From: a virus
DNA length: 49,300 bases
Strand: one strand, 5' to 3'
Virus record (IMG/VR): IMGVR_UViG_3300044713_000003
Location: 1 to 49,300 of that record
The translations under genes were made by a program, and so were the position numbers. Under the pieces are notes generated by a model, which saw only the letters and a list, made by a program, of their open reading frames with translations, did not search any database and was not told the origin of the DNA. Positions 1-49,300 of this stretch are shown piece by piece. Numbering within the stretch: the first letter of the stretch is position 1; each line of letters begins with the position of its first letter.

Positions 1-1012
1 CGATGCCGCCATTTTCAGGCATTTCCTTGCCGAATTGTTCACCAGCAACCGTTTCATCCTTGCCCTTGCCGCCGCCATTAAACATTGCTTTCAACTCTTC
101 CATATCGGCATCAGCAGCGTTCATTTCTTCCTCTTTGCCGTCCAACATGCGGTCCAACGCATCATAGAAGCGTTTGCGGTCCATTGACTTTGCATCTTTG
201 CCAGGGGCCGCATCCTTGCAACCCTTGCAATCGTCATTGGAACAACCTTCTTTGTGCATTGAAGCATCTTTGCCTTCTGCTTTCTTTTCTTCTTTCTTTT
301 CAACTTCAGAAACAAGCGCATCCATTGCAACAGAAATTTCTTCAGGTGTTGCTGTTTTGGCCCATTCCGCAATCTTCGTCTTTGTTGGCTTATTCAGCAA
401 TCTATCCAAAAATGCGCTCATGTTAAATACTCCATTCTGAAGTGAAGATGCTATTGAATCTTTTAATGAAGCTTCAGGCCCCGCCCTTCCAACATTGACT
501 ATTGCAACATGATTACCAACAATATCAACTTGTAAGAGCAAATCCCCTTGCTTCAGGACATGATAATTGTACCCACAAGATAGCTCCCTAAGTCCAGCAT
601 TTATTTTGCTGATCAGAATTCTTGACTTAATCACTAAGTCTGCAAGCAAAGGCCAGTCACCCGAATCCAGGGGTTCCGGCCCCTTCCGAACATTCGTTAT
701 CTGCCCTTGCTCATGTTCCTTGACTGTATCCAGGGTTAGAAGTTGATCGGGGTGACCATCGGTTATTGATTTGGTTTCAAACGAAGCGATTGTTTTAGGA
801 TTGAAAACTTCATTTTCAGAACGATAAATTTCTATTTCATCGTTTGGCGCTAACGTAACGCCTTGCGAAGCTAACTCTTCCTGATTTAATTCAGAACCTT
901 TGTATTTCTGAAAACCTGTTCTGCCAATTACAGCGTTCTTAAAAATGAGATAGCCTTCGGGAGTTTCAACCCGATTATCGGACAATCTAACGCCGTAATA
1001 AGCTAAACCCAT
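1..1012 (-). CDS. DUF2213 head protein, N-terminal part (runs off the window edge)
   Basis: The frame opens with ATG at 1012, preceded by an AAAAGGA ribosome site, and stays open to base 1 (337 codons) with no stop. The N-terminal region (GLAYYGVRLSDNRVETPEGY, then FETKSITDGHP, SCGYNYHV and VGNHVAIVNVGRAG) is typical of DUF2213 phage proteins. These lie between portal and capsid genes and are thought to act in head assembly or maturation. After about residue 200 the protein becomes Lys/Glu rich with a small Cys patch (CSNDDCKGC). The C-terminal part is probably the fragment at 49019-49300. The DUF2213 assignment is recognition of family motifs; the exact role is unproven. Confidence 0.85.
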   Translation of the reverse strand, partial: MGLAYYGVRLSDNRVETPEGYLIFKNAVIGRTGFQKYKGSELNQEELASQGVTLAPNDEIEIYRSENEVFNPKTIASFETKSITDGHPDQLLTLDTVKEHEQGQITNVRKGPEPLDSGDWPLLADLVIKSRILISKINAGLRELSCGYNYHVLKQGDLLLQVDIVGNHVAIVNVGRAGPEASLKDSIASSLQNGVFNMSAFLDRLLNKPTKTKIAEWAKTATPEEISVAMDALVSEVEKKEEKKAEGKDASMHKEGCSNDDCKGCKDAAPGKDAKSMDRKRFYDALDRMLDGKEEEMNAADADMEELKAMFNGGGKGKDETVAGEQFGKEMPENGGI

Positions 1013-1021
1013 TGTATCCTT

Positions 1022-1555
1022 TTAATTCAATGTACAAATAACATTCACAGTTCCGCCGCTTGCAGTTGTTGCGGAATGAGTAATAGTTACAGAATTTGTT
1101 CCAACCGCCGAAACATAATCGGCCAATAAATCAGCACTTGCTGTAACATTCGTCGGACTAAATACACAATGGGATGAAGATGTTGCTCCGGTTACTGTAA
1201 TTGCATCTGAAGACGCAGTTGTGTAAGTTCCGCTTCCTTTAACAATATTGGCGTTAATTGTTACATTACCAGTTCCGCCGGATGGTGATATAGTAATTCC
1301 AGTTCCAGCGGTAATTTGACTAACTGCCCCGCTAGAACTAGCTATTGTATTGCCCTTGTAGGTAAGAATAGTTCCGTTGTCAACAAGTCCTGAAGGGGAA
1401 TAAACACAAAGGCCCCCAGAAAATTGATTGCACATAGGCAACGTTCCAAGCGTTGTTGGGTTGATGAAATATGCACCGGAAAGAAAACCGCCTTGCGCCA
1501 TGCAAACAACGGCACATAAAACCAAACCCAATCCAATCCAAAAACGCTTTTTCAT
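1022..1555 (-). CDS. Putative exported or virion-surface protein with signal peptide
   Basis: This 177-residue protein begins MKKRFWIGLGLVLCAVVCMA, a classic signal peptide with a basic N-region and a hydrophobic core. The rest is Gly/Ser/Thr rich with short beta-strand repeats, such as AGTGITISPSGGTGNVTI, like phage fibre or decoration domains. Four Cys lie in the mature part. It is wedged between the DUF2213 gene (9 bp gap) and the minor head protein gene, so it is expressed with the head genes; GGGGGC precedes the ATG. An exported protein inside a head module is unusual: it could be a cell-surface factor acting during infection, or a virion protein with a hydrophobic leader. I do not recognise a family. 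Confidence 0.7.
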   Translation of the reverse strand: MKKRFWIGLGLVLCAVVCMAQGGFLSGAYFINPTTLGTLPMCNQFSGGLCVYSPSGLVDNGTILTYKGNTIASSSGAVSQITAGTGITISPSGGTGNVTINANIVKGSGTYTTASSDAITVTGATSSSHCVFSPTNVTASADLLADYVSAVGTNSVTITHSATTASGGTVNVICTLN

Positions 1556-1576
1556 ATCGCCCCCAGGTGCCTACAA

Positions 1577-2425
1577 TCATGCCACTAATTGAAGGGGAAT
1601 TCCAGAAACAAGCAAGAAATCCTTCCTCGATAATCTCTTGATTGATCCGTGAATGTAAACCTTATGGGGCCAGGATAAGCCCGAAAGACTCAATACCGGT
1701 AATGCAGGGCAACGGCAGTTATAAATTTCCCCGGCATGATAATGACCAACGCTCTTTTCATGTGCCAATGATTCAGGCGAAGGAGGATCATTCCAATTAA
1801 TAAGAACGCCGTTCATAATTTTATGCGAAGGTCTAACTCTTGCATCATGGGACGTTTCCCATTCATACCAATTTAAACCAATTGATTCGGCGCGAACACG
1901 AGTTATTGCCGTATCAGTCTTAGCAACTTCGGTTCGAGCAATCCTTTGCACTTCAAAATTCTTCAAGTGTTGCATGTAAGGTTTAATATCTTTCATTATG
2001 TCTTCAGAACGTCTACCTTTCATTGTTTCGCGTTGTATGTAGGCAGTTGTACGTTCTGCAATGTTGTTAGGCAAAGTGGAAATATATTCTGCATTTGACT
2101 GAACTATTCCCGTTATTCGATCCCCTAACCCGCCTTGCAATTCTTTCTTCAACATGTTGTATATAAATCGGCCCTTGCTTGCCTTCGTTGCCGCTTGCCT
2201 CCAGGATCGGGAATTGCCTTGTGCAACCATCGTTACCATTCTCGCTGCTAATCTCGTTGCATTGCCTTGAATAAAATTTCGCAGTTGCGAGAATTCGATC
2301 ATCCTTTGATTGATTTCGCCTAACGTTTGAGCGGAAGGCAATATAAAGAATCGATCTAACAAGCGATTAATTTCTCGCTGATAGATTAACTCAAATCGTG
2401 TTGGACGATGGAAAGGTGAGTTCAT
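1577..2425 (-). CDS. Minor head protein, Mu gpF / SPP1 gp7 family
   Basis: This protein of 282 residues carries the C-terminal signature of the family: ARTEVAKTDTAITRVRAESIG, then W-x-TSHDARVRPSHKIMNG and a final CRC motif (IYNCRCPALP). Members bind the portal vertex and are needed for head morphogenesis or DNA ejection. The ATG overlaps the portal stop codon (ATGA), so the two are translationally coupled. About 45 residues follow the CRC motif, a somewhat long tail for the family. The N-terminal half is helical and Arg/Gln rich. Confidence 0.88.
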   Translation of the reverse strand: MNSPFHRPTRFELIYQREINRLLDRFFILPSAQTLGEINQRMIEFSQLRNFIQGNATRLAARMVTMVAQGNSRSWRQAATKASKGRFIYNMLKKELQGGLGDRITGIVQSNAEYISTLPNNIAERTTAYIQRETMKGRRSEDIMKDIKPYMQHLKNFEVQRIARTEVAKTDTAITRVRAESIGLNWYEWETSHDARVRPSHKIMNGVLINWNDPPSPESLAHEKSVGHYHAGEIYNCRCPALPVLSLSGLSWPHKVYIHGSIKRLSRKDFLLVSGIPLQLVA

Positions 2426-4068
2426 TTAGATTCCGCCGCAACAGCTTTATTTGCAAAAACTCGTTTTAATCCATTGTCTTTAACTTTACTTGCCAATTCT
2501 CGCCAAACTTTAGCAGCATCTTTGTATTTTCCTTGTGATTCTAAATCTGTTCCACGTCCAACTAATGTTTGTAAAGGATCAAAAGCATCCATTCCATCGG
2601 CCCCGCCCGTTTCTTCAAATTCCGCCGTTCCCGCCTTAGCTTCGCCTTGTTCAACTTCAATTGGCGGTTGTGGTTTATCGTCTGCCGCGTCAATGTCTTC
2701 CTTAGAAATATTGGAATGAATTTCAGTCTTGTCAGCAAGTTGTTTATATTCCTGCAATGTATGACGCTGTGAAGTAACACCGGCATTAAATGGAGCAAGT
2801 ATTGCTTCGCCTCCATCCTTCGCCAATGTTGCTTTTTGTTCTTCGCTAAGAACCCTGATTGATGGAAACATCAAATCAAGATCATCGGGAACTTCACCGA
2901 ATTCAGACATACAAATTACAGGATAAAGTTGTTGTGTTAATTGTGGTTTCAAATCAGTATGTTGCGCTTGTGCAATTGCTTCCTCATAATTGCGTTCATC
3001 AGCTTCGTTTACTTGCCCCAGGCCCGAAGGATTCTTACCAAACAACTTTGAATAAGGTATTGCCGGAATACTGGATGCCGCTAATGCTATTTCAAAGCGG
3101 TCCAATACATCGGCAATTCCACCAAAGGTGTATTGATGGGATTCAAGATGCCCTTCTTTTCCAAGCAACAACATTGATTGATTAGACAGTAACTCGTTTT
3201 GCGCTTGCATTGCATTTGCAAAACGAGTTAACGCCGCTCCACCGGCAGTAGCACCGGAAAGCAATTGCGCCAATTCTGGATTAACTTGAGTTAATAATTG
3301 TGCACGAAAAAGTAATTGAAGAATGCTCCAGGAAGCATTATCCCTCTTTCGCATTTCTTCCATGATCAACTCAATAATACTTATTCCCCAATATTGATTA
3401 GCTTCATGTTCGGGCGTTGGAACATCCGGCCCTGTAAATCTTAACACTCTTGAAGCATGAATATCGAACAATGGATCGTTACCGTTTCTTCCATAAACGG
3501 TGTAAAACTCCGGCAATCCAAATGTTGAAGGAGATTCAATATCTTGCGCTTCATTTCCTTTCGGTGTTATTCCGCTCCACCGATCAAATACAATTAATCC
3601 TTTATAACTGCCAGGATTGACCATATCCAAGTCTAAAGGTTTATCAAGAATATTTTCATGCCCTTTGATAACCATTAATGCCCCGGCCCCGCCAAACAAA
3701 CGTGCCCATGTTAAAGCTTTCTTCGTTTTCTGTTGCGTCAATGTTCGCGCAATAGTTCTATCGACATCACTCATTTGTTCAGGTGTAAGTTTGCAATTAA
3801 GACGGGGCCATGCCTTCGTCATATCCATTGCAGGAATCTCAACAATCTTTCTTGGAATCCAATGATTTCTAAATAGAGTAATCATCAACCAATAATTGTT
3901 AGTCCAGCGTTCTAAGGTATATTCAACACCTTCAGCAACACTTGGGGTTCTATGGCCCATTCTTGCCGCTGGATTTGAAAAAGCATCTTTGCCTACAGAT
4001 ACAAGGCTATTGGGGGCAGCAAGGGCGCGATCCGCAAAACTACGATAGGTATTAATCATTCTAGGCAT
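2422..4068 (-). CDS. Portal protein, DUF1073 type
   Basis: The portal forms the dodecameric DNA channel at one head vertex and docks the terminase. Recognisable DUF1073 features are WTNNYWLMITLFRNHWIPRK, the ARLFGGAGALMVIKG segment and IPYSKLFGKNPSGLG near residue 340. The start at 4068 (548 residues) is chosen because AGGAAGGG lies 7 bases before that ATG; an upstream in-frame ATG at 4092 has no such site. This Pfam family also includes proteins with a C-terminal Acb1 anti-CBASS phosphodiesterase; here the C-terminus is an acidic, low-complexity tail without the paired H-x-T/S motifs, so no Acb1 activity is predicted. Confidence 0.92.
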   Translation of the reverse strand: MPRMINTYRSFADRALAAPNSLVSVGKDAFSNPAARMGHRTPSVAEGVEYTLERWTNNYWLMITLFRNHWIPRKIVEIPAMDMTKAWPRLNCKLTPEQMSDVDRTIARTLTQQKTKKALTWARLFGGAGALMVIKGHENILDKPLDLDMVNPGSYKGLIVFDRWSGITPKGNEAQDIESPSTFGLPEFYTVYGRNGNDPLFDIHASRVLRFTGPDVPTPEHEANQYWGISIIELIMEEMRKRDNASWSILQLLFRAQLLTQVNPELAQLLSGATAGGAALTRFANAMQAQNELLSNQSMLLLGKEGHLESHQYTFGGIADVLDRFEIALAASSIPAIPYSKLFGKNPSGLGQVNEADERNYEEAIAQAQHTDLKPQLTQQLYPVICMSEFGEVPDDLDLMFPSIRVLSEEQKATLAKDGGEAILAPFNAGVTSQRHTLQEYKQLADKTEIHSNISKEDIDAADDKPQPPIEVEQGEAKAGTAEFEETGGADGMDAFDPLQTLVGRGTDLESQGKYKDAAKVWRELASKVKDNGLKRVFANKAVAAESK

Positions 4069-4081
4069 TGTTAATCCCTTC

Positions 4082-5329
4082 CTATGCCGCAAGTGCTAAC
4101 GTAATTCTCCAGGCCGGAACCTTCGTTTGAACAAAATAACGTAGAGCGTCGGGCGCGTGATCATGTTGTTTCAAAGGTTCGTCAACTCCTACCTTTTGTT
4201 TATTAGGATTCCAAACATAAGAACCTAGCTCAGCATACAGGTGTTCGCAACGTTTGTGTATCCTAATCTTTCTTTGTGCTAAAAGGGAAGCTGTATTTCT
4301 TATACCGTTCTCAACATCGTTATCGGCGTCACAATGCCAAACGCCTTTTAACGTCATTTCGGCTTTAAGACTTGCCGCTGAAGGATCAACAATACATTGT
4401 GCTTTAGGTGCAAACTCATCCCGAAACTTCATTAAATCTTCAACGTATTGTCCATCTGTTTTTTGTTGTTGCTCTTCTCTCGAATCCCAGTAATACTCTC
4501 GATCAATCCAATAAGTAACACCGTCATCAATTACATGCAAAAATACAGTTGGATTGCCAGTTCCGTAATCAATAGGTATGAACATTTCAACAAATCCGCC
4601 AGAATTACTCAATCCTAATGGTCGCGTCGAATCTTCGTATAGCAAACTATCGTCAATTACATCTTTATAAATGCCGCCTTCCGCCATAACCCATTCATCA
4701 TCTATCATTCGTTTTTTGAAAACGCCTTTGAACATGCTTTCAAATTGAAGTATCTTAGCTTCGGATAGGGACAAGTTATCGCGCATAGTGAATCGAATAA
4801 CACTCACTAATTCACTGTTGATTTTCTCTGCATTATTTATGTAGTCTTTGTACATATAATGATAAGGCGAATCAGCGTTGGTTGTACCGTATAAACGCGC
4901 CCCTTCGGGACTCATTCGAGATAACATCATTTCAAAAAATGTTTGAGGAATCTTAACTAATTCATCTCCGTAAGCTATACCTACAGTTGAACCGCGAATA
5001 TACTTTTCCGATCCTTCATCCTTAGCACCGACAATCCGCCATTGAGCATTACCAATCCACAATTCTCCACTCTGTCTATTGTAGGAATATCCTTTTGTTC
5101 CAACAAAATTGAATACATCATTCAAGATGTTGTGATATATGGTTTCTTTCGAGACTCCAAACATTACCCTTTCACCCCCAGGATTGTAGGTATTCAGACC
5201 AAAAATAATCTTGGGAATCATTGTCCAGTTTTTACCAGAACGAACCGGCCCCCGAAGAATGTTAATGAAGCTATCATTCTCCGGTCTACGTCTGATAAAT
5301 TGTCTTGATTTTTCAGTAAACGCGGCCAT
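4082..5329 (-). CDS. terL: Terminase large subunit (ATPase-nuclease)
   Basis: TerL powers DNA packaging and cuts the concatemer. It is 415 residues long. The ATPase domain has GPVRSGKN (residues 27-34, Walker A), VGIAYGDEL (116-124, Walker B) and the coupling motif GTTNAD (148-153). The C-terminal RNase H-like nuclease shows IPIDYGTG, CIVDPSA and a final DHAPDALRYF carrying the expected acidic residues. The Walker A ends in Asn where Thr or Ser is usual. It lies 13 bp upstream of the portal, and its ATG overlaps the stop of the preceding gene. Confidence 0.95.
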   Translation of the reverse strand: MAAFTEKSRQFIRRRPENDSFINILRGPVRSGKNWTMIPKIIFGLNTYNPGGERVMFGVSKETIYHNILNDVFNFVGTKGYSYNRQSGELWIGNAQWRIVGAKDEGSEKYIRGSTVGIAYGDELVKIPQTFFEMMLSRMSPEGARLYGTTNADSPYHYMYKDYINNAEKINSELVSVIRFTMRDNLSLSEAKILQFESMFKGVFKKRMIDDEWVMAEGGIYKDVIDDSLLYEDSTRPLGLSNSGGFVEMFIPIDYGTGNPTVFLHVIDDGVTYWIDREYYWDSREEQQQKTDGQYVEDLMKFRDEFAPKAQCIVDPSAASLKAEMTLKGVWHCDADNDVENGIRNTASLLAQRKIRIHKRCEHLYAELGSYVWNPNKQKVGVDEPLKQHDHAPDALRYFVQTKVPAWRITLALAA

Positions 5330-5757
5330 TAAACAACACCTTCCAATTTTCCTATTTCATCTTCGTTTAGAACCATTGCGGCAAGTTCTTTCAAGCGATC
5401 ATCAGAACGCAGTAGGTCGTTCTTACTAGGCATAGTCCAACCGCTGATCTTAGCGTATTCAGCAAAGGCTTTAACACGGTCTGCCGGATCAACTAAAACA
5501 CTTGTTCCAATCCTATGCAACTCAGTTAGAATGATTTCTTTTTCAATTGGAGTTTTATCCAAGCGATCTATCTCGGCAATAACAACAGGATCAACAGGCC
5601 ATGTTTCTGCAATGTGCAAAACAAACAAAGGATACTTCATGCAGTCTTCAGTACCTACAATTTGCTTTGCAATCATAGGTTGAGGATTCAAACGCAATTC
5701 ACGCGGAACTCTCTGCAAGAGTCCAGCAAACTGCAATTTGTAATCCAATTCCGTCAT
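5329..5757 (-). CDS. Probable terminase small subunit
   Basis: A 142-residue, largely helical protein directly upstream of and overlapping TerL, the canonical place for the small terminase subunit that recognises DNA and recruits TerL. The sequence contains short helical segments such as DRLKELAAMVLNEDEIGKL and a possible N-terminal helix-turn-helix region. I cannot identify the family by motif, so the assignment rests mainly on position and size. The ribosome site is weak. A hairpin at 5787-5812 lies just upstream and separates it from the lysis-region genes. Confidence 0.6.
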   Translation of the reverse strand: MTELDYKLQFAGLLQRVPRELRLNPQPMIAKQIVGTEDCMKYPLFVLHIAETWPVDPVVIAEIDRLDKTPIEKEIILTELHRIGTSVLVDPADRVKAFAEYAKISGWTMPSKNDLLRSDDRLKELAAMVLNEDEIGKLEGVV

Positions 5758-5772
5758 TGTAAGATATTAACC

Positions 5773-5812
5773 TAGAAAAATGAAAAGCGGTCAACCCTTG
5801 CGAGTTAACCGC
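5773..5812 (-). terminator. Rho-independent terminator (minus strand)
   Basis: Arms at 5787-5795 and 5804-5812 form a 9-bp stem with one G-U pair. On the minus strand the stem is followed by TTTTCATTTTTC. It ends transcription coming from the gene at 5838-6245 before the terminase gene. Confidence 0.65.
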
Positions 5813-5837
5813 CTTCATATCACCCAGGCGAAGAAGG

Positions 5838-6245
5838 TTAAGCTGTCTGCCCTGTAGCTGCCTTAAAATCTGTTGAAATGTCAACACCGGCAGTTTTAGC
5901 GAGTTTAGCGGAATCATTGAACAGCGCAACAATTGCCGGTCCATCGGTAACAAGAGCCGCAAGAACACCAGCATCAGCCGCAAGGTTGACACCGCCCCCG
6001 GCAACGGCAATAGCAATTGCCGTCGCTAAGGTTTTGCATTTAAGAACATCGGAAGCAACTGTTCCTGCTTCCTCTGCCAAAGTTGGAAATTGTTCTTTCA
6101 AATCATCGGCTACAACAATTCCGCGATGTATTGTTGTTACAGCTAAATCAATGGTGTCATGTACTCCAATGTGAACCCAATGGCCTAAGTGTTCAAATCC
6201 GTCAATGATTGGGTCTTTGCTGTAATTAGGATCATCAACGCTCAT
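5838..6245 (-). CDS. Unknown protein with hydrophobic Ala/Val-rich segments
   Basis: A 135-residue protein not assigned to a family. Residues about 70-110 form two hydrophobic stretches (LATAIAIAVAGGGVNLAADA and VLAALVTDGPAIVALF), while the N-terminus is His/Asp rich. It could be a membrane-associated helical protein. It has a good ribosome site (AAAGGG) and lies between two hairpins, with the lysis genes upstream, so a role in lysis is possible but unproven. Confidence 0.6.
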   Translation of the reverse strand: MSVDDPNYSKDPIIDGFEHLGHWVHIGVHDTIDLAVTTIHRGIVVADDLKEQFPTLAEEAGTVASDVLKCKTLATAIAIAVAGGGVNLAADAGVLAALVTDGPAIVALFNDSAKLAKTAGVDISTDFKAATGQTA

Positions 6246-6267
6246 ATAACCCTTTCCGAAAAGGTAA

Positions 6268-6290
6268 GGGAGAATCTAAAAGATTCTCCC
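6268..6290 (-). terminator. Hairpin terminator
   Basis: A perfect 10-bp stem (6268-6277 with 6281-6290) and a 3-base loop lie just after the stop codon of the 67-residue gene. The minus strand continues TTACCTTTTC, a weak T tract, so termination may be partial. Confidence 0.5.
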
Positions 6291-6312
6291 CGTTGATGTT
6301 TCTGTTAACAAC

Positions 6313-6516
6313 TTAGGAAGTGAAATCCCCGGCGATCTTTTCCCCGTCTGTAACAACGGTTTCGCCTTCAGGAATCAAAGCTTCCAAATCGGAAATAGCA
6401 ACGGAAGTCAATCCACCGCTCTTGGCATCGTTGACAAGCTTCTCCACGCCGTTAACAAACGCTACAACAGCGGTTGCTTCTGCGGGAACATCGGTGATCA
6501 ATCCTTCAACATTCAT
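6313..6516 (-). CDS. Small acidic protein of unknown function
   Basis: A 67-residue protein with a strong GGAGG ribosome site in front of its ATG. It is acidic and helical (PAEATAVVAFVNGVEKLVND). Its composition resembles the hydrophobic protein encoded next to it (5838-6245), which suggests the two could be partners or paralogues, but no family is recognised. Confidence 0.6.
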   Translation of the reverse strand: MNVEGLITDVPAEATAVVAFVNGVEKLVNDAKSGGLTSVAISDLEALIPEGETVVTDGEKIAGDFTS

Positions 6517-6563
6517 GGTTAAAATTCCTCCGGTTAGGTTAATGGTTGATTCTTAGGGTTGAT

Positions 6564-6758
6564 TCAACTGCCACTATTAGCAGTTGAACCCGATTTACCC
6601 TTCAAGTAACAATCTTTTCCATGCTTCAGCATTTCATTTCGGGTATAAATTGGAAAATTCCAATCAAGCAATATCTTTCCAGGCAATGCAGCCGGTTGCG
6701 GTGGGCATGGCGGTTCATTCTCACCGCCGCAATCCGTCAAAATCGGTTTAGGTGACAT
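6564..6758 (-). CDS. Small protein of unknown function in the lysis region
   Basis: A 64-residue protein starting at an ATG three bases after the stop of the membrane-protein gene, with GAGG as ribosome site. It has a Cys/Pro-rich N-terminus (TDCGGENEPPCPPQPA). There is no signal peptide or lipobox, so an Rz1-type spanin is not supported. Unknown. Confidence 0.6.
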   Translation of the reverse strand: MSPKPILTDCGGENEPPCPPQPAALPGKILLDWNFPIYTRNEMLKHGKDCYLKGKSGSTANSGS

Positions 6759-6760
6759 TG

Positions 6761-7099
6761 CTATTCCTCAAATGAATGAAGCGATTGCTTTTGAGTTTGC
6801 TGTTCATGTGTCAACGGAATAATAGGCCGCATGAAATCCCTAATTGTTACCATTCCTTGCATTATTGTTAAAAGAATTCCTAATGCAATAACTGCCATCC
6901 ACATTCCTTTTTGTTTAGCAATGTAATCTCGCGTTTCTTGAATGAATCCAACTTGACCGTTGGAATAAAGATCATGTTTCATTCTATCTTGCTCCGATTC
7001 TAGCGTTGCAAGCCTAGCTGTTACGGGCGGATTATCCTTGCCGTTTCCTTCATACATATCAAGCCAAAGTTTATCTATTTCTTTGCAAGATTCTGCCAT
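6761..7099 (-). CDS. Single-span membrane protein, holin-like candidate
   Basis: This 112-residue protein starts at the ATG overlapping the endolysin stop (TGATG). An N-terminal charged helix (LATLESEQDRMKHDL) is followed by one transmembrane segment near residue 70 (MWMAVIALGILLTIMQGM) and a charged tail. This order, amphipathic helix then one membrane span, resembles XhlA-type lysis proteins. Directly after a lysozyme gene it is a reasonable holin or lysis-accessory candidate, but the family is not proven by sequence. Confidence 0.6.
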   Translation of the reverse strand: MAESCKEIDKLWLDMYEGNGKDNPPVTARLATLESEQDRMKHDLYSNGQVGFIQETRDYIAKQKGMWMAVIALGILLTIMQGMVTIRDFMRPIIPLTHEQQTQKQSLHSFEE

Positions 7100-7557
7100 C
7101 AATTCACCGCCGTTTGAAATAACGTTGCTTCAGCTTTGCGCCTGTTAACAAGACCGGATGAAATATTAGGCCCCGCGTAAATCCACTTACCAAACTGCAA
7201 TGCGGCCCCGTTGTAATCACCGCTGTTCAACAAATGAAGTAACGTTGAAGTTCTTAAAGCATTAGCCCCAACGTTGAACGTAAAAGTAACCAACGCATTG
7301 AATTGATTTTGATTAAGAATAACGGTCACTAGATCGTGAACCGCCTTCGATCCCCACATTACATCTTCCTCGAGAGATTGGGTAGCCTGTTGTTCGCTCC
7401 AGGTTAGGCCAGGAATGACTTCCGGCCCCGTATGACCATATCCTATAGTCCAAACTCCGCGAACGTCCCTATAGGCGTTTAAACGCAAAGCTTCAAACTG
7501 TTCCAACAACGCCATTCCTGAAGGTGACAATTGAAGTTGATCGTTAGGCCCCGGCAT
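7099..7557 (-). CDS. Endolysin, GH24 (T4-type) lysozyme
   Basis: Cleaves the beta-1,4 bond of peptidoglycan to release progeny. The protein has the family catalytic triad spacing Glu-8x-Asp-5x-Thr in EALRLNAYRDVRGVWTIGYG, and a later fold motif (FNALVTFTFNVGANAL). It lacks a signal-anchor segment, so it presumably needs a holin. The start is uncertain: ATG at 7557 (152 residues) is used, but an in-frame TTG at 7593 would add 12 residues, and neither has a clear ribosome site. The hairpin at 7598-7625 lies just upstream. Confidence 0.9.
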   Translation of the reverse strand: MPGPNDQLQLSPSGMALLEQFEALRLNAYRDVRGVWTIGYGHTGPEVIPGLTWSEQQATQSLEEDVMWGSKAVHDLVTVILNQNQFNALVTFTFNVGANALRTSTLLHLLNSGDYNGAALQFGKWIYAGPNISSGLVNRRKAEATLFQTAVN

Positions 7558-7589
7558 TGCCGAAGTATAGAGGTAAGGGCGATCCCAGG

Positions 7590-7625
7590 GCAAACAAAAC
7601 CGGCCCCGTTGATTGGGGGCCGGTT
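7590..7625 (-). terminator. Rho-independent terminator (minus strand)
   Basis: Perfect 10-bp GC-rich stem: AACCGGCCCC at 7598-7607 and GGGGCCGGTT at 7616-7625, 8-base loop, followed on the minus strand by TTTTGTTT. It terminates the gene at 7658-7957 and shields the lysozyme gene from early transcription. Confidence 0.8.
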
Positions 7626-7657
7626 AGCGATTGGGATTTTGATTAAAACTAATCCAG

Positions 7658-7957
7658 TTAAACACCGCTGTAGCGTGCGAACTGTTCGCCTTCAACTTTG
7701 ACCATTCCTTCAAACTTTGCGGGTTCGCGCCAATCTAGCAATTCTGCCACCAACCGAGCACAACGCCGCCGATAAGCATTATGAGCGCCTTCGAGATTCA
7801 TCATAACCAATGTTTCGCGTTTCCCAAACTGCCAAGGGCGGTAATCGCCATGCTTGTGGACTGGCTCATCATTGCGCCCCACGAACGACCCGGGAAGGAC
7901 CGCATCCGTTATCGTGCAGCATTCAGATTTGACATAAGCATAAACTTTGTTTTTCAT
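7658..7957 (-). CDS. Unknown protein, early accessory region
   Basis: A 99-residue protein whose ATG at 7957 is preceded by GGAGG. Notable segments are KSECCTITDAVLPGSFVGRND and a basic RRRCARLVAELLDW helix. No family is recognised. It is a single-gene unit between two strong hairpin terminators. TTGACA lies upstream (7993-7998), but no convincing -10 is present. Confidence 0.6.
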   Translation of the reverse strand: MKNKVYAYVKSECCTITDAVLPGSFVGRNDEPVHKHGDYRPWQFGKRETLVMMNLEGAHNAYRRRCARLVAELLDWREPAKFEGMVKVEGEQFARYSGV

Positions 7958-8017
7958 GTTGTGAATTCCTCCAGTGATTTCAATAATGCCATTGTCAAGT
8001 ATTATTTCAACTATTTT

Positions 8018-8066
8018 CAATTAAAAATAGAACGGCCCTAGTCCAGGTTTGGATTAGGGCCGTTCT
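8018..8066 (-). terminator. Rho-independent terminator (minus strand)
   Basis: A perfect 12-bp stem (8029-8040 with 8055-8066) with a 14-base loop, followed on the minus strand by ATTTTTAATT. It ends the transcript of the gene at 8158-8775. Confidence 0.85.
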
Positions 8067-8157
8067 GCAAATTCAATGTTCACCCATTAGGTTACCCATT
8101 CAAGGGCATCGTACTATTGGGCCATTGCCCGAACGAAACATTGAACTTGATCCTTTG

Positions 8158-8775
8158 TTACGCGATCCGAAACACTCGCGCTCCGTCTGCCGCTTCAACA
8201 AACGTTGATCCCTGATAGGTCTGACCGGCAGTAACCTGCCGCAACGTGAACTTCTTCGTTGCAACCAATTCGGGCACTTGAACACCCTTGCGATTGGCCT
8301 TCGTCTTGACAGTTCCATCAGGATTGGTAGCTTCAACGCTGAAACGCCGCGTTGCGCTGGAAACGGTTGATGCGAATGTTTCCCAGGGCTTCGGATAACC
8401 AGCGGTTGCGGCAACAAAGAACGATTGCCCAACGGCCATCTTCGAGAAGGGGTACTCTTCCGTCTTCTTTCCGCCCCGCTTTGCAGGTGCTAGCGGAATC
8501 CCATCTAACAGCGAATAAGAAACAGCAGCAACAGGTTCAACAGGGATAACAGCAGCCGGCCCCGCCGTGTGACTTTCAAGCAACTTCTGTGTTGCCCTTG
8601 CAGCGATCTTGCCATCTGCCGTCTTGATTGTCGGATTGACTTCGATATGTCCCGCTTCAACCAACGCGGCAACGTGTTCCGGGTTGACAAGTGAATAGCC
8701 TTGTTCACTCTTCGTATCAACAACGATAGTGTTCAAGAGCGCAGTGTGATCAACTGTCTTATTCTTCTTCGCCAT
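8158..8775 (-). CDS. Unknown phage protein with repeated strand motifs
   Basis: A 205-residue protein starting at ATG 8775 (GGAG upstream). The N-terminal 80 residues look helical (LVNPEHVAALVEAGHIEV). The C-terminal half has two similar strand patterns, YPFSKMAVGQSFFV and TRRFSVEAT, and ends in GARVFRIA. Such small phage proteins occur near replication or accessory genes, but I do not assign a function. It has its own promoter (8813-8841) and terminator (8029-8066), so it is a monocistronic unit. Confidence 0.7.
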   Translation of the reverse strand: MAKKNKTVDHTALLNTIVVDTKSEQGYSLVNPEHVAALVEAGHIEVNPTIKTADGKIAARATQKLLESHTAGPAAVIPVEPVAAVSYSLLDGIPLAPAKRGGKKTEEYPFSKMAVGQSFFVAATAGYPKPWETFASTVSSATRRFSVEATNPDGTVKTKANRKGVQVPELVATKKFTLRQVTAGQTYQGSTFVEAADGARVFRIA

Positions 8776-8812
8776 TTTGTTTAATCTCCATGCCTGATTA
8801 GGCCGTGAGTTC

Positions 8813-8841
8813 AATTTAAGCGTTGCCGGTTCCCTTGTCAA
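8813..8841 (-). promoter_or_regulatory. Sigma70-type promoter for the gene at 8158-8775
   Basis: On the minus strand TTGACA (8841-8836), a 17-bp spacer and TAAATT (8818-8813). The -35 abuts the end of the upstream gene. The predicted leader is about 30 bases and includes the GGAG ribosome site. Confidence 0.7.
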
Positions 8842-8842
8842 G

Positions 8843-9103
8843 CTATTTTCCATCTTTTATTAGCTGTTCAATCATTTCCTTGCGCTTTTTGCACATTGGA
8901 CAATCCTTACCATACCTACAAAGATCAACAGGCCGAATGGTGCGAATCTTGCCATGTCGCGTTAGATGCACTTCAAGTTTGGTTCCACACTCCGCCAAGA
9001 ACTTTCGTACAGTGTCAAAGGATTGTGGCGATCTATCGCAAATGTGAACGGTGATTGTAGGCATTGGAACGGCATCTTGCAAGGTGTATGTCGAAATACT
9101 CAT
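8843..9103 (-). CDS. Small Cys-rich protein of unknown function
   Basis: An 86-residue protein whose ATG overlaps the stop of the VRR-NUC gene (ATGA), so it is the last gene of a coupled set. The C-terminal half holds three Cys in CRYGKDCPMCKKRKEM, a possible zinc knuckle followed by a charged helix. No family is recognised. Confidence 0.65.
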   Translation of the reverse strand: MSISTYTLQDAVPMPTITVHICDRSPQSFDTVRKFLAECGTKLEVHLTRHGKIRTIRPVDLCRYGKDCPMCKKRKEMIEQLIKDGK

Positions 9104-9495
9104 TTTCCCAACTCCAAATAATAGATTAAAAAATCTCTTGCTTCAATCCAGGATCGTGCAACAGCAATAGCGTAACCCTTCGCTGCTAAGTTATGCTCCC
9201 AAATCTTTTGTTCGTCTGATTGTTGATTCTTTTTGACTTTCATTTCAATCCAGAATCCGTGATAAGTTCCACGCGGGATTGGGAGAAATATATCTGGAAC
9301 CCCAGGTTTAACGCCTTCTGCTTTTAAATGTCCCGCTTCTATTTTGTTTCTTGATCCACCGTTAGGTATATGAAACATCATTTCTAATTCAGGAAATTTA
9401 GACCGTTGATCCGGCAATGCGGCCCAACAGAACAACGCCGTTTGATGAGCCGCTTCGGTTCCTGCTTTAGCTAAGTCTTCTGGTGTTGGCGGCAT
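9100..9495 (-). CDS. VRR-NUC domain nuclease
   Basis: The VRR-NUC fold is a PD-(D/E)XK nuclease often carried as a stand-alone protein by phages. Visible motifs are the GVPDIFLPI strand with the catalytic Asp, WIEMKV with the Glu-x-Lys pair, and SDEQKIWEHNLAAKGYAIAV near the C-terminus. It probably cuts branched or structured DNA during replication or recombination. The start at 9495 (131 residues) follows AAAGGA at good spacing. The same frame is open for another 53 codons upstream without an ATG, so a longer form from GTG cannot be excluded. Confidence 0.82.
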   Translation of the reverse strand: MPPTPEDLAKAGTEAAHQTALFCWAALPDQRSKFPELEMMFHIPNGGSRNKIEAGHLKAEGVKPGVPDIFLPIPRGTYHGFWIEMKVKKNQQSDEQKIWEHNLAAKGYAIAVARSWIEARDFLIYYLELGK

Positions 9496-9607
9496 TACTT
9501 GAAATCCTTTCTTTTGTGCCGGCCCCGGTTGTACTTCCCAGGGCCGGTCATGCCTCTTGTATCGAATTGTAGTTGTTCCGTTGGAGTTTGGTTCCCGGTC
9601 CACCGCG

Positions 9608-9733
9608 TTACACCGGGACAATACAAGCAAGAAATCCTTTACCGGATGGGCGCATTAAGGCATCGTCAACGGTATTCGTTGCGGCCAATGTGGATTCCGG
9701 CAGTTCCACAATCCCAATGTAAATCCAAATCAT
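9608..9733 (-). CDS. Mini-protein of 41 residues, unknown
   Basis: A short reading frame starting three bases after the stop of the membrane-protein gene at 9737-9925, with GGGGGAA as ribosome site. It begins MIWIYIGIVELPESTLAAT and ends with a hydrophobic FLACIVPV. Good spacing and codon-like composition support it as a real member of the coupled set 10496-8843. Function unknown. Confidence 0.5.
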   Translation of the reverse strand: MIWIYIGIVELPESTLAATNTVDDALMRPSGKGFLACIVPV

Positions 9734-9736
9734 TCT

Positions 9737-9925
9737 TCAATTCCCCCAGGGTAACAAACACCAAAGGCAAGCAAGCAAATATCCAAGAATCATCAATCCA
9801 ACAAACTTTAGTGTTGTCCTGATTATCCAACCAACTTTTTCAGGTGTTGTTGCAACACTCCAACAAACTTCTTCAACGCCGCGTTCTTTGGAATAGTAGT
9901 TGTAAGTTGGAACTTTGATTTTCAT
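9737..9925 (-). CDS. Small membrane protein
   Basis: A 62-residue protein with one predicted membrane span near the C-terminus (FVGLMILGYLLACLWCLL). The N-terminal half is polar. Its ATG overlaps the stop of the upstream gene (ATGA). Unknown function; small inner-membrane proteins in early clusters often modify the host envelope or exclude other phages, but that is only a general analogy. Confidence 0.6.
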   Translation of the reverse strand: MKIKVPTYNYYSKERGVEEVCWSVATTPEKVGWIIRTTLKFVGLMILGYLLACLWCLLPWGN

Positions 9926-10320
9926 AGTTTGCTACCTCGTTCCAAAAAATTGATGTGATTTGTCCAACCTTCAGACGAAGGACTAACTAAGCCGCCCCGT
10001 CTCGTATCGTTGTTAGTCCAACCGTTTGAAGCAGCAAGACGAGTTGCTACAACCTCTGTCGAACAATTAGCTTTTTCTATTTGTTCATTAGCTATACGAC
10101 GAATTACAGAGTTACCGTTTTCGGTTATCGAATCTATGGTTCTGCTCAATATATCTTTATAAGGTAATCCTATTGTTCCTTCAAACGCCCATTCTTTAAG
10201 CGTTGAATTATGCAGGTTAACCACTTCAAACGCCGTTTCCGCATCCTTGAAGGTTCCAACCCAGGCCCCTTCCGAATCATGCACGATATGTTTGTTGATT
10301 GTACCTACAAGCCATTCCAT
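9922..10320 (-). CDS. Unknown early protein
   Basis: A 132-residue soluble protein with no recognised domain. It begins MEWLVGTINKHIVHDSEGAWV, a beta-rich pattern, continues with an Ile/Glu-rich helix (SVIRRIANEQIEKA), and ends in a Ser/Asn-rich tail. Its ATG overlaps the stop of the 58-residue gene upstream, giving translational coupling. Confidence 0.6.
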   Translation of the reverse strand: MEWLVGTINKHIVHDSEGAWVGTFKDAETAFEVVNLHNSTLKEWAFEGTIGLPYKDILSRTIDSITENGNSVIRRIANEQIEKANCSTEVVATRLAASNGWTNNDTRRGGLVSPSSEGWTNHINFLERGSKL

Positions 10321-10496
10321 CAGCGGCCAACTTTCGCAACGCCGTTAAGATTGGAACGTCCGGCTGCATATTGGGTTTCAATGGTTAGAGCAATCATTTC
10401 ATCAATTGCCAGGGGGTTAGAATCGAACCAATTGTGAAGCTTTCTAGCTTCTTCAAATGGCAACGTTGCAAGGAATCGCCGTAGAACTTCAGGCAT
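10320..10496 (-). CDS. Small helical protein, first gene of a coupled set
   Basis: A 58-residue protein (MPEVLRRFLATLPFEEARKL at the start) with an AGGAAAGGA ribosome site before ATG 10496 and a stop overlapping the next ATG (TGATG). Predominantly helical; no family recognised. It is the first gene downstream of the promoter at 10546-10575. Confidence 0.65.
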   Translation of the reverse strand: MPEVLRRFLATLPFEEARKLHNWFDSNPLAIDEMIALTIETQYAAGRSNLNGVAKVGR

Positions 10497-10545
10497 TTGG
10501 GAAATCCTTTCCTGTCTAGCGGTCTTTTGCTGATAAATTGACTTG

Positions 10546-10575
10546 ACACTAAACCGGCCTAACCTGCCCTGTCAA
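10546..10575 (-). promoter_or_regulatory. Sigma70-type promoter for the 10496-8843 gene set
   Basis: On the minus strand TTGACA (10575-10570), an 18-bp spacer and TAGTGT (10551-10546). It lies inside the loop and arm of the hairpin at 10553-10593, so termination of the upstream unit and initiation of this one overlap physically. Confidence 0.6.
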
Positions 10576-10593
10576 GAGCTAAATTAGGCCGGT
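10553..10593 (-). terminator. Hairpin at the end of the upstream unit
   Basis: ACCGGCCTAA (10553-10562) and TTAGGCCGGT (10584-10593) form a perfect 10-bp stem with a 21-base loop. The right arm includes the stop codon of the gene at 10584-10826. Only a weak T run follows, so termination may be partial. Confidence 0.5.
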
Positions 10594-10826
10594 CGTGTGG
10601 GAATCCAGGTTTTTACTAGGTAACGTCTGCTAATCAATTCTGCCGTTGCTCTAGTTGCGTTAAGCATTGCAGAAGTCATTGCATCGTCGTAACCAATGCC
10701 GCCTTCGGTAATGGCATTAACAAATAGTTCGGCAGTTACCTTTACGAAGAATTGCTCTTCCATTGGGTTGAGAGTGAACTCTTGATTGATGCCATGCAAG
10801 CCAACAACAGGAATGCGGATTTTCAT
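10584..10826 (-). CDS. Unknown early protein
   Basis: An 80-residue protein with a GAGG ribosome site. It begins MKIRIPVVGLHG and continues as helices (EEQFFVKVTAELFVNAITEG). No family recognised. It is the last gene of the set 11503-10584. Confidence 0.6.
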   Translation of the reverse strand: MKIRIPVVGLHGINQEFTLNPMEEQFFVKVTAELFVNAITEGGIGYDDAMTSAMLNATRATAELISRRYLVKTWIPTRPA

Positions 10827-10835
10827 TTGATAGCC

Positions 10836-11036
10836 TCAAGGCAAGCTAACAAATCTCATTGCTTGCCGATCTGTTGTGATTGTGAAAGTTCCATCCGGCC
10901 AATGAATCACCGAATCACCATCAGGCGTTCCGTTGTGTTCAAGAATACCAATGCAAACATTAACTGGTGGAGTTAGACGTGTCCATTTCAGTCTCGCTCC
11001 GCTATCCAGGTTGCGAACTTCACTTTGCAGGATCAT
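10836..11036 (-). CDS. Small beta-rich unknown protein
   Basis: A 66-residue protein starting at ATG 11036, preceded by AGGTAGGGG and overlapping the stop of the 44-residue membrane protein (ATGA). The sequence alternates hydrophobic and polar residues (VNVCIGILEHN, HWPDGTFTITTD), suggesting a small beta fold. Unknown. Confidence 0.55.
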   Translation of the reverse strand: MILQSEVRNLDSGARLKWTRLTPPVNVCIGILEHNGTPDGDSVIHWPDGTFTITTDRQAMRFVSLP

Positions 11037-11167
11037 TTTGCCCCTACCTTGAATGCGCCGTAAGCGAAGATTGCCAAGCAAAGCAGCAACGCCGCTGCAA
11101 ACACATCAGGAATAAACACCCAGGCACCGATTGCAGCTCCAACAACAAAAACCCCAAACCGGCCCAT
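11033..11167 (-). CDS. Very small membrane protein (44 residues)
   Basis: ATG at 11167 has GAGG eight bases upstream, and the stop overlaps the next ATG. The protein is almost entirely hydrophobic (VFVVGAAIGAWVFIPDV, then AALLLCLAIFAYGAF), so it may span the membrane twice as a hairpin. Unknown function. Confidence 0.6.
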   Translation of the reverse strand: MGRFGVFVVGAAIGAWVFIPDVFAAALLLCLAIFAYGAFKVGAK

Positions 11168-11170
11168 TCT

Positions 11171-11503
11171 CTAACCTCTTTCGACAAATTCAGCAATACG
11201 ACCATTAACCAACTGTTCTTTCTGCCTCAACAGTTCACCATTGCTGATTCGCGTTGGCCGCTCTTGTTCGTAGCTTGGAACGAGAAGCGGAATCGGTTGA
11301 TAAACTTCTAAGGCTTTATTCAAGGCATCTGCTGATCCGTAACGCTTCGCTTGCCATGCGGCTAACCGTAGCTTCCAACCTTCAGCAATGAGAATGTTGC
11401 GCCGAATCGTTGAACCGCGTTTGATTGCTATCATATGCTGTATGGCGTAATACCATGTTGCAATGAACCAAAAGAGTAAAACTACCATGATGTGCCAATC
11501 CAT
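11171..11503 (-). CDS. Membrane-anchored unknown protein
   Basis: A 110-residue protein starting at ATG 11503 with GGAGG upstream. Residues 4-22 form a membrane anchor (HIMVVLLFWFIATWYYAI); the remainder is a basic, helical cytoplasmic region (RRNILIAEGWKLRLAAWQAK). First gene of a four-gene set with two membrane proteins in succession. Unknown family. Confidence 0.6.
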   Translation of the reverse strand: MDWHIMVVLLFWFIATWYYAIQHMIAIKRGSTIRRNILIAEGWKLRLAAWQAKRYGSADALNKALEVYQPIPLLVPSYEQERPTRISNGELLRQKEQLVNGRIAEFVERG

Positions 11504-11525
11504 TGTTGAATCCTCCACTTGCTAA

Positions 11526-11555
11526 ATACTAATGGAACACTGAAAGGATTGTCAA
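11526..11555 (-). promoter_or_regulatory. Sigma70-type promoter for the 11503-10584 gene set
   Basis: On the minus strand TTGACA (11555-11550), 18-bp spacer, TAGTAT (11531-11526), about 22 bases before the start codon, with GGAGG between. Confidence 0.7.
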
Positions 11556-11588
11556 GCTTAAATCGGATAATCATTTTCACAATGACAA

Positions 11589-11918
11589 TCAGACGTTCCT
11601 GAACTTGATTGCGGTTGTTGGAATGTTTGCCAAGGGTGTTGGTTTATACCCTTGGCAAACATTCCAACAACCGCAATCAAGTTGTCTAGCAGGTTCAGGA
11701 TAAACCATTGATGCTAAAGGTTTCGGCGATGCCCATAGCGAAACCGCCTTCGACAAACAACCGGCCCCGCAATAATGAGTAATTAAAGGATCATTAGCCG
11801 TTGACGAATCCCAGGTTAAAACAGTGAATGTTTCTTTTCCAACTTCCATCAAAAACCAATGGTTAGTCTGTTGTTTCGCAACGCCACAACCGTCACACTT
11901 GTAAGTGTTTTCAATCAT
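11589..11918 (-). CDS. Zinc-ribbon-like unknown protein carrying a long inverted repeat
   Basis: A 109-residue protein starting at ATG 11918 (GAGG upstream). It has two Cys pairs typical of a zinc ribbon (YKCDGCGVAK and HYCGAGC), then a further Cys cluster (DCGCWNVC). The last 26 or so codons are made from a perfect 36-bp inverted repeat (11602-11683), so the C-terminus was probably rewritten by a foldback event and may not resemble relatives. Last gene of the 12258-11589 set. Confidence 0.65.
   Translation of the reverse strand: MIENTYKCDGCGVAKQQTNHWFLMEVGKETFTVLTWDSSTANDPLITHYCGAGCLSKAVSLWASPKPLASMVYPEPARQLDCGCWNVCQGYKPTPLANIPTTAIKFRNV
11602..11683. repeat. Perfect 36-bp inverted repeat with 10-base loop
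   Basis: Left arm 11602-11637 and right arm 11648-11683 are exact reverse complements over 36 bases, with GTTGGTTTAT between them. The repeat lies inside the reading frame of the gene at 11589-11918 and would form a very stable hairpin in DNA or RNA. There is no T run at either foot, so it is not a standard terminator. Confidence 0.95.
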
Positions 11919-12112
11919 TGAATTATCCTCGTTCGATGCTGTTCCCAAACAATGCCAGCTTCAAAGGCCATTGCTAGTTGAATGGTGATTACAACCGGCA
12001 ATACAACACCAGATGCGGCGTTACTCATTGCAATTTGAATTTCCTTTGCCCTTGCAACGATTTCGGCGTTCGGAACTTGCGAAACGGATTTCAAAGCTTC
12101 TTCAACAGTCAT
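11915..12112 (-). CDS. Unknown small protein with hydrophobic C-terminal segment
   Basis: A 65-residue protein. ATG 12112 overlaps the stop of the upstream Cys-rich protein, and its own stop overlaps the next ATG, so it is coupled on both sides. Helical N-terminus (TVEEALKSVSQVPNAEIVAR), then VVLPVVITIQLAMAFEAGIV, a possible membrane or hydrophobic helix. Confidence 0.6.
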   Translation of the reverse strand: MTVEEALKSVSQVPNAEIVARAKEIQIAMSNAASGVVLPVVITIQLAMAFEAGIVWEQHRTRIIQ

Positions 12113-12258
12113 TCCGTCACAACCTTTCGATTCGCCCAACGCTTACGCATGTATGCCGCTTGTGCTGCCTTGCATTCTTTGCAGCGGCAACCCTTCGCCG
12201 CGTAAGCAACGCGAGTTCCATGCACTAGGGTTTTGGATTTGCGTCCAGGTTTTGCCAT
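12109..12258 (-). CDS. Cys-rich mini-protein, GCRCxxC family
   Basis: A 49-residue basic protein: HGTRVAYAAKGCRCKECKAA followed by an Arg/Lys-rich helix (YMRKRWANRKV). The motif G-C-R-C-x-x-C-x-A-A, a preceding His and a basic helix match a class of tiny phage zinc-binding proteins. A second copy is encoded at 15001-15171 on the other strand. Nucleic-acid binding is likely from composition but unproven. The ATG sits where transcription should start (promoter 12265-12294), with no room for a ribosome site. Confidence 0.72.
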   Translation of the reverse strand: MAKPGRKSKTLVHGTRVAYAAKGCRCKECKAAQAAYMRKRWANRKVVTE

Positions 12259-12264
12259 AGCAGG

Positions 12265-12294
12265 AATCTAACCTATTCACTGCTAGAGTGTCAA
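12265..12294 (-). promoter_or_regulatory. Sigma70-type promoter giving a leaderless mRNA
   Basis: On the minus strand TTGACA (12294-12289), 18-bp spacer, TAGATT (12270-12265), then 6 bases and the ATG at 12258. The expected +1 therefore falls on or next to the start codon. Confidence 0.7.
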
Positions 12295-12297
12295 GCG

Positions 12298-12330
12298 CAA
12301 AAGAGAACCGGCCCCAGGGCAGGGCCGGTT
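12298..12330 (-). terminator. Rho-independent terminator (minus strand)
   Basis: AACCGGCCC (12306-12314) and GGGCCGGTT (12322-12330) form a 9-bp stem with a 7-base loop. The minus strand continues CTCTTTTG. It ends the unit carrying the gene at 12350-12556 just before the next promoter. Confidence 0.7.
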
Positions 12331-12349
12331 GGAAGGAAAACAACAAGAA

Positions 12350-12556
12350 TCAATCAATGTAATGGTGAAATTGAGTCTGGCACAATCCGAAATCTCGAAC
12401 CCCATAACCATTCTCTTTGCATTCCTTGTCAAACCTTTGACGAATTTCTTCAGTTTGAAACGTTACCAACGTCCAATTGATGCCAGATGTTGTAATGCCT
12501 CCAAGTTCAACAGCAAAATCATAAGGATCAAAAGATTTAACCTTTTCGCCTTTCAT
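12350..12556 (-). CDS. Unknown early protein
   Basis: A 68-residue soluble protein (MKGEKVKSFDPYDFAVELGG at the start, ending QTQFHHYID) preceded by AAGGGG. No recognised family. A small 7-bp hairpin (TTGCCGG and CCGGCAA) lies just upstream, between it and the gene at 12605-12784. Confidence 0.6.
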   Translation of the reverse strand: MKGEKVKSFDPYDFAVELGGITTSGINWTLVTFQTEEIRQRFDKECKENGYGVRDFGLCQTQFHHYID

Positions 12557-12604
12557 CGCTTCATTCCCCTTTCAAGAGAATTGCCGGTTACGATCCGGCA
12601 ACGG

Positions 12605-12784
12605 TTATTTGAGCAACCAACCAAAATAATAACCTCGTGATTGATGCACGATGGAAACACGAAACAATTTGTGCATAGAAACAGGAGTTGCTAACTTTGC
12701 GGCATTTATAGCTTCATTAGCTTTATTCAAAGCTTTTGAATCATGGCCTTCGATAATTCCTTGTACTTGATAACCCATCGTCAT
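12605..12784 (-). CDS. Unknown early protein
   Basis: A 59-residue protein (MTMGYQVQGIIEGHDSKALN at the start). GGAGG precedes two closely spaced ATG codons (12784 and 12778); the first is used. The pattern is a strand, then a Lys/Ala-rich helix, then strands ending YYFGWLLK, as in small ferredoxin-like folds. Unknown. Confidence 0.6.
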   Translation of the reverse strand: MTMGYQVQGIIEGHDSKALNKANEAINAAKLATPVSMHKLFRVSIVHQSRGYYFGWLLK

Positions 12785-12801
12785 ATTTCCTCCACTCTTC
12801 A

Positions 12802-12830
12802 AATATACCAATGTTGGTTGCCGTTGTCAA
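12802..12830 (-). promoter_or_regulatory. Sigma70-type promoter for the 12784-12350 genes
   Basis: On the minus strand TTGACA (12830-12825), 17-bp spacer, TATATT (12807-12802), a near-consensus pair. The leader of about 20 bases holds GGAGG. Confidence 0.8.
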
Positions 12831-12833
12831 TAC

Positions 12834-13043
12834 TTAAACAATACCCATTGCTTTTTTCCAAGCAAGTTTGCGCTCATTTACTTTGTTAATGCAATTGAGG
12901 CAAACAACTTCATCTGGTGATTTTTCAGGAGAACAACCGCGCATAATAGGAAAAGACAACCGATAGTACAAATCCCCTTTGTTAATCGTTCCCGCACAAT
13001 CTGTGCAAATGTGTTGTTTCCGCGCTGTTGTGTTCGTTTTCAT
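12834..13043 (-). CDS. Zinc-finger-like small protein
   Basis: A 69-residue protein starting at ATG 13043 (GGGAG upstream). Two Cys pairs (HICTDCAG and VVCLNCINK) flank a beta-rich stretch (INKGDLYYRLSFP), the layout of a treble-clef or LIM-like zinc ribbon. Probably nucleic-acid or protein binding. Its promoter lies within the coding region of the gene upstream. Confidence 0.65.
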   Translation of the reverse strand: MKTNTTARKQHICTDCAGTINKGDLYYRLSFPIMRGCSPEKSPDEVVCLNCINKVNERKLAWKKAMGIV

Positions 13044-13056
13044 GTTCGTTTCTCCC

Positions 13057-13254
13057 TTACTTGAATAGATTAGCACGTTTCAGCGTATTGTCAACATAAT
13101 TCTTCAAATTATTTTCAGGCCAAACCAGCTTAATATTTATTTTACTCCACTCCAAAAAATCCTTATACGCCAACGCTAATTCCGTTGTCAGATAAAGCGA
13201 TTTACTAACCCCAAGGTGTTGCTGATTTTCATTTTGTATACCCTTGCATGGCAC
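13057..13254 (-). CDS. Unknown early protein
   Basis: A 65-residue protein (MPCKGIQNENQQHLGVSKSL at the start) with helical AYKDFLEWSKINIKLVW and a basic C-terminus. The ribosome site is weak. Supported by the open frame and by a plausible promoter about 80 bases upstream (13336-13365, weak -10). Moderate confidence. Confidence 0.45.
   Translation of the reverse strand: MPCKGIQNENQQHLGVSKSLYLTTELALAYKDFLEWSKINIKLVWPENNLKNYVDNTLKRANLFK
13067..13094 (-). promoter_or_regulatory. Sigma70-type promoter for the gene at 12834-13043
   Basis: On the minus strand TTGACA (13094-13089), 16-bp spacer, TAATCT (13072-13067), inside the end of the upstream reading frame. Confidence 0.6.
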
Positions 13255-13382
13255 TTTTTAAATAGACTGTGCAAAAGTATGGCAATACAATTGCTAGATC
13301 AAACGCCAACAAATCGCCTTTCAAACTTCAAAATCCCTTTACAGTATTGACCCATACTTTGTCAAGGATTATTTTAAACCAA

Positions 13383-13407
13383 CAAAAACCGGCCCTTTCA
13401 GGCCGGT
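13383..13407 (-). terminator. Rho-independent terminator (minus strand)
   Basis: ACCGGCC (13388-13394) and GGCCGGT (13401-13407) with a 6-base loop. The minus strand continues TTTTTGTT. It ends the unit of the gene at 13432-13662. Confidence 0.75.
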
Positions 13408-13431
13408 CTAGTGGGTGCCTACAAAAGTTGA

Positions 13432-13662
13432 TCAAATGATTGGTCCGTGTGCTAAATCATCTTCCGTTGGTTCAAACTTCATTTGTTTCAATTCATCATG
13501 CAATCCTTCCAAAACAAAAGCACCATGCTCAAACATCGCTCTCATTGTTTTGGTTGAGGCATTACGTTTAAAATCAATTTGTTTTACCTTCCTACTCCAA
13601 ATCAATTGAAGAATCTCTATTCTCAATTCTTCAACGGTTGTTGCGTTGGATATTAGTTGCAT
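13432..13662 (-). CDS. Unknown helical early protein
   Basis: A 76-residue protein. ATG 13662 is chosen because GGAGG lies six bases upstream; earlier in-frame ATGs lack a site. Helical throughout (TTVEELRIEILQLIWSRKVK), ending in acidic EPTEDDLAHGPII. It is the last leftward gene before the control region, with its own promoter and terminator. Confidence 0.65.
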   Translation of the reverse strand: MQLISNATTVEELRIEILQLIWSRKVKQIDFKRNASTKTMRAMFEHGAFVLEGLHDELKQMKFEPTEDDLAHGPII

Positions 13663-13681
13663 ACATTCCTCCATGCCAACC

Positions 13682-13711
13682 AGCTTAATCCACCAGCGGC
13701 CCAATTGTCAA
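13682..13711 (-). promoter_or_regulatory. Sigma70-type promoter, leftward
   Basis: On the minus strand TTGACA (13711-13706), 18-bp spacer, TAAGCT (13687-13682), about 20 bases before the start codon of the gene at 13432-13662. Confidence 0.65.
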
Positions 13712-14195
13712 TACCTACAATAGCTTTTCACCAATCCAGGCCGATCTTCTCAATCGCTCACCACACTGTTTTGATACTTAACTTCTTTGTTTTCTTTATT
13801 TATATCATATATGTAGTAGATAGAGTATAGAGATTTGATTTTTAGCTATTATAGGCATATATGCGTAAATGATTGATCGGCCAACCACTTATCTTTTCTG
13901 TATATGTGTTGTATACGTTCTGTATGTATTTGTATGTTATACGGCTTGTATATCGCCCCAAAAGATACAACCATATACAACAGGCATACAACCGGCATTC
14001 AGGAAAGATACATACCAATGGAATGAACAAAGTACAAAATACAGGCCCTTTTTACTACCATTTAAGCCAAAAAATCTACTACACTTCCAACTCCATTAGA
14101 ATCAACAGGTTAACTAAAAATAGACACTTTTGAAAATCTGGTACATATCTTACAATCAGTTGATTCTAAACTACTTAACTTAAAAAGTCTAAAAT
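13712..14195. promoter_or_regulatory. Divergent AT-rich control region, candidate origin
   Basis: About 480 bases with no convincing gene between leftward and rightward transcription. It is AT-rich, with runs such as TTATTTATATCATATATG near 13797. It contains the TGTAT/ATACA array at 13899-14012. Short open frames cross it, but their composition follows the repeats, and I do not accept them. Position and composition fit a replication origin and/or the early control region. Confidence 0.55.
13899..14012. repeat. Phased TGTAT / ATACA inverted array
   Basis: TGTAT occurs at 13899, 13910, 13921, 13925, 13931 and 13947; its complement ATACA occurs at 13965, 13975, 13986 and 14008. Most spacings are 10-11 bp or twice that, so sites lie on one face of the helix. 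The left arm carries only TGTAT and the right arm only ATACA, around a centre near 13958. This is the arrangement expected of multiple protein-binding sites (iterons or operators). Confidence 0.75.
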
Positions 14196-14230
14196 TTGAC
14201 AACTTCTCATACAAGGTGTATTTGTGGGTA
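14196..14230 (+). promoter_or_regulatory. Rightward early promoter, probable leaderless start
   Basis: TTGACA (14196-14201), 17-bp spacer, TATTTG (14219-14224), then 6 bases to ATG 14231. The -10 is weak, but the geometry matches the leaderless promoters at 12265-12294 and 19632-19661. Confidence 0.5.
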
Positions 14231-14791
14231 ATGAGCGAACCGATAACAAAAAGTGCAGCATTCAAGCTTCTAAAGTTGGATAGGATGAATCCCGCTGAAA
14301 TAGTTGTTGTTCCGGTTGAGGCTATTAATTGGTTAGGATTGCCGTTTTTTCGCGCAAGAGTATCGGCGTTGAATTCACAAATGAGAATGAACCTAAAGAC
14401 TCACCAGCGGCCCGAAGGCGGCATTGATGTTTGGTACGATCCAAGCGTTAAGAAACTAAACGTGAATCCATCGGTATTGAATTTAATTGATTTGCGCCAA
14501 AAGCATGAGGAATTGACTGCTTCCTACAAAACGAAACAGGATTCAACGGTACTGGATCAAATGTGTATTATCGACGAACAAATTAACGCATTAATTCAAA
14601 CTCTTAAACATGATCCTGCTACCCCAAGGAAGAAACGCGGCAATTCGTTGTATCAACCTTTAGCTGTAATCTTGAAGCATCTACGGTTGAAAGAAAGCGA
14701 ATGGGAATCACTGCCAGGATCGGACAAAACAAAATTGCGAATCAAAGCCGAAATTGAAATTCGAGACAAGCAAAGGATAAACCAATCATGA
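14231..14791 (+). CDS. Unknown early protein, first gene of the rightward operon
   Basis: A 186-residue protein beginning MSEPITKSAAFKLLKLDRMN. It has a beta-rich first third (AEIVVVPVEAINWLGLPF), a helical middle (IDLRQKHEELTASYKTK) and a basic C-terminus (RKKRGNSLYQPL and RIKAEIEIRDKQR). No family recognised. As the first gene after the control-region array it could be a regulator or replication initiator, which is inference from position only. GTG at 14216 would add five residues but lies upstream of the predicted +1. Confidence 0.7.
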   Translation: MSEPITKSAAFKLLKLDRMNPAEIVVVPVEAINWLGLPFFRARVSALNSQMRMNLKTHQRPEGGIDVWYDPSVKKLNVNPSVLNLIDLRQKHEELTASYKTKQDSTVLDQMCIIDEQINALIQTLKHDPATPRKKRGNSLYQPLAVILKHLRLKESEWESLPGSDKTKLRIKAEIEIRDKQRINQS

Positions 14792-15000
14792 CCCAACCTC
14801 TAGCAATCCTAATCACCAAAGCAGATTGGCTTGAACTGAAGCCTTGGGAGCAAGGCTATGTACTCTACATGCAAGCCGCTCACCCAGGAAGCGAATTGAA
14901 GGATTTGGACAATCCTTACCCGCACAATTCTGAAGAGTGGGTTAAGTTTGAGGAAGGTCAACAGTGTGCCTTAAATGACGTTGTGGACGGTGAAGAATAG
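14788..15000 (+). CDS. Unknown small acidic protein
   Basis: A 70-residue protein coupled to the preceding gene by ATGA overlap. Trp-rich and acidic (LITKADWLELKPWEQGYVLY, then EEWVKFEEGQQCALNDVV). The EG-x-x-CA segment recalls short phage proteins of unknown role. Its TAG stop directly abuts the next ATG. Confidence 0.65.
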   Translation: MTQPLAILITKADWLELKPWEQGYVLYMQAAHPGSELKDLDNPYPHNSEEWVKFEEGQQCALNDVVDGEE

Positions 15001-15171
15001 ATGTTAGCACGAACCAAACCATTGCCTCATGGCACATATTCCGGCTATGTTGCTTGGGGTTGCCGTTGCGATCAATGCAGAGCAGCGAATAGCATTTATG
15101 CGAAGGCTTATTACAGGTTGAGGAAATGCCGTTTGAAGCGGAAAAATAAATTAAAAATAGTTGTTGCATAA
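15001..15171 (+). CDS. Cys-rich mini-protein, GCRCxxC family (second copy)
   Basis: A 56-residue protein: HGTYSGYVAWGCRCDQCRAA, then a Tyr/Arg-rich helix and a very basic tail (RLKRKNKLK). It is the same family as the 49-residue protein at 12109-12258: HGT, GCRCxxCxAA and a basic helix all align. Probable zinc-binding nucleic-acid-binding protein. It starts directly after the upstream stop codon. Confidence 0.75.
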   Translation: MLARTKPLPHGTYSGYVAWGCRCDQCRAANSIYAKAYYRLRKCRLKRKNKLKIVVA

Positions 15172-15268
15172 CCTTCAATTCGTGCTATTGTTATTTCAGT
15201 GATTGGTTAAACGCTGATCACAATTGGTGAGCCGGACACCTAAACCGGCACGAATAGAAAGGTTCAAA

Positions 15269-16333
15269 ATGTCACATCAGATTGAAAACAACATGATTGC
15301 ATACCGCAACGAAACGCCTTGGCATGGATTGGGTTTTCAGGTTGATGAAAACGCGACGGGTGCCGATATGCTTCGCGTTGCTGGCTTGAATTGGAAGGTT
15401 CAACGCCGTGCCTTGGCAATGCGCGATTCTGAAGGCAACGGATTGCTAACTGAACAGTTGAACGGTTTCAAGGCCATTGTTCGCAGCGATACGAATATGG
15501 TGTTTGGAATTCCTACAAAGCGGTACGAAGTGGTTCAGAACGAACAAATTGTTGATCTGTTCCGCGAATACTGCGAAGCAGGACATGCCAAGATGGAAAC
15601 GGTTGGAGCGTTGCGGAATGGTGCCGTTGTGTGGGCATTGGCAAAGTTGAACGGTGGAACAGCTTGCACTCTGAAGGGCAATGACAAGATGAACGGTTAC
15701 ATCCTGTTTAGCACTTCGCATGATGGAAGCCTTAGCACAGTTGGGAAAGCTACTTCGGTTAGAGTTGTCTGCCGCAATACAATGTCCGCCGCTCTTAAAG
15801 GTGGAGTTGATTTCAAGGTGAAACATTCAACGAAGTGGACCGCTGAAAAGGCCAACGAAGCTAAGAAAGCATTGGGAATGGCAGCGGAACAGATTCAAGA
15901 ATTCCATGCTGCCGCCGAACGTTTGAGCAACATTCGCATTGACCGGCAAAATCAGATTGAATATATATCCAGGTTGGCGAACGGCAAATGCTTGTTAGCT
16001 GAAACCGAACAAGCTGTTGGAAAAAGAATTCTTAATGAAATCATGCTTAACGCTGAAGTTTCGAGAATTCAAGCAATGAAAAATCCAACAGAAGATTGTC
16101 TCAACCGTGTTGGTAAAGCGATCCTTGAAGCAATTGTCGATTCCCCAGGTTCACAGATGGAATCGGCAAAAAACACCCTTTGGGGGGCAGTCAATGGTGT
16201 TTCTTATTACACGGATCACATTGCTGGTAGAACCCAGGATTCAAGACTCAACAACGCATGGTTTGGGCAGAACGAAGAATTAAAGCGTTCTGCAATGACT
16301 GTTGCTCTTGAAATGGCTGGAGCAAGGGTATAG
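15269..16333 (+). CDS. DUF932 phage/plasmid-like protein
   Basis: A 354-residue member of the DUF932 / TIGR03299 group: the N-terminal TPWHGLGFQVDENATGADML and the central STSHDGSLSTVGKATSVRVV plus CRNTMSAAL segments are characteristic. These proteins are widespread in phages and plasmids, often near replication genes; the biochemical function is unknown. The start at 15269 is chosen for AAAGG upstream. A strong terminator follows at 16368-16399. Confidence 0.85.
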   Translation: MSHQIENNMIAYRNETPWHGLGFQVDENATGADMLRVAGLNWKVQRRALAMRDSEGNGLLTEQLNGFKAIVRSDTNMVFGIPTKRYEVVQNEQIVDLFREYCEAGHAKMETVGALRNGAVVWALAKLNGGTACTLKGNDKMNGYILFSTSHDGSLSTVGKATSVRVVCRNTMSAALKGGVDFKVKHSTKWTAEKANEAKKALGMAAEQIQEFHAAAERLSNIRIDRQNQIEYISRLANGKCLLAETEQAVGKRILNEIMLNAEVSRIQAMKNPTEDCLNRVGKAILEAIVDSPGSQMESAKNTLWGAVNGVSYYTDHIAGRTQDSRLNNAWFGQNEELKRSAMTVALEMAGARV

Positions 16334-16367
16334 AATCAACCTAGTCATAAGTCAGCTTCAGGCAACT

Positions 16368-16399
16368 GGCCCACCTGCTTCTAGGTGGGCCGATTTTTT
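16368..16399 (+). terminator. Rho-independent terminator (plus strand)
   Basis: GGCCCACCT (16368-16376) and AGGTGGGCC (16383-16391), 6-base loop, then GATTTTTT. It ends the first rightward operon. Confidence 0.92.
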
Positions 16400-16506
16400 G
16401 GGTAGGCTAGACCATCACCTAGGTGTCATCGCTAGTTAGTAAAGCGATTTACCTCTACGGGGTTTTTGCTGTGATAAGCTGGAATCCTGCATTGATGATT
16501 GGGACA

Positions 16507-16547
16507 ACCGCCAGTTGCTTGAATACGACTGGCGGTATTTTTTATTT
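16507..16547 (+). terminator. Second plus-strand terminator
   Basis: ACCGCCAGT (16507-16515) and ACTGGCGGT (16528-16536), 12-base loop, then ATTTTTTATTT. Its T run reaches the end of the convergent methyltransferase gene. Two plus-strand terminators in series with about 110 bases between them are noteworthy. Confidence 0.82.
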
Positions 16548-17054
16548 AACGATCTTTCTTTCAACAGTGACGATTGTATCGTTATGCGCGCCCCCATGTG
16601 GAACCAACAACAATTCGATCATTTCGTATCCTCTTGTTAACCCAAAACCCATAGAATTCCATCCAAAACAAATAGCTATACCGTTAGGTTTAAGCATCGC
16701 GTCCAATCCGTCTTTTACAGTTTTATACATCGAAGCAGATTGGGTTTCTTTCATACCAACTTTAATACCTACAGATTGATAAACTTCGCTTATTTGGCGT
16801 GGAGAATAAGGCGGATCAAACAAAACAACATCTGCAATCATAGGAGCATTTTCTAAAAATTTTTCGGCTAATAAATGATATTGGGCTGTTGTATTTGGGT
16901 TAAGGTCGTTAGTAATTGTCGCCCGTTTAGAATTTCTTGCGAAAGGATCAACAATTACTTCTTTATTCTTCAAATATGTATCTAATAATGAAGCAATAGG
17001 AGCAATTGAAAAAGTATCTGCGTTAGGCATTGCCCATTTTCTAGTTATTCTCAT
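16542..17054 (-). CDS. Adenine-specific DNA methyltransferase (orphan, phage type)
   Basis: A 170-residue SAM-dependent methylase. It opens with MRITRKWAMPNADTFSIAPI, continues with IVDPFARNS, the catalytic DPPY motif in LFDPPYSPRQISE, and AICFGWNSMGFG and LLVPHGGAHNDTIVTVE near the end. This arrangement matches a common family of small phage methylases without a partner nuclease, probably used to protect phage DNA. Its ATG overlaps the stop of the primase gene (ATGA). Confidence 0.85.
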   Translation of the reverse strand: MRITRKWAMPNADTFSIAPIASLLDTYLKNKEVIVDPFARNSKRATITNDLNPNTTAQYHLLAEKFLENAPMIADVVLFDPPYSPRQISEVYQSVGIKVGMKETQSASMYKTVKDGLDAMLKPNGIAICFGWNSMGFGLTRGYEMIELLLVPHGGAHNDTIVTVERKIVK

Positions 17055-19378
17055 TTCACCACCAAACTTTCAATATCCCGAATGTAGTACGCAATCCCGC
17101 GTCTTGGAGAATCCTTAATTTTGCCCATATCTATCTTTTCCAGGATACCGTTATCTACAAACTCTTGAATGATATTCTTGAATGCTAGGAGCGGGTTGCG
17201 ATCTTTTCTGAATCCTGTATGCTTAGTAACATTCAATTGAATATAACGGTGAGTCACAATCTTAACATCGTACATTGGTTTGTTGATTCCAAATGAAGTA
17301 GAGTAAGCCTCTTTATATCCACTCTTCCAATATGCCTTCAGGCAACGCATTACCAACAATCTTTGCTCAGTTGTGTAATTGATTTCTCCAACTCGCCCCG
17401 CTTCAAATCTTGCAGCAACAGCGGCTATACCATGCACGATAAATGCTCTTGCCCATCTAACGCATTCAACAGTCATAACCGGATTATCTGGATTGATTCC
17501 AACTGCTACCAATGCAGCAAGACGCAACAAGCGAAGATGTGCTCTTGAATACAACTTACCTTCTGCCGAGTCACGATCTATAAATGCCATTTCGTAACAC
17601 TCTTGCATAAACTTCATGTGTTCGGCATTCGCATCGGGTGTTTCTTGAACATCAACCTTACCGTTGATTTGACCTAACTGCATGGCGCGTTTTGCTAATC
17701 CTACTAACTTATCCACCAGAATAGGACTAGGGGCAATCGAACCGTGATTTTTGTTAAATTCAGTTCTGGCCCCGGTAGCTTCAACAACCATAAACCTTGA
17801 CACTAATCCTTCTTCAACATTTTCTTCGTCTAATGCTTTGTAGAATGTATCTGGAGTTGCGTCACCATAAATAGTAAACGCTGGTGCCGGAATTGGGTGA
17901 ACGTCTTTTGTCTTGTCACTATAGATCGATCCTCTAACAACTTGACCGTGACCGGATTTTGTATATAGATCAAGTAACAATGCTCTTAACTGCGTTTCAT
18001 TCGCCTTCGCATACTTCGCTGTTAACTTCTGCATCCAAAACCCAACTTCACCTTTGTAGGAAATGAAGCAAGGGGAAACGGTTGATAGGTGTTTAACTAA
18101 TGCTTGCGGCGAAGCTATTTCAGCCGGTCCTATGAATTGTTCAAATGGCGGAAACTTATCAATTATATATCTCGACAACTGTTCCATTCCACTAGCGGCC
18201 CCTTCTTTTCCCCCGGCAGTTGGTGCAAGAATAGCTATGTAATGATTTAAGCCAGTTTTGGATATGTTATAAGCTTTACCTACAATTCCAGCTAAGTAAC
18301 CAATAGCAGCGGAAATGGCAATTTCCTTAACTGGCCTAACTGCATTTTGATAAATGAATTTCGCAACTTCCCCGACCATTCCAGGCGGCAACTCATCAAA
18401 GCTAAATTCTGTTAGCTCTTGCTTGATGAACTCCGGTAACTGTTCCGTAAGTTGGTGTTTCACGGAATGAGACTGCATGATAGGAACGCTGAGAGCTAAT
18501 TTATTAGCTTCATTCACTTTGTCTTTAACTATCGCTTCCAACTCTGCAAAGTAAATTGGCGGATTCTTCTGATCAAATGCTTTAGTTATCAATCCATAAT
18601 TTTCATGGAATAGATAGTCTCTCTTACCTTTGCGCTTGCGTTTTGGTGAGTTCAAAAACAATGGTGAGTTATAAAAGATTCGAGCAACTTGTTTTTTGCT
18701 ATCCGTATAGAAAGCAACGATATTGAGAAATGCTAAATCAGCTTCGGATTGCGAAGGATAGTTATGTTCCTGCCACTTTCCAAGATACAACGCTTGAAAC
18801 AATTCCCCGTTGGATGCAAATGCCGCTTGCTTTATAACTGCTTCGTCAGTTTGCATTTCAACGGGTTCAATTGATTTATGGTGCCCGTTCTGCCGTCGTT
18901 CCAGGGATTGCCATAATTCAACTAATAGTTCTTGCCGTTCGTTTATAGGTTCGTCGTTTATACTGTTGCCGGTTATGGTCAAAAATCTTGAATGTGGATA
19001 TATTTCATAAAACAACTTGGATTCTTTTCTGCCAGTTTCAACTTGCCCCTTCAACCAAATATGAACGCCGCCCGAAGGTGATAGCTCAGAATAGCTATTG
19101 AAGGTTTCATAAATTTGCTTGTGAAGATTTACTACTTGGGGATCAAATGTTTTGTACGTATCTAAATCAATAACTGTAAATGGATCATTTTGAGTTAATA
19201 CAAAACCCAGGGTAAGAAATCTATTGCACATGATACAAGCATTGGCAACTTCGTAAGAACTCCACGTTGACGGATCATTAACCGCTGCTCTTTGGCCGGT
19301 TTTCGGATCAAGCGGTATCTTATCGGCAACGTAACAAACAACCCATTGCGGATAGGCCGCAAGTTCATCAATGAACAT
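17051..19378 (-). CDS. Primase-polymerase fused to DUF3987-like helicase
   Basis: A 775-residue replication protein. The N-terminal third is an archaeo-eukaryotic-type primase (PrimPol): VIDLDTY near residue 70 gives the metal-binding D-x-D, and SPSGGVHIWLKG near 105 the second motif. The central and C-terminal part contains a P-loop APTAGGKE near residue 380 and a domain resembling DUF3987 helicase-like ATPases. It likely primes and unwinds DNA at the phage fork. It is encoded against the direction of the other replication genes, coupled to a methylase downstream and a small DNA-binding protein upstream. Confidence 0.85.
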   Translation of the reverse strand: MFIDELAAYPQWVVCYVADKIPLDPKTGQRAAVNDPSTWSSYEVANACIMCNRFLTLGFVLTQNDPFTVIDLDTYKTFDPQVVNLHKQIYETFNSYSELSPSGGVHIWLKGQVETGRKESKLFYEIYPHSRFLTITGNSINDEPINERQELLVELWQSLERRQNGHHKSIEPVEMQTDEAVIKQAAFASNGELFQALYLGKWQEHNYPSQSEADLAFLNIVAFYTDSKKQVARIFYNSPLFLNSPKRKRKGKRDYLFHENYGLITKAFDQKNPPIYFAELEAIVKDKVNEANKLALSVPIMQSHSVKHQLTEQLPEFIKQELTEFSFDELPPGMVGEVAKFIYQNAVRPVKEIAISAAIGYLAGIVGKAYNISKTGLNHYIAILAPTAGGKEGAASGMEQLSRYIIDKFPPFEQFIGPAEIASPQALVKHLSTVSPCFISYKGEVGFWMQKLTAKYAKANETQLRALLLDLYTKSGHGQVVRGSIYSDKTKDVHPIPAPAFTIYGDATPDTFYKALDEENVEEGLVSRFMVVEATGARTEFNKNHGSIAPSPILVDKLVGLAKRAMQLGQINGKVDVQETPDANAEHMKFMQECYEMAFIDRDSAEGKLYSRAHLRLLRLAALVAVGINPDNPVMTVECVRWARAFIVHGIAAVAARFEAGRVGEINYTTEQRLLVMRCLKAYWKSGYKEAYSTSFGINKPMYDVKIVTHRYIQLNVTKHTGFRKDRNPLLAFKNIIQEFVDNGILEKIDMGKIKDSPRRGIAYYIRDIESLVVK

Positions 19379-19387
19379 TTGCGGTTC

Positions 19388-19570
19388 CTATTGTTGATCT
19401 TGGGAAACGTCTGTTGTTGGAATTGAACCAGTACGAATTAAAAATCTGATTGTTGAAGCCTTAGAAACAAAATTCACTTTTAGATGATCACGAAGTTTTC
19501 GTTGAAGAGTATCTAATTGCGAATTTTCATCGGGCGGAAGGTCTACGCGGATCGATGCAGGTTTGCTCAT
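19388..19570 (-). CDS. Small probable ribbon-helix-helix DNA-binding protein
   Basis: A 60-residue protein: a short strand ASIRVDLPPDEN, then LDTLQRKLRDHLKVN and a second helix ASTIRFLIRTGSI, the pattern of Arc/CopG-type repressors. It has an AAGG ribosome site. It lies just upstream of the primase gene and next to the divergent promoter at 19632, so autoregulation or control of the replication operon is plausible. Fold assignment is by pattern only. Confidence 0.6.
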   Translation of the reverse strand: MSKPASIRVDLPPDENSQLDTLQRKLRDHLKVNFVSKASTIRFLIRTGSIPTTDVSQDQQ

Positions 19571-19631
19571 GAGTTTGAACCTTACTCCACCGCCCCGGTA
19601 AGAATCAACATTTTCTATGCAAAGAAATTTC

Positions 19632-19668
19632 TTGACACGTCCCGGCCTTCGGTACTAGGGTTGCATCT
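19632..19668 (+). promoter_or_regulatory. Promoter of the replication operon, leaderless
   Basis: TTGACA (19632-19637), 18-bp spacer, TAGGGT (19656-19661), then 7 bases to ATG 19669. No ribosome site precedes the ATG, consistent with a leaderless transcript. Confidence 0.65.
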
Positions 19669-20082
19669 ATGTCGCTCACCCAGGATCAACTAAATCTATT
19701 GGCCGAATGGAGTTCGGCAAAAACATTAGCGGCACTTCAGTATCAAATTGAATCAACGTTACGCGATAGAATTGTAAAAGAGTTTTTTACTGGCAAGGAA
19801 TCAGGATCAGAAACAATTGAAGTCATAAACGGATGGAAATTGGAAGCAACCAACAAATTAGATTATAAGTTAGATAACAACGAAGGCCAAGTTCTAGCAG
19901 TTGACGCATTAATTGATCGTGAGTTATCCGCAAAACTCATTAAATGGAAACCAGAATTATCAATTTCTACCTACAAACAATTAGATGCCGCAACCCAGGG
20001 ATTGTTTAATGGTTGCTTGACAATCAAACCGGCAAAGCCAATGCTGAAATTAATACCGCCGAAGACGGAGGAAATCAAATGA
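19669..20082 (+). CDS. Conserved phage protein of unknown function, first gene of replication operon
   Basis: A 137-residue protein. The pattern is an N-terminal helix, a strand GWKLEATNKLDYKLD, then LIKWKPELSISTYKQLD and a closing LTIKPAKPMLKLIPPK. This resembles small proteins often found immediately upstream of phage Sak4-like ATPases and SSBs. The role is unknown; the location suggests replication or recombination. The stop overlaps the next ATG. Confidence 0.7.
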   Translation: MSLTQDQLNLLAEWSSAKTLAALQYQIESTLRDRIVKEFFTGKESGSETIEVINGWKLEATNKLDYKLDNNEGQVLAVDALIDRELSAKLIKWKPELSISTYKQLDAATQGLFNGCLTIKPAKPMLKLIPPKTEEIK

Positions 20083-20267
20083 TCATAACCAATCAAGGTA
20101 TATATGGCAGATGCGATTGTGGTAACGATGTTTTCATATCTGCCGTAGTTGGATTGGGTGATTTACGAATTGATTGTATTCAATGTCAGAAGCAAATTTT
20201 TCTACACATTCGAGTACAACCCAGGAAGGAAACCCCAATATGCCAGGAATTAAAACTGGAATCATAA
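20079..20267 (+). CDS. Zinc-ribbon-like mini-protein
   Basis: A 62-residue protein with two Cys pairs (GRCDCGNDVF and CIQCQKQIF) in a beta-rich context, the layout of a small zinc ribbon. ATG 20079 has GGAGG upstream and overlaps the previous stop. Nucleic-acid binding is likely but unproven. Confidence 0.65.
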   Translation: MIITNQGIYGRCDCGNDVFISAVVGLGDLRIDCIQCQKQIFLHIRVQPRKETPICQELKLES

Positions 20268-20344
20268 CGCTTCTGAAGGTTGTTGCAATCTGCATTGTTG
20301 TATTCATTCTCGTTGCAATCTTTGTAATTGGCATAACGGGGTAG
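20240..20344 (+). CDS. Tiny membrane protein (34 residues)
   Basis: Starts at ATG 20240 with AGGAAGG upstream, overlapping the end of the zinc-ribbon gene. The protein is essentially one membrane span (VVAICIVVFILVAIFVIGI). A similar 35-residue membrane protein is encoded at 27190-27297 in the same operon. Unknown function. Confidence 0.6.
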   Translation: MPGIKTGIITLLKVVAICIVVFILVAIFVIGITG

Positions 20345-20346
20345 CG

Positions 20347-20568
20347 ATGGAATACGAAGTTAAACAACACGAATTGGATTGGTGCGTTCTAGTTTATGAA
20401 ACTAAACAGAACCGCCGTGAATTGATTGGCGAAGTGGCGTTCAAGTATCCACTTCCAAATGCAAAGCAACTTGCAACAGAATATGCCGAACTAATGACTT
20501 GTTTAACTGCCGGTTCAGCGCAAATTCAAATATTGGGGGCAAGACTTGCAAATACAGAACACAAATAA
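20347..20568 (+). CDS. Unknown small protein upstream of the Sak4-like ATPase
   Basis: A 73-residue protein (MEYEVKQHELDWCVLVYETK at the start) with alternating strand pattern followed by helices. It overlaps the start of the ATPase gene by 23 bases. No family recognised. Confidence 0.6.
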   Translation: MEYEVKQHELDWCVLVYETKQNRRELIGEVAFKYPLPNAKQLATEYAELMTCLTAGSAQIQILGARLANTEHK

Positions 20569-21211
20569 AATCAGCGCCAAAGATGGGATTAAAGCATTGG
20601 TATATGGCCCATCTGGTGTTGGTAAAACTCGCCTTGCAATCACTGCTGAAAAGCCTTTTATCTTTTCTGCTGAAAAAGGTTTACTTTCATTGAAGTCTTA
20701 TAACATACCTTATATTGATATATCCAGTTATGCTCAAATGATTGAAGCCTACAAATGGTTTGTAGGAAGCAATGAAGCAAAATATGTCGGAACGCTGTTT
20801 CTTGATTCGCTAACGGAAATTGCTCAAGTAATATTAGGCGAAGAGCAGAAGGCCAATAAAGACCCCAGGAAAGCTTATATGGCAATGCAAACTTCTGTTT
20901 ATGAACTCATTCGCAATTTTAGAGATATGAAGGGACGTAACATTGTTTTGATCTGTTGGGAACAAATGATTGAATACGGATTGTCAAAAAAGGCTTGTCC
21001 TGTAATTCCTTCGGAAAAACTTTTGGCGGCATTGCCGTATTTTTGGGATTTGGTATTACATCACCATCACGGCAGAACAGCACAAGGTTTAGTTTATCAA
21101 GCGTTCCATACCAAAGACTGTGACTGGTGGACCGCAAAGGATAGGGGCGGCAAACTTGACGAAATTGAAGAGCCTAATCTGACAAAACTATTCGTCAAAG
21201 CCGCTTCTTAG
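20546..21211 (+). CDS. Sak4-like RecA-fold ATPase (single-strand annealing/recombination)
   Basis: A 221-residue P-loop ATPase with ALVYGPSGVGKTRLAI (Walker A) near residue 20 and YVGTLFLDSLTEIAQ as Walker B near 85. The compact size and position before a DUF669 SSB and a Cas4-like nuclease are typical of phage Sak4 / AAA_24 recombination modules, which help anneal single strands with the SSB partner. The gene starts with TTG at 20546, overlapping the previous gene. Confidence 0.82.
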   Translation: MQIQNTNKISAKDGIKALVYGPSGVGKTRLAITAEKPFIFSAEKGLLSLKSYNIPYIDISSYAQMIEAYKWFVGSNEAKYVGTLFLDSLTEIAQVILGEEQKANKDPRKAYMAMQTSVYELIRNFRDMKGRNIVLICWEQMIEYGLSKKACPVIPSEKLLAALPYFWDLVLHHHHGRTAQGLVYQAFHTKDCDWWTAKDRGGKLDEIEEPNLTKLFVKAAS

Positions 21212-21218
21212 GATCAAA

Positions 21219-22370
21219 ATGGAATTGGATAACAACATACCGATTATTGGCCCCGAAACGCCGCCGCATTTGAAAGAAAAGAATCGTGCTTATTATGAGG
21301 CAAATAGCGAAAAACTGAAACATAATCAAGTCCAATATCGCATCGATAATCATGAATCTGTAAATGAAAAACAACAACAATTTCGTAAGCGAAATCCAAA
21401 CTACGCAAGCAATCAGAATAAACAGTCGCGCAAAAGAAATCGTCAACGTTACCGCGAATTGCATTTGAAAAGAATGTTTGGGTTGACTCTTGAAAGATTT
21501 GATGAAATTTTTGCATCGCAAGGATACGGTTGCGCGATATGCGGAGCTAAAGAACCAGGAGGCAAAAGAACATGGTGTGTTGATCACTGTCATAAAACAA
21601 AGAAAGTAAGAGGAATTCTTTGTTTAACCTGCAACGTAGCGTTAGGTGCGTTTCGAGATAATCCAATTTCGTTATGTGCTGCGCTCTATTACTTGAATCT
21701 TCATGGAGAGAATGAAATGGAACTTCGATTTAACGCATACGAACACGATCCAACACAAGGGGGTTCAATCTGTTTTCCTCTTGGGGATTACAAACTCGAA
21801 ATAACAGCGGTTGAACCCAAACCAGTAAAAGACAATCCCGCCGCTGGTTACCTTGAAATTTCACTAACTGTTCTTGAAGGCGATTTGCGGGGAATGGTTC
21901 AGAAGGATCGTTTGAACATTTTCAACCCAAACGAAACGGCAAAACGAATTGCCTATCAAAATTTGGCCGCTTACGCTTTTGCTATTGAACGGCCATATCT
22001 GCAAATGACTGAGCAAATGGTTGGGGGAAGATTGATTGCAACTATCGGCCCCCAAACGGAACGTCCTGAATATTCTGAAGTGAAGGTTATCAAGTGCAAA
22101 GATGGATCATTGCCAACCAACACTCAGAAACAACAGGGACCATCAACCCAGGCGCAACCCCCGGCCCCGCAAATGCCGCCCCCTGCCGCCGCTGGTGCCC
22201 CGCCTTGGGGTTCGCCCCCGGCAACGCAACAGGCCCCGCCGGCGGCCCCGCCTTGGGGTGGTAACGCACCGGCCCCCGCTGCCCCTGCTCCGGCCCAAAC
22301 CGCTCCACCTTGGGGAAGTGCCCCGGTAACCGCTGCCGGTCCTGCCGCTGCCCCACCTTGGGCACGATAG
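21219..22370 (+). CDS. Fusion: HNH endonuclease VII-like domain + DUF669-type SSB
   Basis: One frame of 383 residues holds two proteins. Residues 1-166 are a recombination endonuclease VII-type HNH nuclease: basic N-terminal helices, CAICGAKEPGGKRTWCVDHC and RGILCLTCN give the zinc and His-metal motif. Residue 167 is a Met (21717) opening a DUF669-like single-strand binding protein (ELRFNAYEHDPTQGGS, VQKDRLNIFNPNETAKRIAY), with GGAGAG just upstream as its own ribosome site. The tail is Pro/Ala rich with four PPW motifs and ends PPWAR. The SSB may be made both fused and alone. The nuclease looks like an invading homing gene that lost its stop codon. Confidence 0.85.
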   Translation: MELDNNIPIIGPETPPHLKEKNRAYYEANSEKLKHNQVQYRIDNHESVNEKQQQFRKRNPNYASNQNKQSRKRNRQRYRELHLKRMFGLTLERFDEIFASQGYGCAICGAKEPGGKRTWCVDHCHKTKKVRGILCLTCNVALGAFRDNPISLCAALYYLNLHGENEMELRFNAYEHDPTQGGSICFPLGDYKLEITAVEPKPVKDNPAAGYLEISLTVLEGDLRGMVQKDRLNIFNPNETAKRIAYQNLAAYAFAIERPYLQMTEQMVGGRLIATIGPQTERPEYSEVKVIKCKDGSLPTNTQKQQGPSTQAQPPAPQMPPPAAAGAPPWGSPPATQQAPPAAPPWGGNAPAPAAPAPAQTAPPWGSAPVTAAGPAAAPPWAR

Positions 22371-22402
22371 CAACCGCTTTTGAAGCTTGCGAAAAGCGGT
22401 TG
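22371..22402 (+). terminator. Hairpin directly after the SSB stop codon
   Basis: CAACCGCTTTT (22371-22381) and AAAAGCGGTTG (22392-22402) form a perfect 11-bp stem with a 10-base loop. No long T run follows, so it may be an RNA-stability or attenuating hairpin rather than a full terminator. Confidence 0.6.
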
Positions 22403-22476
22403 CGTTGTTCAACCTGTAACGGTCAACGGCATCATAAATTTTGTAATTGTGTTGCCGTTCATTGTTCATGCTAATC

Positions 22477-22508
22477 AATCAAGGCATCTGGCAACAGATG
22501 CCTTGATT
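22477..22508 (+). other. Perfect 14-bp hairpin with GCAA loop before the next gene
   Basis: Arms 22477-22490 and 22495-22508 are exact complements with a GCAA (GNRA-type) tetraloop. It ends just before the TAGG ribosome site of the gene at 22522, so it could control its translation, or protect the downstream mRNA. In the same 150-base gap AACGGCA and TGCCGTT form a third, weaker stem. Confidence 0.7.
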
Positions 22509-22521
22509 TGTAGGTAAAACT

Positions 22522-22668
22522 ATGAGCGAATCGGAAAATCCCGATAGATCAAAATTTGCTGGACAAAAGTCGCCTTATGTTTGTTGGAATTGTCTTTTCA
22601 ATAAACATAAGGAATGCTTCGGCCAACCTTGCAACTGCTTAAAACAAAATCATGAGATGCCTAAATAG
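22522..22668 (+). CDS. Cys-rich mini-protein (48 residues)
   Basis: Starts at ATG 22522 with TAGG upstream. Sequence features: SPYVCWNCLFNKHKECF, then a CNC, giving CxxC-His-C-C-x-C, likely one zinc site. It sits two bases before the nuclease gene. Unknown function. Confidence 0.65.
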   Translation: MSESENPDRSKFAGQKSPYVCWNCLFNKHKECFGQPCNCLKQNHEMPK

Positions 22669-22670
22669 TC

Positions 22671-23534
22671 ATGCAAATTGACTGGCAAAATCCGCAACAA
22701 CTAAAAGTAGTTTCAACAGCTATGGTTAAAGCCGTTGACGCTGCTATCGAAGCTGATAACACCGAAGGTTACCGTTCTCACCTTGGGGCAAGTGTTATAG
22801 GCAACGAATGCTTGCGTTATCTATTCTATCATTTTCGTTGGATGCACCGCGAAGTGCATAGCGGTCAAATGCTGCGTTTATTCCAGGTTGGACATGGTTT
22901 GGAAACAAGGGTTCGTTATTGGTTAACACAAATTGGATTTGAATTTATTGATAACTTGCCCAATGGTGAACAAATCCGTTTTAGCGATCTATCGGAACAT
23001 TTCGGCGGATCAGTTGATGGAATCTTTATTGCTCCACGTTGGGGTATAACAGAACCAACGTTACTTGAATGCAAAACTTCAAAAACTGGTTCTGAATTTG
23101 ATAACTTAGATAAAAAAGGAATGAGAGATACGAAGGAACAACACTACATACAGAATTCGGTTTACGGAAAGGGTTTGAATCTTCGTAACGTCTTATATGT
23201 TTGCGAGAACAAAAACGATTCTGATTGGTTCTTTGAGTTACTACCGCTGGATATGCAAGTTGCGGAGAATGCCTACAAAAAAGCTTCTTTTGTAATTTTC
23301 GAGACAACAACGCCGCCGCGAAAAATTAGTGAAAAACGTAACTTCTTTAAGTGCAATATGTGTTCGATGCGAGGATTATGTCACGATGGAGTGACACCGG
23401 ATGTTAACTGCCGATCCTGCCAAAATGCAACACCGGCCCCGGAAGGCCAATGGTTGTGCAATCATTGGGGGCAAATAATACCCAAAGATGCGATCTTAAA
23501 CGCTTGTTCAGAACATAGGCCCATTCAACCATGA
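22671..23534 (+). CDS. Cas4/RecB-like PD-(D/E)XK exonuclease with iron-sulfur cysteines
   Basis: A 287-residue nuclease. Motifs are GGSVDGIF (catalytic Asp) and TLLECKTSK (Glu-x-Lys). A Cys near residue 48 (GNECLRYLFY) and a C-terminal CNMCSMRGLC match the four cysteines that bind a 4Fe-4S cluster in Cas4/AddB-type enzymes. Beyond this is an extra Cys/His group (NCRSCQ, LCNHWG). It probably resects DNA for recombination together with the Sak4-like ATPase and SSB. The stop overlaps the methyltransferase start. Confidence 0.85.
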   Translation: MQIDWQNPQQLKVVSTAMVKAVDAAIEADNTEGYRSHLGASVIGNECLRYLFYHFRWMHREVHSGQMLRLFQVGHGLETRVRYWLTQIGFEFIDNLPNGEQIRFSDLSEHFGGSVDGIFIAPRWGITEPTLLECKTSKTGSEFDNLDKKGMRDTKEQHYIQNSVYGKGLNLRNVLYVCENKNDSDWFFELLPLDMQVAENAYKKASFVIFETTTPPRKISEKRNFFKCNMCSMRGLCHDGVTPDVNCRSCQNATPAPEGQWLCNHWGQIIPKDAILNACSEHRPIQP

Positions 23535-24346
23535 CAACACCGTTCACATACCTAATGCAAGGCGACTGTTTAACGCTCATGCGTGATATACCGGATAACT
23601 ATGTTGATCTAACGGTTACTTCCCCGCCGTATGACAACATGCGACAATACAAAGGTTATTCGTTTGATTTTGAAAATATCGCTAAACAATTGTTTCGCGT
23701 TACCGCCGTCGGCGGAGTTGTTGTTTGGGTTGTTGGCGATGAAACTTACAAAGAAGAAGAAACGGGTACATCATTCAAACAAGCGTTGTACTTAAAAGAG
23801 ATTGGCTTCAAATTACACGATACGATGATATGGAATAAAGGAGGGTTTTCGGCAGTTGGTTCTTTACAAACAAGATACGCCCCTGTATTTGAATATATGT
23901 TTATATTTGTTAAAGGTAAAATTAAGACGTTCAATCCATTAAAAGATAGACCCAATAAAAATGCAGGAAGAAGAATTACAGGAACAAATCGTTTATCAAA
24001 TGGAGATATGCGGCCTATGTCAAGCGTTGGGCAAATTATTAAGGATTACGGTCAAAGATTTAACATTTGGGAAATAAATCCAGATAGAAACAAAAAGCAA
24101 GATCATCCCGCTCCCTTTCCGATTGAAATACCAAACGACCACATTCTATCGTGGAGTAATCCTAATGATGTTGTTCTTGATTGTTTTATGGGTTCCGGCA
24201 CAACCGGAGTAGCTTGCAAGAATCTTGGACGTTCGTTCATAGGTATTGAAATTGCCGAAGAGTATTTTAAACTTGCCAGCAAACGAATCGAAGAAACGCT
24301 ATTACCTTTGCAACCTAACGCCAATGGTTGGGTAGGTGCAATGTGA
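23531..24346 (+). CDS. Site-specific DNA methyltransferase (beta class, N4/N6)
   Basis: A 271-residue enzyme with the catalytic TSPPYDNM motif near residue 30 and the SAM-binding DCFMGSGTT near residue 220, i.e. the motif IV-before-I order of beta-class amino-methylases. The middle (LHDTMIWNKGG, RYAPVFEYMFIF) is typical of this family. It is the second methylase in the genome and has no nuclease partner, so self-protection or a regulatory role is likely. Start overlaps the previous stop (ATGA). Confidence 0.9.
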   Translation: MTTPFTYLMQGDCLTLMRDIPDNYVDLTVTSPPYDNMRQYKGYSFDFENIAKQLFRVTAVGGVVVWVVGDETYKEEETGTSFKQALYLKEIGFKLHDTMIWNKGGFSAVGSLQTRYAPVFEYMFIFVKGKIKTFNPLKDRPNKNAGRRITGTNRLSNGDMRPMSSVGQIIKDYGQRFNIWEINPDRNKKQDHPAPFPIEIPNDHILSWSNPNDVVLDCFMGSGTTGVACKNLGRSFIGIEIAEEYFKLASKRIEETLLPLQPNANGWVGAM

Positions 24347-25938
24347 TAACCCCCCGTCAATATCAAGAGATTGCCGAACAAGCTATATGGAATTACTTCG
24401 CCAATGGCGGCAAAGGTAATCCGGTTTGTGCAATGCCTACCGGAACCGGCAAAAGTATAGTTATCGCATTCTTGATATTCCATATCATGCAGCGTTGGCC
24501 CAATCAACGCATATTGGCGCTAACTCATGTTAAAGAGTTGATTAAGCAAAATTCAGACAAGTTAGCTGAAGTTTGGCCTTGTGCGCCTTATGGTATTTTC
24601 TCCGCTGGATTGCGTAAAAGAGAAACTAACTTACCAATCATATTTGGTGGAGTTGCGAGTGTTGCCCCTGCAATTCAACAGATGGGCCGGTACGATCTTG
24701 TGTTGATTGACGAAGCACATTTGATGAATGGTAAAGTCGATTCGATGTATGGATCGATTATAGCTTATCTTTCTAAGTTGAACCCGTTCTTGAAAGTTAT
24801 CGGATTTACCGCAACACCTTATAGAACCGGGCAAGGATTACTAACCGAATCCGGTTTGTTCACTCATATCGCTGTTGATATGACAACAATGAAATGGTTC
24901 AACTGGTTTATAGAAAATAGTTACATGTGCATGATGATTCCTAAGAGAACTAACACTCAATTGGACGTGTCTAATGTAGGTATCCAGGCGGGTGAATTTA
25001 ACAAAGTTCAATTAGAAAATGCAGTTGACTTGCGAGATACAACCTACCTAGCTTGTAAAGAATCTATCGAATTAGGCTCAGATAGAGAATGTTGGTTGAC
25101 ATTTGCCGCTGGTGTTAAACATGCCGAACACGTTGCAGAAATGTTTCGCAGTTTCGGCATTCCAACTGCCGCCGTACATTCTAAAATGTCTAACACAGCA
25201 AGAGATAAAGTTATACAAGACTTCAAAGCCGGAAGAATTCGCAACTTAGTAAACAAAGGTGTTTTTACAACCGGGCAAGATCATCCGCCGATTGATTTAC
25301 TAATTGATCTTGCTCCCACATGGTCAACAGGTTTGCATGTTCAAAAATACGGTAGAATGTCACGGCCCTTTGAAGGTAAGTTAAATGGTTTGGGATTAGA
25401 CTTTGCCGGTAACATCCCCAGATTAGGACCAATTAACGATCCTGTTATTCCGCGACCAAAAGGTAAAGGTTCTCCAGGTGTTGCGCCTATTCGCATTTGC
25501 GATCAATGCGGAACTTATAATCATGCCAGTGCAAGAGTTTGTTACGTTTGCGGTTATGAATTTCCGCATCAGATACACATTCAAGCAACTGCCGGAACTG
25601 AAGAAATCATAAGAACTGAAGTTCCACAAGTTGAAGAGTTTCAAGTTAATCGCGTCCTGTATAACAAGTTTCAAAAGAATAACATTGGTATCATGCGAGT
25701 CAATTACGTTTGCGGCATTCGATCATTTAGCGAAGTTGTATGTCTTGAACACCCAGGAAGGGCCGGACACTTAGCAGGGGAATGGTGGAAACGCGCAATG
25801 GGAACAGACAAGGCCCCGCCAACGGTGGACGAAGCTTTGCTATGGGTTAGTAGGCTTGCTGTTCCAACTTCAATCCATGTAATCGTTAATCGCAAATATC
25901 CCGAAGTAATCAAAAAGACTTATGCGGAGGTTAACTAA
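24343..25938 (+). CDS. Superfamily 2 DNA helicase with zinc ribbon
   Basis: A 531-residue helicase with motif I AMPTGTGKS, motif II LIDEAH, motif III GFTATPYRTG and a C-terminal QKYGRMSRP (motif VI). After the helicase core comes a zinc ribbon (CDQCGTYNHASARVCYVCG near residue 390), and then a small domain common in phage helicases. It probably remodels forks or recombination intermediates. GTG 24343 is chosen as start because it overlaps the methylase stop and has TAGG upstream; TTG at 24328 is an alternative. Confidence 0.9.
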   Translation: MITPRQYQEIAEQAIWNYFANGGKGNPVCAMPTGTGKSIVIAFLIFHIMQRWPNQRILALTHVKELIKQNSDKLAEVWPCAPYGIFSAGLRKRETNLPIIFGGVASVAPAIQQMGRYDLVLIDEAHLMNGKVDSMYGSIIAYLSKLNPFLKVIGFTATPYRTGQGLLTESGLFTHIAVDMTTMKWFNWFIENSYMCMMIPKRTNTQLDVSNVGIQAGEFNKVQLENAVDLRDTTYLACKESIELGSDRECWLTFAAGVKHAEHVAEMFRSFGIPTAAVHSKMSNTARDKVIQDFKAGRIRNLVNKGVFTTGQDHPPIDLLIDLAPTWSTGLHVQKYGRMSRPFEGKLNGLGLDFAGNIPRLGPINDPVIPRPKGKGSPGVAPIRICDQCGTYNHASARVCYVCGYEFPHQIHIQATAGTEEIIRTEVPQVEEFQVNRVLYNKFQKNNIGIMRVNYVCGIRSFSEVVCLEHPGRAGHLAGEWWKRAMGTDKAPPTVDEALLWVSRLAVPTSIHVIVNRKYPEVIKKTYAEVN

Positions 25939-25939
25939 C

Positions 25940-26257
25940 ATGAGTTACCTACAAAATCCGTTTGAAGGCAATGCGCCAAAGCGCGAACCAATTAGCGATC
26001 CAACTTCTAGGTTGATTCATATTCGCGGTATGAAAAGCGATAAAGTACACATGGAAGTCCCCGCCGCTATTCAAGAGTTTTTTTCTAAGTTGCTAAATCA
26101 CATTGGCAAACGTTCTGATTGGTTTGCAACTTGTATTACTTGTTTTCATTGGGATAAAGAATCAAGATCATGCAATAAGTTTCATTCTGTTCCACCGCCT
26201 GAAATAATCGCGGATGGTTGTGAACATTACGAAGACGAAGATCAAATTCCATTTTGA
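25940..26257 (+). CDS. Unknown protein with Cys cluster
   Basis: A 105-residue protein with GGAGG before ATG 25940. The C-terminal half has TCITCFHWDKESRSCNKF and a later C-E-H, a possible zinc site; it ends in acidic DEDQIPF. The acidic-Ile-Pro-Phe tip strongly resembles the C-terminal peptide by which bacterial SSB recruits partner proteins, although no OB fold is evident. Function unknown. Confidence 0.65.
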   Translation: MSYLQNPFEGNAPKREPISDPTSRLIHIRGMKSDKVHMEVPAAIQEFFSKLLNHIGKRSDWFATCITCFHWDKESRSCNKFHSVPPPEIIADGCEHYEDEDQIPF

Positions 26258-26265
26258 GGATAGTA

Positions 26266-26421
26266 ATGGAACCCAAAGAAGTAGTTTGCACACAATGTAA
26301 TGGAACCTGCCAATGTAATGGGGTTCCTTGTGTTTACTGCAATGCTTATGGAGTTGTATTGCAGTATCCGAATGGAATTAAAACTCAGTATCCACCGAAG
26401 ATACGAGAAAGGATCGAATAA
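26266..26421 (+). CDS. DnaJ-type zinc-finger mini-protein
   Basis: A 51-residue protein with GAGG upstream. Its Cys pattern, CTQCNGTCQCNGVPCVYCNA, resembles the central zinc finger of DnaJ. It has no J domain. Unknown partner. Confidence 0.65.
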   Translation: MEPKEVVCTQCNGTCQCNGVPCVYCNAYGVVLQYPNGIKTQYPPKIRERIE

Positions 26422-26422
26422 C

Positions 26423-26854
26423 ATGATTGGAGTATTGCTAGAATCAATGTGGGGATGGGGCGCATATAACGATCCAGGCGAAGAAGCTCCGCGTTATTTT
26501 CGTATTAATCCCGATAACTTTTCAGGACGTAGATTACACCGGATGTGCAACGGTGTTTCATTTCTTGTAACCAACAGTTGCCGAACCGTTCAAGAATCCG
26601 CAAATCATCATGGTATACCTGATCCAAAATGGGTTGCTGATAACTTAAAATTTTTGGAATCGGAAGGAATGAAGTTATTACTTGTAGGTGGTAAAATTGC
26701 TAAAACTACCTACGAAAAAGCATTAACTTTTCCTTATAGCGGTTTGTATATTCCAGGATATACCGTGATCTATATGGATCATCCTGCCGCTAGACGTTGG
26801 AGCAATGCAACCTTAGATGCAATGACAGAAAAAATTGCAAAGGCACTTAAATGA
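26423..26854 (+). CDS. Uracil-DNA glycosylase superfamily-like protein
   Basis: A 143-residue protein beginning at ATG 26423 (AAAGGA upstream). The order WGAYNDPGEEAPRYF, FSGRRLHRM, KLLLVGGKIAKTTYEKAL and a final YMDHPAARRWS resembles the active-site, phosphate-clamp and HP-x-x-R motifs of small UDG-like proteins seen in phages. It could process modified bases or simply bind DNA. The family call is by motif resemblance only. Confidence 0.55.
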   Translation: MIGVLLESMWGWGAYNDPGEEAPRYFRINPDNFSGRRLHRMCNGVSFLVTNSCRTVQESANHHGIPDPKWVADNLKFLESEGMKLLLVGGKIAKTTYEKALTFPYSGLYIPGYTVIYMDHPAARRWSNATLDAMTEKIAKALK

Positions 26855-26997
26855 CAGCAAAAGAATTAGCACTTCAACAACTCGAAGCCGCGTTAGAGTT
26901 AGCGCGAAATCAAAACGTCTACGAAGGCGAAGTTATCCGTATAACTCGCCTTGTGTATTCCAAACCAAAGGATCAAACAAATGCCCCAAGACACTAA
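26851..26997 (+). CDS. Unknown 48-residue protein
   Basis: ATG overlaps the previous stop (ATGA). The sequence begins TAKELALQQLEAALELARNQ, a single amphipathic helix, followed by a basic tail. Overlaps the start of the next gene by 17 bases. Small but well placed in the operon. Confidence 0.55.
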   Translation: MTAKELALQQLEAALELARNQNVYEGEVIRITRLVYSKPKDQTNAPRH

Positions 26998-27190
26998 CTT
27001 TCCATTGAAGGTTGTTTGCCCCGAATGCAGGGCGGCAATCTATGCTAAATGCCAAGAAAAGCATTTCAGTTTAGGCGGATCAACGCGCAATGTCGATTGG
27101 TTTCATTTCGCCAGGATTGAAAAGGCTAAAGCTGAAGGTTTTGACATAACATCAACTCCTTTTGAAAAAACAGGATTGGAGCATTTCTAA
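26981..27190 (+). CDS. Zinc-finger-like mini-protein
   Basis: A 69-residue protein with AAAGGA upstream. CPECRAAIYAKC followed by FHFARIEKAKAEGF matches the short phage zinc-finger pattern C-x2-C-x7-C...H-x-x-R. Probably nucleic-acid associated. Confidence 0.65.
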   Translation: MPQDTNFPLKVVCPECRAAIYAKCQEKHFSLGGSTRNVDWFHFARIEKAKAEGFDITSTPFEKTGLEHF

Positions 27191-27297
27191 TGGATTTGGT
27201 AAGTATTGCCGTATTCATTCTTATAGTTATTTGCGTTGCGGTTTTCATTGCTGCAATAATGCCCCAGAAACGCCCCAAGGATAGGGGTTGGAAATGA
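27190..27297 (+). CDS. Tiny membrane protein (35 residues)
   Basis: ATG shares its A with the previous stop; its own stop overlaps the next ATG. One membrane span (VFILIVICVAVFIAAIM) and a basic tail (PQKRPKDRGWK). Similar in style to the 34-residue protein at 20240-20344. Confidence 0.6.
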   Translation: MDLVSIAVFILIVICVAVFIAAIMPQKRPKDRGWK

Positions 27298-28274
27298 CTA
27301 AGAAATCGACTAATACTTTACTTGCTGCTCTTCAATTTGTGGCAAGTGTTCAACCTAAGCGTTCAGCAATTGCCGCTGAAATGTTTTGCCGTCTATTTGC
27401 TAACAAATTGGTTGCCACTGCCGGTCCATTGTCTGCCGGTATAAACATTCAAGAGGAAATTGAATGTTGCCCAAATACACAAAAATTAATTGAAGCTTTG
27501 AAACAATGTCCAGATGCAATTAATTTAACTATGCTCACAAATAATGAACTTTCCGTTCGTTCTGGCAATTTTCAAGCTATTATTCCCTGCATAAAACAAC
27601 ACGAATTACCAGCTATATATCCAAATGCACAAACCCATCCTGTAACGGTAGAATTTGAACAAGCTTTGAAACAGGTTGGATCAATTGTTTCTGATAAAGC
27701 TAAAACAATTCTTCAATCAAGTGTTCAACTATTGGATGGATCGATTGTAGGTAGCAACGGGGAAGTTATTTTTGAGGCATGGCATGGATGCCCCGGCCCC
27801 CAGGGACCAATTTTGCCTAAGCTATTCATCACCGCGATCAAAAAGAGAAAAGGTAAATCGCTTTACTTCCTTGGGGTAGCTACTAACAGTCTTACGGCCT
27901 ACTACGATGACGGATCATGGATCAAGACCGCAATACAAAGCGATCCGGCCTTTCCTGATTTGCGATCATTCCTTTCCTTGAATTCCAATCCAGGACCAAC
28001 GCCATTAGGATTTTTTGAAGCAATTGAACGTCTTGAACCATTCTCTCAAGATCGAAGATTGTATTTCACTAGCGAAGGTATTTGCACAGATAATTACAAA
28101 ACAGATGGTGCGATCAATCTTTGCGATGATTTGCCTGTTGGAATATCATTCAACATTGAATCAATTCAATTGTTGAATGGAATAGCTGAAAAAATCGATT
28201 TCAATGTTTCCGATAGAATGGCTTACTTTTTTGGTCGTAACATCAGGGGCGCGATTGGGTGCAAGAGAATCTAA
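27294..28274 (+). CDS. Putative DNA sliding clamp (beta-clamp-like)
   Basis: A 326-residue protein directly upstream of the DNA polymerase, overlapping it by one base. It has the clamp-like opening helix-then-strands pattern (LLAALQFVASVQ, FCRLFANKLVATAGPLSAGI) and repeats similar strand blocks about every 100 residues, as in the three-part bacterial clamp subunit. The polymerase ends in a clamp-binding-type peptide (QGSLF), which supports the call. Sequence identity to DnaN is not obvious, so this is moderate confidence. Confidence 0.6.
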   Translation: MTKKSTNTLLAALQFVASVQPKRSAIAAEMFCRLFANKLVATAGPLSAGINIQEEIECCPNTQKLIEALKQCPDAINLTMLTNNELSVRSGNFQAIIPCIKQHELPAIYPNAQTHPVTVEFEQALKQVGSIVSDKAKTILQSSVQLLDGSIVGSNGEVIFEAWHGCPGPQGPILPKLFITAIKKRKGKSLYFLGVATNSLTAYYDDGSWIKTAIQSDPAFPDLRSFLSLNSNPGPTPLGFFEAIERLEPFSQDRRLYFTSEGICTDNYKTDGAINLCDDLPVGISFNIESIQLLNGIAEKIDFNVSDRMAYFFGRNIRGAIGCKRI

Positions 28275-30283
28275 TGCTATTCAACCCAAATTTGCTAACG
28301 CTGCAATCCGAAGAGTTCATACGCGGCCCTTTGCCTACAAAAAAGGAAGCAGAATCATTTCAAGATGATTTTGAAGTCACTTATACAACACCGGAACGTT
28401 CTTACTTATCAGACGTGGAGTTAGCAGCGATTGCCCCAGGATCAATATTCACGTTTGATAGTGAGTCTTACGTAAACTATTGGGTTGTTGCTTTCAAACA
28501 TATAGATTCGGGCAAGTACATAACCTTTGAAGATAAAGCAGATAAAGCTACATTCGGGTTGTCATACGATATTGCTAAGTTAAGATGGATGATTCAAACC
28601 TTTCTTTGCGTTGGATTCAATTCAAAGTCTTATGACGTTCCAATGGTCACACTTGCCTTACAAGGCTTTAATCCAAAGCAATTGAAACAAGCTTCTAATG
28701 CAATTATCTTTGGTCAATTACTGCCATATCAAATTGAACAACACTACAAAGTAAATTTGATAGCGTGTAATCACATTGATCTTATAGAAGTTGCTCCGCT
28801 CAAAGGATCGTTGAAACTATACGCAGGAAGATTACATTCAAAGCGAATGCAAGATTTGCTTATTGACGAAGTCGCCGTCTTAACGCCTTCCCAGGTTGAA
28901 GAAATACGCGAACACTGCTTATATGATCTTGACAATACCGAAGACTTACTAAAAGACTTAATGCCTCAAATTGAACTTCGTTACACTCTTTCAAATCAAT
29001 ACCGCGTTGACCTTCGCTCTAAATCAGACGCGCAAATTGCAGAAGCAGTTATTGCCGCCGAACTGCATAGACTTACCGGCCTAAAGCCGGAACGTCCAAA
29101 GAACTATTCTAAATACTTTTTCTATCAAGTTCCGTCATTCGTAAAATTCAATAATCCTATTTTGCAAAATGCTCTTCAACTTATCCGCGATACTCCATTT
29201 GAAGTTGGAGAAAACGGAGAAGTTCAAATGCCACCAGCTATTAGTGATCTATCTATAAAATTCGGTCAATGCGTTTATCGTCTTGGGATGGGCGGATTAC
29301 ATTCCAGCGAAAAAACCATTGCTCACAAAGCAACCGCCGATACACTTTTGATTGATCGTGACGTTGCAAGTTATTACCCACAAATAATTATCAATCAGCA
29401 ATTACACCCTAAGCATTTAGGAAAAGGTTATCTTGAAGTTTATAAATCGATTGTTCGCCGCCGTATTGATGCAAAACATAGCGGGGATAAAACAACTGCT
29501 GCTTCATTGAAGATTACCGTTAACGGTCTATTCGGTAAATATGGTAATAAATGGTCAATTGTCTATTCTCCGGATGTTTTAATTCAAATTACCGTTTCCG
29601 GTCAACTCTGCCTTTTGAAGCTGATAGAAATGATCGAAGAAGCCGGAATACCAGTGATCAGCGCCAATACAGATGGTGTTGTTGTAGCGTGTCCAGCGGC
29701 CCTAGAACCGGCCCTAGAAGCCGCCGTCAAGGCTTGGGAATACCTTACCTCGTTCGAGACTGAGGAAACGCGCTACAGCGCCATCTATTCCAGGGATGTG
29801 AACAACTACATCGCAGTGAAAGAAAACGGGGAAATCAAAGTTAAAGGATCATATTCAGAACGGGGAAGTTCCGGGGATACAATTCTATCCAAAAATCCAG
29901 AAACCCTTATTTGCAATGATGCGGCAACGGCATTTGTAGGTAAAGGAATTGCTATTGAAACAACCATATGCGAATGCAAAGATATTCGCCGTTTTGTTGT
30001 TGTTCGCAATGTTAAAGGGGGAGCGGTTAAATCAGGGAAATATTTAGGTAAAACAATACGTTGGTATTATTCAACAAAAATGAAAGGCGACATTCGTTAT
30101 GTTACTTCAGGAAACAAGGTTCCTAATTCAGATGGTGCAATGCCGTTAATGGAATTGCCAGAAGGAAATATACTACCTGAAGATTTAGATTATTCCAGGT
30201 ACATAGAAATAACTCAAACGATCCTTGCAGAAATTGCAGCCATACCGCCGTCACAAAAACTGCAAGGATCGTTGTTTGGTTAA
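28274..30283 (+). CDS. Family B DNA polymerase with proofreading exonuclease
   Basis: A 669-residue replicative polymerase. Exonuclease motifs: FTFDSESY (Asp62, Glu64), GFNSKSYD near 120 and YDLDNTED near 218. Polymerase motifs: DRDVASYYP (motif A), KITVNGLFGKYG (motif B) and SANTDGVVV (motif C, Asn-Thr-Asp-Gly in place of the usual Asp-Thr-Asp-Ser). The C-terminal tip KLQGSLFG fits the bacterial clamp-binding consensus QxxLF. ATG 28274 overlaps the clamp stop codon. Only one base separates its stop from the convergent tail-fibre gene. Confidence 0.93.
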   Translation: MLFNPNLLTLQSEEFIRGPLPTKKEAESFQDDFEVTYTTPERSYLSDVELAAIAPGSIFTFDSESYVNYWVVAFKHIDSGKYITFEDKADKATFGLSYDIAKLRWMIQTFLCVGFNSKSYDVPMVTLALQGFNPKQLKQASNAIIFGQLLPYQIEQHYKVNLIACNHIDLIEVAPLKGSLKLYAGRLHSKRMQDLLIDEVAVLTPSQVEEIREHCLYDLDNTEDLLKDLMPQIELRYTLSNQYRVDLRSKSDAQIAEAVIAAELHRLTGLKPERPKNYSKYFFYQVPSFVKFNNPILQNALQLIRDTPFEVGENGEVQMPPAISDLSIKFGQCVYRLGMGGLHSSEKTIAHKATADTLLIDRDVASYYPQIIINQQLHPKHLGKGYLEVYKSIVRRRIDAKHSGDKTTAASLKITVNGLFGKYGNKWSIVYSPDVLIQITVSGQLCLLKLIEMIEEAGIPVISANTDGVVVACPAALEPALEAAVKAWEYLTSFETEETRYSAIYSRDVNNYIAVKENGEIKVKGSYSERGSSGDTILSKNPETLICNDAATAFVGKGIAIETTICECKDIRRFVVVRNVKGGAVKSGKYLGKTIRWYYSTKMKGDIRYVTSGNKVPNSDGAMPLMELPEGNILPEDLDYSRYIEITQTILAEIAAIPPSQKLQGSLFG

Positions 30284-30284
30284 A

Positions 30285-33191
30285 TTATTGCACGGTAAAT
30301 AATGATGCCGATAGATTTGGAGTTATTCTAAATCCTGTTAAACCTGCACCTGAAATACTGCTATTCGTTTGAGATATAACTGCCGAACCCCCGTCTATGT
30401 AACAATTAATCGAAGTTCCGCCAAGAGACATTGATAAACGGTGTTCACCAGAACCCCAAGAGAAAGTATAGTTAGAACCAATTTGTCCCGAAGGCCCATA
30501 CAATCCGCAAACGCCGCTAAAAGGAGCGCAAGCAAAAGCATAATTAGTATTTGATCCACTACTCGTTCTCGCAAAAAGTAAAGCTTGATCAGATGAAATT
30601 GCAGTTGACGTAAGTGTAAATGTTGCGGCAACGGTATAATTAGCACTTGAAGGTATAAGCGTAGATAATGCCGCCGCGTAAGAACCGCTCGCCAATACTG
30701 CCGTTCCGCTTCCACTCAATTCTGGAATAGTTGCCGTTACACCAGAATTTGCATAAAGCGTATAAGTGTTTGAACAAGGACTTGTATATGAAGTAAGCGG
30801 AGTTGCATTAGTTCCAAGAAAAGTTGAATATTCTTGATAACCACTAATGCAAGGAGTCCAGGTTTCTGATCCTTCAGATTGTGCCCATAAAGAAGTTGTT
30901 GAATCATACCAATAAAAATAGCTATGTCCTGAAGGACCGGCCCCTACAGACCATTGTCCAGGCAAACCAGCCGAAGAAGGTGTCGAAGGTGTTGGTACAT
31001 ATTGTTGTGGAACTACAATTAATTGATTATTTGGTTGAACAATTCCGTTTATAAGTACAGTAGGAACAGTTTGTGTTGCAACTCCATCGGTTGCAGATTC
31101 ATTAACAACTGTAGCTAAGGGTTGATTAATTTGAGCAACTTCAATATAAGAAGGAAGATTACAAATTCCAGGTGTTGAACAAGCTGGACCGTATTCTGTA
31201 AAATAAAGAAGACTTTCATTCAAAGCGGCCATATCTAAAGCAAAAGTATCGGCAATTTGGCCGCTTGAATTATTAACACCTTCGCCTGTAGTTCTAGCTG
31301 TAATTGCCGGTGAATTATCAGGAACCCAAGCATTACCCACTCCGGTTGAGTCTTTCAAATGCCATATGTAAGGAGTCGGAACAAACCCCCCAGGACCGCA
31401 ATGGACATAAGCATGAGGAACCCCATTTTCGAGTCCAACCCAAGGACCGCTTGCGTTATTACACAATCCACCCATATCAACACCAGAACCTTCGCCAATA
31501 ACAGGTAATGTGGAATTTTTTATCCAGGTTATTCCATCGCTAGAAACAGCAAGCCAATCGGCATAGGTTGAAGTTACTAAATTAAAACAATCATAAAGCA
31601 TTCTCCAATGCGGAGTTTGAGTTGTATCATACCAAATTGCCGAATTAAAAGTTTGGCCGGATTCTTCGCCTCCGTTACTACCACAAGCCAATACATTAGC
31701 ATGAGTAAGAGTTACGCCGGCAACAGTAGAACCTGTAAAAAGATCAATTTGATTTCCAGGAATGGTTGCGGCATAAAGCATATAACCAGACCCAACAGGA
31801 TTTTTCATTAACCATGATCTACCATGATTGACAGTTGAAGCTATAGGGCAAGGATTAGAACGAACAATAGGACTAATTCCATCTTCATTTTCACCGAAAC
31901 AAATTCCAACACCCGTTCCACCGTCCGAAGAAGGCCACCAACCATCTGTAAAAGTAAATTTTACAACTTCACTGGCACCAGTTAAAATTTCAGGCGAATT
32001 ATCAAGAACCGCACTAACTTCCTGAACCTGTTGAGAAGTATCTGTTGGTAAAGGAACAATAACAGGGGAAGGTTGACGCTGCCAAAATATTCCAGTTCCA
32101 GACGGAATTGAACAAGTTCCATCGGATTTCAAATAACCCGAGCAACTTCCACTCGCCCACAAACTAACAACGTCACTAAATGTTGGTGTTCTCCATGCTG
32201 TACCTGTTGATGCTGCCAAACCAGAAGAAGGATAACCAATACCGGCAGAAATAGAAATAGGAACACAAGATGTTGTCAATCCTTTTCCGTTAATAGAAAC
32301 TTGACTAACATGAGTAGAATCCCCGCAAGTTCCAGGCGAAGAGTTAACTGTTGCTAAAGTTCCAATCTGCGATCCAGTTCCAGGCCCCGCTGTTATATCT
32401 CCCGTAAGTTGATTTATTCCACCTGAAGAGGAAGATATTTGAATATTTCCAGCCGAAGGATTAGTTATAGTTACATTACTTCCAGCTTCAAAATTAACAG
32501 TTGCTTGTGAAGCTAAAGGCGTTCCCCCAACTTGAAAAGTAGTCGATCCTCCTGCCGTGGAATTTATGGTTACAGTAGCACCAGTACAAGGCGAAGGAGA
32601 ACAAGTGACATTTGTTCCAGGTATAATTGTACCAACACCACTTGCGGCCCCTGCCCCATTAATCCAACTAGAACCGTTCCAAATTCTCGAATTACTCAAA
32701 CTCACATTGAAATAACCATTTCCAATTGGAGGTACCGGAGATACTTCACTATCTGCATAACCAAATGATCCAGTTTGAAAATTGGAAGCTGGAAAACGCG
32801 GAGCAACTAACACAAGAGAAGATGAAATATTTTGCGAAGCGGTGTTTATTACTATAGTTGTTGCCGAACAATGAAACGAAGCATTAGGACAAAAGTTAAA
32901 AAGCCAACTAGAACCAGAAGGAAGAATGTAATCATTTCTTGGAAGAGAATTGTAGGTAAATCCGCCGCTGCCAGTTAACGAACCGTTAATAGGACTAGGT
33001 GGAGTCCAGGAAGAACCGTTAAACGTGTAAATTGATCCTGTGTATCCAGAAGGCGGAACAAACACAATTTGATAAATTCCGTTATTCCAGGATTGCCCGT
33101 CCGAATCAGTTACGGTTGCCGTAACGTTGCTTGATTGGGCAAACGTTAATGTACCTACAAAAAACAGCAAAGCCGCGAAAATCTTTTTCAT
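30285..33191 (-). CDS. Tail fibre / receptor-binding protein with signal peptide, propeller and lectin-like domains
   Basis: A 968-residue protein. It starts with a signal peptide (MKKIFAALLFFVGTLTFAQS), then a beta domain (VTATVTDSDGQSWNNGIYQI), Gly/Ser-rich linkers, a central region resembling a five-bladed beta-propeller glycosidase (SAIWYDTTQTPHWRMLYDC, WLAVSSDGITWIKNST), and a C-terminal LamG/concanavalin-like sandwich (GEHRLSMSLGGTSINCYIDG). It probably binds or trims surface glycans. The leader peptide is odd for a virion protein. It is the last leftward late gene, tail to tail with the polymerase. Confidence 0.75.
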   Translation of the reverse strand: MKKIFAALLFFVGTLTFAQSSNVTATVTDSDGQSWNNGIYQIVFVPPSGYTGSIYTFNGSSWTPPSPINGSLTGSGGFTYNSLPRNDYILPSGSSWLFNFCPNASFHCSATTIVINTASQNISSSLVLVAPRFPASNFQTGSFGYADSEVSPVPPIGNGYFNVSLSNSRIWNGSSWINGAGAASGVGTIIPGTNVTCSPSPCTGATVTINSTAGGSTTFQVGGTPLASQATVNFEAGSNVTITNPSAGNIQISSSSGGINQLTGDITAGPGTGSQIGTLATVNSSPGTCGDSTHVSQVSINGKGLTTSCVPISISAGIGYPSSGLAASTGTAWRTPTFSDVVSLWASGSCSGYLKSDGTCSIPSGTGIFWQRQPSPVIVPLPTDTSQQVQEVSAVLDNSPEILTGASEVVKFTFTDGWWPSSDGGTGVGICFGENEDGISPIVRSNPCPIASTVNHGRSWLMKNPVGSGYMLYAATIPGNQIDLFTGSTVAGVTLTHANVLACGSNGGEESGQTFNSAIWYDTTQTPHWRMLYDCFNLVTSTYADWLAVSSDGITWIKNSTLPVIGEGSGVDMGGLCNNASGPWVGLENGVPHAYVHCGPGGFVPTPYIWHLKDSTGVGNAWVPDNSPAITARTTGEGVNNSSGQIADTFALDMAALNESLLYFTEYGPACSTPGICNLPSYIEVAQINQPLATVVNESATDGVATQTVPTVLINGIVQPNNQLIVVPQQYVPTPSTPSSAGLPGQWSVGAGPSGHSYFYWYDSTTSLWAQSEGSETWTPCISGYQEYSTFLGTNATPLTSYTSPCSNTYTLYANSGVTATIPELSGSGTAVLASGSYAAALSTLIPSSANYTVAATFTLTSTAISSDQALLFARTSSGSNTNYAFACAPFSGVCGLYGPSGQIGSNYTFSWGSGEHRLSMSLGGTSINCYIDGGSAVISQTNSSISGAGLTGFRITPNLSASLFTVQ

Positions 33192-33199
33192 CTGATCAC

Positions 33200-33787
33200 C
33201 TATGTAAAACTAACTTCCGTCCAACTGTCGATTGTTGGTGTTGTTCCGCCGTCAACATAAGTTGCCGTTACGGAAAATGTTTCGCCAGCGGGAACCCAAA
33301 AGCCTATTTGAGCATGACCGCTGCATTGATTCCAAACACCATTACCGGAATAGTTAACTCCATTTACTGAATAAGCCAAATAGGAATCCGATCCGGTACA
33401 AGATCCTGAAGCCAGTAAAGTAACTTCTTCGTAAACCGCCGCCCCGCTGCTATTTGTGTAGGTAACTCCAGAAAGATAAGTTCCGGTTTTACTCGTTCGC
33501 GTTGCTTGCAATTTTCCAAATGAACTGAAGAAAGCTAACAATTGAGTTTCGAGTGTCGATATATTTGTATCTGTTATGGTATACCCAGGGCCGAACGCGG
33601 CAATTACCGCTGCAATTGCGGCGACAAATGTACTACTTTGAAACCATGCTTTATTAAGCCAAGGAGAAGGCAATATTGCATTAACACCAATACCGTTTGT
33701 TGTTCGTGTATCGGCATCATAAGTTGCGTCGTTTTGCTGATTAGCTGCCGTTGGATTGATTTGAACAAAGTTAGTTGAACCCGCCAT
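33200..33787 (-). CDS. Tail fibre-associated protein
   Basis: A 195-residue protein whose N-terminus (AGSTNFVQINPTAANQQNDA) matches the short anchor region common to phage tail fibres and base-attached receptor proteins. A hydrophobic Ala-rich stretch follows, then a C-terminal beta domain with Cys pairs. It lies between DUF2612 and the long fibre gene, so it may link the fibre to the baseplate. Confidence 0.65.
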   Translation of the reverse strand: MAGSTNFVQINPTAANQQNDATYDADTRTTNGIGVNAILPSPWLNKAWFQSSTFVAAIAAVIAAFGPGYTITDTNISTLETQLLAFFSSFGKLQATRTSKTGTYLSGVTYTNSSGAAVYEEVTLLASGSCTGSDSYLAYSVNGVNYSGNGVWNQCSGHAQIGFWVPAGETFSVTATYVDGGTTPTIDSWTEVSFT

Positions 33788-33795
33788 AATTCCCC

Positions 33796-34407
33796 CTATG
33801 CAATAGCATGACCTAAATCGGCCCCTGCTATATAACTGTTGTCAAGATCAGCACCGAATATTGGAAAATCAGCACCAATGATGTAGCTGTATTCAACTGT
33901 TTCAGGACGCGGAACAATCAATCCATTAACAATCAAATCACTTTGAATTGAAGTAAAAGTTCCGGCAAGAATAATCGTTGCACTCATGTTTTGATTGTCT
34001 ATAAAAATTATGTTTCCCCCAGGAAACAATAATTGCCAAAGAGGATAAAGAGATTGAATTTTTCCATTCCAATTATTTATTCCTTGTTTTGCCAACAACA
34101 ACAAAGTATAAGTTGCGTCATCAAGAATAGGCGATACGCTCATAGAAGGTTGAAAGGGCATAACTCTACTTTGCCCTAATATTTGTCCTATAACATCTAA
34201 CTGAACTCCTATAGCTTGAGGTTCTGCAAGTGTTCCTAATTCATAATTAGCATTAATCAAAGCAGCACAAGCGTTAATATCTGCTACTGGTTGCATTAAA
34301 GTAGAAAAGTTAGTTTGAATGCTTTTAGGCGTACCAGTTCTATACTCCGATGTAAACAAATCAACGTAGTAACTAAGCGGGGGCGCGAATGTAGGTTTTG
34401 TACTCAT
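33796..34407 (-). CDS. Baseplate-distal protein, DUF2612
   Basis: A 203-residue protein with the DUF2612 pattern: YYVDLFTSEYRTGTPKSIQT, GVQLDVIGQILGQSR and YTLLLLAKQGINNWNGKIQS. Such proteins follow gpJ and attach tail fibres (a gpI-like role). The C-terminus contains a Gly-Ala-Asp repeat (IIGADFPIFGADLDNSYIAG) that may fold as a short beta helix. ATG overlaps the gpJ stop. Confidence 0.82.
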   Translation of the reverse strand: MSTKPTFAPPLSYYVDLFTSEYRTGTPKSIQTNFSTLMQPVADINACAALINANYELGTLAEPQAIGVQLDVIGQILGQSRVMPFQPSMSVSPILDDATYTLLLLAKQGINNWNGKIQSLYPLWQLLFPGGNIIFIDNQNMSATIILAGTFTSIQSDLIVNGLIVPRPETVEYSYIIGADFPIFGADLDNSYIAGADLGHAIA

Positions 34408-35621
34408 TAAGTTGTGATCACAATGTTACCGGATACCGTAGAAGCAACTGCATTGAAAGCAATTGTAATATCTGTTGTACCAACGGGGGAAGGTGCAGTT
34501 CCGGCAGTCAAAGCGGTTATTGAAAAAAGCGGAGTCAAGATACTAGGCATAACAGCCATAGCAGCGGCATACAATGCGGATATGGTAACATTTTCGCCTA
34601 TCTGCAATTCATTCAAGTAAGTTACTAAAGCCGCTTGAATTGCCGCCGTTGTTGCGGATGTGTAGCCCCCTAATGGTTCAACAGTCAAAGAAACGTAAAT
34701 TGGAACATAAGTTGGTCGATAGAAACTAATTGTTTCTGGAATCCCCGTCGTTGGATCACTCACAGCAACGGAAGTTGTTCCGTTAGTAAACGCCCCTGGA
34801 GTTTTGTTAATATAAATTGCTGTCGCAATTTCTAAATCTGTTGCGCCTTCAACAACCATAGTTATTGAATGAGCGGGATTTCCCCAAGAATCGGTCGATC
34901 CTGTTGGGTTCTCAATTGACGTTCCAGGCCCCCCAGGCGTTGCAATGCCTATTGCATACCGCGTTACGCCGTCAATCGCACCAATAGCCCCTAGAGTTCC
35001 TACAACTAAGCTTTGTGAAGGCAAAGCAACACTAATTGCTTGTCTCGCCTTAAAATTTGAATCTTGTTCAACAGGTGCCCCCGGCATTGCTTCTGCCGGA
35101 TTGTTTACGGTGTACCAAACCGCCGAAGGTGTTTGAATTATATTAATTGTACTAGCCAATGCAGTAATTGAACCCAAAATTTGACAAATTGCTGTAACTG
35201 AAGAGTTACCGCTATTATCAAAAATAACAGTAGATGGAAGATTCCAAAGATTTCCATTTTGATCTTTAGCAACCCAATTAGGATTAACCTCAACAACATT
35301 TGGGGCACCTGTTAAAACCAAAGTTGCTGTTGAATAAGTTGCCGCGTTTCTTGCAATGCCATTCAATTTATAAAGTTGATCTTGCTGAACTCCAATTGCT
35401 GAGGAAGGCGACATTCCGTTCCAAACTAATTGTAAACCTAACATGCAATCGTAAATCATAAGAGAGCGATTAGTTATATCTTGTATATCTGAAGTAGAAA
35501 GATTTTGCGAAAGAGTAACACCGTAAATTCCACAATAATTAGTTAATTGATAATTATAAACATCCTGATATGTAGGAATATGTAGTCCGGTTGCATCAAC
35601 ATAGGGCGCGAAATATGCCAT
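34407..35621 (-). CDS. Baseplate wedge protein J-like
   Basis: A 404-residue gpJ-family protein that with the gp25-like protein forms the baseplate wedge. Features: YFAPYVDATGLHIPTYQDV at the N-terminus, the central DSNFKARQAISVALPSQSLV and GAIGAIDGVTRYAI, and the closing ITALTAGTAPSPVGTTDITI. ATG 35621 (GGAG upstream) is chosen; longer in-frame extension upstream overlaps the preceding gene and lacks a site. Confidence 0.9.
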   Translation of the reverse strand: MAYFAPYVDATGLHIPTYQDVYNYQLTNYCGIYGVTLSQNLSTSDIQDITNRSLMIYDCMLGLQLVWNGMSPSSAIGVQQDQLYKLNGIARNAATYSTATLVLTGAPNVVEVNPNWVAKDQNGNLWNLPSTVIFDNSGNSSVTAICQILGSITALASTINIIQTPSAVWYTVNNPAEAMPGAPVEQDSNFKARQAISVALPSQSLVVGTLGAIGAIDGVTRYAIGIATPGGPGTSIENPTGSTDSWGNPAHSITMVVEGATDLEIATAIYINKTPGAFTNGTTSVAVSDPTTGIPETISFYRPTYVPIYVSLTVEPLGGYTSATTAAIQAALVTYLNELQIGENVTISALYAAAMAVMPSILTPLFSITALTAGTAPSPVGTTDITIAFNAVASTVSGNIVITT

Positions 35622-35629
35622 TGTAACTC

Positions 35630-36037
35630 CTAAGCCGCAAGCGGAAGAATTGCAACGTTTCCAGGTGTAAAAGTGACTTGAACAGTTCCAAAAGATGTTT
35701 CTGCATAACAAGCATAACTAAATTGTCGATTACTTGAAGTGTAACTAACTTGAACATTTGTCAATGCTGTCACATATTCAACAGATAAAATAACCTGTTG
35801 AATAAGTAAGGCAATTGTTGCTTGTCTATTGTTTTCTGGTTGTCCTAATATCTGTTGAAACAAAGGCAACCCAACACTTGTATCATTCCACCATTCGCCC
35901 TGAAACAATAACAATGCCGTTCTAATGATTTGAGCAACCGCCGGAAGATCACTTACAAAATCAAGTAATCCGTTTCCATACATAGGATCACCATTCGCAT
36001 TCAATCGTCTAACCGTCAATGTAGCAGATGCGCTCAT
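35630..36037 (-). CDS. Baseplate wedge protein, gp25/GpW-like
   Basis: A 135-residue protein with the family features GEWWNDTSVGLPLFQQILGQ and IALLIQQVILSVEYVTALTN. It connects the sheath to the wedge. ATG overlaps the stop of the spike gene. Confidence 0.82.
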   Translation of the reverse strand: MSASATLTVRRLNANGDPMYGNGLLDFVSDLPAVAQIIRTALLLFQGEWWNDTSVGLPLFQQILGQPENNRQATIALLIQQVILSVEYVTALTNVQVSYTSSNRQFSYACYAETSFGTVQVTFTPGNVAILPLAA

Positions 36038-36735
36038 GGTGTTGTACTCAACCGCATGTAATAAGTAATTCCGTTCAAAACAATTGGAACAGAATGATCA
36101 GAAGACGTTGAACTAGCGAAAGGAGTTTGTTTCGTTGCCAAAATGTTAGCTAGTAACTGAGCATTAACAGTCATTTCAGGAGTTGTAACAGTTATTCCCG
36201 AGGATTGCAAGGCAATCTTTACCGTGTTATCCAACGATCTAATTTCCAAAGCAGTTGTTGAATAGTTTTGAATAACATTGGGTTGACTTCTAGGCGATAA
36301 GATTGCAAATCCATCACTCAAATCATGCCGCCTAACTACTTCTTGATTTTGCGGCATTGTAGGCGATCCGCCTTGATCCTTTGCAGGGCCGTTAGTTGAC
36401 CATGCGTTAATACACATATCAGCAAAGCAAACGTAACATTCGGCCCCCACCAAAGAAGGAAAAGTTATTGCCCAATTGTTATCCCCAGGAAACAATATCA
36501 AAACATCTTGTAAATCTGGAATCGCGGTTGGACTACTTACTTCATTTATAACTATATTTTCAGTTATCATTAATCTAACTGTCGCGTATTGAGTTGATGC
36601 GTCAAAGGTAATTATCTTTCCAGGCAATCCGCTACGCAATGTTTGGGCCGTTCTTTTGGCAATAGCTTTCCATAGAACATTAGGATCGTGTAATCTTTCT
36701 TCAACCGTTGCCGTACCTACAAATGGCGTTGTCAT
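36034..36735 (-). CDS. Baseplate spike protein, Gp138/GpV-like
   Basis: A 233-residue protein with an OB-like N-terminal domain (LPGKIITFDASTQYATVRLM, VLILFPGDNNWAITFPSLVG), as in Gp138-type spike proteins. It continues with a HDLSDGFAI segment and a short C-terminal beta stretch (LEIRSLDNTVKIALQSSGI). It forms the membrane-piercing tip under the hub. Confidence 0.82.
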   Translation of the reverse strand: MTTPFVGTATVEERLHDPNVLWKAIAKRTAQTLRSGLPGKIITFDASTQYATVRLMITENIVINEVSSPTAIPDLQDVLILFPGDNNWAITFPSLVGAECYVCFADMCINAWSTNGPAKDQGGSPTMPQNQEVVRRHDLSDGFAILSPRSQPNVIQNYSTTALEIRSLDNTVKIALQSSGITVTTPEMTVNAQLLANILATKQTPFASSTSSDHSVPIVLNGITYYMRLSTTP

Positions 36736-37718
36736 TGTCCGAACCCCGAAGCAAGAGATAAGATCGAAGCCGCGTTTACAAATCCAGTTACTTCAGTGTA
36801 CCAATCGTTACCCCGCGAATCTCCATAATGTTTTAATCTGCCTACAATATAAACATTGTTTTGATCTAAGATTGTAGGCAATGTGTTCATATTTCTTTGA
36901 AGCTGATTTATAGTTATTCCTTTAGCTAACTGAATTTGAGTCATTAAAGTTATTTTTGGATCAAGTAACATTTTCATTTCTACACCGTCTTGTGTTTGTT
37001 GCGGAGTACCGATCAATCCGCTAGTTGGACTATATACAATGGAAGGTTTATCCGTTTGCTGTCTCAACTCTCTAATGTGTAATGCCATGTTACTAAACCA
37101 AAGGTTTGCATTGTTACCGTCCGCAATGTTTTGTAATGCATCAGCAGGTGGACCAAAAAATGTAGATGCCCTAGAAACTTGGGTTGAAAGTTCATCAATG
37201 TCTGAAGCATCTAAAGCAAAATGTGAAGCCGCTGCCATTTGTGCAACGATTTTCCGTTGAGATAATCCTCCGGCAATTGTTTGAGCAATGAAGTTATTAG
37301 TAACTTCGATCAATCCACAAATACAATGCAGAGTAAGTTTACTAGTATTCCCGTTTTCTCTTGTCCAAATTGGTTGTAAAACCGTTCCTTCAAAGATTAC
37401 ATCTTGAGTATTCGTCATTGATCCGTATATCTGCAAACCGGCAGATAGTGTAACTTTCATACCTTGAAGAATCAAGGCATTCAAAGTTTGCGGATTAAGA
37501 TTATAGATAGAAATATCGCAATACCAAAACCCTTCTTGAATGGTTTGAACTGTATTGAATGTTATATGTAACTGTTCAGGTACAAAAGGGCTTGTTGAAG
37601 ATGTTGCTAGTTCCCACACTAAGGAACCGTCCAGGTTTTCAATTGTTATGTGCCAAACGCGCCCAAATCTAAATTGTGTCGCAGGTTGATTAGTAAGTGG
37701 AACGGGGGTGTTGCTCAT
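36732..37718 (-). CDS. Baseplate hub protein, gp27/gpD-like
   Basis: A 328-residue protein placed between plug and spike. FRFGRVWHITIENLDGSLVW, LHITFNTVQTIQEGFWYCDI and ISIYNLNPQTLN are typical of the hub family, which forms the trimeric ring above the spike and joins the tail tube. Coupled by overlap on both sides. Confidence 0.8.
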   Translation of the reverse strand: MSNTPVPLTNQPATQFRFGRVWHITIENLDGSLVWELATSSTSPFVPEQLHITFNTVQTIQEGFWYCDISIYNLNPQTLNALILQGMKVTLSAGLQIYGSMTNTQDVIFEGTVLQPIWTRENGNTSKLTLHCICGLIEVTNNFIAQTIAGGLSQRKIVAQMAAASHFALDASDIDELSTQVSRASTFFGPPADALQNIADGNNANLWFSNMALHIRELRQQTDKPSIVYSPTSGLIGTPQQTQDGVEMKMLLDPKITLMTQIQLAKGITINQLQRNMNTLPTILDQNNVYIVGRLKHYGDSRGNDWYTEVTGFVNAASILSLASGFGQ

Positions 37719-38047
37719 ACATTATCCCCCCAAAGCAATACAAAATCAGTTCCTAAATCTTGGCCGTTGGGATAATCCAACGTTGTTGAACCGTTACTAA
37801 CATTCAATAGATATGCAGAACCAATATTCATATATTGAAATTGGCCTAGAATGTTGGCCGCTGGATAAGTACCGGTTAGTAAAGGTACTTCAGAAATCAA
37901 AATATTGTTATTTACATCCGCAATTCCCATAGTCCAGTATTGAGCGATTTCGTTAAAGTTGATTGTAAGATTCAATTTCAACGCCGCCCCATTAACCGAA
38001 AGGTTAGCAAGGAAAGATTGATTGGGAGTTGAACTTAGATTAACTAT
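37715..38047 (-). CDS. Baseplate plug protein, probable ATA start
   Basis: The product contains the family hallmarks QYWTMGIADVNNNILISEVP and LGQFQYMNIGSAYLLNVSNG, ending GTDFVLLWGDN, as in the small plug protein of Pam3-type baseplates. An in-frame TTG at 37981 would remove the conserved N-terminal segment (NLSSTPNQSFLANLSVNGAA), which is clearly encoded upstream. The only good start there is ATA at 38047, preceded by AAGG at correct spacing just after the previous stop codon; no ATG, GTG or TTG exists before the upstream stop. I therefore propose 110 residues with a rare start. Confidence 0.7.
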   Translation of the reverse strand: MVNLSSTPNQSFLANLSVNGAALKLNLTINFNEIAQYWTMGIADVNNNILISEVPLLTGTYPAANILGQFQYMNIGSAYLLNVSNGSTTLDYPNGQDLGTDFVLLWGDNV

Positions 38048-38055
38048 TTGATACC

Positions 38056-38859
38056 TTAGTTAACCCCCTGTTGTGTTACATTGTTGCTGCTAATTACTCC
38101 AGAACCTTGAATTTTAAAGTTATTCGGCCCTTGTGGATCAACTGGTGCCCCGGCAGTTGGCAATCCGGGGTTCGTTGCTGCTGTAACGGTATGTTGATCA
38201 AGAGTTGCCGTATCTGGTGATTGACCGTTGACTTGTCCCTGTTGCGTATCGCCTGTTGTCTGCGATCTTACAGAATTACTTTGAACAGAAATAGTTCCTA
38301 TAAATAACTGTTCAAATGTTAATGTCATTGCAAGACCGTAATAATTTTTTTGGTTGTCAGATGCGCGAACATTACGCAACATCATATTTTGATAACTATT
38401 CAATCTGGTGTTAAGTGTAACTAGCAACCTATTAACCATTAAAGAAAGCATTTGTTGGAAAGCCGCGACACTCTTTGATGGGTTGCCGGTCCACATTCCG
38501 GTTGTATACGCTGCAATTGCATCACTCATTATAACGTCTAAAGAAACATTAGCCGGTTGTAATACCGCGTGATCAGCAATGTTATATCCAGCTTGCAAAG
38601 GGTGTTGTGTAGGTATGCAAGATTGGTCAAAATCAGCAAGACGAATTCCATCAAACACAAACATTGTTGTTTGCGATCCGGCAACAGTTGTTCCTGCTAA
38701 TTGTCCAGGTGCATTTTGAACAGGGGGAGTTGAAGTTAGATTGTTAATTATAATTGAATATAAAGCCTTTTGAGTTGTCCAATTCGGGGGCGCGTATTGA
38801 CCATTCCCATTTTGTGTTGGGTTTTGTGTTGGCGCGATTTGTGTAACTACACTAGGCAT
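38056..38859 (-). CDS. Dit-like baseplate / distal tail protein
   Basis: A 267-residue protein following the tape measure. The N-terminal and central regions (YSIIINNLTSTPPVQNAPGQ, ADHAVLQPANVSLDVIMSDA, QNMMLRNVRASDNQKNYYGL) match the Dit-like domain that adapts tube to hub in contractile phages with simple baseplates. The C-terminal 70 residues are Gln/Thr/Pro-rich and disordered. Confidence 0.75.
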   Translation of the reverse strand: MPSVVTQIAPTQNPTQNGNGQYAPPNWTTQKALYSIIINNLTSTPPVQNAPGQLAGTTVAGSQTTMFVFDGIRLADFDQSCIPTQHPLQAGYNIADHAVLQPANVSLDVIMSDAIAAYTTGMWTGNPSKSVAAFQQMLSLMVNRLLVTLNTRLNSYQNMMLRNVRASDNQKNYYGLAMTLTFEQLFIGTISVQSNSVRSQTTGDTQQGQVNGQSPDTATLDQHTVTAATNPGLPTAGAPVDPQGPNNFKIQGSGVISSNNVTQQGVN

Positions 38860-40321
38860 AGACTGATCTTGTTTGAACGAGACTTCGTTTTGTGTTTATT
38901 GCAGCATGTTGTTCAACGGCGCCAATAACAATTTGTTTGATTTGTTCAGGCGATGCATTAGGTTGCATAATGTTAATATCTCCAACGCTTATACTTGTTG
39001 AACCGCCCCCGCGTGAATAATCAGAAGCATGAGAACGCAAACCTTTATCGTAAGCATCAACAGACGAGCCAAACCAACTTCCGATTTTTCCGTTATGTAA
39101 AGCATCGGCAAATTGATCAACGTTAGTTGAACCTATTGCACCGCGATAATTGCGCTGAATGTTACGAATATAATCATTACCAAATTCATTCAAAGAACCG
39201 TAGGATTTGTAATCCGTCCCGTTGCCCCCAGGAACGTTTATACCTGCAAGATTATTCAACGATCTTGCCCCGCGATTTGAAAAATTACCAGTTTCCAACG
39301 CCCATTGCGCGAATATGATACTTGGATCAACTCCCAATTGCGCCCCAACTTGTGCAGCAAGTGTCCTAGCCTGTTGCGCTGTAGTGCCCGATCCTGCCCC
39401 GGAACCGGCCCCAGGTGCGTTTGTAGCGTCCCCGGATAGGCGATCATAAGCAATGCCGCCCAAACCGCCTATAGCGGCCCCTGCAAGCATTCCTTCAGGA
39501 CCGAAGAAAGAGCCAATCTTCGCCCCCGCTGCAACTCCCCCTACCAATCCAGGATTCTTAGCAACAAAATCAAACAACGGCATTGCTTTATCAAGAACCC
39601 ATCCGACAAGACTTAGAACTCTATCAATCAAAGGTTCAAGCTTGATTAGAATTGTTCCTATATCGACAAATATGTGCCAAACGTCTTTGAGTATTGGTAC
39701 AAGATAAGTTGAAAATTGCATAGACCATTTTGGAATATTCTTAATGATCCAATCATTAAGACCATGCAGAGTTTTAACGAAATCTCCACCGCCTAATGCT
39801 TGAAAGATATTTTTAGCAACACTAAAAGTAAAATATTTGAATTCGACTTCTAACCTAGTGAATTCAAACATAACATCCCTGATTTGTTTCATAGTACCTT
39901 CAAAATCACCGCCCAATCCACCGGCAAGTAATTTTTGATCTTTCTGCAATTGTTCGTAACGGGAATGTAATTCAGGATCAAAAGCAATTGCTTCTAAAGG
40001 TTGTCCAAGGGCATCTAATGCGATCTTTAATGATCTTGCTTGCTGAGTGTTTAAAAACATCCGTTGACCAAACAAACGATATTCTTGATCGGCCATTGCA
40101 ATCTTACCAATAGTGTCTACAATTGCACCGGAAGCAGCAATGAAAATTCCAGATGCAGCGGCCCCCCATTTAGCAAGATCGGTTCCCATTTCAAGGGTTG
40201 ATTTTGCAACCAATTTTTTTGCATCATTTAAGGTTTTTTCAAATTTAGAATATTGCGTCATGTTGGCATCAAAGCCAAGGCTAACAAGGTAGCTCTTTAA
40301 ACTCTTTATATCACCGGCCAT
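38852..40321 (-). CDS. Tail tape measure protein with embedded peptidoglycan hydrolase-like domain
   Basis: A 489-residue protein, short for a tape measure, starting at ATG 40321. N-terminal helices (LVSLGFDANMTQYSKFEKTL), a hydrophobic membrane-like middle (GLVGGVAAGAKIGSFFGPEG, LAGAAIGGLGGIAY) and, near residues 320-430, a glucosaminidase/transglycosylase-like domain (GVDPSIIFAQWALETGNFSN, SLNNLAGINVP). It sets tail length and may locally open the wall during injection. It overlaps the end of the frameshifted chaperone by 11 bases. Confidence 0.85.
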   Translation of the reverse strand: MAGDIKSLKSYLVSLGFDANMTQYSKFEKTLNDAKKLVAKSTLEMGTDLAKWGAAASGIFIAASGAIVDTIGKIAMADQEYRLFGQRMFLNTQQARSLKIALDALGQPLEAIAFDPELHSRYEQLQKDQKLLAGGLGGDFEGTMKQIRDVMFEFTRLEVEFKYFTFSVAKNIFQALGGGDFVKTLHGLNDWIIKNIPKWSMQFSTYLVPILKDVWHIFVDIGTILIKLEPLIDRVLSLVGWVLDKAMPLFDFVAKNPGLVGGVAAGAKIGSFFGPEGMLAGAAIGGLGGIAYDRLSGDATNAPGAGSGAGSGTTAQQARTLAAQVGAQLGVDPSIIFAQWALETGNFSNRGARSLNNLAGINVPGGNGTDYKSYGSLNEFGNDYIRNIQRNYRGAIGSTNVDQFADALHNGKIGSWFGSSVDAYDKGLRSHASDYSRGGGSTSISVGDINIMQPNASPEQIKQIVIGAVEQHAAINTKRSLVQTRSVYA

Positions 40322-40550
40322 TGTTAACCCGCCATTCTTCAAACCGTAACTTGTTTATTGCTTGAATGTCGAGTATTTCATGCGCGATCAACAAATCCTC
40401 AAATGTATAGGTTCCGTCGATTGCTTCGTGTTGCTTCCACATTCCAGCGGCAACAGGCCGGTAAAGATAATTATCAATCGTCGGAAATGGAATATCTTCA
40501 AATCCAACGTTGTCTACTTCGTATTTCCGAATCCCCCGTTTAGAAAAAAA
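40311..40550 (-). CDS. Tail assembly chaperone, frameshifted C-terminal extension (GT-like)
   Basis: Around the T7 run at 40544-40550 the zero-frame chaperone reads CCT TTT TTT CTA; a -1 slip on T-TTT-TTT leads into an open frame encoding RGIRKYEVDNVGFEDIPF and continuing about 75 residues to a stop at 40311. This extension has no start codon of its own, reads as real protein (HEAIDGTYTFEDLLIAHEIL), and ends inside the tape-measure start. It is the classic G / G-T arrangement found between tail tube and tape measure genes. Confidence 0.85.
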   Translation of the reverse strand, partial: FFSKRGIRKYEVDNVGFEDIPFPTIDNYLYRPVAAGMWKQHEAIDGTYTFEDLLIAHEILDIQAINKLRFEEWRVNNGR

Positions 40551-40984
40551 GGGGTTAGGTTACCTACAAGGGATTCTTTGGTTAGTTTTGCAACGGCTTG
40601 AATATCGGTTGACAAATTGAAATCGTTGAATCTTCCGTCTGCCCTTAGTACCGGAACAACAGCTTCTTCAGTACCAACCAACTTGTACTCACCGCAAACA
40701 CCCAGGGCAAGTTTTTGAACTTCAACGAACAACTTCTTTTCCGAATTCATCAACAAAAATTGCACCGCTGTATCTGCAATAGATGTTGCCGCTTCAATGC
40801 GTTGTTCGTCTGTTAATTCAACTGGTGTTGAATCTGGTGTTGAATCATTGCCAGAATCGGCTATTGCTTTTCGCATGGCATCCATAAGCTTAAACAAAAG
40901 CCATGATCCATCGTCAGAAATCATTTTTCCAATTTGGTAAGTCTTATCACCAATTGGAACGTCTTTGATCTTTTCGAGTTTCAT
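40514..40984 (-). CDS. Tail assembly chaperone (G-like, zero-frame product)
   Basis: A 156-residue protein upstream of the tape measure gene. Helical, with RIEAATSIADTAVQFLLMNS and KKLFVEVQKLALGV in the middle; ends NLTPFFLNGGFGNTK when no frameshift occurs. A fraction of ribosomes is expected to shift at 40544-40550 to make the longer form. The two forms together coat the tape measure while the tube is built. Confidence 0.82.
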   Translation of the reverse strand: MKLEKIKDVPIGDKTYQIGKMISDDGSWLLFKLMDAMRKAIADSGNDSTPDSTPVELTDEQRIEAATSIADTAVQFLLMNSEKKLFVEVQKLALGVCGEYKLVGTEEAVVPVLRADGRFNDFNLSTDIQAVAKLTKESLVGNLTPFFLNGGFGNTK

Positions 40985-40995
40985 TGTGCCTTTCG

Positions 40996-41110
40996 CAGTA
41001 ACGAAGTAACCGGCCTACAGCTTGAACGTTGCTAACTTCAGCAATCAGGGTATTTCGGGGTTACTGGTTTCCGGTCCTACTTCAAACCCTTTTTCGATAC
41101 TTCGTTACTG
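40996..41110 (-). repeat. Inverted repeat spanning the tail tube / chaperone gap
   Basis: CAGTAACGAAGTA (40996-41008) and TACTTCGTTACTG (41098-41110) are exact 13-bp complements, 89 bases apart; one arm overlaps the tail tube stop codon and the other lies just upstream of the chaperone ribosome site. Inside are further complementary pieces (AAGTAACCGG and CCGGTCCTACTT). It likely forms an RNA structure that lowers or times chaperone expression. Confidence 0.65.
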
Positions 41111-41590
41111 ATTAATCAAATTTGCAGCAAGCAACACCCATGTAACTTTTCCGGGGTTCCCTTCATAAGTCTTATCAGGTACCTTTGTAGGAATCAAGCC
41201 GGTTGCTGTATGCTTTGATCCGTCAACGGCGTTACTCATGGAAAGAGCAGAACCGGCCCATTGTGCAATTCCGCCGTTCGTTGCTTGCTGAACATGCAAG
41301 TTATGCCAATACAGCAAAAATTTGTGAAAAATACTCGTTTGCTGTACTTCAATGGTTATCCTGCCGCCATTACCCGCAATGAATCCAGGCACGTTTGTAC
41401 CATCCGCAACAACGTCCATAACTCCATGATCGGTTGTGTTTTCGACAACGATCTTTCCAGCACCAATTTGACCGGCAAAAGCAAAGGCCCCTGCCAATGG
41501 CGAAGTCATTGCTCCGCTCAAATCTTTGAAGCTGTAAGTTGTGCCAATGCCTGAAAACAAAGAAGCAAAAGGATTAGCTAACGTTGCCAT
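41105..41590 (-). CDS. Tail tube protein
   Basis: A 161-residue protein starting at ATG 41590 (GGGGG upstream), directly after the sheath gene. FSGIGTTYSFKDLSGAMTSP, VDGSKHTATGLIPTKVPDKT and VTWVLLAANLIN follow the pattern of contractile-tail tube proteins. It stacks as hexamers to form the DNA channel. Confidence 0.82.
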   Translation of the reverse strand: MATLANPFASLFSGIGTTYSFKDLSGAMTSPLAGAFAFAGQIGAGKIVVENTTDHGVMDVVADGTNVPGFIAGNGGRITIEVQQTSIFHKFLLYWHNLHVQQATNGGIAQWAGSALSMSNAVDGSKHTATGLIPTKVPDKTYEGNPGKVTWVLLAANLINQ

Positions 41591-41601
41591 AAAACCCCCT
41601 G

Positions 41602-43206
41602 TTATTGCTGAACTTGAACAGCAATGATAATTTGTTGAACGGCATTGGTTTGAATTACAGCACAATAGATTGGCGCAGATGCCCTAAAGGCTGGTGTTGG
41701 AATTTGAGAATAAGAAGGCGATACATTCAAAAATCCATTCGGCAATGAGTTACCAGCTTGTAAAGCAATTGTTGCACCCGAACCACTTCCAAATTGAATT
41801 GTTTTGCCGGTCCAAATTCCAGGTGAAAGAAATCCTCTTGCAACGGATGGGCCGCAACCGTCAACATTTTCAGCATGAATTAAAACGGCTTGCCCCGAAT
41901 CGTTCTGACCAACTGCGTTATACATTGCAAGAGCGTTTGCGCCAGCAAATTGAATATCGGCAACCAACATATCCAGGCCCAAAATGTTATCAAAATATTG
42001 TCCCGAACCTGTAATGCCGGTTTGATACGAATTGAACGATCCGCCGAAATTGCCGTACACATTGCCATAATTACTACCAATGGTATTATATTGCAATTGA
42101 GTTATAGGTTCAATTACCATCCCTATAAGATTTTTGTTGGTCAAGGTAAAATAACTGTTATTGAATCCAGTATTCAACCCCATCGCAAGGCCCATCAAAC
42201 CAGCGGCCATGTAAGTGTTATTAGGGGCATTGTTAAATGCTGTTGATACACCGCTTGCAGTTGCAGTTGCATTAACTGACATAACACCGGCAGTTCCAAC
42301 AATACTAAGCAGTGTCGCTCCAAGCGGAATACCGGCCCCCACAACGCCCTGCCCCGCAACAACACCAGTTGCAGAAGTAAGCGTTATATTAGGCGATCCG
42401 TTGATTGTTGAAATAGTCGTTGTTGCAACAGTTTGAACAGTTGTGTAAACACCTTGATAGCGATTATAATTACCCGCTTTCAAAGTAGAAAAAATATTTC
42501 CAGGTGTTCCGTTTAATGCGCTTGTGCTAGAAGTCTGCCAAAATACTTGACATACAGGTGTTGCAGTTTGCGCCCATTCAGTTAGAGCTATATTATCCCC
42601 ATCTGCCGCCGCTGTTGCGGTAACAAGATACCACGAAGGATTAACAATGCGGCAAGCTTGAACAGCTTGTAAACAGGTTTCCCCAAGACTAGAAACGCTA
42701 ATTGTTAAACCAGTTCCACTACCGCTTGACGTTGTTGCTAATCCAGACGCAACAGTTGCTCCGGTTCCCTGTTGAACAACGGTCAATGCACTTGGAATTC
42801 CGCCGCTTTCTGCCGAAACTTTAAAAATAGAATCTGGAACAGAAGTTATATAAACCAAATCTCCAAGAGCATAACCCGTTCCAGCAACATCAATACTAAA
42901 TCCATTGATTGCTGTTAAGTCTTGCCGCCCAATTGAAAGAAAGTAAGGATTAGAAGAAGCATTCAAAAATTGTTGTGCTGCAAGATATTCAGGAGAATTA
43001 GGCGAAAATCCATAAGCAATCATTTGAGCAAGAATTGTATTTCCACCAGAAAAAGCAACAACGCGGCCCCCAGGACCATAAGAAGGAATTGTTGAGGAAG
43101 TACCTACAATCAAAGCCTGATTGAATTCCGGGGGCGCAACCGCTTGAGGTTGAATCTGAACAGTTACATCAACTAAGTTTGAAAGCGGAAGTGTTGACGT
43201 TGCCAT
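41602..43206 (-). CDS. Tail sheath protein (DUF3383 type) with inserted domains
   Basis: A 534-residue sheath protein. The N-terminal IQPQAVAPPEFNQALIVGTS, PEYLAAQQFLNASSNPYFLS and C-terminal MLVADIQFAGANALAMYNAV with IPTPAFRASAPIYC are typical of this sheath family. It contracts to drive the tube through the envelope. Two extra beta segments appear: about residues 100-172 (GTGYALGDLVYI, GSGTGLTISV) and 262-326 (VAGQGVVGAGIPLGATLLSI), the latter shared with two neighbouring proteins. Confidence 0.9.
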   Translation of the reverse strand: MATSTLPLSNLVDVTVQIQPQAVAPPEFNQALIVGTSSTIPSYGPGGRVVAFSGGNTILAQMIAYGFSPNSPEYLAAQQFLNASSNPYFLSIGRQDLTAINGFSIDVAGTGYALGDLVYITSVPDSIFKVSAESGGIPSALTVVQQGTGATVASGLATTSSGSGTGLTISVSSLGETCLQAVQACRIVNPSWYLVTATAAADGDNIALTEWAQTATPVCQVFWQTSSTSALNGTPGNIFSTLKAGNYNRYQGVYTTVQTVATTTISTINGSPNITLTSATGVVAGQGVVGAGIPLGATLLSIVGTAGVMSVNATATASGVSTAFNNAPNNTYMAAGLMGLAMGLNTGFNNSYFTLTNKNLIGMVIEPITQLQYNTIGSNYGNVYGNFGGSFNSYQTGITGSGQYFDNILGLDMLVADIQFAGANALAMYNAVGQNDSGQAVLIHAENVDGCGPSVARGFLSPGIWTGKTIQFGSGSGATIALQAGNSLPNGFLNVSPSYSQIPTPAFRASAPIYCAVIQTNAVQQIIIAVQVQQ

Positions 43207-43208
43207 TT

Positions 43209-44036
43209 CTAAACCCCCTGAATAGTTTCGCTAAAATTCCGATTGTCACTAGTCGATCCAATAACAGGAATACTTGCAACTCGAATAACTGTTATTGATT
43301 CGCAAACTTCTTCGTTAAAATCTGCCGCGAAATCCCAACGTTCCCACCATTGCCCTTCGTACAATTCCGGGTTGCGAACCGGAGTACCCAAATCAGGCAT
43401 TAGGTACAACTTAGACGCTGCAAGCGTATCATGCGGAAAATCTTCAAGCAACATTGAACTAATCAAGCGCAAAGAGTCACAAGCATTAGGGCCGTAAGCA
43501 ACAAAAGCAACGCGCCATTGCCTTGTATAACTACGATTCTTTAATATCTGCTTATCATTGTTTGGATCAATTTTTGTATATTGATCCCTTACGTTATAGG
43601 TTGTCGGATCAAGAACGCAACGAATAAACAACGTATCGTCGGTTATTGCAAACCCAGGTGATCCTTTTTGCGGCCATGAATTACGAACTCTTGTGTTAGC
43701 ATTTGGATCATAGAAAGAAACTTGTTCCGTTGCTGTTCCTGTTGCTTCGTTTGACAACGTAATTAATAAGTTTGTACCTTCACCGGCCAAAGAAAGAATT
43801 GTTGTGCCGAAAGGAATGTTGTTACCAGAAGCGATAAATCCAGGGGCGATATTGGAAACGATCAAAGGTGTTGAAATGATAGCATTGTCTATAAGAACAT
43901 TACACAATAATTGTAAGTCTGCCACAACTCCTAATATCTGAGTTATAAGCAATTGAAAGATTGTATTCATCTGCGAATCTGTTAAAGCAGAAGAAGTTTG
44001 AACTTGCCCGTTTTGAAATATCGTTATTGTAGGCAT
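43209..44036 (-). CDS. Neck / tail terminator protein with inserted domain
   Basis: A 275-residue protein upstream of the sheath. The frame YVRDQ-type region (RSYTRQWRVAFVAYGPNACD) and PELYEGQWWERWDFAADFNE resemble gp12-like neck terminator proteins that cap the sheath. Residues about 51-109 (FIASGNNIPFGTTILSLAGE and ITLSNEATGTATEQVSFYD) are an insertion of the same beta motif found in the sheath and in the DUF4054 protein. Confidence 0.7.
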   Translation of the reverse strand: MPTITIFQNGQVQTSSALTDSQMNTIFQLLITQILGVVADLQLLCNVLIDNAIISTPLIVSNIAPGFIASGNNIPFGTTILSLAGEGTNLLITLSNEATGTATEQVSFYDPNANTRVRNSWPQKGSPGFAITDDTLFIRCVLDPTTYNVRDQYTKIDPNNDKQILKNRSYTRQWRVAFVAYGPNACDSLRLISSMLLEDFPHDTLAASKLYLMPDLGTPVRNPELYEGQWWERWDFAADFNEEVCESITVIRVASIPVIGSTSDNRNFSETIQGV

Positions 44037-44037
44037 T

Positions 44038-44283
44038 TTATTTCACCACACTTTTAATTTCACCGCCATATTTAGCTAATAGGCGTTTAGCTTCATTTTC
44101 GTTAGTTCCTTCGTAAGTTACTCCTTCTCCGTTTGGCAACCAATGTTGCCAAAATTTTTGCTTTTTAGTATTTCTTCCTTGCTTCATAAAACCTTGCTTT
44201 TGTAAATCAGCAAATCTATCTAATGGAGATACGCCATCCATCGCAACAGCGTACAAATTGTTTACCAATTTTTGATGATCCAT
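44038..44283 (-). CDS. Unknown small protein, head-tail region
   Basis: An 81-residue basic protein overlapping the previous stop (TGATG). Contains FADLQKQGFMKQGRNTKKQK and a helical end ENEAKRLLAKYGGEIKSVV. Probably a neck or head-tail accessory protein from its position. Confidence 0.6.
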   Translation of the reverse strand: MDHQKLVNNLYAVAMDGVSPLDRFADLQKQGFMKQGRNTKKQKFWQHWLPNGEGVTYEGTNENEAKRLLAKYGGEIKSVVK

Positions 44284-44657
44284 CACTGACCACTCTTTCT
44301 AACACCAATTGCCTTATAGTAACCAAAATCTTCCCAGGGGAACACCTTAACAATACGATAAATTTGATTCTGCCATGTAATCAAATCGCTTATTCCTGCG
44401 TTCGGGTCTGTTGGGCCGTCTGTATGAGTTTCATAAATAACTTGTTCGGAATGAAAACTCATAGCGCCTTTGACGCGATCCCCTTCAGGAACTTGTTCTA
44501 ATTCTTCAGGTGTTGAAGGTTGAACAATTCCAAACCAATTAATCGACTCGGTGTTATTAATCCAATTGCCCAATTGCCATGATCCGCCGTTAGATCTTGT
44601 AACAGTCAAGGCTTGTGCGAAATCAGGATCACTTACAATTGAAGCAAGATTGATCAT
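44283..44657 (-). CDS. Head-tail connector / neck protein
   Basis: A 124-residue beta-rich protein (TRSNGGSWQLGNWINNTESI, EQVIYETHTDGP, WQNQIYRIVKVFPWEDFGYY), the pattern of small head-closure proteins such as the gp16-like or gp10-like families. Coupled to the genes on both sides. The exact family is not assigned. Confidence 0.6.
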   Translation of the reverse strand: MINLASIVSDPDFAQALTVTRSNGGSWQLGNWINNTESINWFGIVQPSTPEELEQVPEGDRVKGAMSFHSEQVIYETHTDGPTDPNAGISDLITWQNQIYRIVKVFPWEDFGYYKAIGVRKSGQ

Positions 44658-44860
44658 CGTTCTTGTGACTCCAAAAGCAACTTACCGCAAGGTTCGCAGT
44701 AAGTAACACGATGTTTACTTACACCAGTACAACTTAATCTTTTTGGAATTTCGGCGTAATCAACCATCATTAAAGCATTAATAAGAATAGGTTGATCACA
44801 TTCGTTACACACTTCGCCAGCAAAATAAACGGGCACAAAATGTAAATTACGTTCGTTCAC
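44654..44860 (-). CDS. Small zinc-ribbon-like protein among neck genes
   Basis: A 68-residue protein starting at GTG 44860 (GAGG upstream), overlapping the previous stop. Cys pairs in GEVCNECDQPI and YCEPCGKLL suggest a zinc ribbon. A Cys-rich mini-protein in the middle of head-tail genes is unusual; role unknown. Confidence 0.65.
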   Translation of the reverse strand: MNERNLHFVPVYFAGEVCNECDQPILINALMMVDYAEIPKRLSCTGVSKHRVTYCEPCGKLLLESQER

Positions 44861-45438
44861 TTCATTTCCTCAACATGAGTAATTGCTCTTCGCATTTCCC
44901 CCTTATCAATCAAAGGCGTATTAATACCGTCTAGTTCAGTTGTTCCATACAAAGGCATATGTTCGTCAACAGAATTCAACACTTTCAATGCCTTTCTTAA
45001 CCTTTGCCCTGTTAACTTTGAAAGCTTGCGTTTTATTGTTTCGGGTGAATTTTGCCGCCATCCGTTTCTAGGATCAACAAACCATTTCTTAGCGCCGTTT
45101 GCCCCCAGGGTTCCAACCTTTTTCAACATTTCTAAAGCTAGTTTATTTTGACCGTCTAACACTAACCCCGCCGCTTCGTGTAATCCATCTTCAAGAACTT
45201 CGTGATTTGCTTCAATACTAGGTTCAATAACCGCCCTAGCTGGAATTTTACGAAGCGGAGAACCGTTAGTATGAACAAAAAGCAATGCAGCGTTGGTTAT
45301 CGATTCGCCTTTGCGGAGTGTTTCCGCTTCAGGAATGCCTACAAATACTTTTGCATTTTCCAAGATTCCAATTGCTTCTTTAATGAAAGAAGCATCGCCA
45401 CTTTCGGTAACTGTTAGTGTTGGATTCAAGGCCACCAT
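44857..45438 (-). CDS. Tail completion / neck protein, HK97 gp10- or Mu gpG-like
   Basis: A 193-residue protein. VFVGIPEAETLRKGESITNA, then LLFVHTNGSPLRKIPARAVI and the final NTPLIDKGEMRRAITHVEE match the virion-morphogenesis family that completes tails or necks (IPARPFL-type region and LIDTGEMRRAITY-type end). ATG 45438. Confidence 0.75.
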   Translation of the reverse strand: MVALNPTLTVTESGDASFIKEAIGILENAKVFVGIPEAETLRKGESITNAALLFVHTNGSPLRKIPARAVIEPSIEANHEVLEDGLHEAAGLVLDGQNKLALEMLKKVGTLGANGAKKWFVDPRNGWRQNSPETIKRKLSKLTGQRLRKALKVLNSVDEHMPLYGTTELDGINTPLIDKGEMRRAITHVEEMK

Positions 45439-45578
45439 TTATTAAGAATGTCAAAAGGCTTCAAAGGTTTCCAACCCCTTGACATTCTTATTCCGTTGAT
45501 CATTCGTCGTTCATACATTGCAATCAAATCTTCTTCAGTTGCAACGCCGTATGGTTCAATGTACAAGAGGAAAATCAT
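45426..45578 (-). CDS. Unknown 50-residue protein
   Basis: ATG 45578 overlaps the stop of the gene upstream, and its stop lies inside the next gene's start region. The sequence begins MIFLLYIEPYGVATEEDLIA and ends KPLKPFDILNKWWP. Well-coupled and protein-like; unknown role. Confidence 0.6.
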   Translation of the reverse strand: MIFLLYIEPYGVATEEDLIAMYERRMINGIRMSRGWKPLKPFDILNKWWP

Positions 45579-45715
45579 AACTCTTCGGGTGGGCATTCAT
45601 CTTCTAAATTGTCTTCATTTGCTTCTGTTCCGCATTCCTCACAAACGGTAACTGGTTCAGTAGGATCGTTACCACCAGCGGAAGTTGAAGGATAAAATTT
45701 CCATTGATGTTTCAT
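45575..45715 (-). CDS. Acidic Cys-containing 46-residue protein
   Basis: ATG 45715 has AGGAAAGGA upstream. Contains VCEECGTEANEDN with a Cys pair and a very acidic end. Stop overlaps the next ATG. Unknown function. Confidence 0.6.
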   Translation of the reverse strand: MKHQWKFYPSTSAGGNDPTEPVTVCEECGTEANEDNLEDECPPEEL

Positions 45716-45728
45716 TGTTTATCCTTTC

Positions 45729-46667
45729 CTAAAGTAACAACATTGGCCCCGAACCAATCGCCTTTGCGTAAGTAGCAAATTGTTGTCCAGGTAAAGTTAA
45801 TTGAAACGATCCCCAATCTTCCAAGCCTGTTATTACAGACATTCCTACCGAAACATCACCGGCACTCTTGGAAGTCTGAATTCCAATTGCCAATCCAGCG
45901 GCAACTACTTGACTTATGCTACTTCCCGAACCTTGAGCAAAGGAACGCAAAAACATGATGCAATTGTGGGCAATGTACCAACCCATTGCAACATACCACA
46001 ATTCGCACCATCTTACGGATTGAATGGAAGCAGAAGCAACATTAATAAAAGACTTCAAAATTGGTATTGGTACAAGCGGATTTGTATAAACTTGAAGTGT
46101 TTGAACTCCAGTCAACATTGTTGGATTGGAAATTGTCATTGAAGGATTACTACCAAATTGGACAAGTACATTAACACCATCGGCAGTTGCCGCTTGCGAA
46201 AGAGTTACTGTACTTCCAATAACATTCAATACAACCGATCCGCTTTGAATTCCAGGACCGCTGCAAGGTTGACCGTTCACAATCCCAACAGAACTTATTA
46301 CAACAATATTTATTCCACCGTTTTCAGTAATCGCTGTTGTTCTAATAGGTCCAGGCGTTAAACTGAGGATATTTGATCCCGCTACGATCCCCGGCCCTGC
46401 CACAAGTTGCCCCGCTGCCAGTCCCGCGACACTCGAAAGGTTGGATATTACCCCCGTAGTGCCGTCAAGCGTTCCTTGGACGTTTATAGGGGTTCCGGTA
46501 AATTGGGGATGATATGTGAGGAAATCGCTAACGGTATAAGGCGGATTACCACCAATAGCAACGTTAGAAGCGGAACCGGCAAGTGCCAGCAACGCAGAAG
46601 CTTCGCCGCTTCCATCGCCCCAACCGTATATTTGATTGATGAATTGATTTAAATCTTGATAGGCCAT
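45729..46667 (-). CDS. DUF4054 head-tail protein with large inserted beta region
   Basis: A 312-residue protein. The outer parts match DUF4054, a small head-completion protein: YTVSDFLTYHPQF near residue 50, then (after an insertion) WCELWYVAMGWYIAHNCIMF and LTLPGQQFATYAKAIGSGPM. Residues about 66-171 are an insert of two beta repeats (LAAGQLVAGPGIVAGSNILS; NGQPCSGPGIQSGSVVLNVI then VTLSQAATADGVNV). Usual family members are about half this length. ATG 46667 overlaps the previous stop. Confidence 0.78.
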   Translation of the reverse strand: MAYQDLNQFINQIYGWGDGSGEASALLALAGSASNVAIGGNPPYTVSDFLTYHPQFTGTPINVQGTLDGTTGVISNLSSVAGLAAGQLVAGPGIVAGSNILSLTPGPIRTTAITENGGINIVVISSVGIVNGQPCSGPGIQSGSVVLNVIGSTVTLSQAATADGVNVLVQFGSNPSMTISNPTMLTGVQTLQVYTNPLVPIPILKSFINVASASIQSVRWCELWYVAMGWYIAHNCIMFLRSFAQGSGSSISQVVAAGLAIGIQTSKSAGDVSVGMSVITGLEDWGSFQLTLPGQQFATYAKAIGSGPMLLL

Positions 46668-46972
46668 TATTTGCCTAACGTAAGACCCGCCGCCGATGCG
46701 CCCCAACCCATTGTTTTAGGTTCGTCAATCTTTGAATTCTTTGCCTTGTCTTTCTTCGATTCGCTCAAAACTTGAACAATCCGAATTGAACCATCGTCAA
46801 CAGCCAATGTAAACAAATCCTCTTTGGCAATCCAATCTGGAACAAGTTGAGGTTCAAAAGATGGATAAACACGAAATTCTTCTTTTACAATAGCGACCTT
46901 TTCACCCGTCTTTGCATTGTCAAGAATTTCATGTTGTTGGAAGTGGAACGATTTTCTGCAAATTATCTGCAT
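46667..46972 (-). CDS. Unknown protein downstream of the capsid gene
   Basis: A 101-residue protein with AAGGG upstream. Begins MQIICRKSFHFQQHEILDNA and contains FRVYPSFEPQLVPDWIAKED; the second half is Lys/Asp rich. Position between capsid and DUF4054 suggests a head-associated role. Coupled to the next gene by TAATG. Confidence 0.6.
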   Translation of the reverse strand: MQIICRKSFHFQQHEILDNAKTGEKVAIVKEEFRVYPSFEPQLVPDWIAKEDLFTLAVDDGSIRIVQVLSESKKDKAKNSKIDEPKTMGWGASAAGLTLGK

Positions 46973-46994
46973 TTGTTTTCCCTTTCATATGGTT

Positions 46995-47019
46995 AAGGGT
47001 GCGTAAATAACGCACCCTT
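46995..47019 (-). terminator. Hairpin between capsid and downstream genes
   Basis: AAGGGTGCGT (46995-47004) and ACGCACCCTT (47010-47019) form a perfect 10-bp stem with a 5-base loop. The minus strand lacks a T run after it (AACCATATG), so it probably gives partial termination or mRNA protection that keeps capsid expression above that of the downstream genes. Confidence 0.6.
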
Positions 47020-47042
47020 GTTTCTCTCGATTTCAGGATGGT

Positions 47043-48056
47043 TTAGGCAATCCCATCCAAGTAGTAGAACGATTGACCGCGAAGGAATTGAACTTGACCA
47101 ATACAACCGTTGAACAAGGTAACATAGGCCCCGCCCTTATCCACCGTTGGAAGAGTGAATACCTTTCTTGCCGGTTGTGGCGCTTGCAACTTCACATTCT
47201 TTTCATCGTTGCGATAGAACACCGCCCTTGAAGTTCCACCGGCCCCCTGCGTTGAAATCCAGGGGTTTGCAAGCGGTTTAAACTTGAAGTCAACACCGGA
47301 TGCCTTTGCAATGTTGTTTGCTTCGATGTAAGCGCCTACACTTTGATAACCGCCTACAGTTCCAAGAACGAATGGTTGGAAAAGTTGATTGAAAGCGTTG
47401 TAATCAATCAAACAAGAATCAGGATAAGCAGCGTTGGCATAAACCGCTTGCCCAATTGCCGCCGCCAATGCTCCGTTAACATCAGCTTGAATTTGAAGCG
47501 GGGTTTTGTTCGCCCAAAGTCTTGACGATCCTGTACCAGTTGCCGCTGCAAGCGCCGATGTAATGTTTGAGTTATTTACCAATCCAGGTTGACCCAACCA
47601 ACCATTGTAGGTAATAACTTCCATTGCTTTATTCCAGACTTCCTGAATACCTTCTTCAAGAAGACTCTGCAACGAGAATGGAGCAGGTTGGCCGCTTGCT
47701 GAAGCCTGTTGCAACTTTTCCAAATCAAGAACAGTAATTGTAAACTTCTGTCCCCAAAGCCATGTTTGCCAAACACCCTTGATAACGTTGACTTGCACTT
47801 CAGGAATGTCTGTGCTGTTGGTATCCTGCAAACCGTATTGATTGCCGCCCGTTGTTCCAAAATCAGATGCGTATTGCGTCAAGTAATCGGGGAATCCACC
47901 ACCGTACTTAATGGTAATATCCCTCGGATGTGTCATTGAAGACAAAGGCTTCACCAATTGGGGCGAAGCCAATTCAAGTTGAGAATTCAACCATGCAAAA
48001 GAACCCGAACTTGCGGCATCGAAAGCAACCGAACCTGTTCCGCTTTTTGAAAACAT
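47043..48056 (-). CDS. Major capsid protein, DUF2184-like (HK97 fold)
   Basis: A 337-residue protein following the cement and DUF2213 genes. LASPQLVKPLSSMTHPRDIT, KFTITVLDLEKLQQASASG, ELGIQ-like IQEVWNKAMEVITYNGWLG and the C-terminal FYRNDEKNVKLQAPQPARKV fit the DUF2184 group of phage capsid proteins. It forms the shell. Good ribosome site (GGTAGGA). Hairpin follows at 46995-47019. Confidence 0.87.
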   Translation of the reverse strand: MFSKSGTGSVAFDAASSGSFAWLNSQLELASPQLVKPLSSMTHPRDITIKYGGGFPDYLTQYASDFGTTGGNQYGLQDTNSTDIPEVQVNVIKGVWQTWLWGQKFTITVLDLEKLQQASASGQPAPFSLQSLLEEGIQEVWNKAMEVITYNGWLGQPGLVNNSNITSALAAATGTGSSRLWANKTPLQIQADVNGALAAAIGQAVYANAAYPDSCLIDYNAFNQLFQPFVLGTVGGYQSVGAYIEANNIAKASGVDFKFKPLANPWISTQGAGGTSRAVFYRNDEKNVKLQAPQPARKVFTLPTVDKGGAYVTLFNGCIGQVQFLRGQSFYYLDGIA

Positions 48057-48111
48057 AATTGTTATTCCTACCTTTCGTTAGTTTGCTTTCAACACCATTC
48101 AATGCCGCTAA

Positions 48112-48972
48112 TTAAGCAGCAACTCTATTTTTCAGTGTGATTTCGGCAGTGTTATTGCCGTCAATAACCCCGGTTGTGAAAACAACATCCGACAATCCAA
48201 CAGTTTTCAAAGCCGAAACTGTGATTGCAAATGAATCGGATGTGACAAAAACAACCGATCCTTGTGTAAGCAAGAAAGAAACATACTTACTTGAGAAGTA
48301 AGAAGTTTTTCCAGTTGTTGCAACGATGGAACCATACCCAAGAACGTTACCAGCGGCATCGGTTACTTTGTATGCCGTTCCGCTTGTAAACGTTACGGTG
48401 TAAACTTCATCTTCCGCCGCCGCTCCAATTGCAAGTTGGGTTGCTGTTCCGTTACCCGTTCCGGTCAACACTGCCGCAATGGTTCCATCGGCAACAGCTT
48501 CAAACCCGCCAACAACACCGGCAGGAATTGCGCCATTCAATGCCGTGCGAACAAACACCGGATTTTGTGTAATTGGAGTTCCGTTGTTGATTGTAACGGT
48601 AATTGAACCGCGTTCAAAAATACCAGCAATTTGGCCTTGTGCGAAAGAACCAATATAAGGATTCGCGCTACCAATGTTACCCAATGTTCCATAGGTAAGA
48701 TTGGTTTTCACATTGCGAACCGCAACCCCGGCAAAAGACGATGGTTGAAAGTTTCCACCGGCTGCAATGAAATCAGCAATGCTTTGAACAGTTCCGCCTG
48801 TTGAATCTGGAATGATCACAGCACCTTGACCAAACAACAGCGGATTTGCAGTATTAATGTTAACTTGACGGGAATGAACATAACGATCATCACCACGCGA
48901 AGGGGTTCCAGGAAACCCAAGATTCAACGCAAGAACTGGAATTGAACCACCAAATCCGCCGTATGTACCCAT
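48112..48972 (-). CDS. Head cement / decoration protein
   Basis: A 286-residue beta-rich protein between the DUF2213 and capsid genes. FPGTPSRGDDRYVHSRQVNI, PLLFGQGAVIIPDSTGGTVQ and GSFAQGQIAGIFERGSITV are typical of structural cement proteins related to P22 gp24. It stabilises the capsid surface. Strong GGAGG ribosome site. Confidence 0.82.
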   Translation of the reverse strand: MGTYGGFGGSIPVLALNLGFPGTPSRGDDRYVHSRQVNINTANPLLFGQGAVIIPDSTGGTVQSIADFIAAGGNFQPSSFAGVAVRNVKTNLTYGTLGNIGSANPYIGSFAQGQIAGIFERGSITVTINNGTPITQNPVFVRTALNGAIPAGVVGGFEAVADGTIAAVLTGTGNGTATQLAIGAAAEDEVYTVTFTSGTAYKVTDAAGNVLGYGSIVATTGKTSYFSSKYVSFLLTQGSVVFVTSDSFAITVSALKTVGLSDVVFTTGVIDGNNTAEITLKNRVAA

Positions 48973-49018
48973 TTCTAAATCCTCCGTGACAATGTGTTAA
49001 ACTGTTGCCGATTTGAAG

Positions 49019-49300
49019 TTAATTCCTCTGATTGAATCTCGCTGCATTCGCCTTTGTTGCTTCGTCAATTGCAGCATTTGCAATTTCCTGTTGGGTTTTC
49101 TGCTTTGCAGCATCGGCCCCAACGGTTGCCGCCGCCTTAGCAACAGCGCTATATCCGCCCTTACCAGTTGACGAACCAGCAACGATTTTAACAGCGGTAT
49201 CAAATGCGCCAATTGCTGCTTTATTTTTGGATGCTGCAATGAAGGGTTTGAGACTCTTCAACACCGCAAACGCACCAGCCTTGTAAGAAGCTTCGTCCGT
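49019..49300 (-). CDS. C-terminal part of a head protein, probably the DUF2213 protein
   Basis: The frame is open from the right window edge to a stop at 49019 (93 codons): ASYKAGAFAVLKSLKPFIAA, then KAAIGAFDTAVKIVAGS, then an Ala-rich helical end ATKANAARFNQRN. A GTG at 49264 exists, but the frame continues upstream and the sequence resembles the C-terminus of DUF2213 proteins (LKPFIA and AVKAV-like segments, KAN-ARF end). It lies just before the cement and capsid genes, exactly where the gene cut at the left edge would finish. The junction frame is off by two bases, so some sequence is missing. Confidence 0.75.
   Translation of the reverse strand, partial: TDEASYKAGAFAVLKSLKPFIAASKNKAAIGAFDTAVKIVAGSSTGKGGYSAVAKAAATVGADAAKQKTQQEIANAAIDEATKANAARFNQRN

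Follow-up and report, generated by a model that had tools for sequence, protein, structure and literature searches.

A converging pentamer array beside the weakest duplex of a phage genome as a candidate initiator-binding site

Introduction

Replication origins of iteron plasmids such as RK2, R6K and P1 combine direct repeats of ~17-22 bp, an AT-rich melting element and an adjacent Rep gene, sometimes with an IHF site in between, and many plasmid Rep proteins autoregulate their own promoter through the origin sites. In the SV40 and polyoma origin, pentanucleotides of opposite orientation lie beside AT-rich DNA and are read by the replication protein. The phage origin ori-lambda consists of repeated O-protein sites beside AT-rich DNA, which the gene for the initiator adjoins or encloses (PMC7466680). 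For phages that carry the primase module considered here, the accessible parts of two papers list the replication genes and give no origin (PMC4559383; PMC4482731), and no published origin was found in the non-subscription literature searched.

The locus described here lies in the IMG/VR virus record IMGVR_UViG_3300044713_000003, all 49,300 nucleotides of which were analyzed (hereafter the window); the window is the whole virus record and has no terminal repeats. Between positions 13899 and 14043, six TGTAT sites are followed by five ATACA sites. Like iteron plasmid origins, the locus combines short phased repeats, an AT-rich melting element and an adjacent gene for a candidate initiator, here a protein of 186 residues. 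Copies of one short site are clustered beyond chance, and the melting element adjoins them, as an iteron-type origin requires. Unlike iteron plasmids, however, the locus has no ~17-22 bp direct repeats; the array is made of inverted pentamers in 10-11 bp steps, and the candidate initiator matches no Rep family. The array works like an iteron origin and is not a classical member of that group. Opposed pentamers beside AT-rich DNA also recall SV40 and polyoma, as an analogy only, given that the proteins and the virus class are unrelated. With ori-lambda the locus shares repeated sites next to AT-rich DNA and an adjacent candidate initiator gene (PMC7466680), whereas the lambda iterons are longer, fewer, direct and inside gene O, and the pentamers here lie outside the gene and converge in two rows. 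For replication the phage carries primase/helicase and DNA polymerase genes of its own, apparently in place of a lambda-type P helicase loader, and Pfam, PHROG and NCBIfam comparisons gave no homology between the 186-residue protein and the lambda O family.

Results and Discussion

Genome setting of the locus

The structural genes of the window are of the contractile-tail type (tail sheath, baseplate), with terminase and portal on the leftward arm, and the replication module (primase/helicase, Sak4, clamp and DNA polymerase) resembles that of Septimatrevirus, Lokivirus and related siphoviruses. A replication module that is elsewhere typical of Septimatrevirus/Lokivirus siphoviruses here accompanies myovirus structural genes. 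The primase/helicase anchors the homologous module in relatives, and primase identity to these siphoviruses is mostly 31-38%. In addition, four IMG/VR contigs carry an orthologue of the 186-residue protein (~30% identity) together with a matching control region, in which they represent two alleles (L002 = L007 and L003 = L006).

The original prediction placed the array exactly between leftward accessory and rightward replication genes. The genes on its left are indeed read leftward, and those for the 186-residue and DUF932 proteins rightward, but the primase gene is read leftward. The DUF932 protein (15224-16333) and a DNA methyltransferase (16542-17054) lie between array and primase, and neither has a match in the initial set of eight primase-anchored contigs from relatives. 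At 21219-22370 of the window, an SSB-like protein is preceded, in an in-frame fusion, by an HNH-endonuclease-like domain (about residues 60-159). Copies ~36% identical occur elsewhere in relatives, near the helicase and before the primase (L002 1959-2378 and 8272-8691), a scatter that a roaming homing endonuclease would be expected to leave.

Table 1. Features of the array locus and of the genes discussed with it (window coordinates)
Feature	Position	Strand	Description and basis
Predicted DNA-unwinding (melting) element	13794..13853	.	Least stable 60 bp of the 49.3-kb record; nearest-neighbour stability scan
CATATATGTAGTA block	13806..13818	+	Identical in L002, L007, L003 and L006; sequence, alignment, pattern scan
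TATAGAGATTTGATTTTTAGCTATTATA	13826..13853	+	Local alignment to the Kakheti25 and LPPA15 gaps
Conserved box GTAAATGATTGAT	13865..13877	+	Consensus STAAGTNNTTGAT; complement resembles an IHF site
Array, left half	13899..13951	+	TGTAT starts at 13899, 13910, 13921, 13925, 13931, 13947
Array, right half	13965..14043	-	ATACA at 13965, 13975, 13986, 14008, 14039; ATTCA at 13997; 10.5-bp phased
186-residue protein, proposed initiator	14231..14791	+	Predicted winged-helix N-terminal domain, long helical C-terminal part; AlphaFold
Replicative primase/helicase, NrS-1-type HBD domain	17051..19378	-	PHROG 3022 (E 5.5e-176), Pfam PF22763
Small RHH-like protein	19388..19570	-	Adjoins primase; alignment; binder candidate, not favoured

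The repeat array

The TGTAT/ATACA array is real and beyond chance. Among all 5- to 8-mers it is the top local cluster of the 49.3-kb record (log10 P ~-11, against -4.7 for the runner-up short-repeat cluster), none of 5000 local dinucleotide shuffles reached at least 11 sites, and the sites are perfectly sorted by orientation, forward and then reverse (chance ~0.004). All six TGTAT and four ATACA sites originally reported are present, as is the degenerate ATTCA; a fifth ATACA at 14039 had been overlooked, and the proposed mirror centre near 13958 agrees with the computed one. The claim of helical phasing holds for the right half (Rayleigh R 0.95 at 10.5 bp, n = 5) and only partially for the left, where the spacings are 11, 11, 4, 6 and 16 (R ~0.34-0.45) and four of the six sites are phased (13899, 13910, 13921 and 13931). 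An Rfam search of the array gave no match, and an RNA element was rejected on that ground. No convincing DnaA boxes were seen near the array.

Melting element and conserved box

The weakest 100-bp stretch of the record (13763-13862) includes the weakest 60 bp, and the module runs from this melting element through the box and the array to the gene of the 186-residue protein (Table 1). The CATATATGTAGTA block is followed by a 44-nt spacer and GCGTAARTGATTGAT, an arrangement whose distances are identical between the window and the two relative alleles; the ungapped identity there, 37/72, is concentrated at both ends. The 28-bp block TATAGAGATTTGATTTTTAGCTATTATA aligns locally with the Kakheti25 and LPPA15 gaps at scores of 39 and 32, which 0 of 100 shuffles reached. 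The box is the sole match of at least 12/13 to STAAGTNNTTGAT in the 49.3 kb, and the IHF consensus WATCARNNNNTTR fits exactly in L007 and L003 and with one mismatch in the window box.

In GenBank relatives, the locus compared was the noncoding gap downstream of the homologous primase. A melting element was found in the matching gap near this primase in all 14 GenBank relatives with a gap compared. The weakest 60 bp and the weakest 100 bp of the record lie at the locus in each of the six whole records scored (the window, Kakheti25, LPPA15, Halfdan, AH03 and Pavpe01). When the minimum was scored on shorter fetched stretches, not whole records, it also lay at the locus in L002, L003, L006 and L007 and at the gap in nine GenBank relatives (DLP2, KL1, Guyu, Kmi2C, BREN6, FtMidnight, BAPIC4, Lucius and nyashin). 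Pfeifenkraut has a strong stability minimum at 6442-6501. For SeppeHuegi and RcHartney, no comparable gap was identified and the pattern was not obvious.

Of 17 gaps, 16 match the STAAGTNNTTGAT consensus at no fewer than 11 of 13 positions and 12 at no fewer than 12 of 13. These counts are not independent, since the consensus was written after viewing five or six gaps and several of the gaps scored later come from phages of Kakheti25's own genus. The box lies 0-21 bp from the melting element in 14 of the 17, and a 12/13 match arises in 0-8% of shuffled gaps, depending on the gap. In KL1 (L026 6498-6510 and 6662-6674) and LPPA15 (L024 36191-36203 and 36351-36363), STAAGTNNTTGAT is present in two inverted copies, ~150 bp from each other, that flank the melting element.

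The locus resembles the gap downstream of primase in Septimatrevirus, Kilunavirus, Lokivirus and related phages (Kakheti25, KL1, Halfdan, AH03 and LPPA15) in having the weakest duplex and an abutting box. Several of these gaps also carry short repeats (GTATAA/TATAAGG type, as in Kakheti25, LPPA15 and Halfdan, and likewise in Pavpe01), whose letters differ from those of the window, and no direct DNA-level relatives were found among GenBank phages. Taken strictly, the original prediction would be refuted by a lack of conserved spacing in related phages, and this is what is seen: position and layout are kept, letters and spacing are not. That standard is too strict for an initiator co-diversifying with its sites. 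A conserved position with changing letters is as expected if an initiator and its iterons change together.

The gene adjacent to the gap in Septimatrevirus, Kilunavirus and AH03 belongs to phrog_10287 (DUF7303-like) and has no detectable homology to the 186-residue protein; a relationship suspected from a common helix-strand-strand look gained no support from profile comparison. Members of phrog_10287 beside the gap (L022 37186-37461, L024 35778-36074, L021 206-511) are weakly related to DUF7303/phrog_7597. The phrog_7597 protein of the window itself (8158-8853) lies in the left arm, away from the array.

Co-divergence of the array and the 186-residue protein

The 186-residue protein had no match in Pfam, PHROG or NCBIfam, no relative of it was detected outside the small group, and a fold search with its model gave no significant match in the PDB or a viral library. 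Searches of viral and genome contigs returned no orthologues beyond the same four contigs and two alleles; the terminase and VRR-NUC genes led to no further control regions, and the genome contigs to no prophage or host.

Downstream of GCGTAARTGATTGAT the sequences split, with TGTAT/ATACA in the window and TATCCG-type sites in L007, four forward and then two reverse (6-mer P 0.07, borderline). Simple counting gave no statistically clear repeat in the array region of L003. On either side of the array, and in most of the gene of the 186-residue protein, L007 and L003 hardly differ; they diverge strongly in the array, at the start of that gene and in the short leader just upstream of it. Residues 18-48 of the protein are 42% identical between the two, against ~92% in the remainder (88% before and 91-94% after this stretch). 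Both AlphaFold models, of modest quality (mean pLDDT 69 and 57), have the winged-helix order of helix, strand, helix, helix and two strands, on which residues 18-48 would reach as far as the presumed recognition helix and extend into it. This co-divergence, which concerns one allele pair with other mosaic islands between its members, is the best evidence for the 186-residue protein as reader of the array and the reason for preferring it as binder: its predicted reading head varies along with the sites. In the middle of their array regions, L007 (13449-13464) and L003 (11318-11335, minus strand) have a short palindrome, GTAAAGTTTGCTTTAC and TGTCAAGTTTACTTGACA respectively, which differs between them while its symmetry is preserved by paired changes.

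Two binders had originally been put forward, and the adjacent 186-residue protein is the one that gained ground. The other, the RHH-like protein at 19388, has become less likely and is not favoured as main binder: its beta-strand is nearly the same in the window and L002 (ASIRVDL/ASLRLDL), though the array letters differ. Nor is the RHH gene the same in L002 and L003.

GC skew

GC skew was measured at third codon positions and corrected for gene direction. The best origin position in Kakheti25 is 36.5-36.75 kb, compared to a gap at 36.84-37.19, and in LPPA15 it is 35.5-37.75 kb, compared to a gap at 36.07-36.45, with permutation P ≤0.01 for a replication effect in both; in AH03 the near-best positions include the gap. 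The skew of Halfdan is not significant (P 0.08; best position 26 kb, gap at 30.4), and the strand-corrected skew of Pavpe01 gives no support for the locus. In the window the corrected skew is best at 31.25 kb, and the R2 gain at the array is 0.001, so the locus is not indicated; this is the main evidence that does not fit an origin at the array. An uncorrected skew switch at 14 kb was discarded as confounded by gene direction.

Interpretation of the array

Judged from sequence, the array is probably the initiator-binding part of the phage replication origin, with the 186-residue protein as its reader. The array, melting element, box, conserved position and co-divergence are read directly from the DNA, and from them we infer that initiator binding, melting, primase loading and the start of replication would occur here. 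The protein would bind the helically phased TGTAT sites through its N-terminal winged helix and assemble along the DNA as two converging rows, and strain from the assembled protein would open the adjacent AT-rich element. The GTAAATGATTGAT box may bind IHF or a conserved part of the replisome and thereby bend or orient the complex, and the phage primase/helicase would be loaded onto the opened strand.

The original prediction had offered a large operator beside an iteron origin. As an operator, the array would be bound cooperatively by the 186-residue protein, acting as a repressor or early/late switch that controls divergent transcription with immunity-group-like specificity. The array does lie between divergently read genes with the gene of its putative binder adjacent, reading head and sites co-diverge, and L003, alone, has an extra promoter-like site (TTGACA-17-TACAAT) inside the array region. 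The operator is nonetheless weakened because the promoter-like sites common to L007 and L003, one upstream of the gene of the 186-residue protein (TTGACA-18-TATAGT) and one leftward with an extended -10 (TTGACA-17-TATTCT), lie outside the array and flank it, whereas operator sites would overlap the promoters they control. The promoter-like sites of the window are weak. A repressor would also leave the weakest duplex and the box beside the array unexplained across siphovirus and myovirus relatives, and neither an integrase nor an HTH_3 repressor was found in the window (a record that may be incomplete). We therefore regard an operator as unlikely, while the origin half of the prediction has been strengthened by the weakest duplex, the box, the clade-wide position and the skew in three relatives.

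A combined reading, in which the initiator of an origin would also use the array to autoregulate its promoter, would suit an initiator-type gene directly downstream of the sites and has a general precedent in iteron plasmids; it is decidedly unlikely, however, as the sites do not overlap the conserved rightward promoter of L007 and L003. That a repeat-reading protein binds the array as a partition (parS-like) or packaging-related site is very improbable: an inverted array in noncoding DNA would be in keeping with such a site, but no ParA-type ATPase was found in the window, the terminase genes are 8 kb distant, and the melting element would be left unexplained. Chance or low-complexity AT-rich sequence, to which the 33% GC of the array region might point, is scarcely credible for the best cluster of the genome, with sorted orientation and a site count that no local shuffle reached.

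Significance

If the array is the initiator-binding part of an origin, each phage lineage would have its own origin specificity, since the array and the reading head vary jointly and all else is constant. We suggest, tentatively, that an undescribed class of origin may extend across the broad range of phages that carry this primase module, with a conserved melting element and box, lineage-specific arrays and exchangeable small DNA-binding readers. If this is true, origin specificity in the class would evolve by joint change of array and reading head within fixed surroundings. L007 and L003 represent a natural experiment of this kind, in which a protein's reading head has changed along with its DNA sites while the background remained constant, and the case should be useful for the study of how initiator specificity evolves. 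The primase module occurs in hundreds of sequenced phages of Pseudomonas, Stenotrophomonas, E. coli, Burkholderia and other hosts, for which the array locus provides a testable origin location and a candidate initiator.
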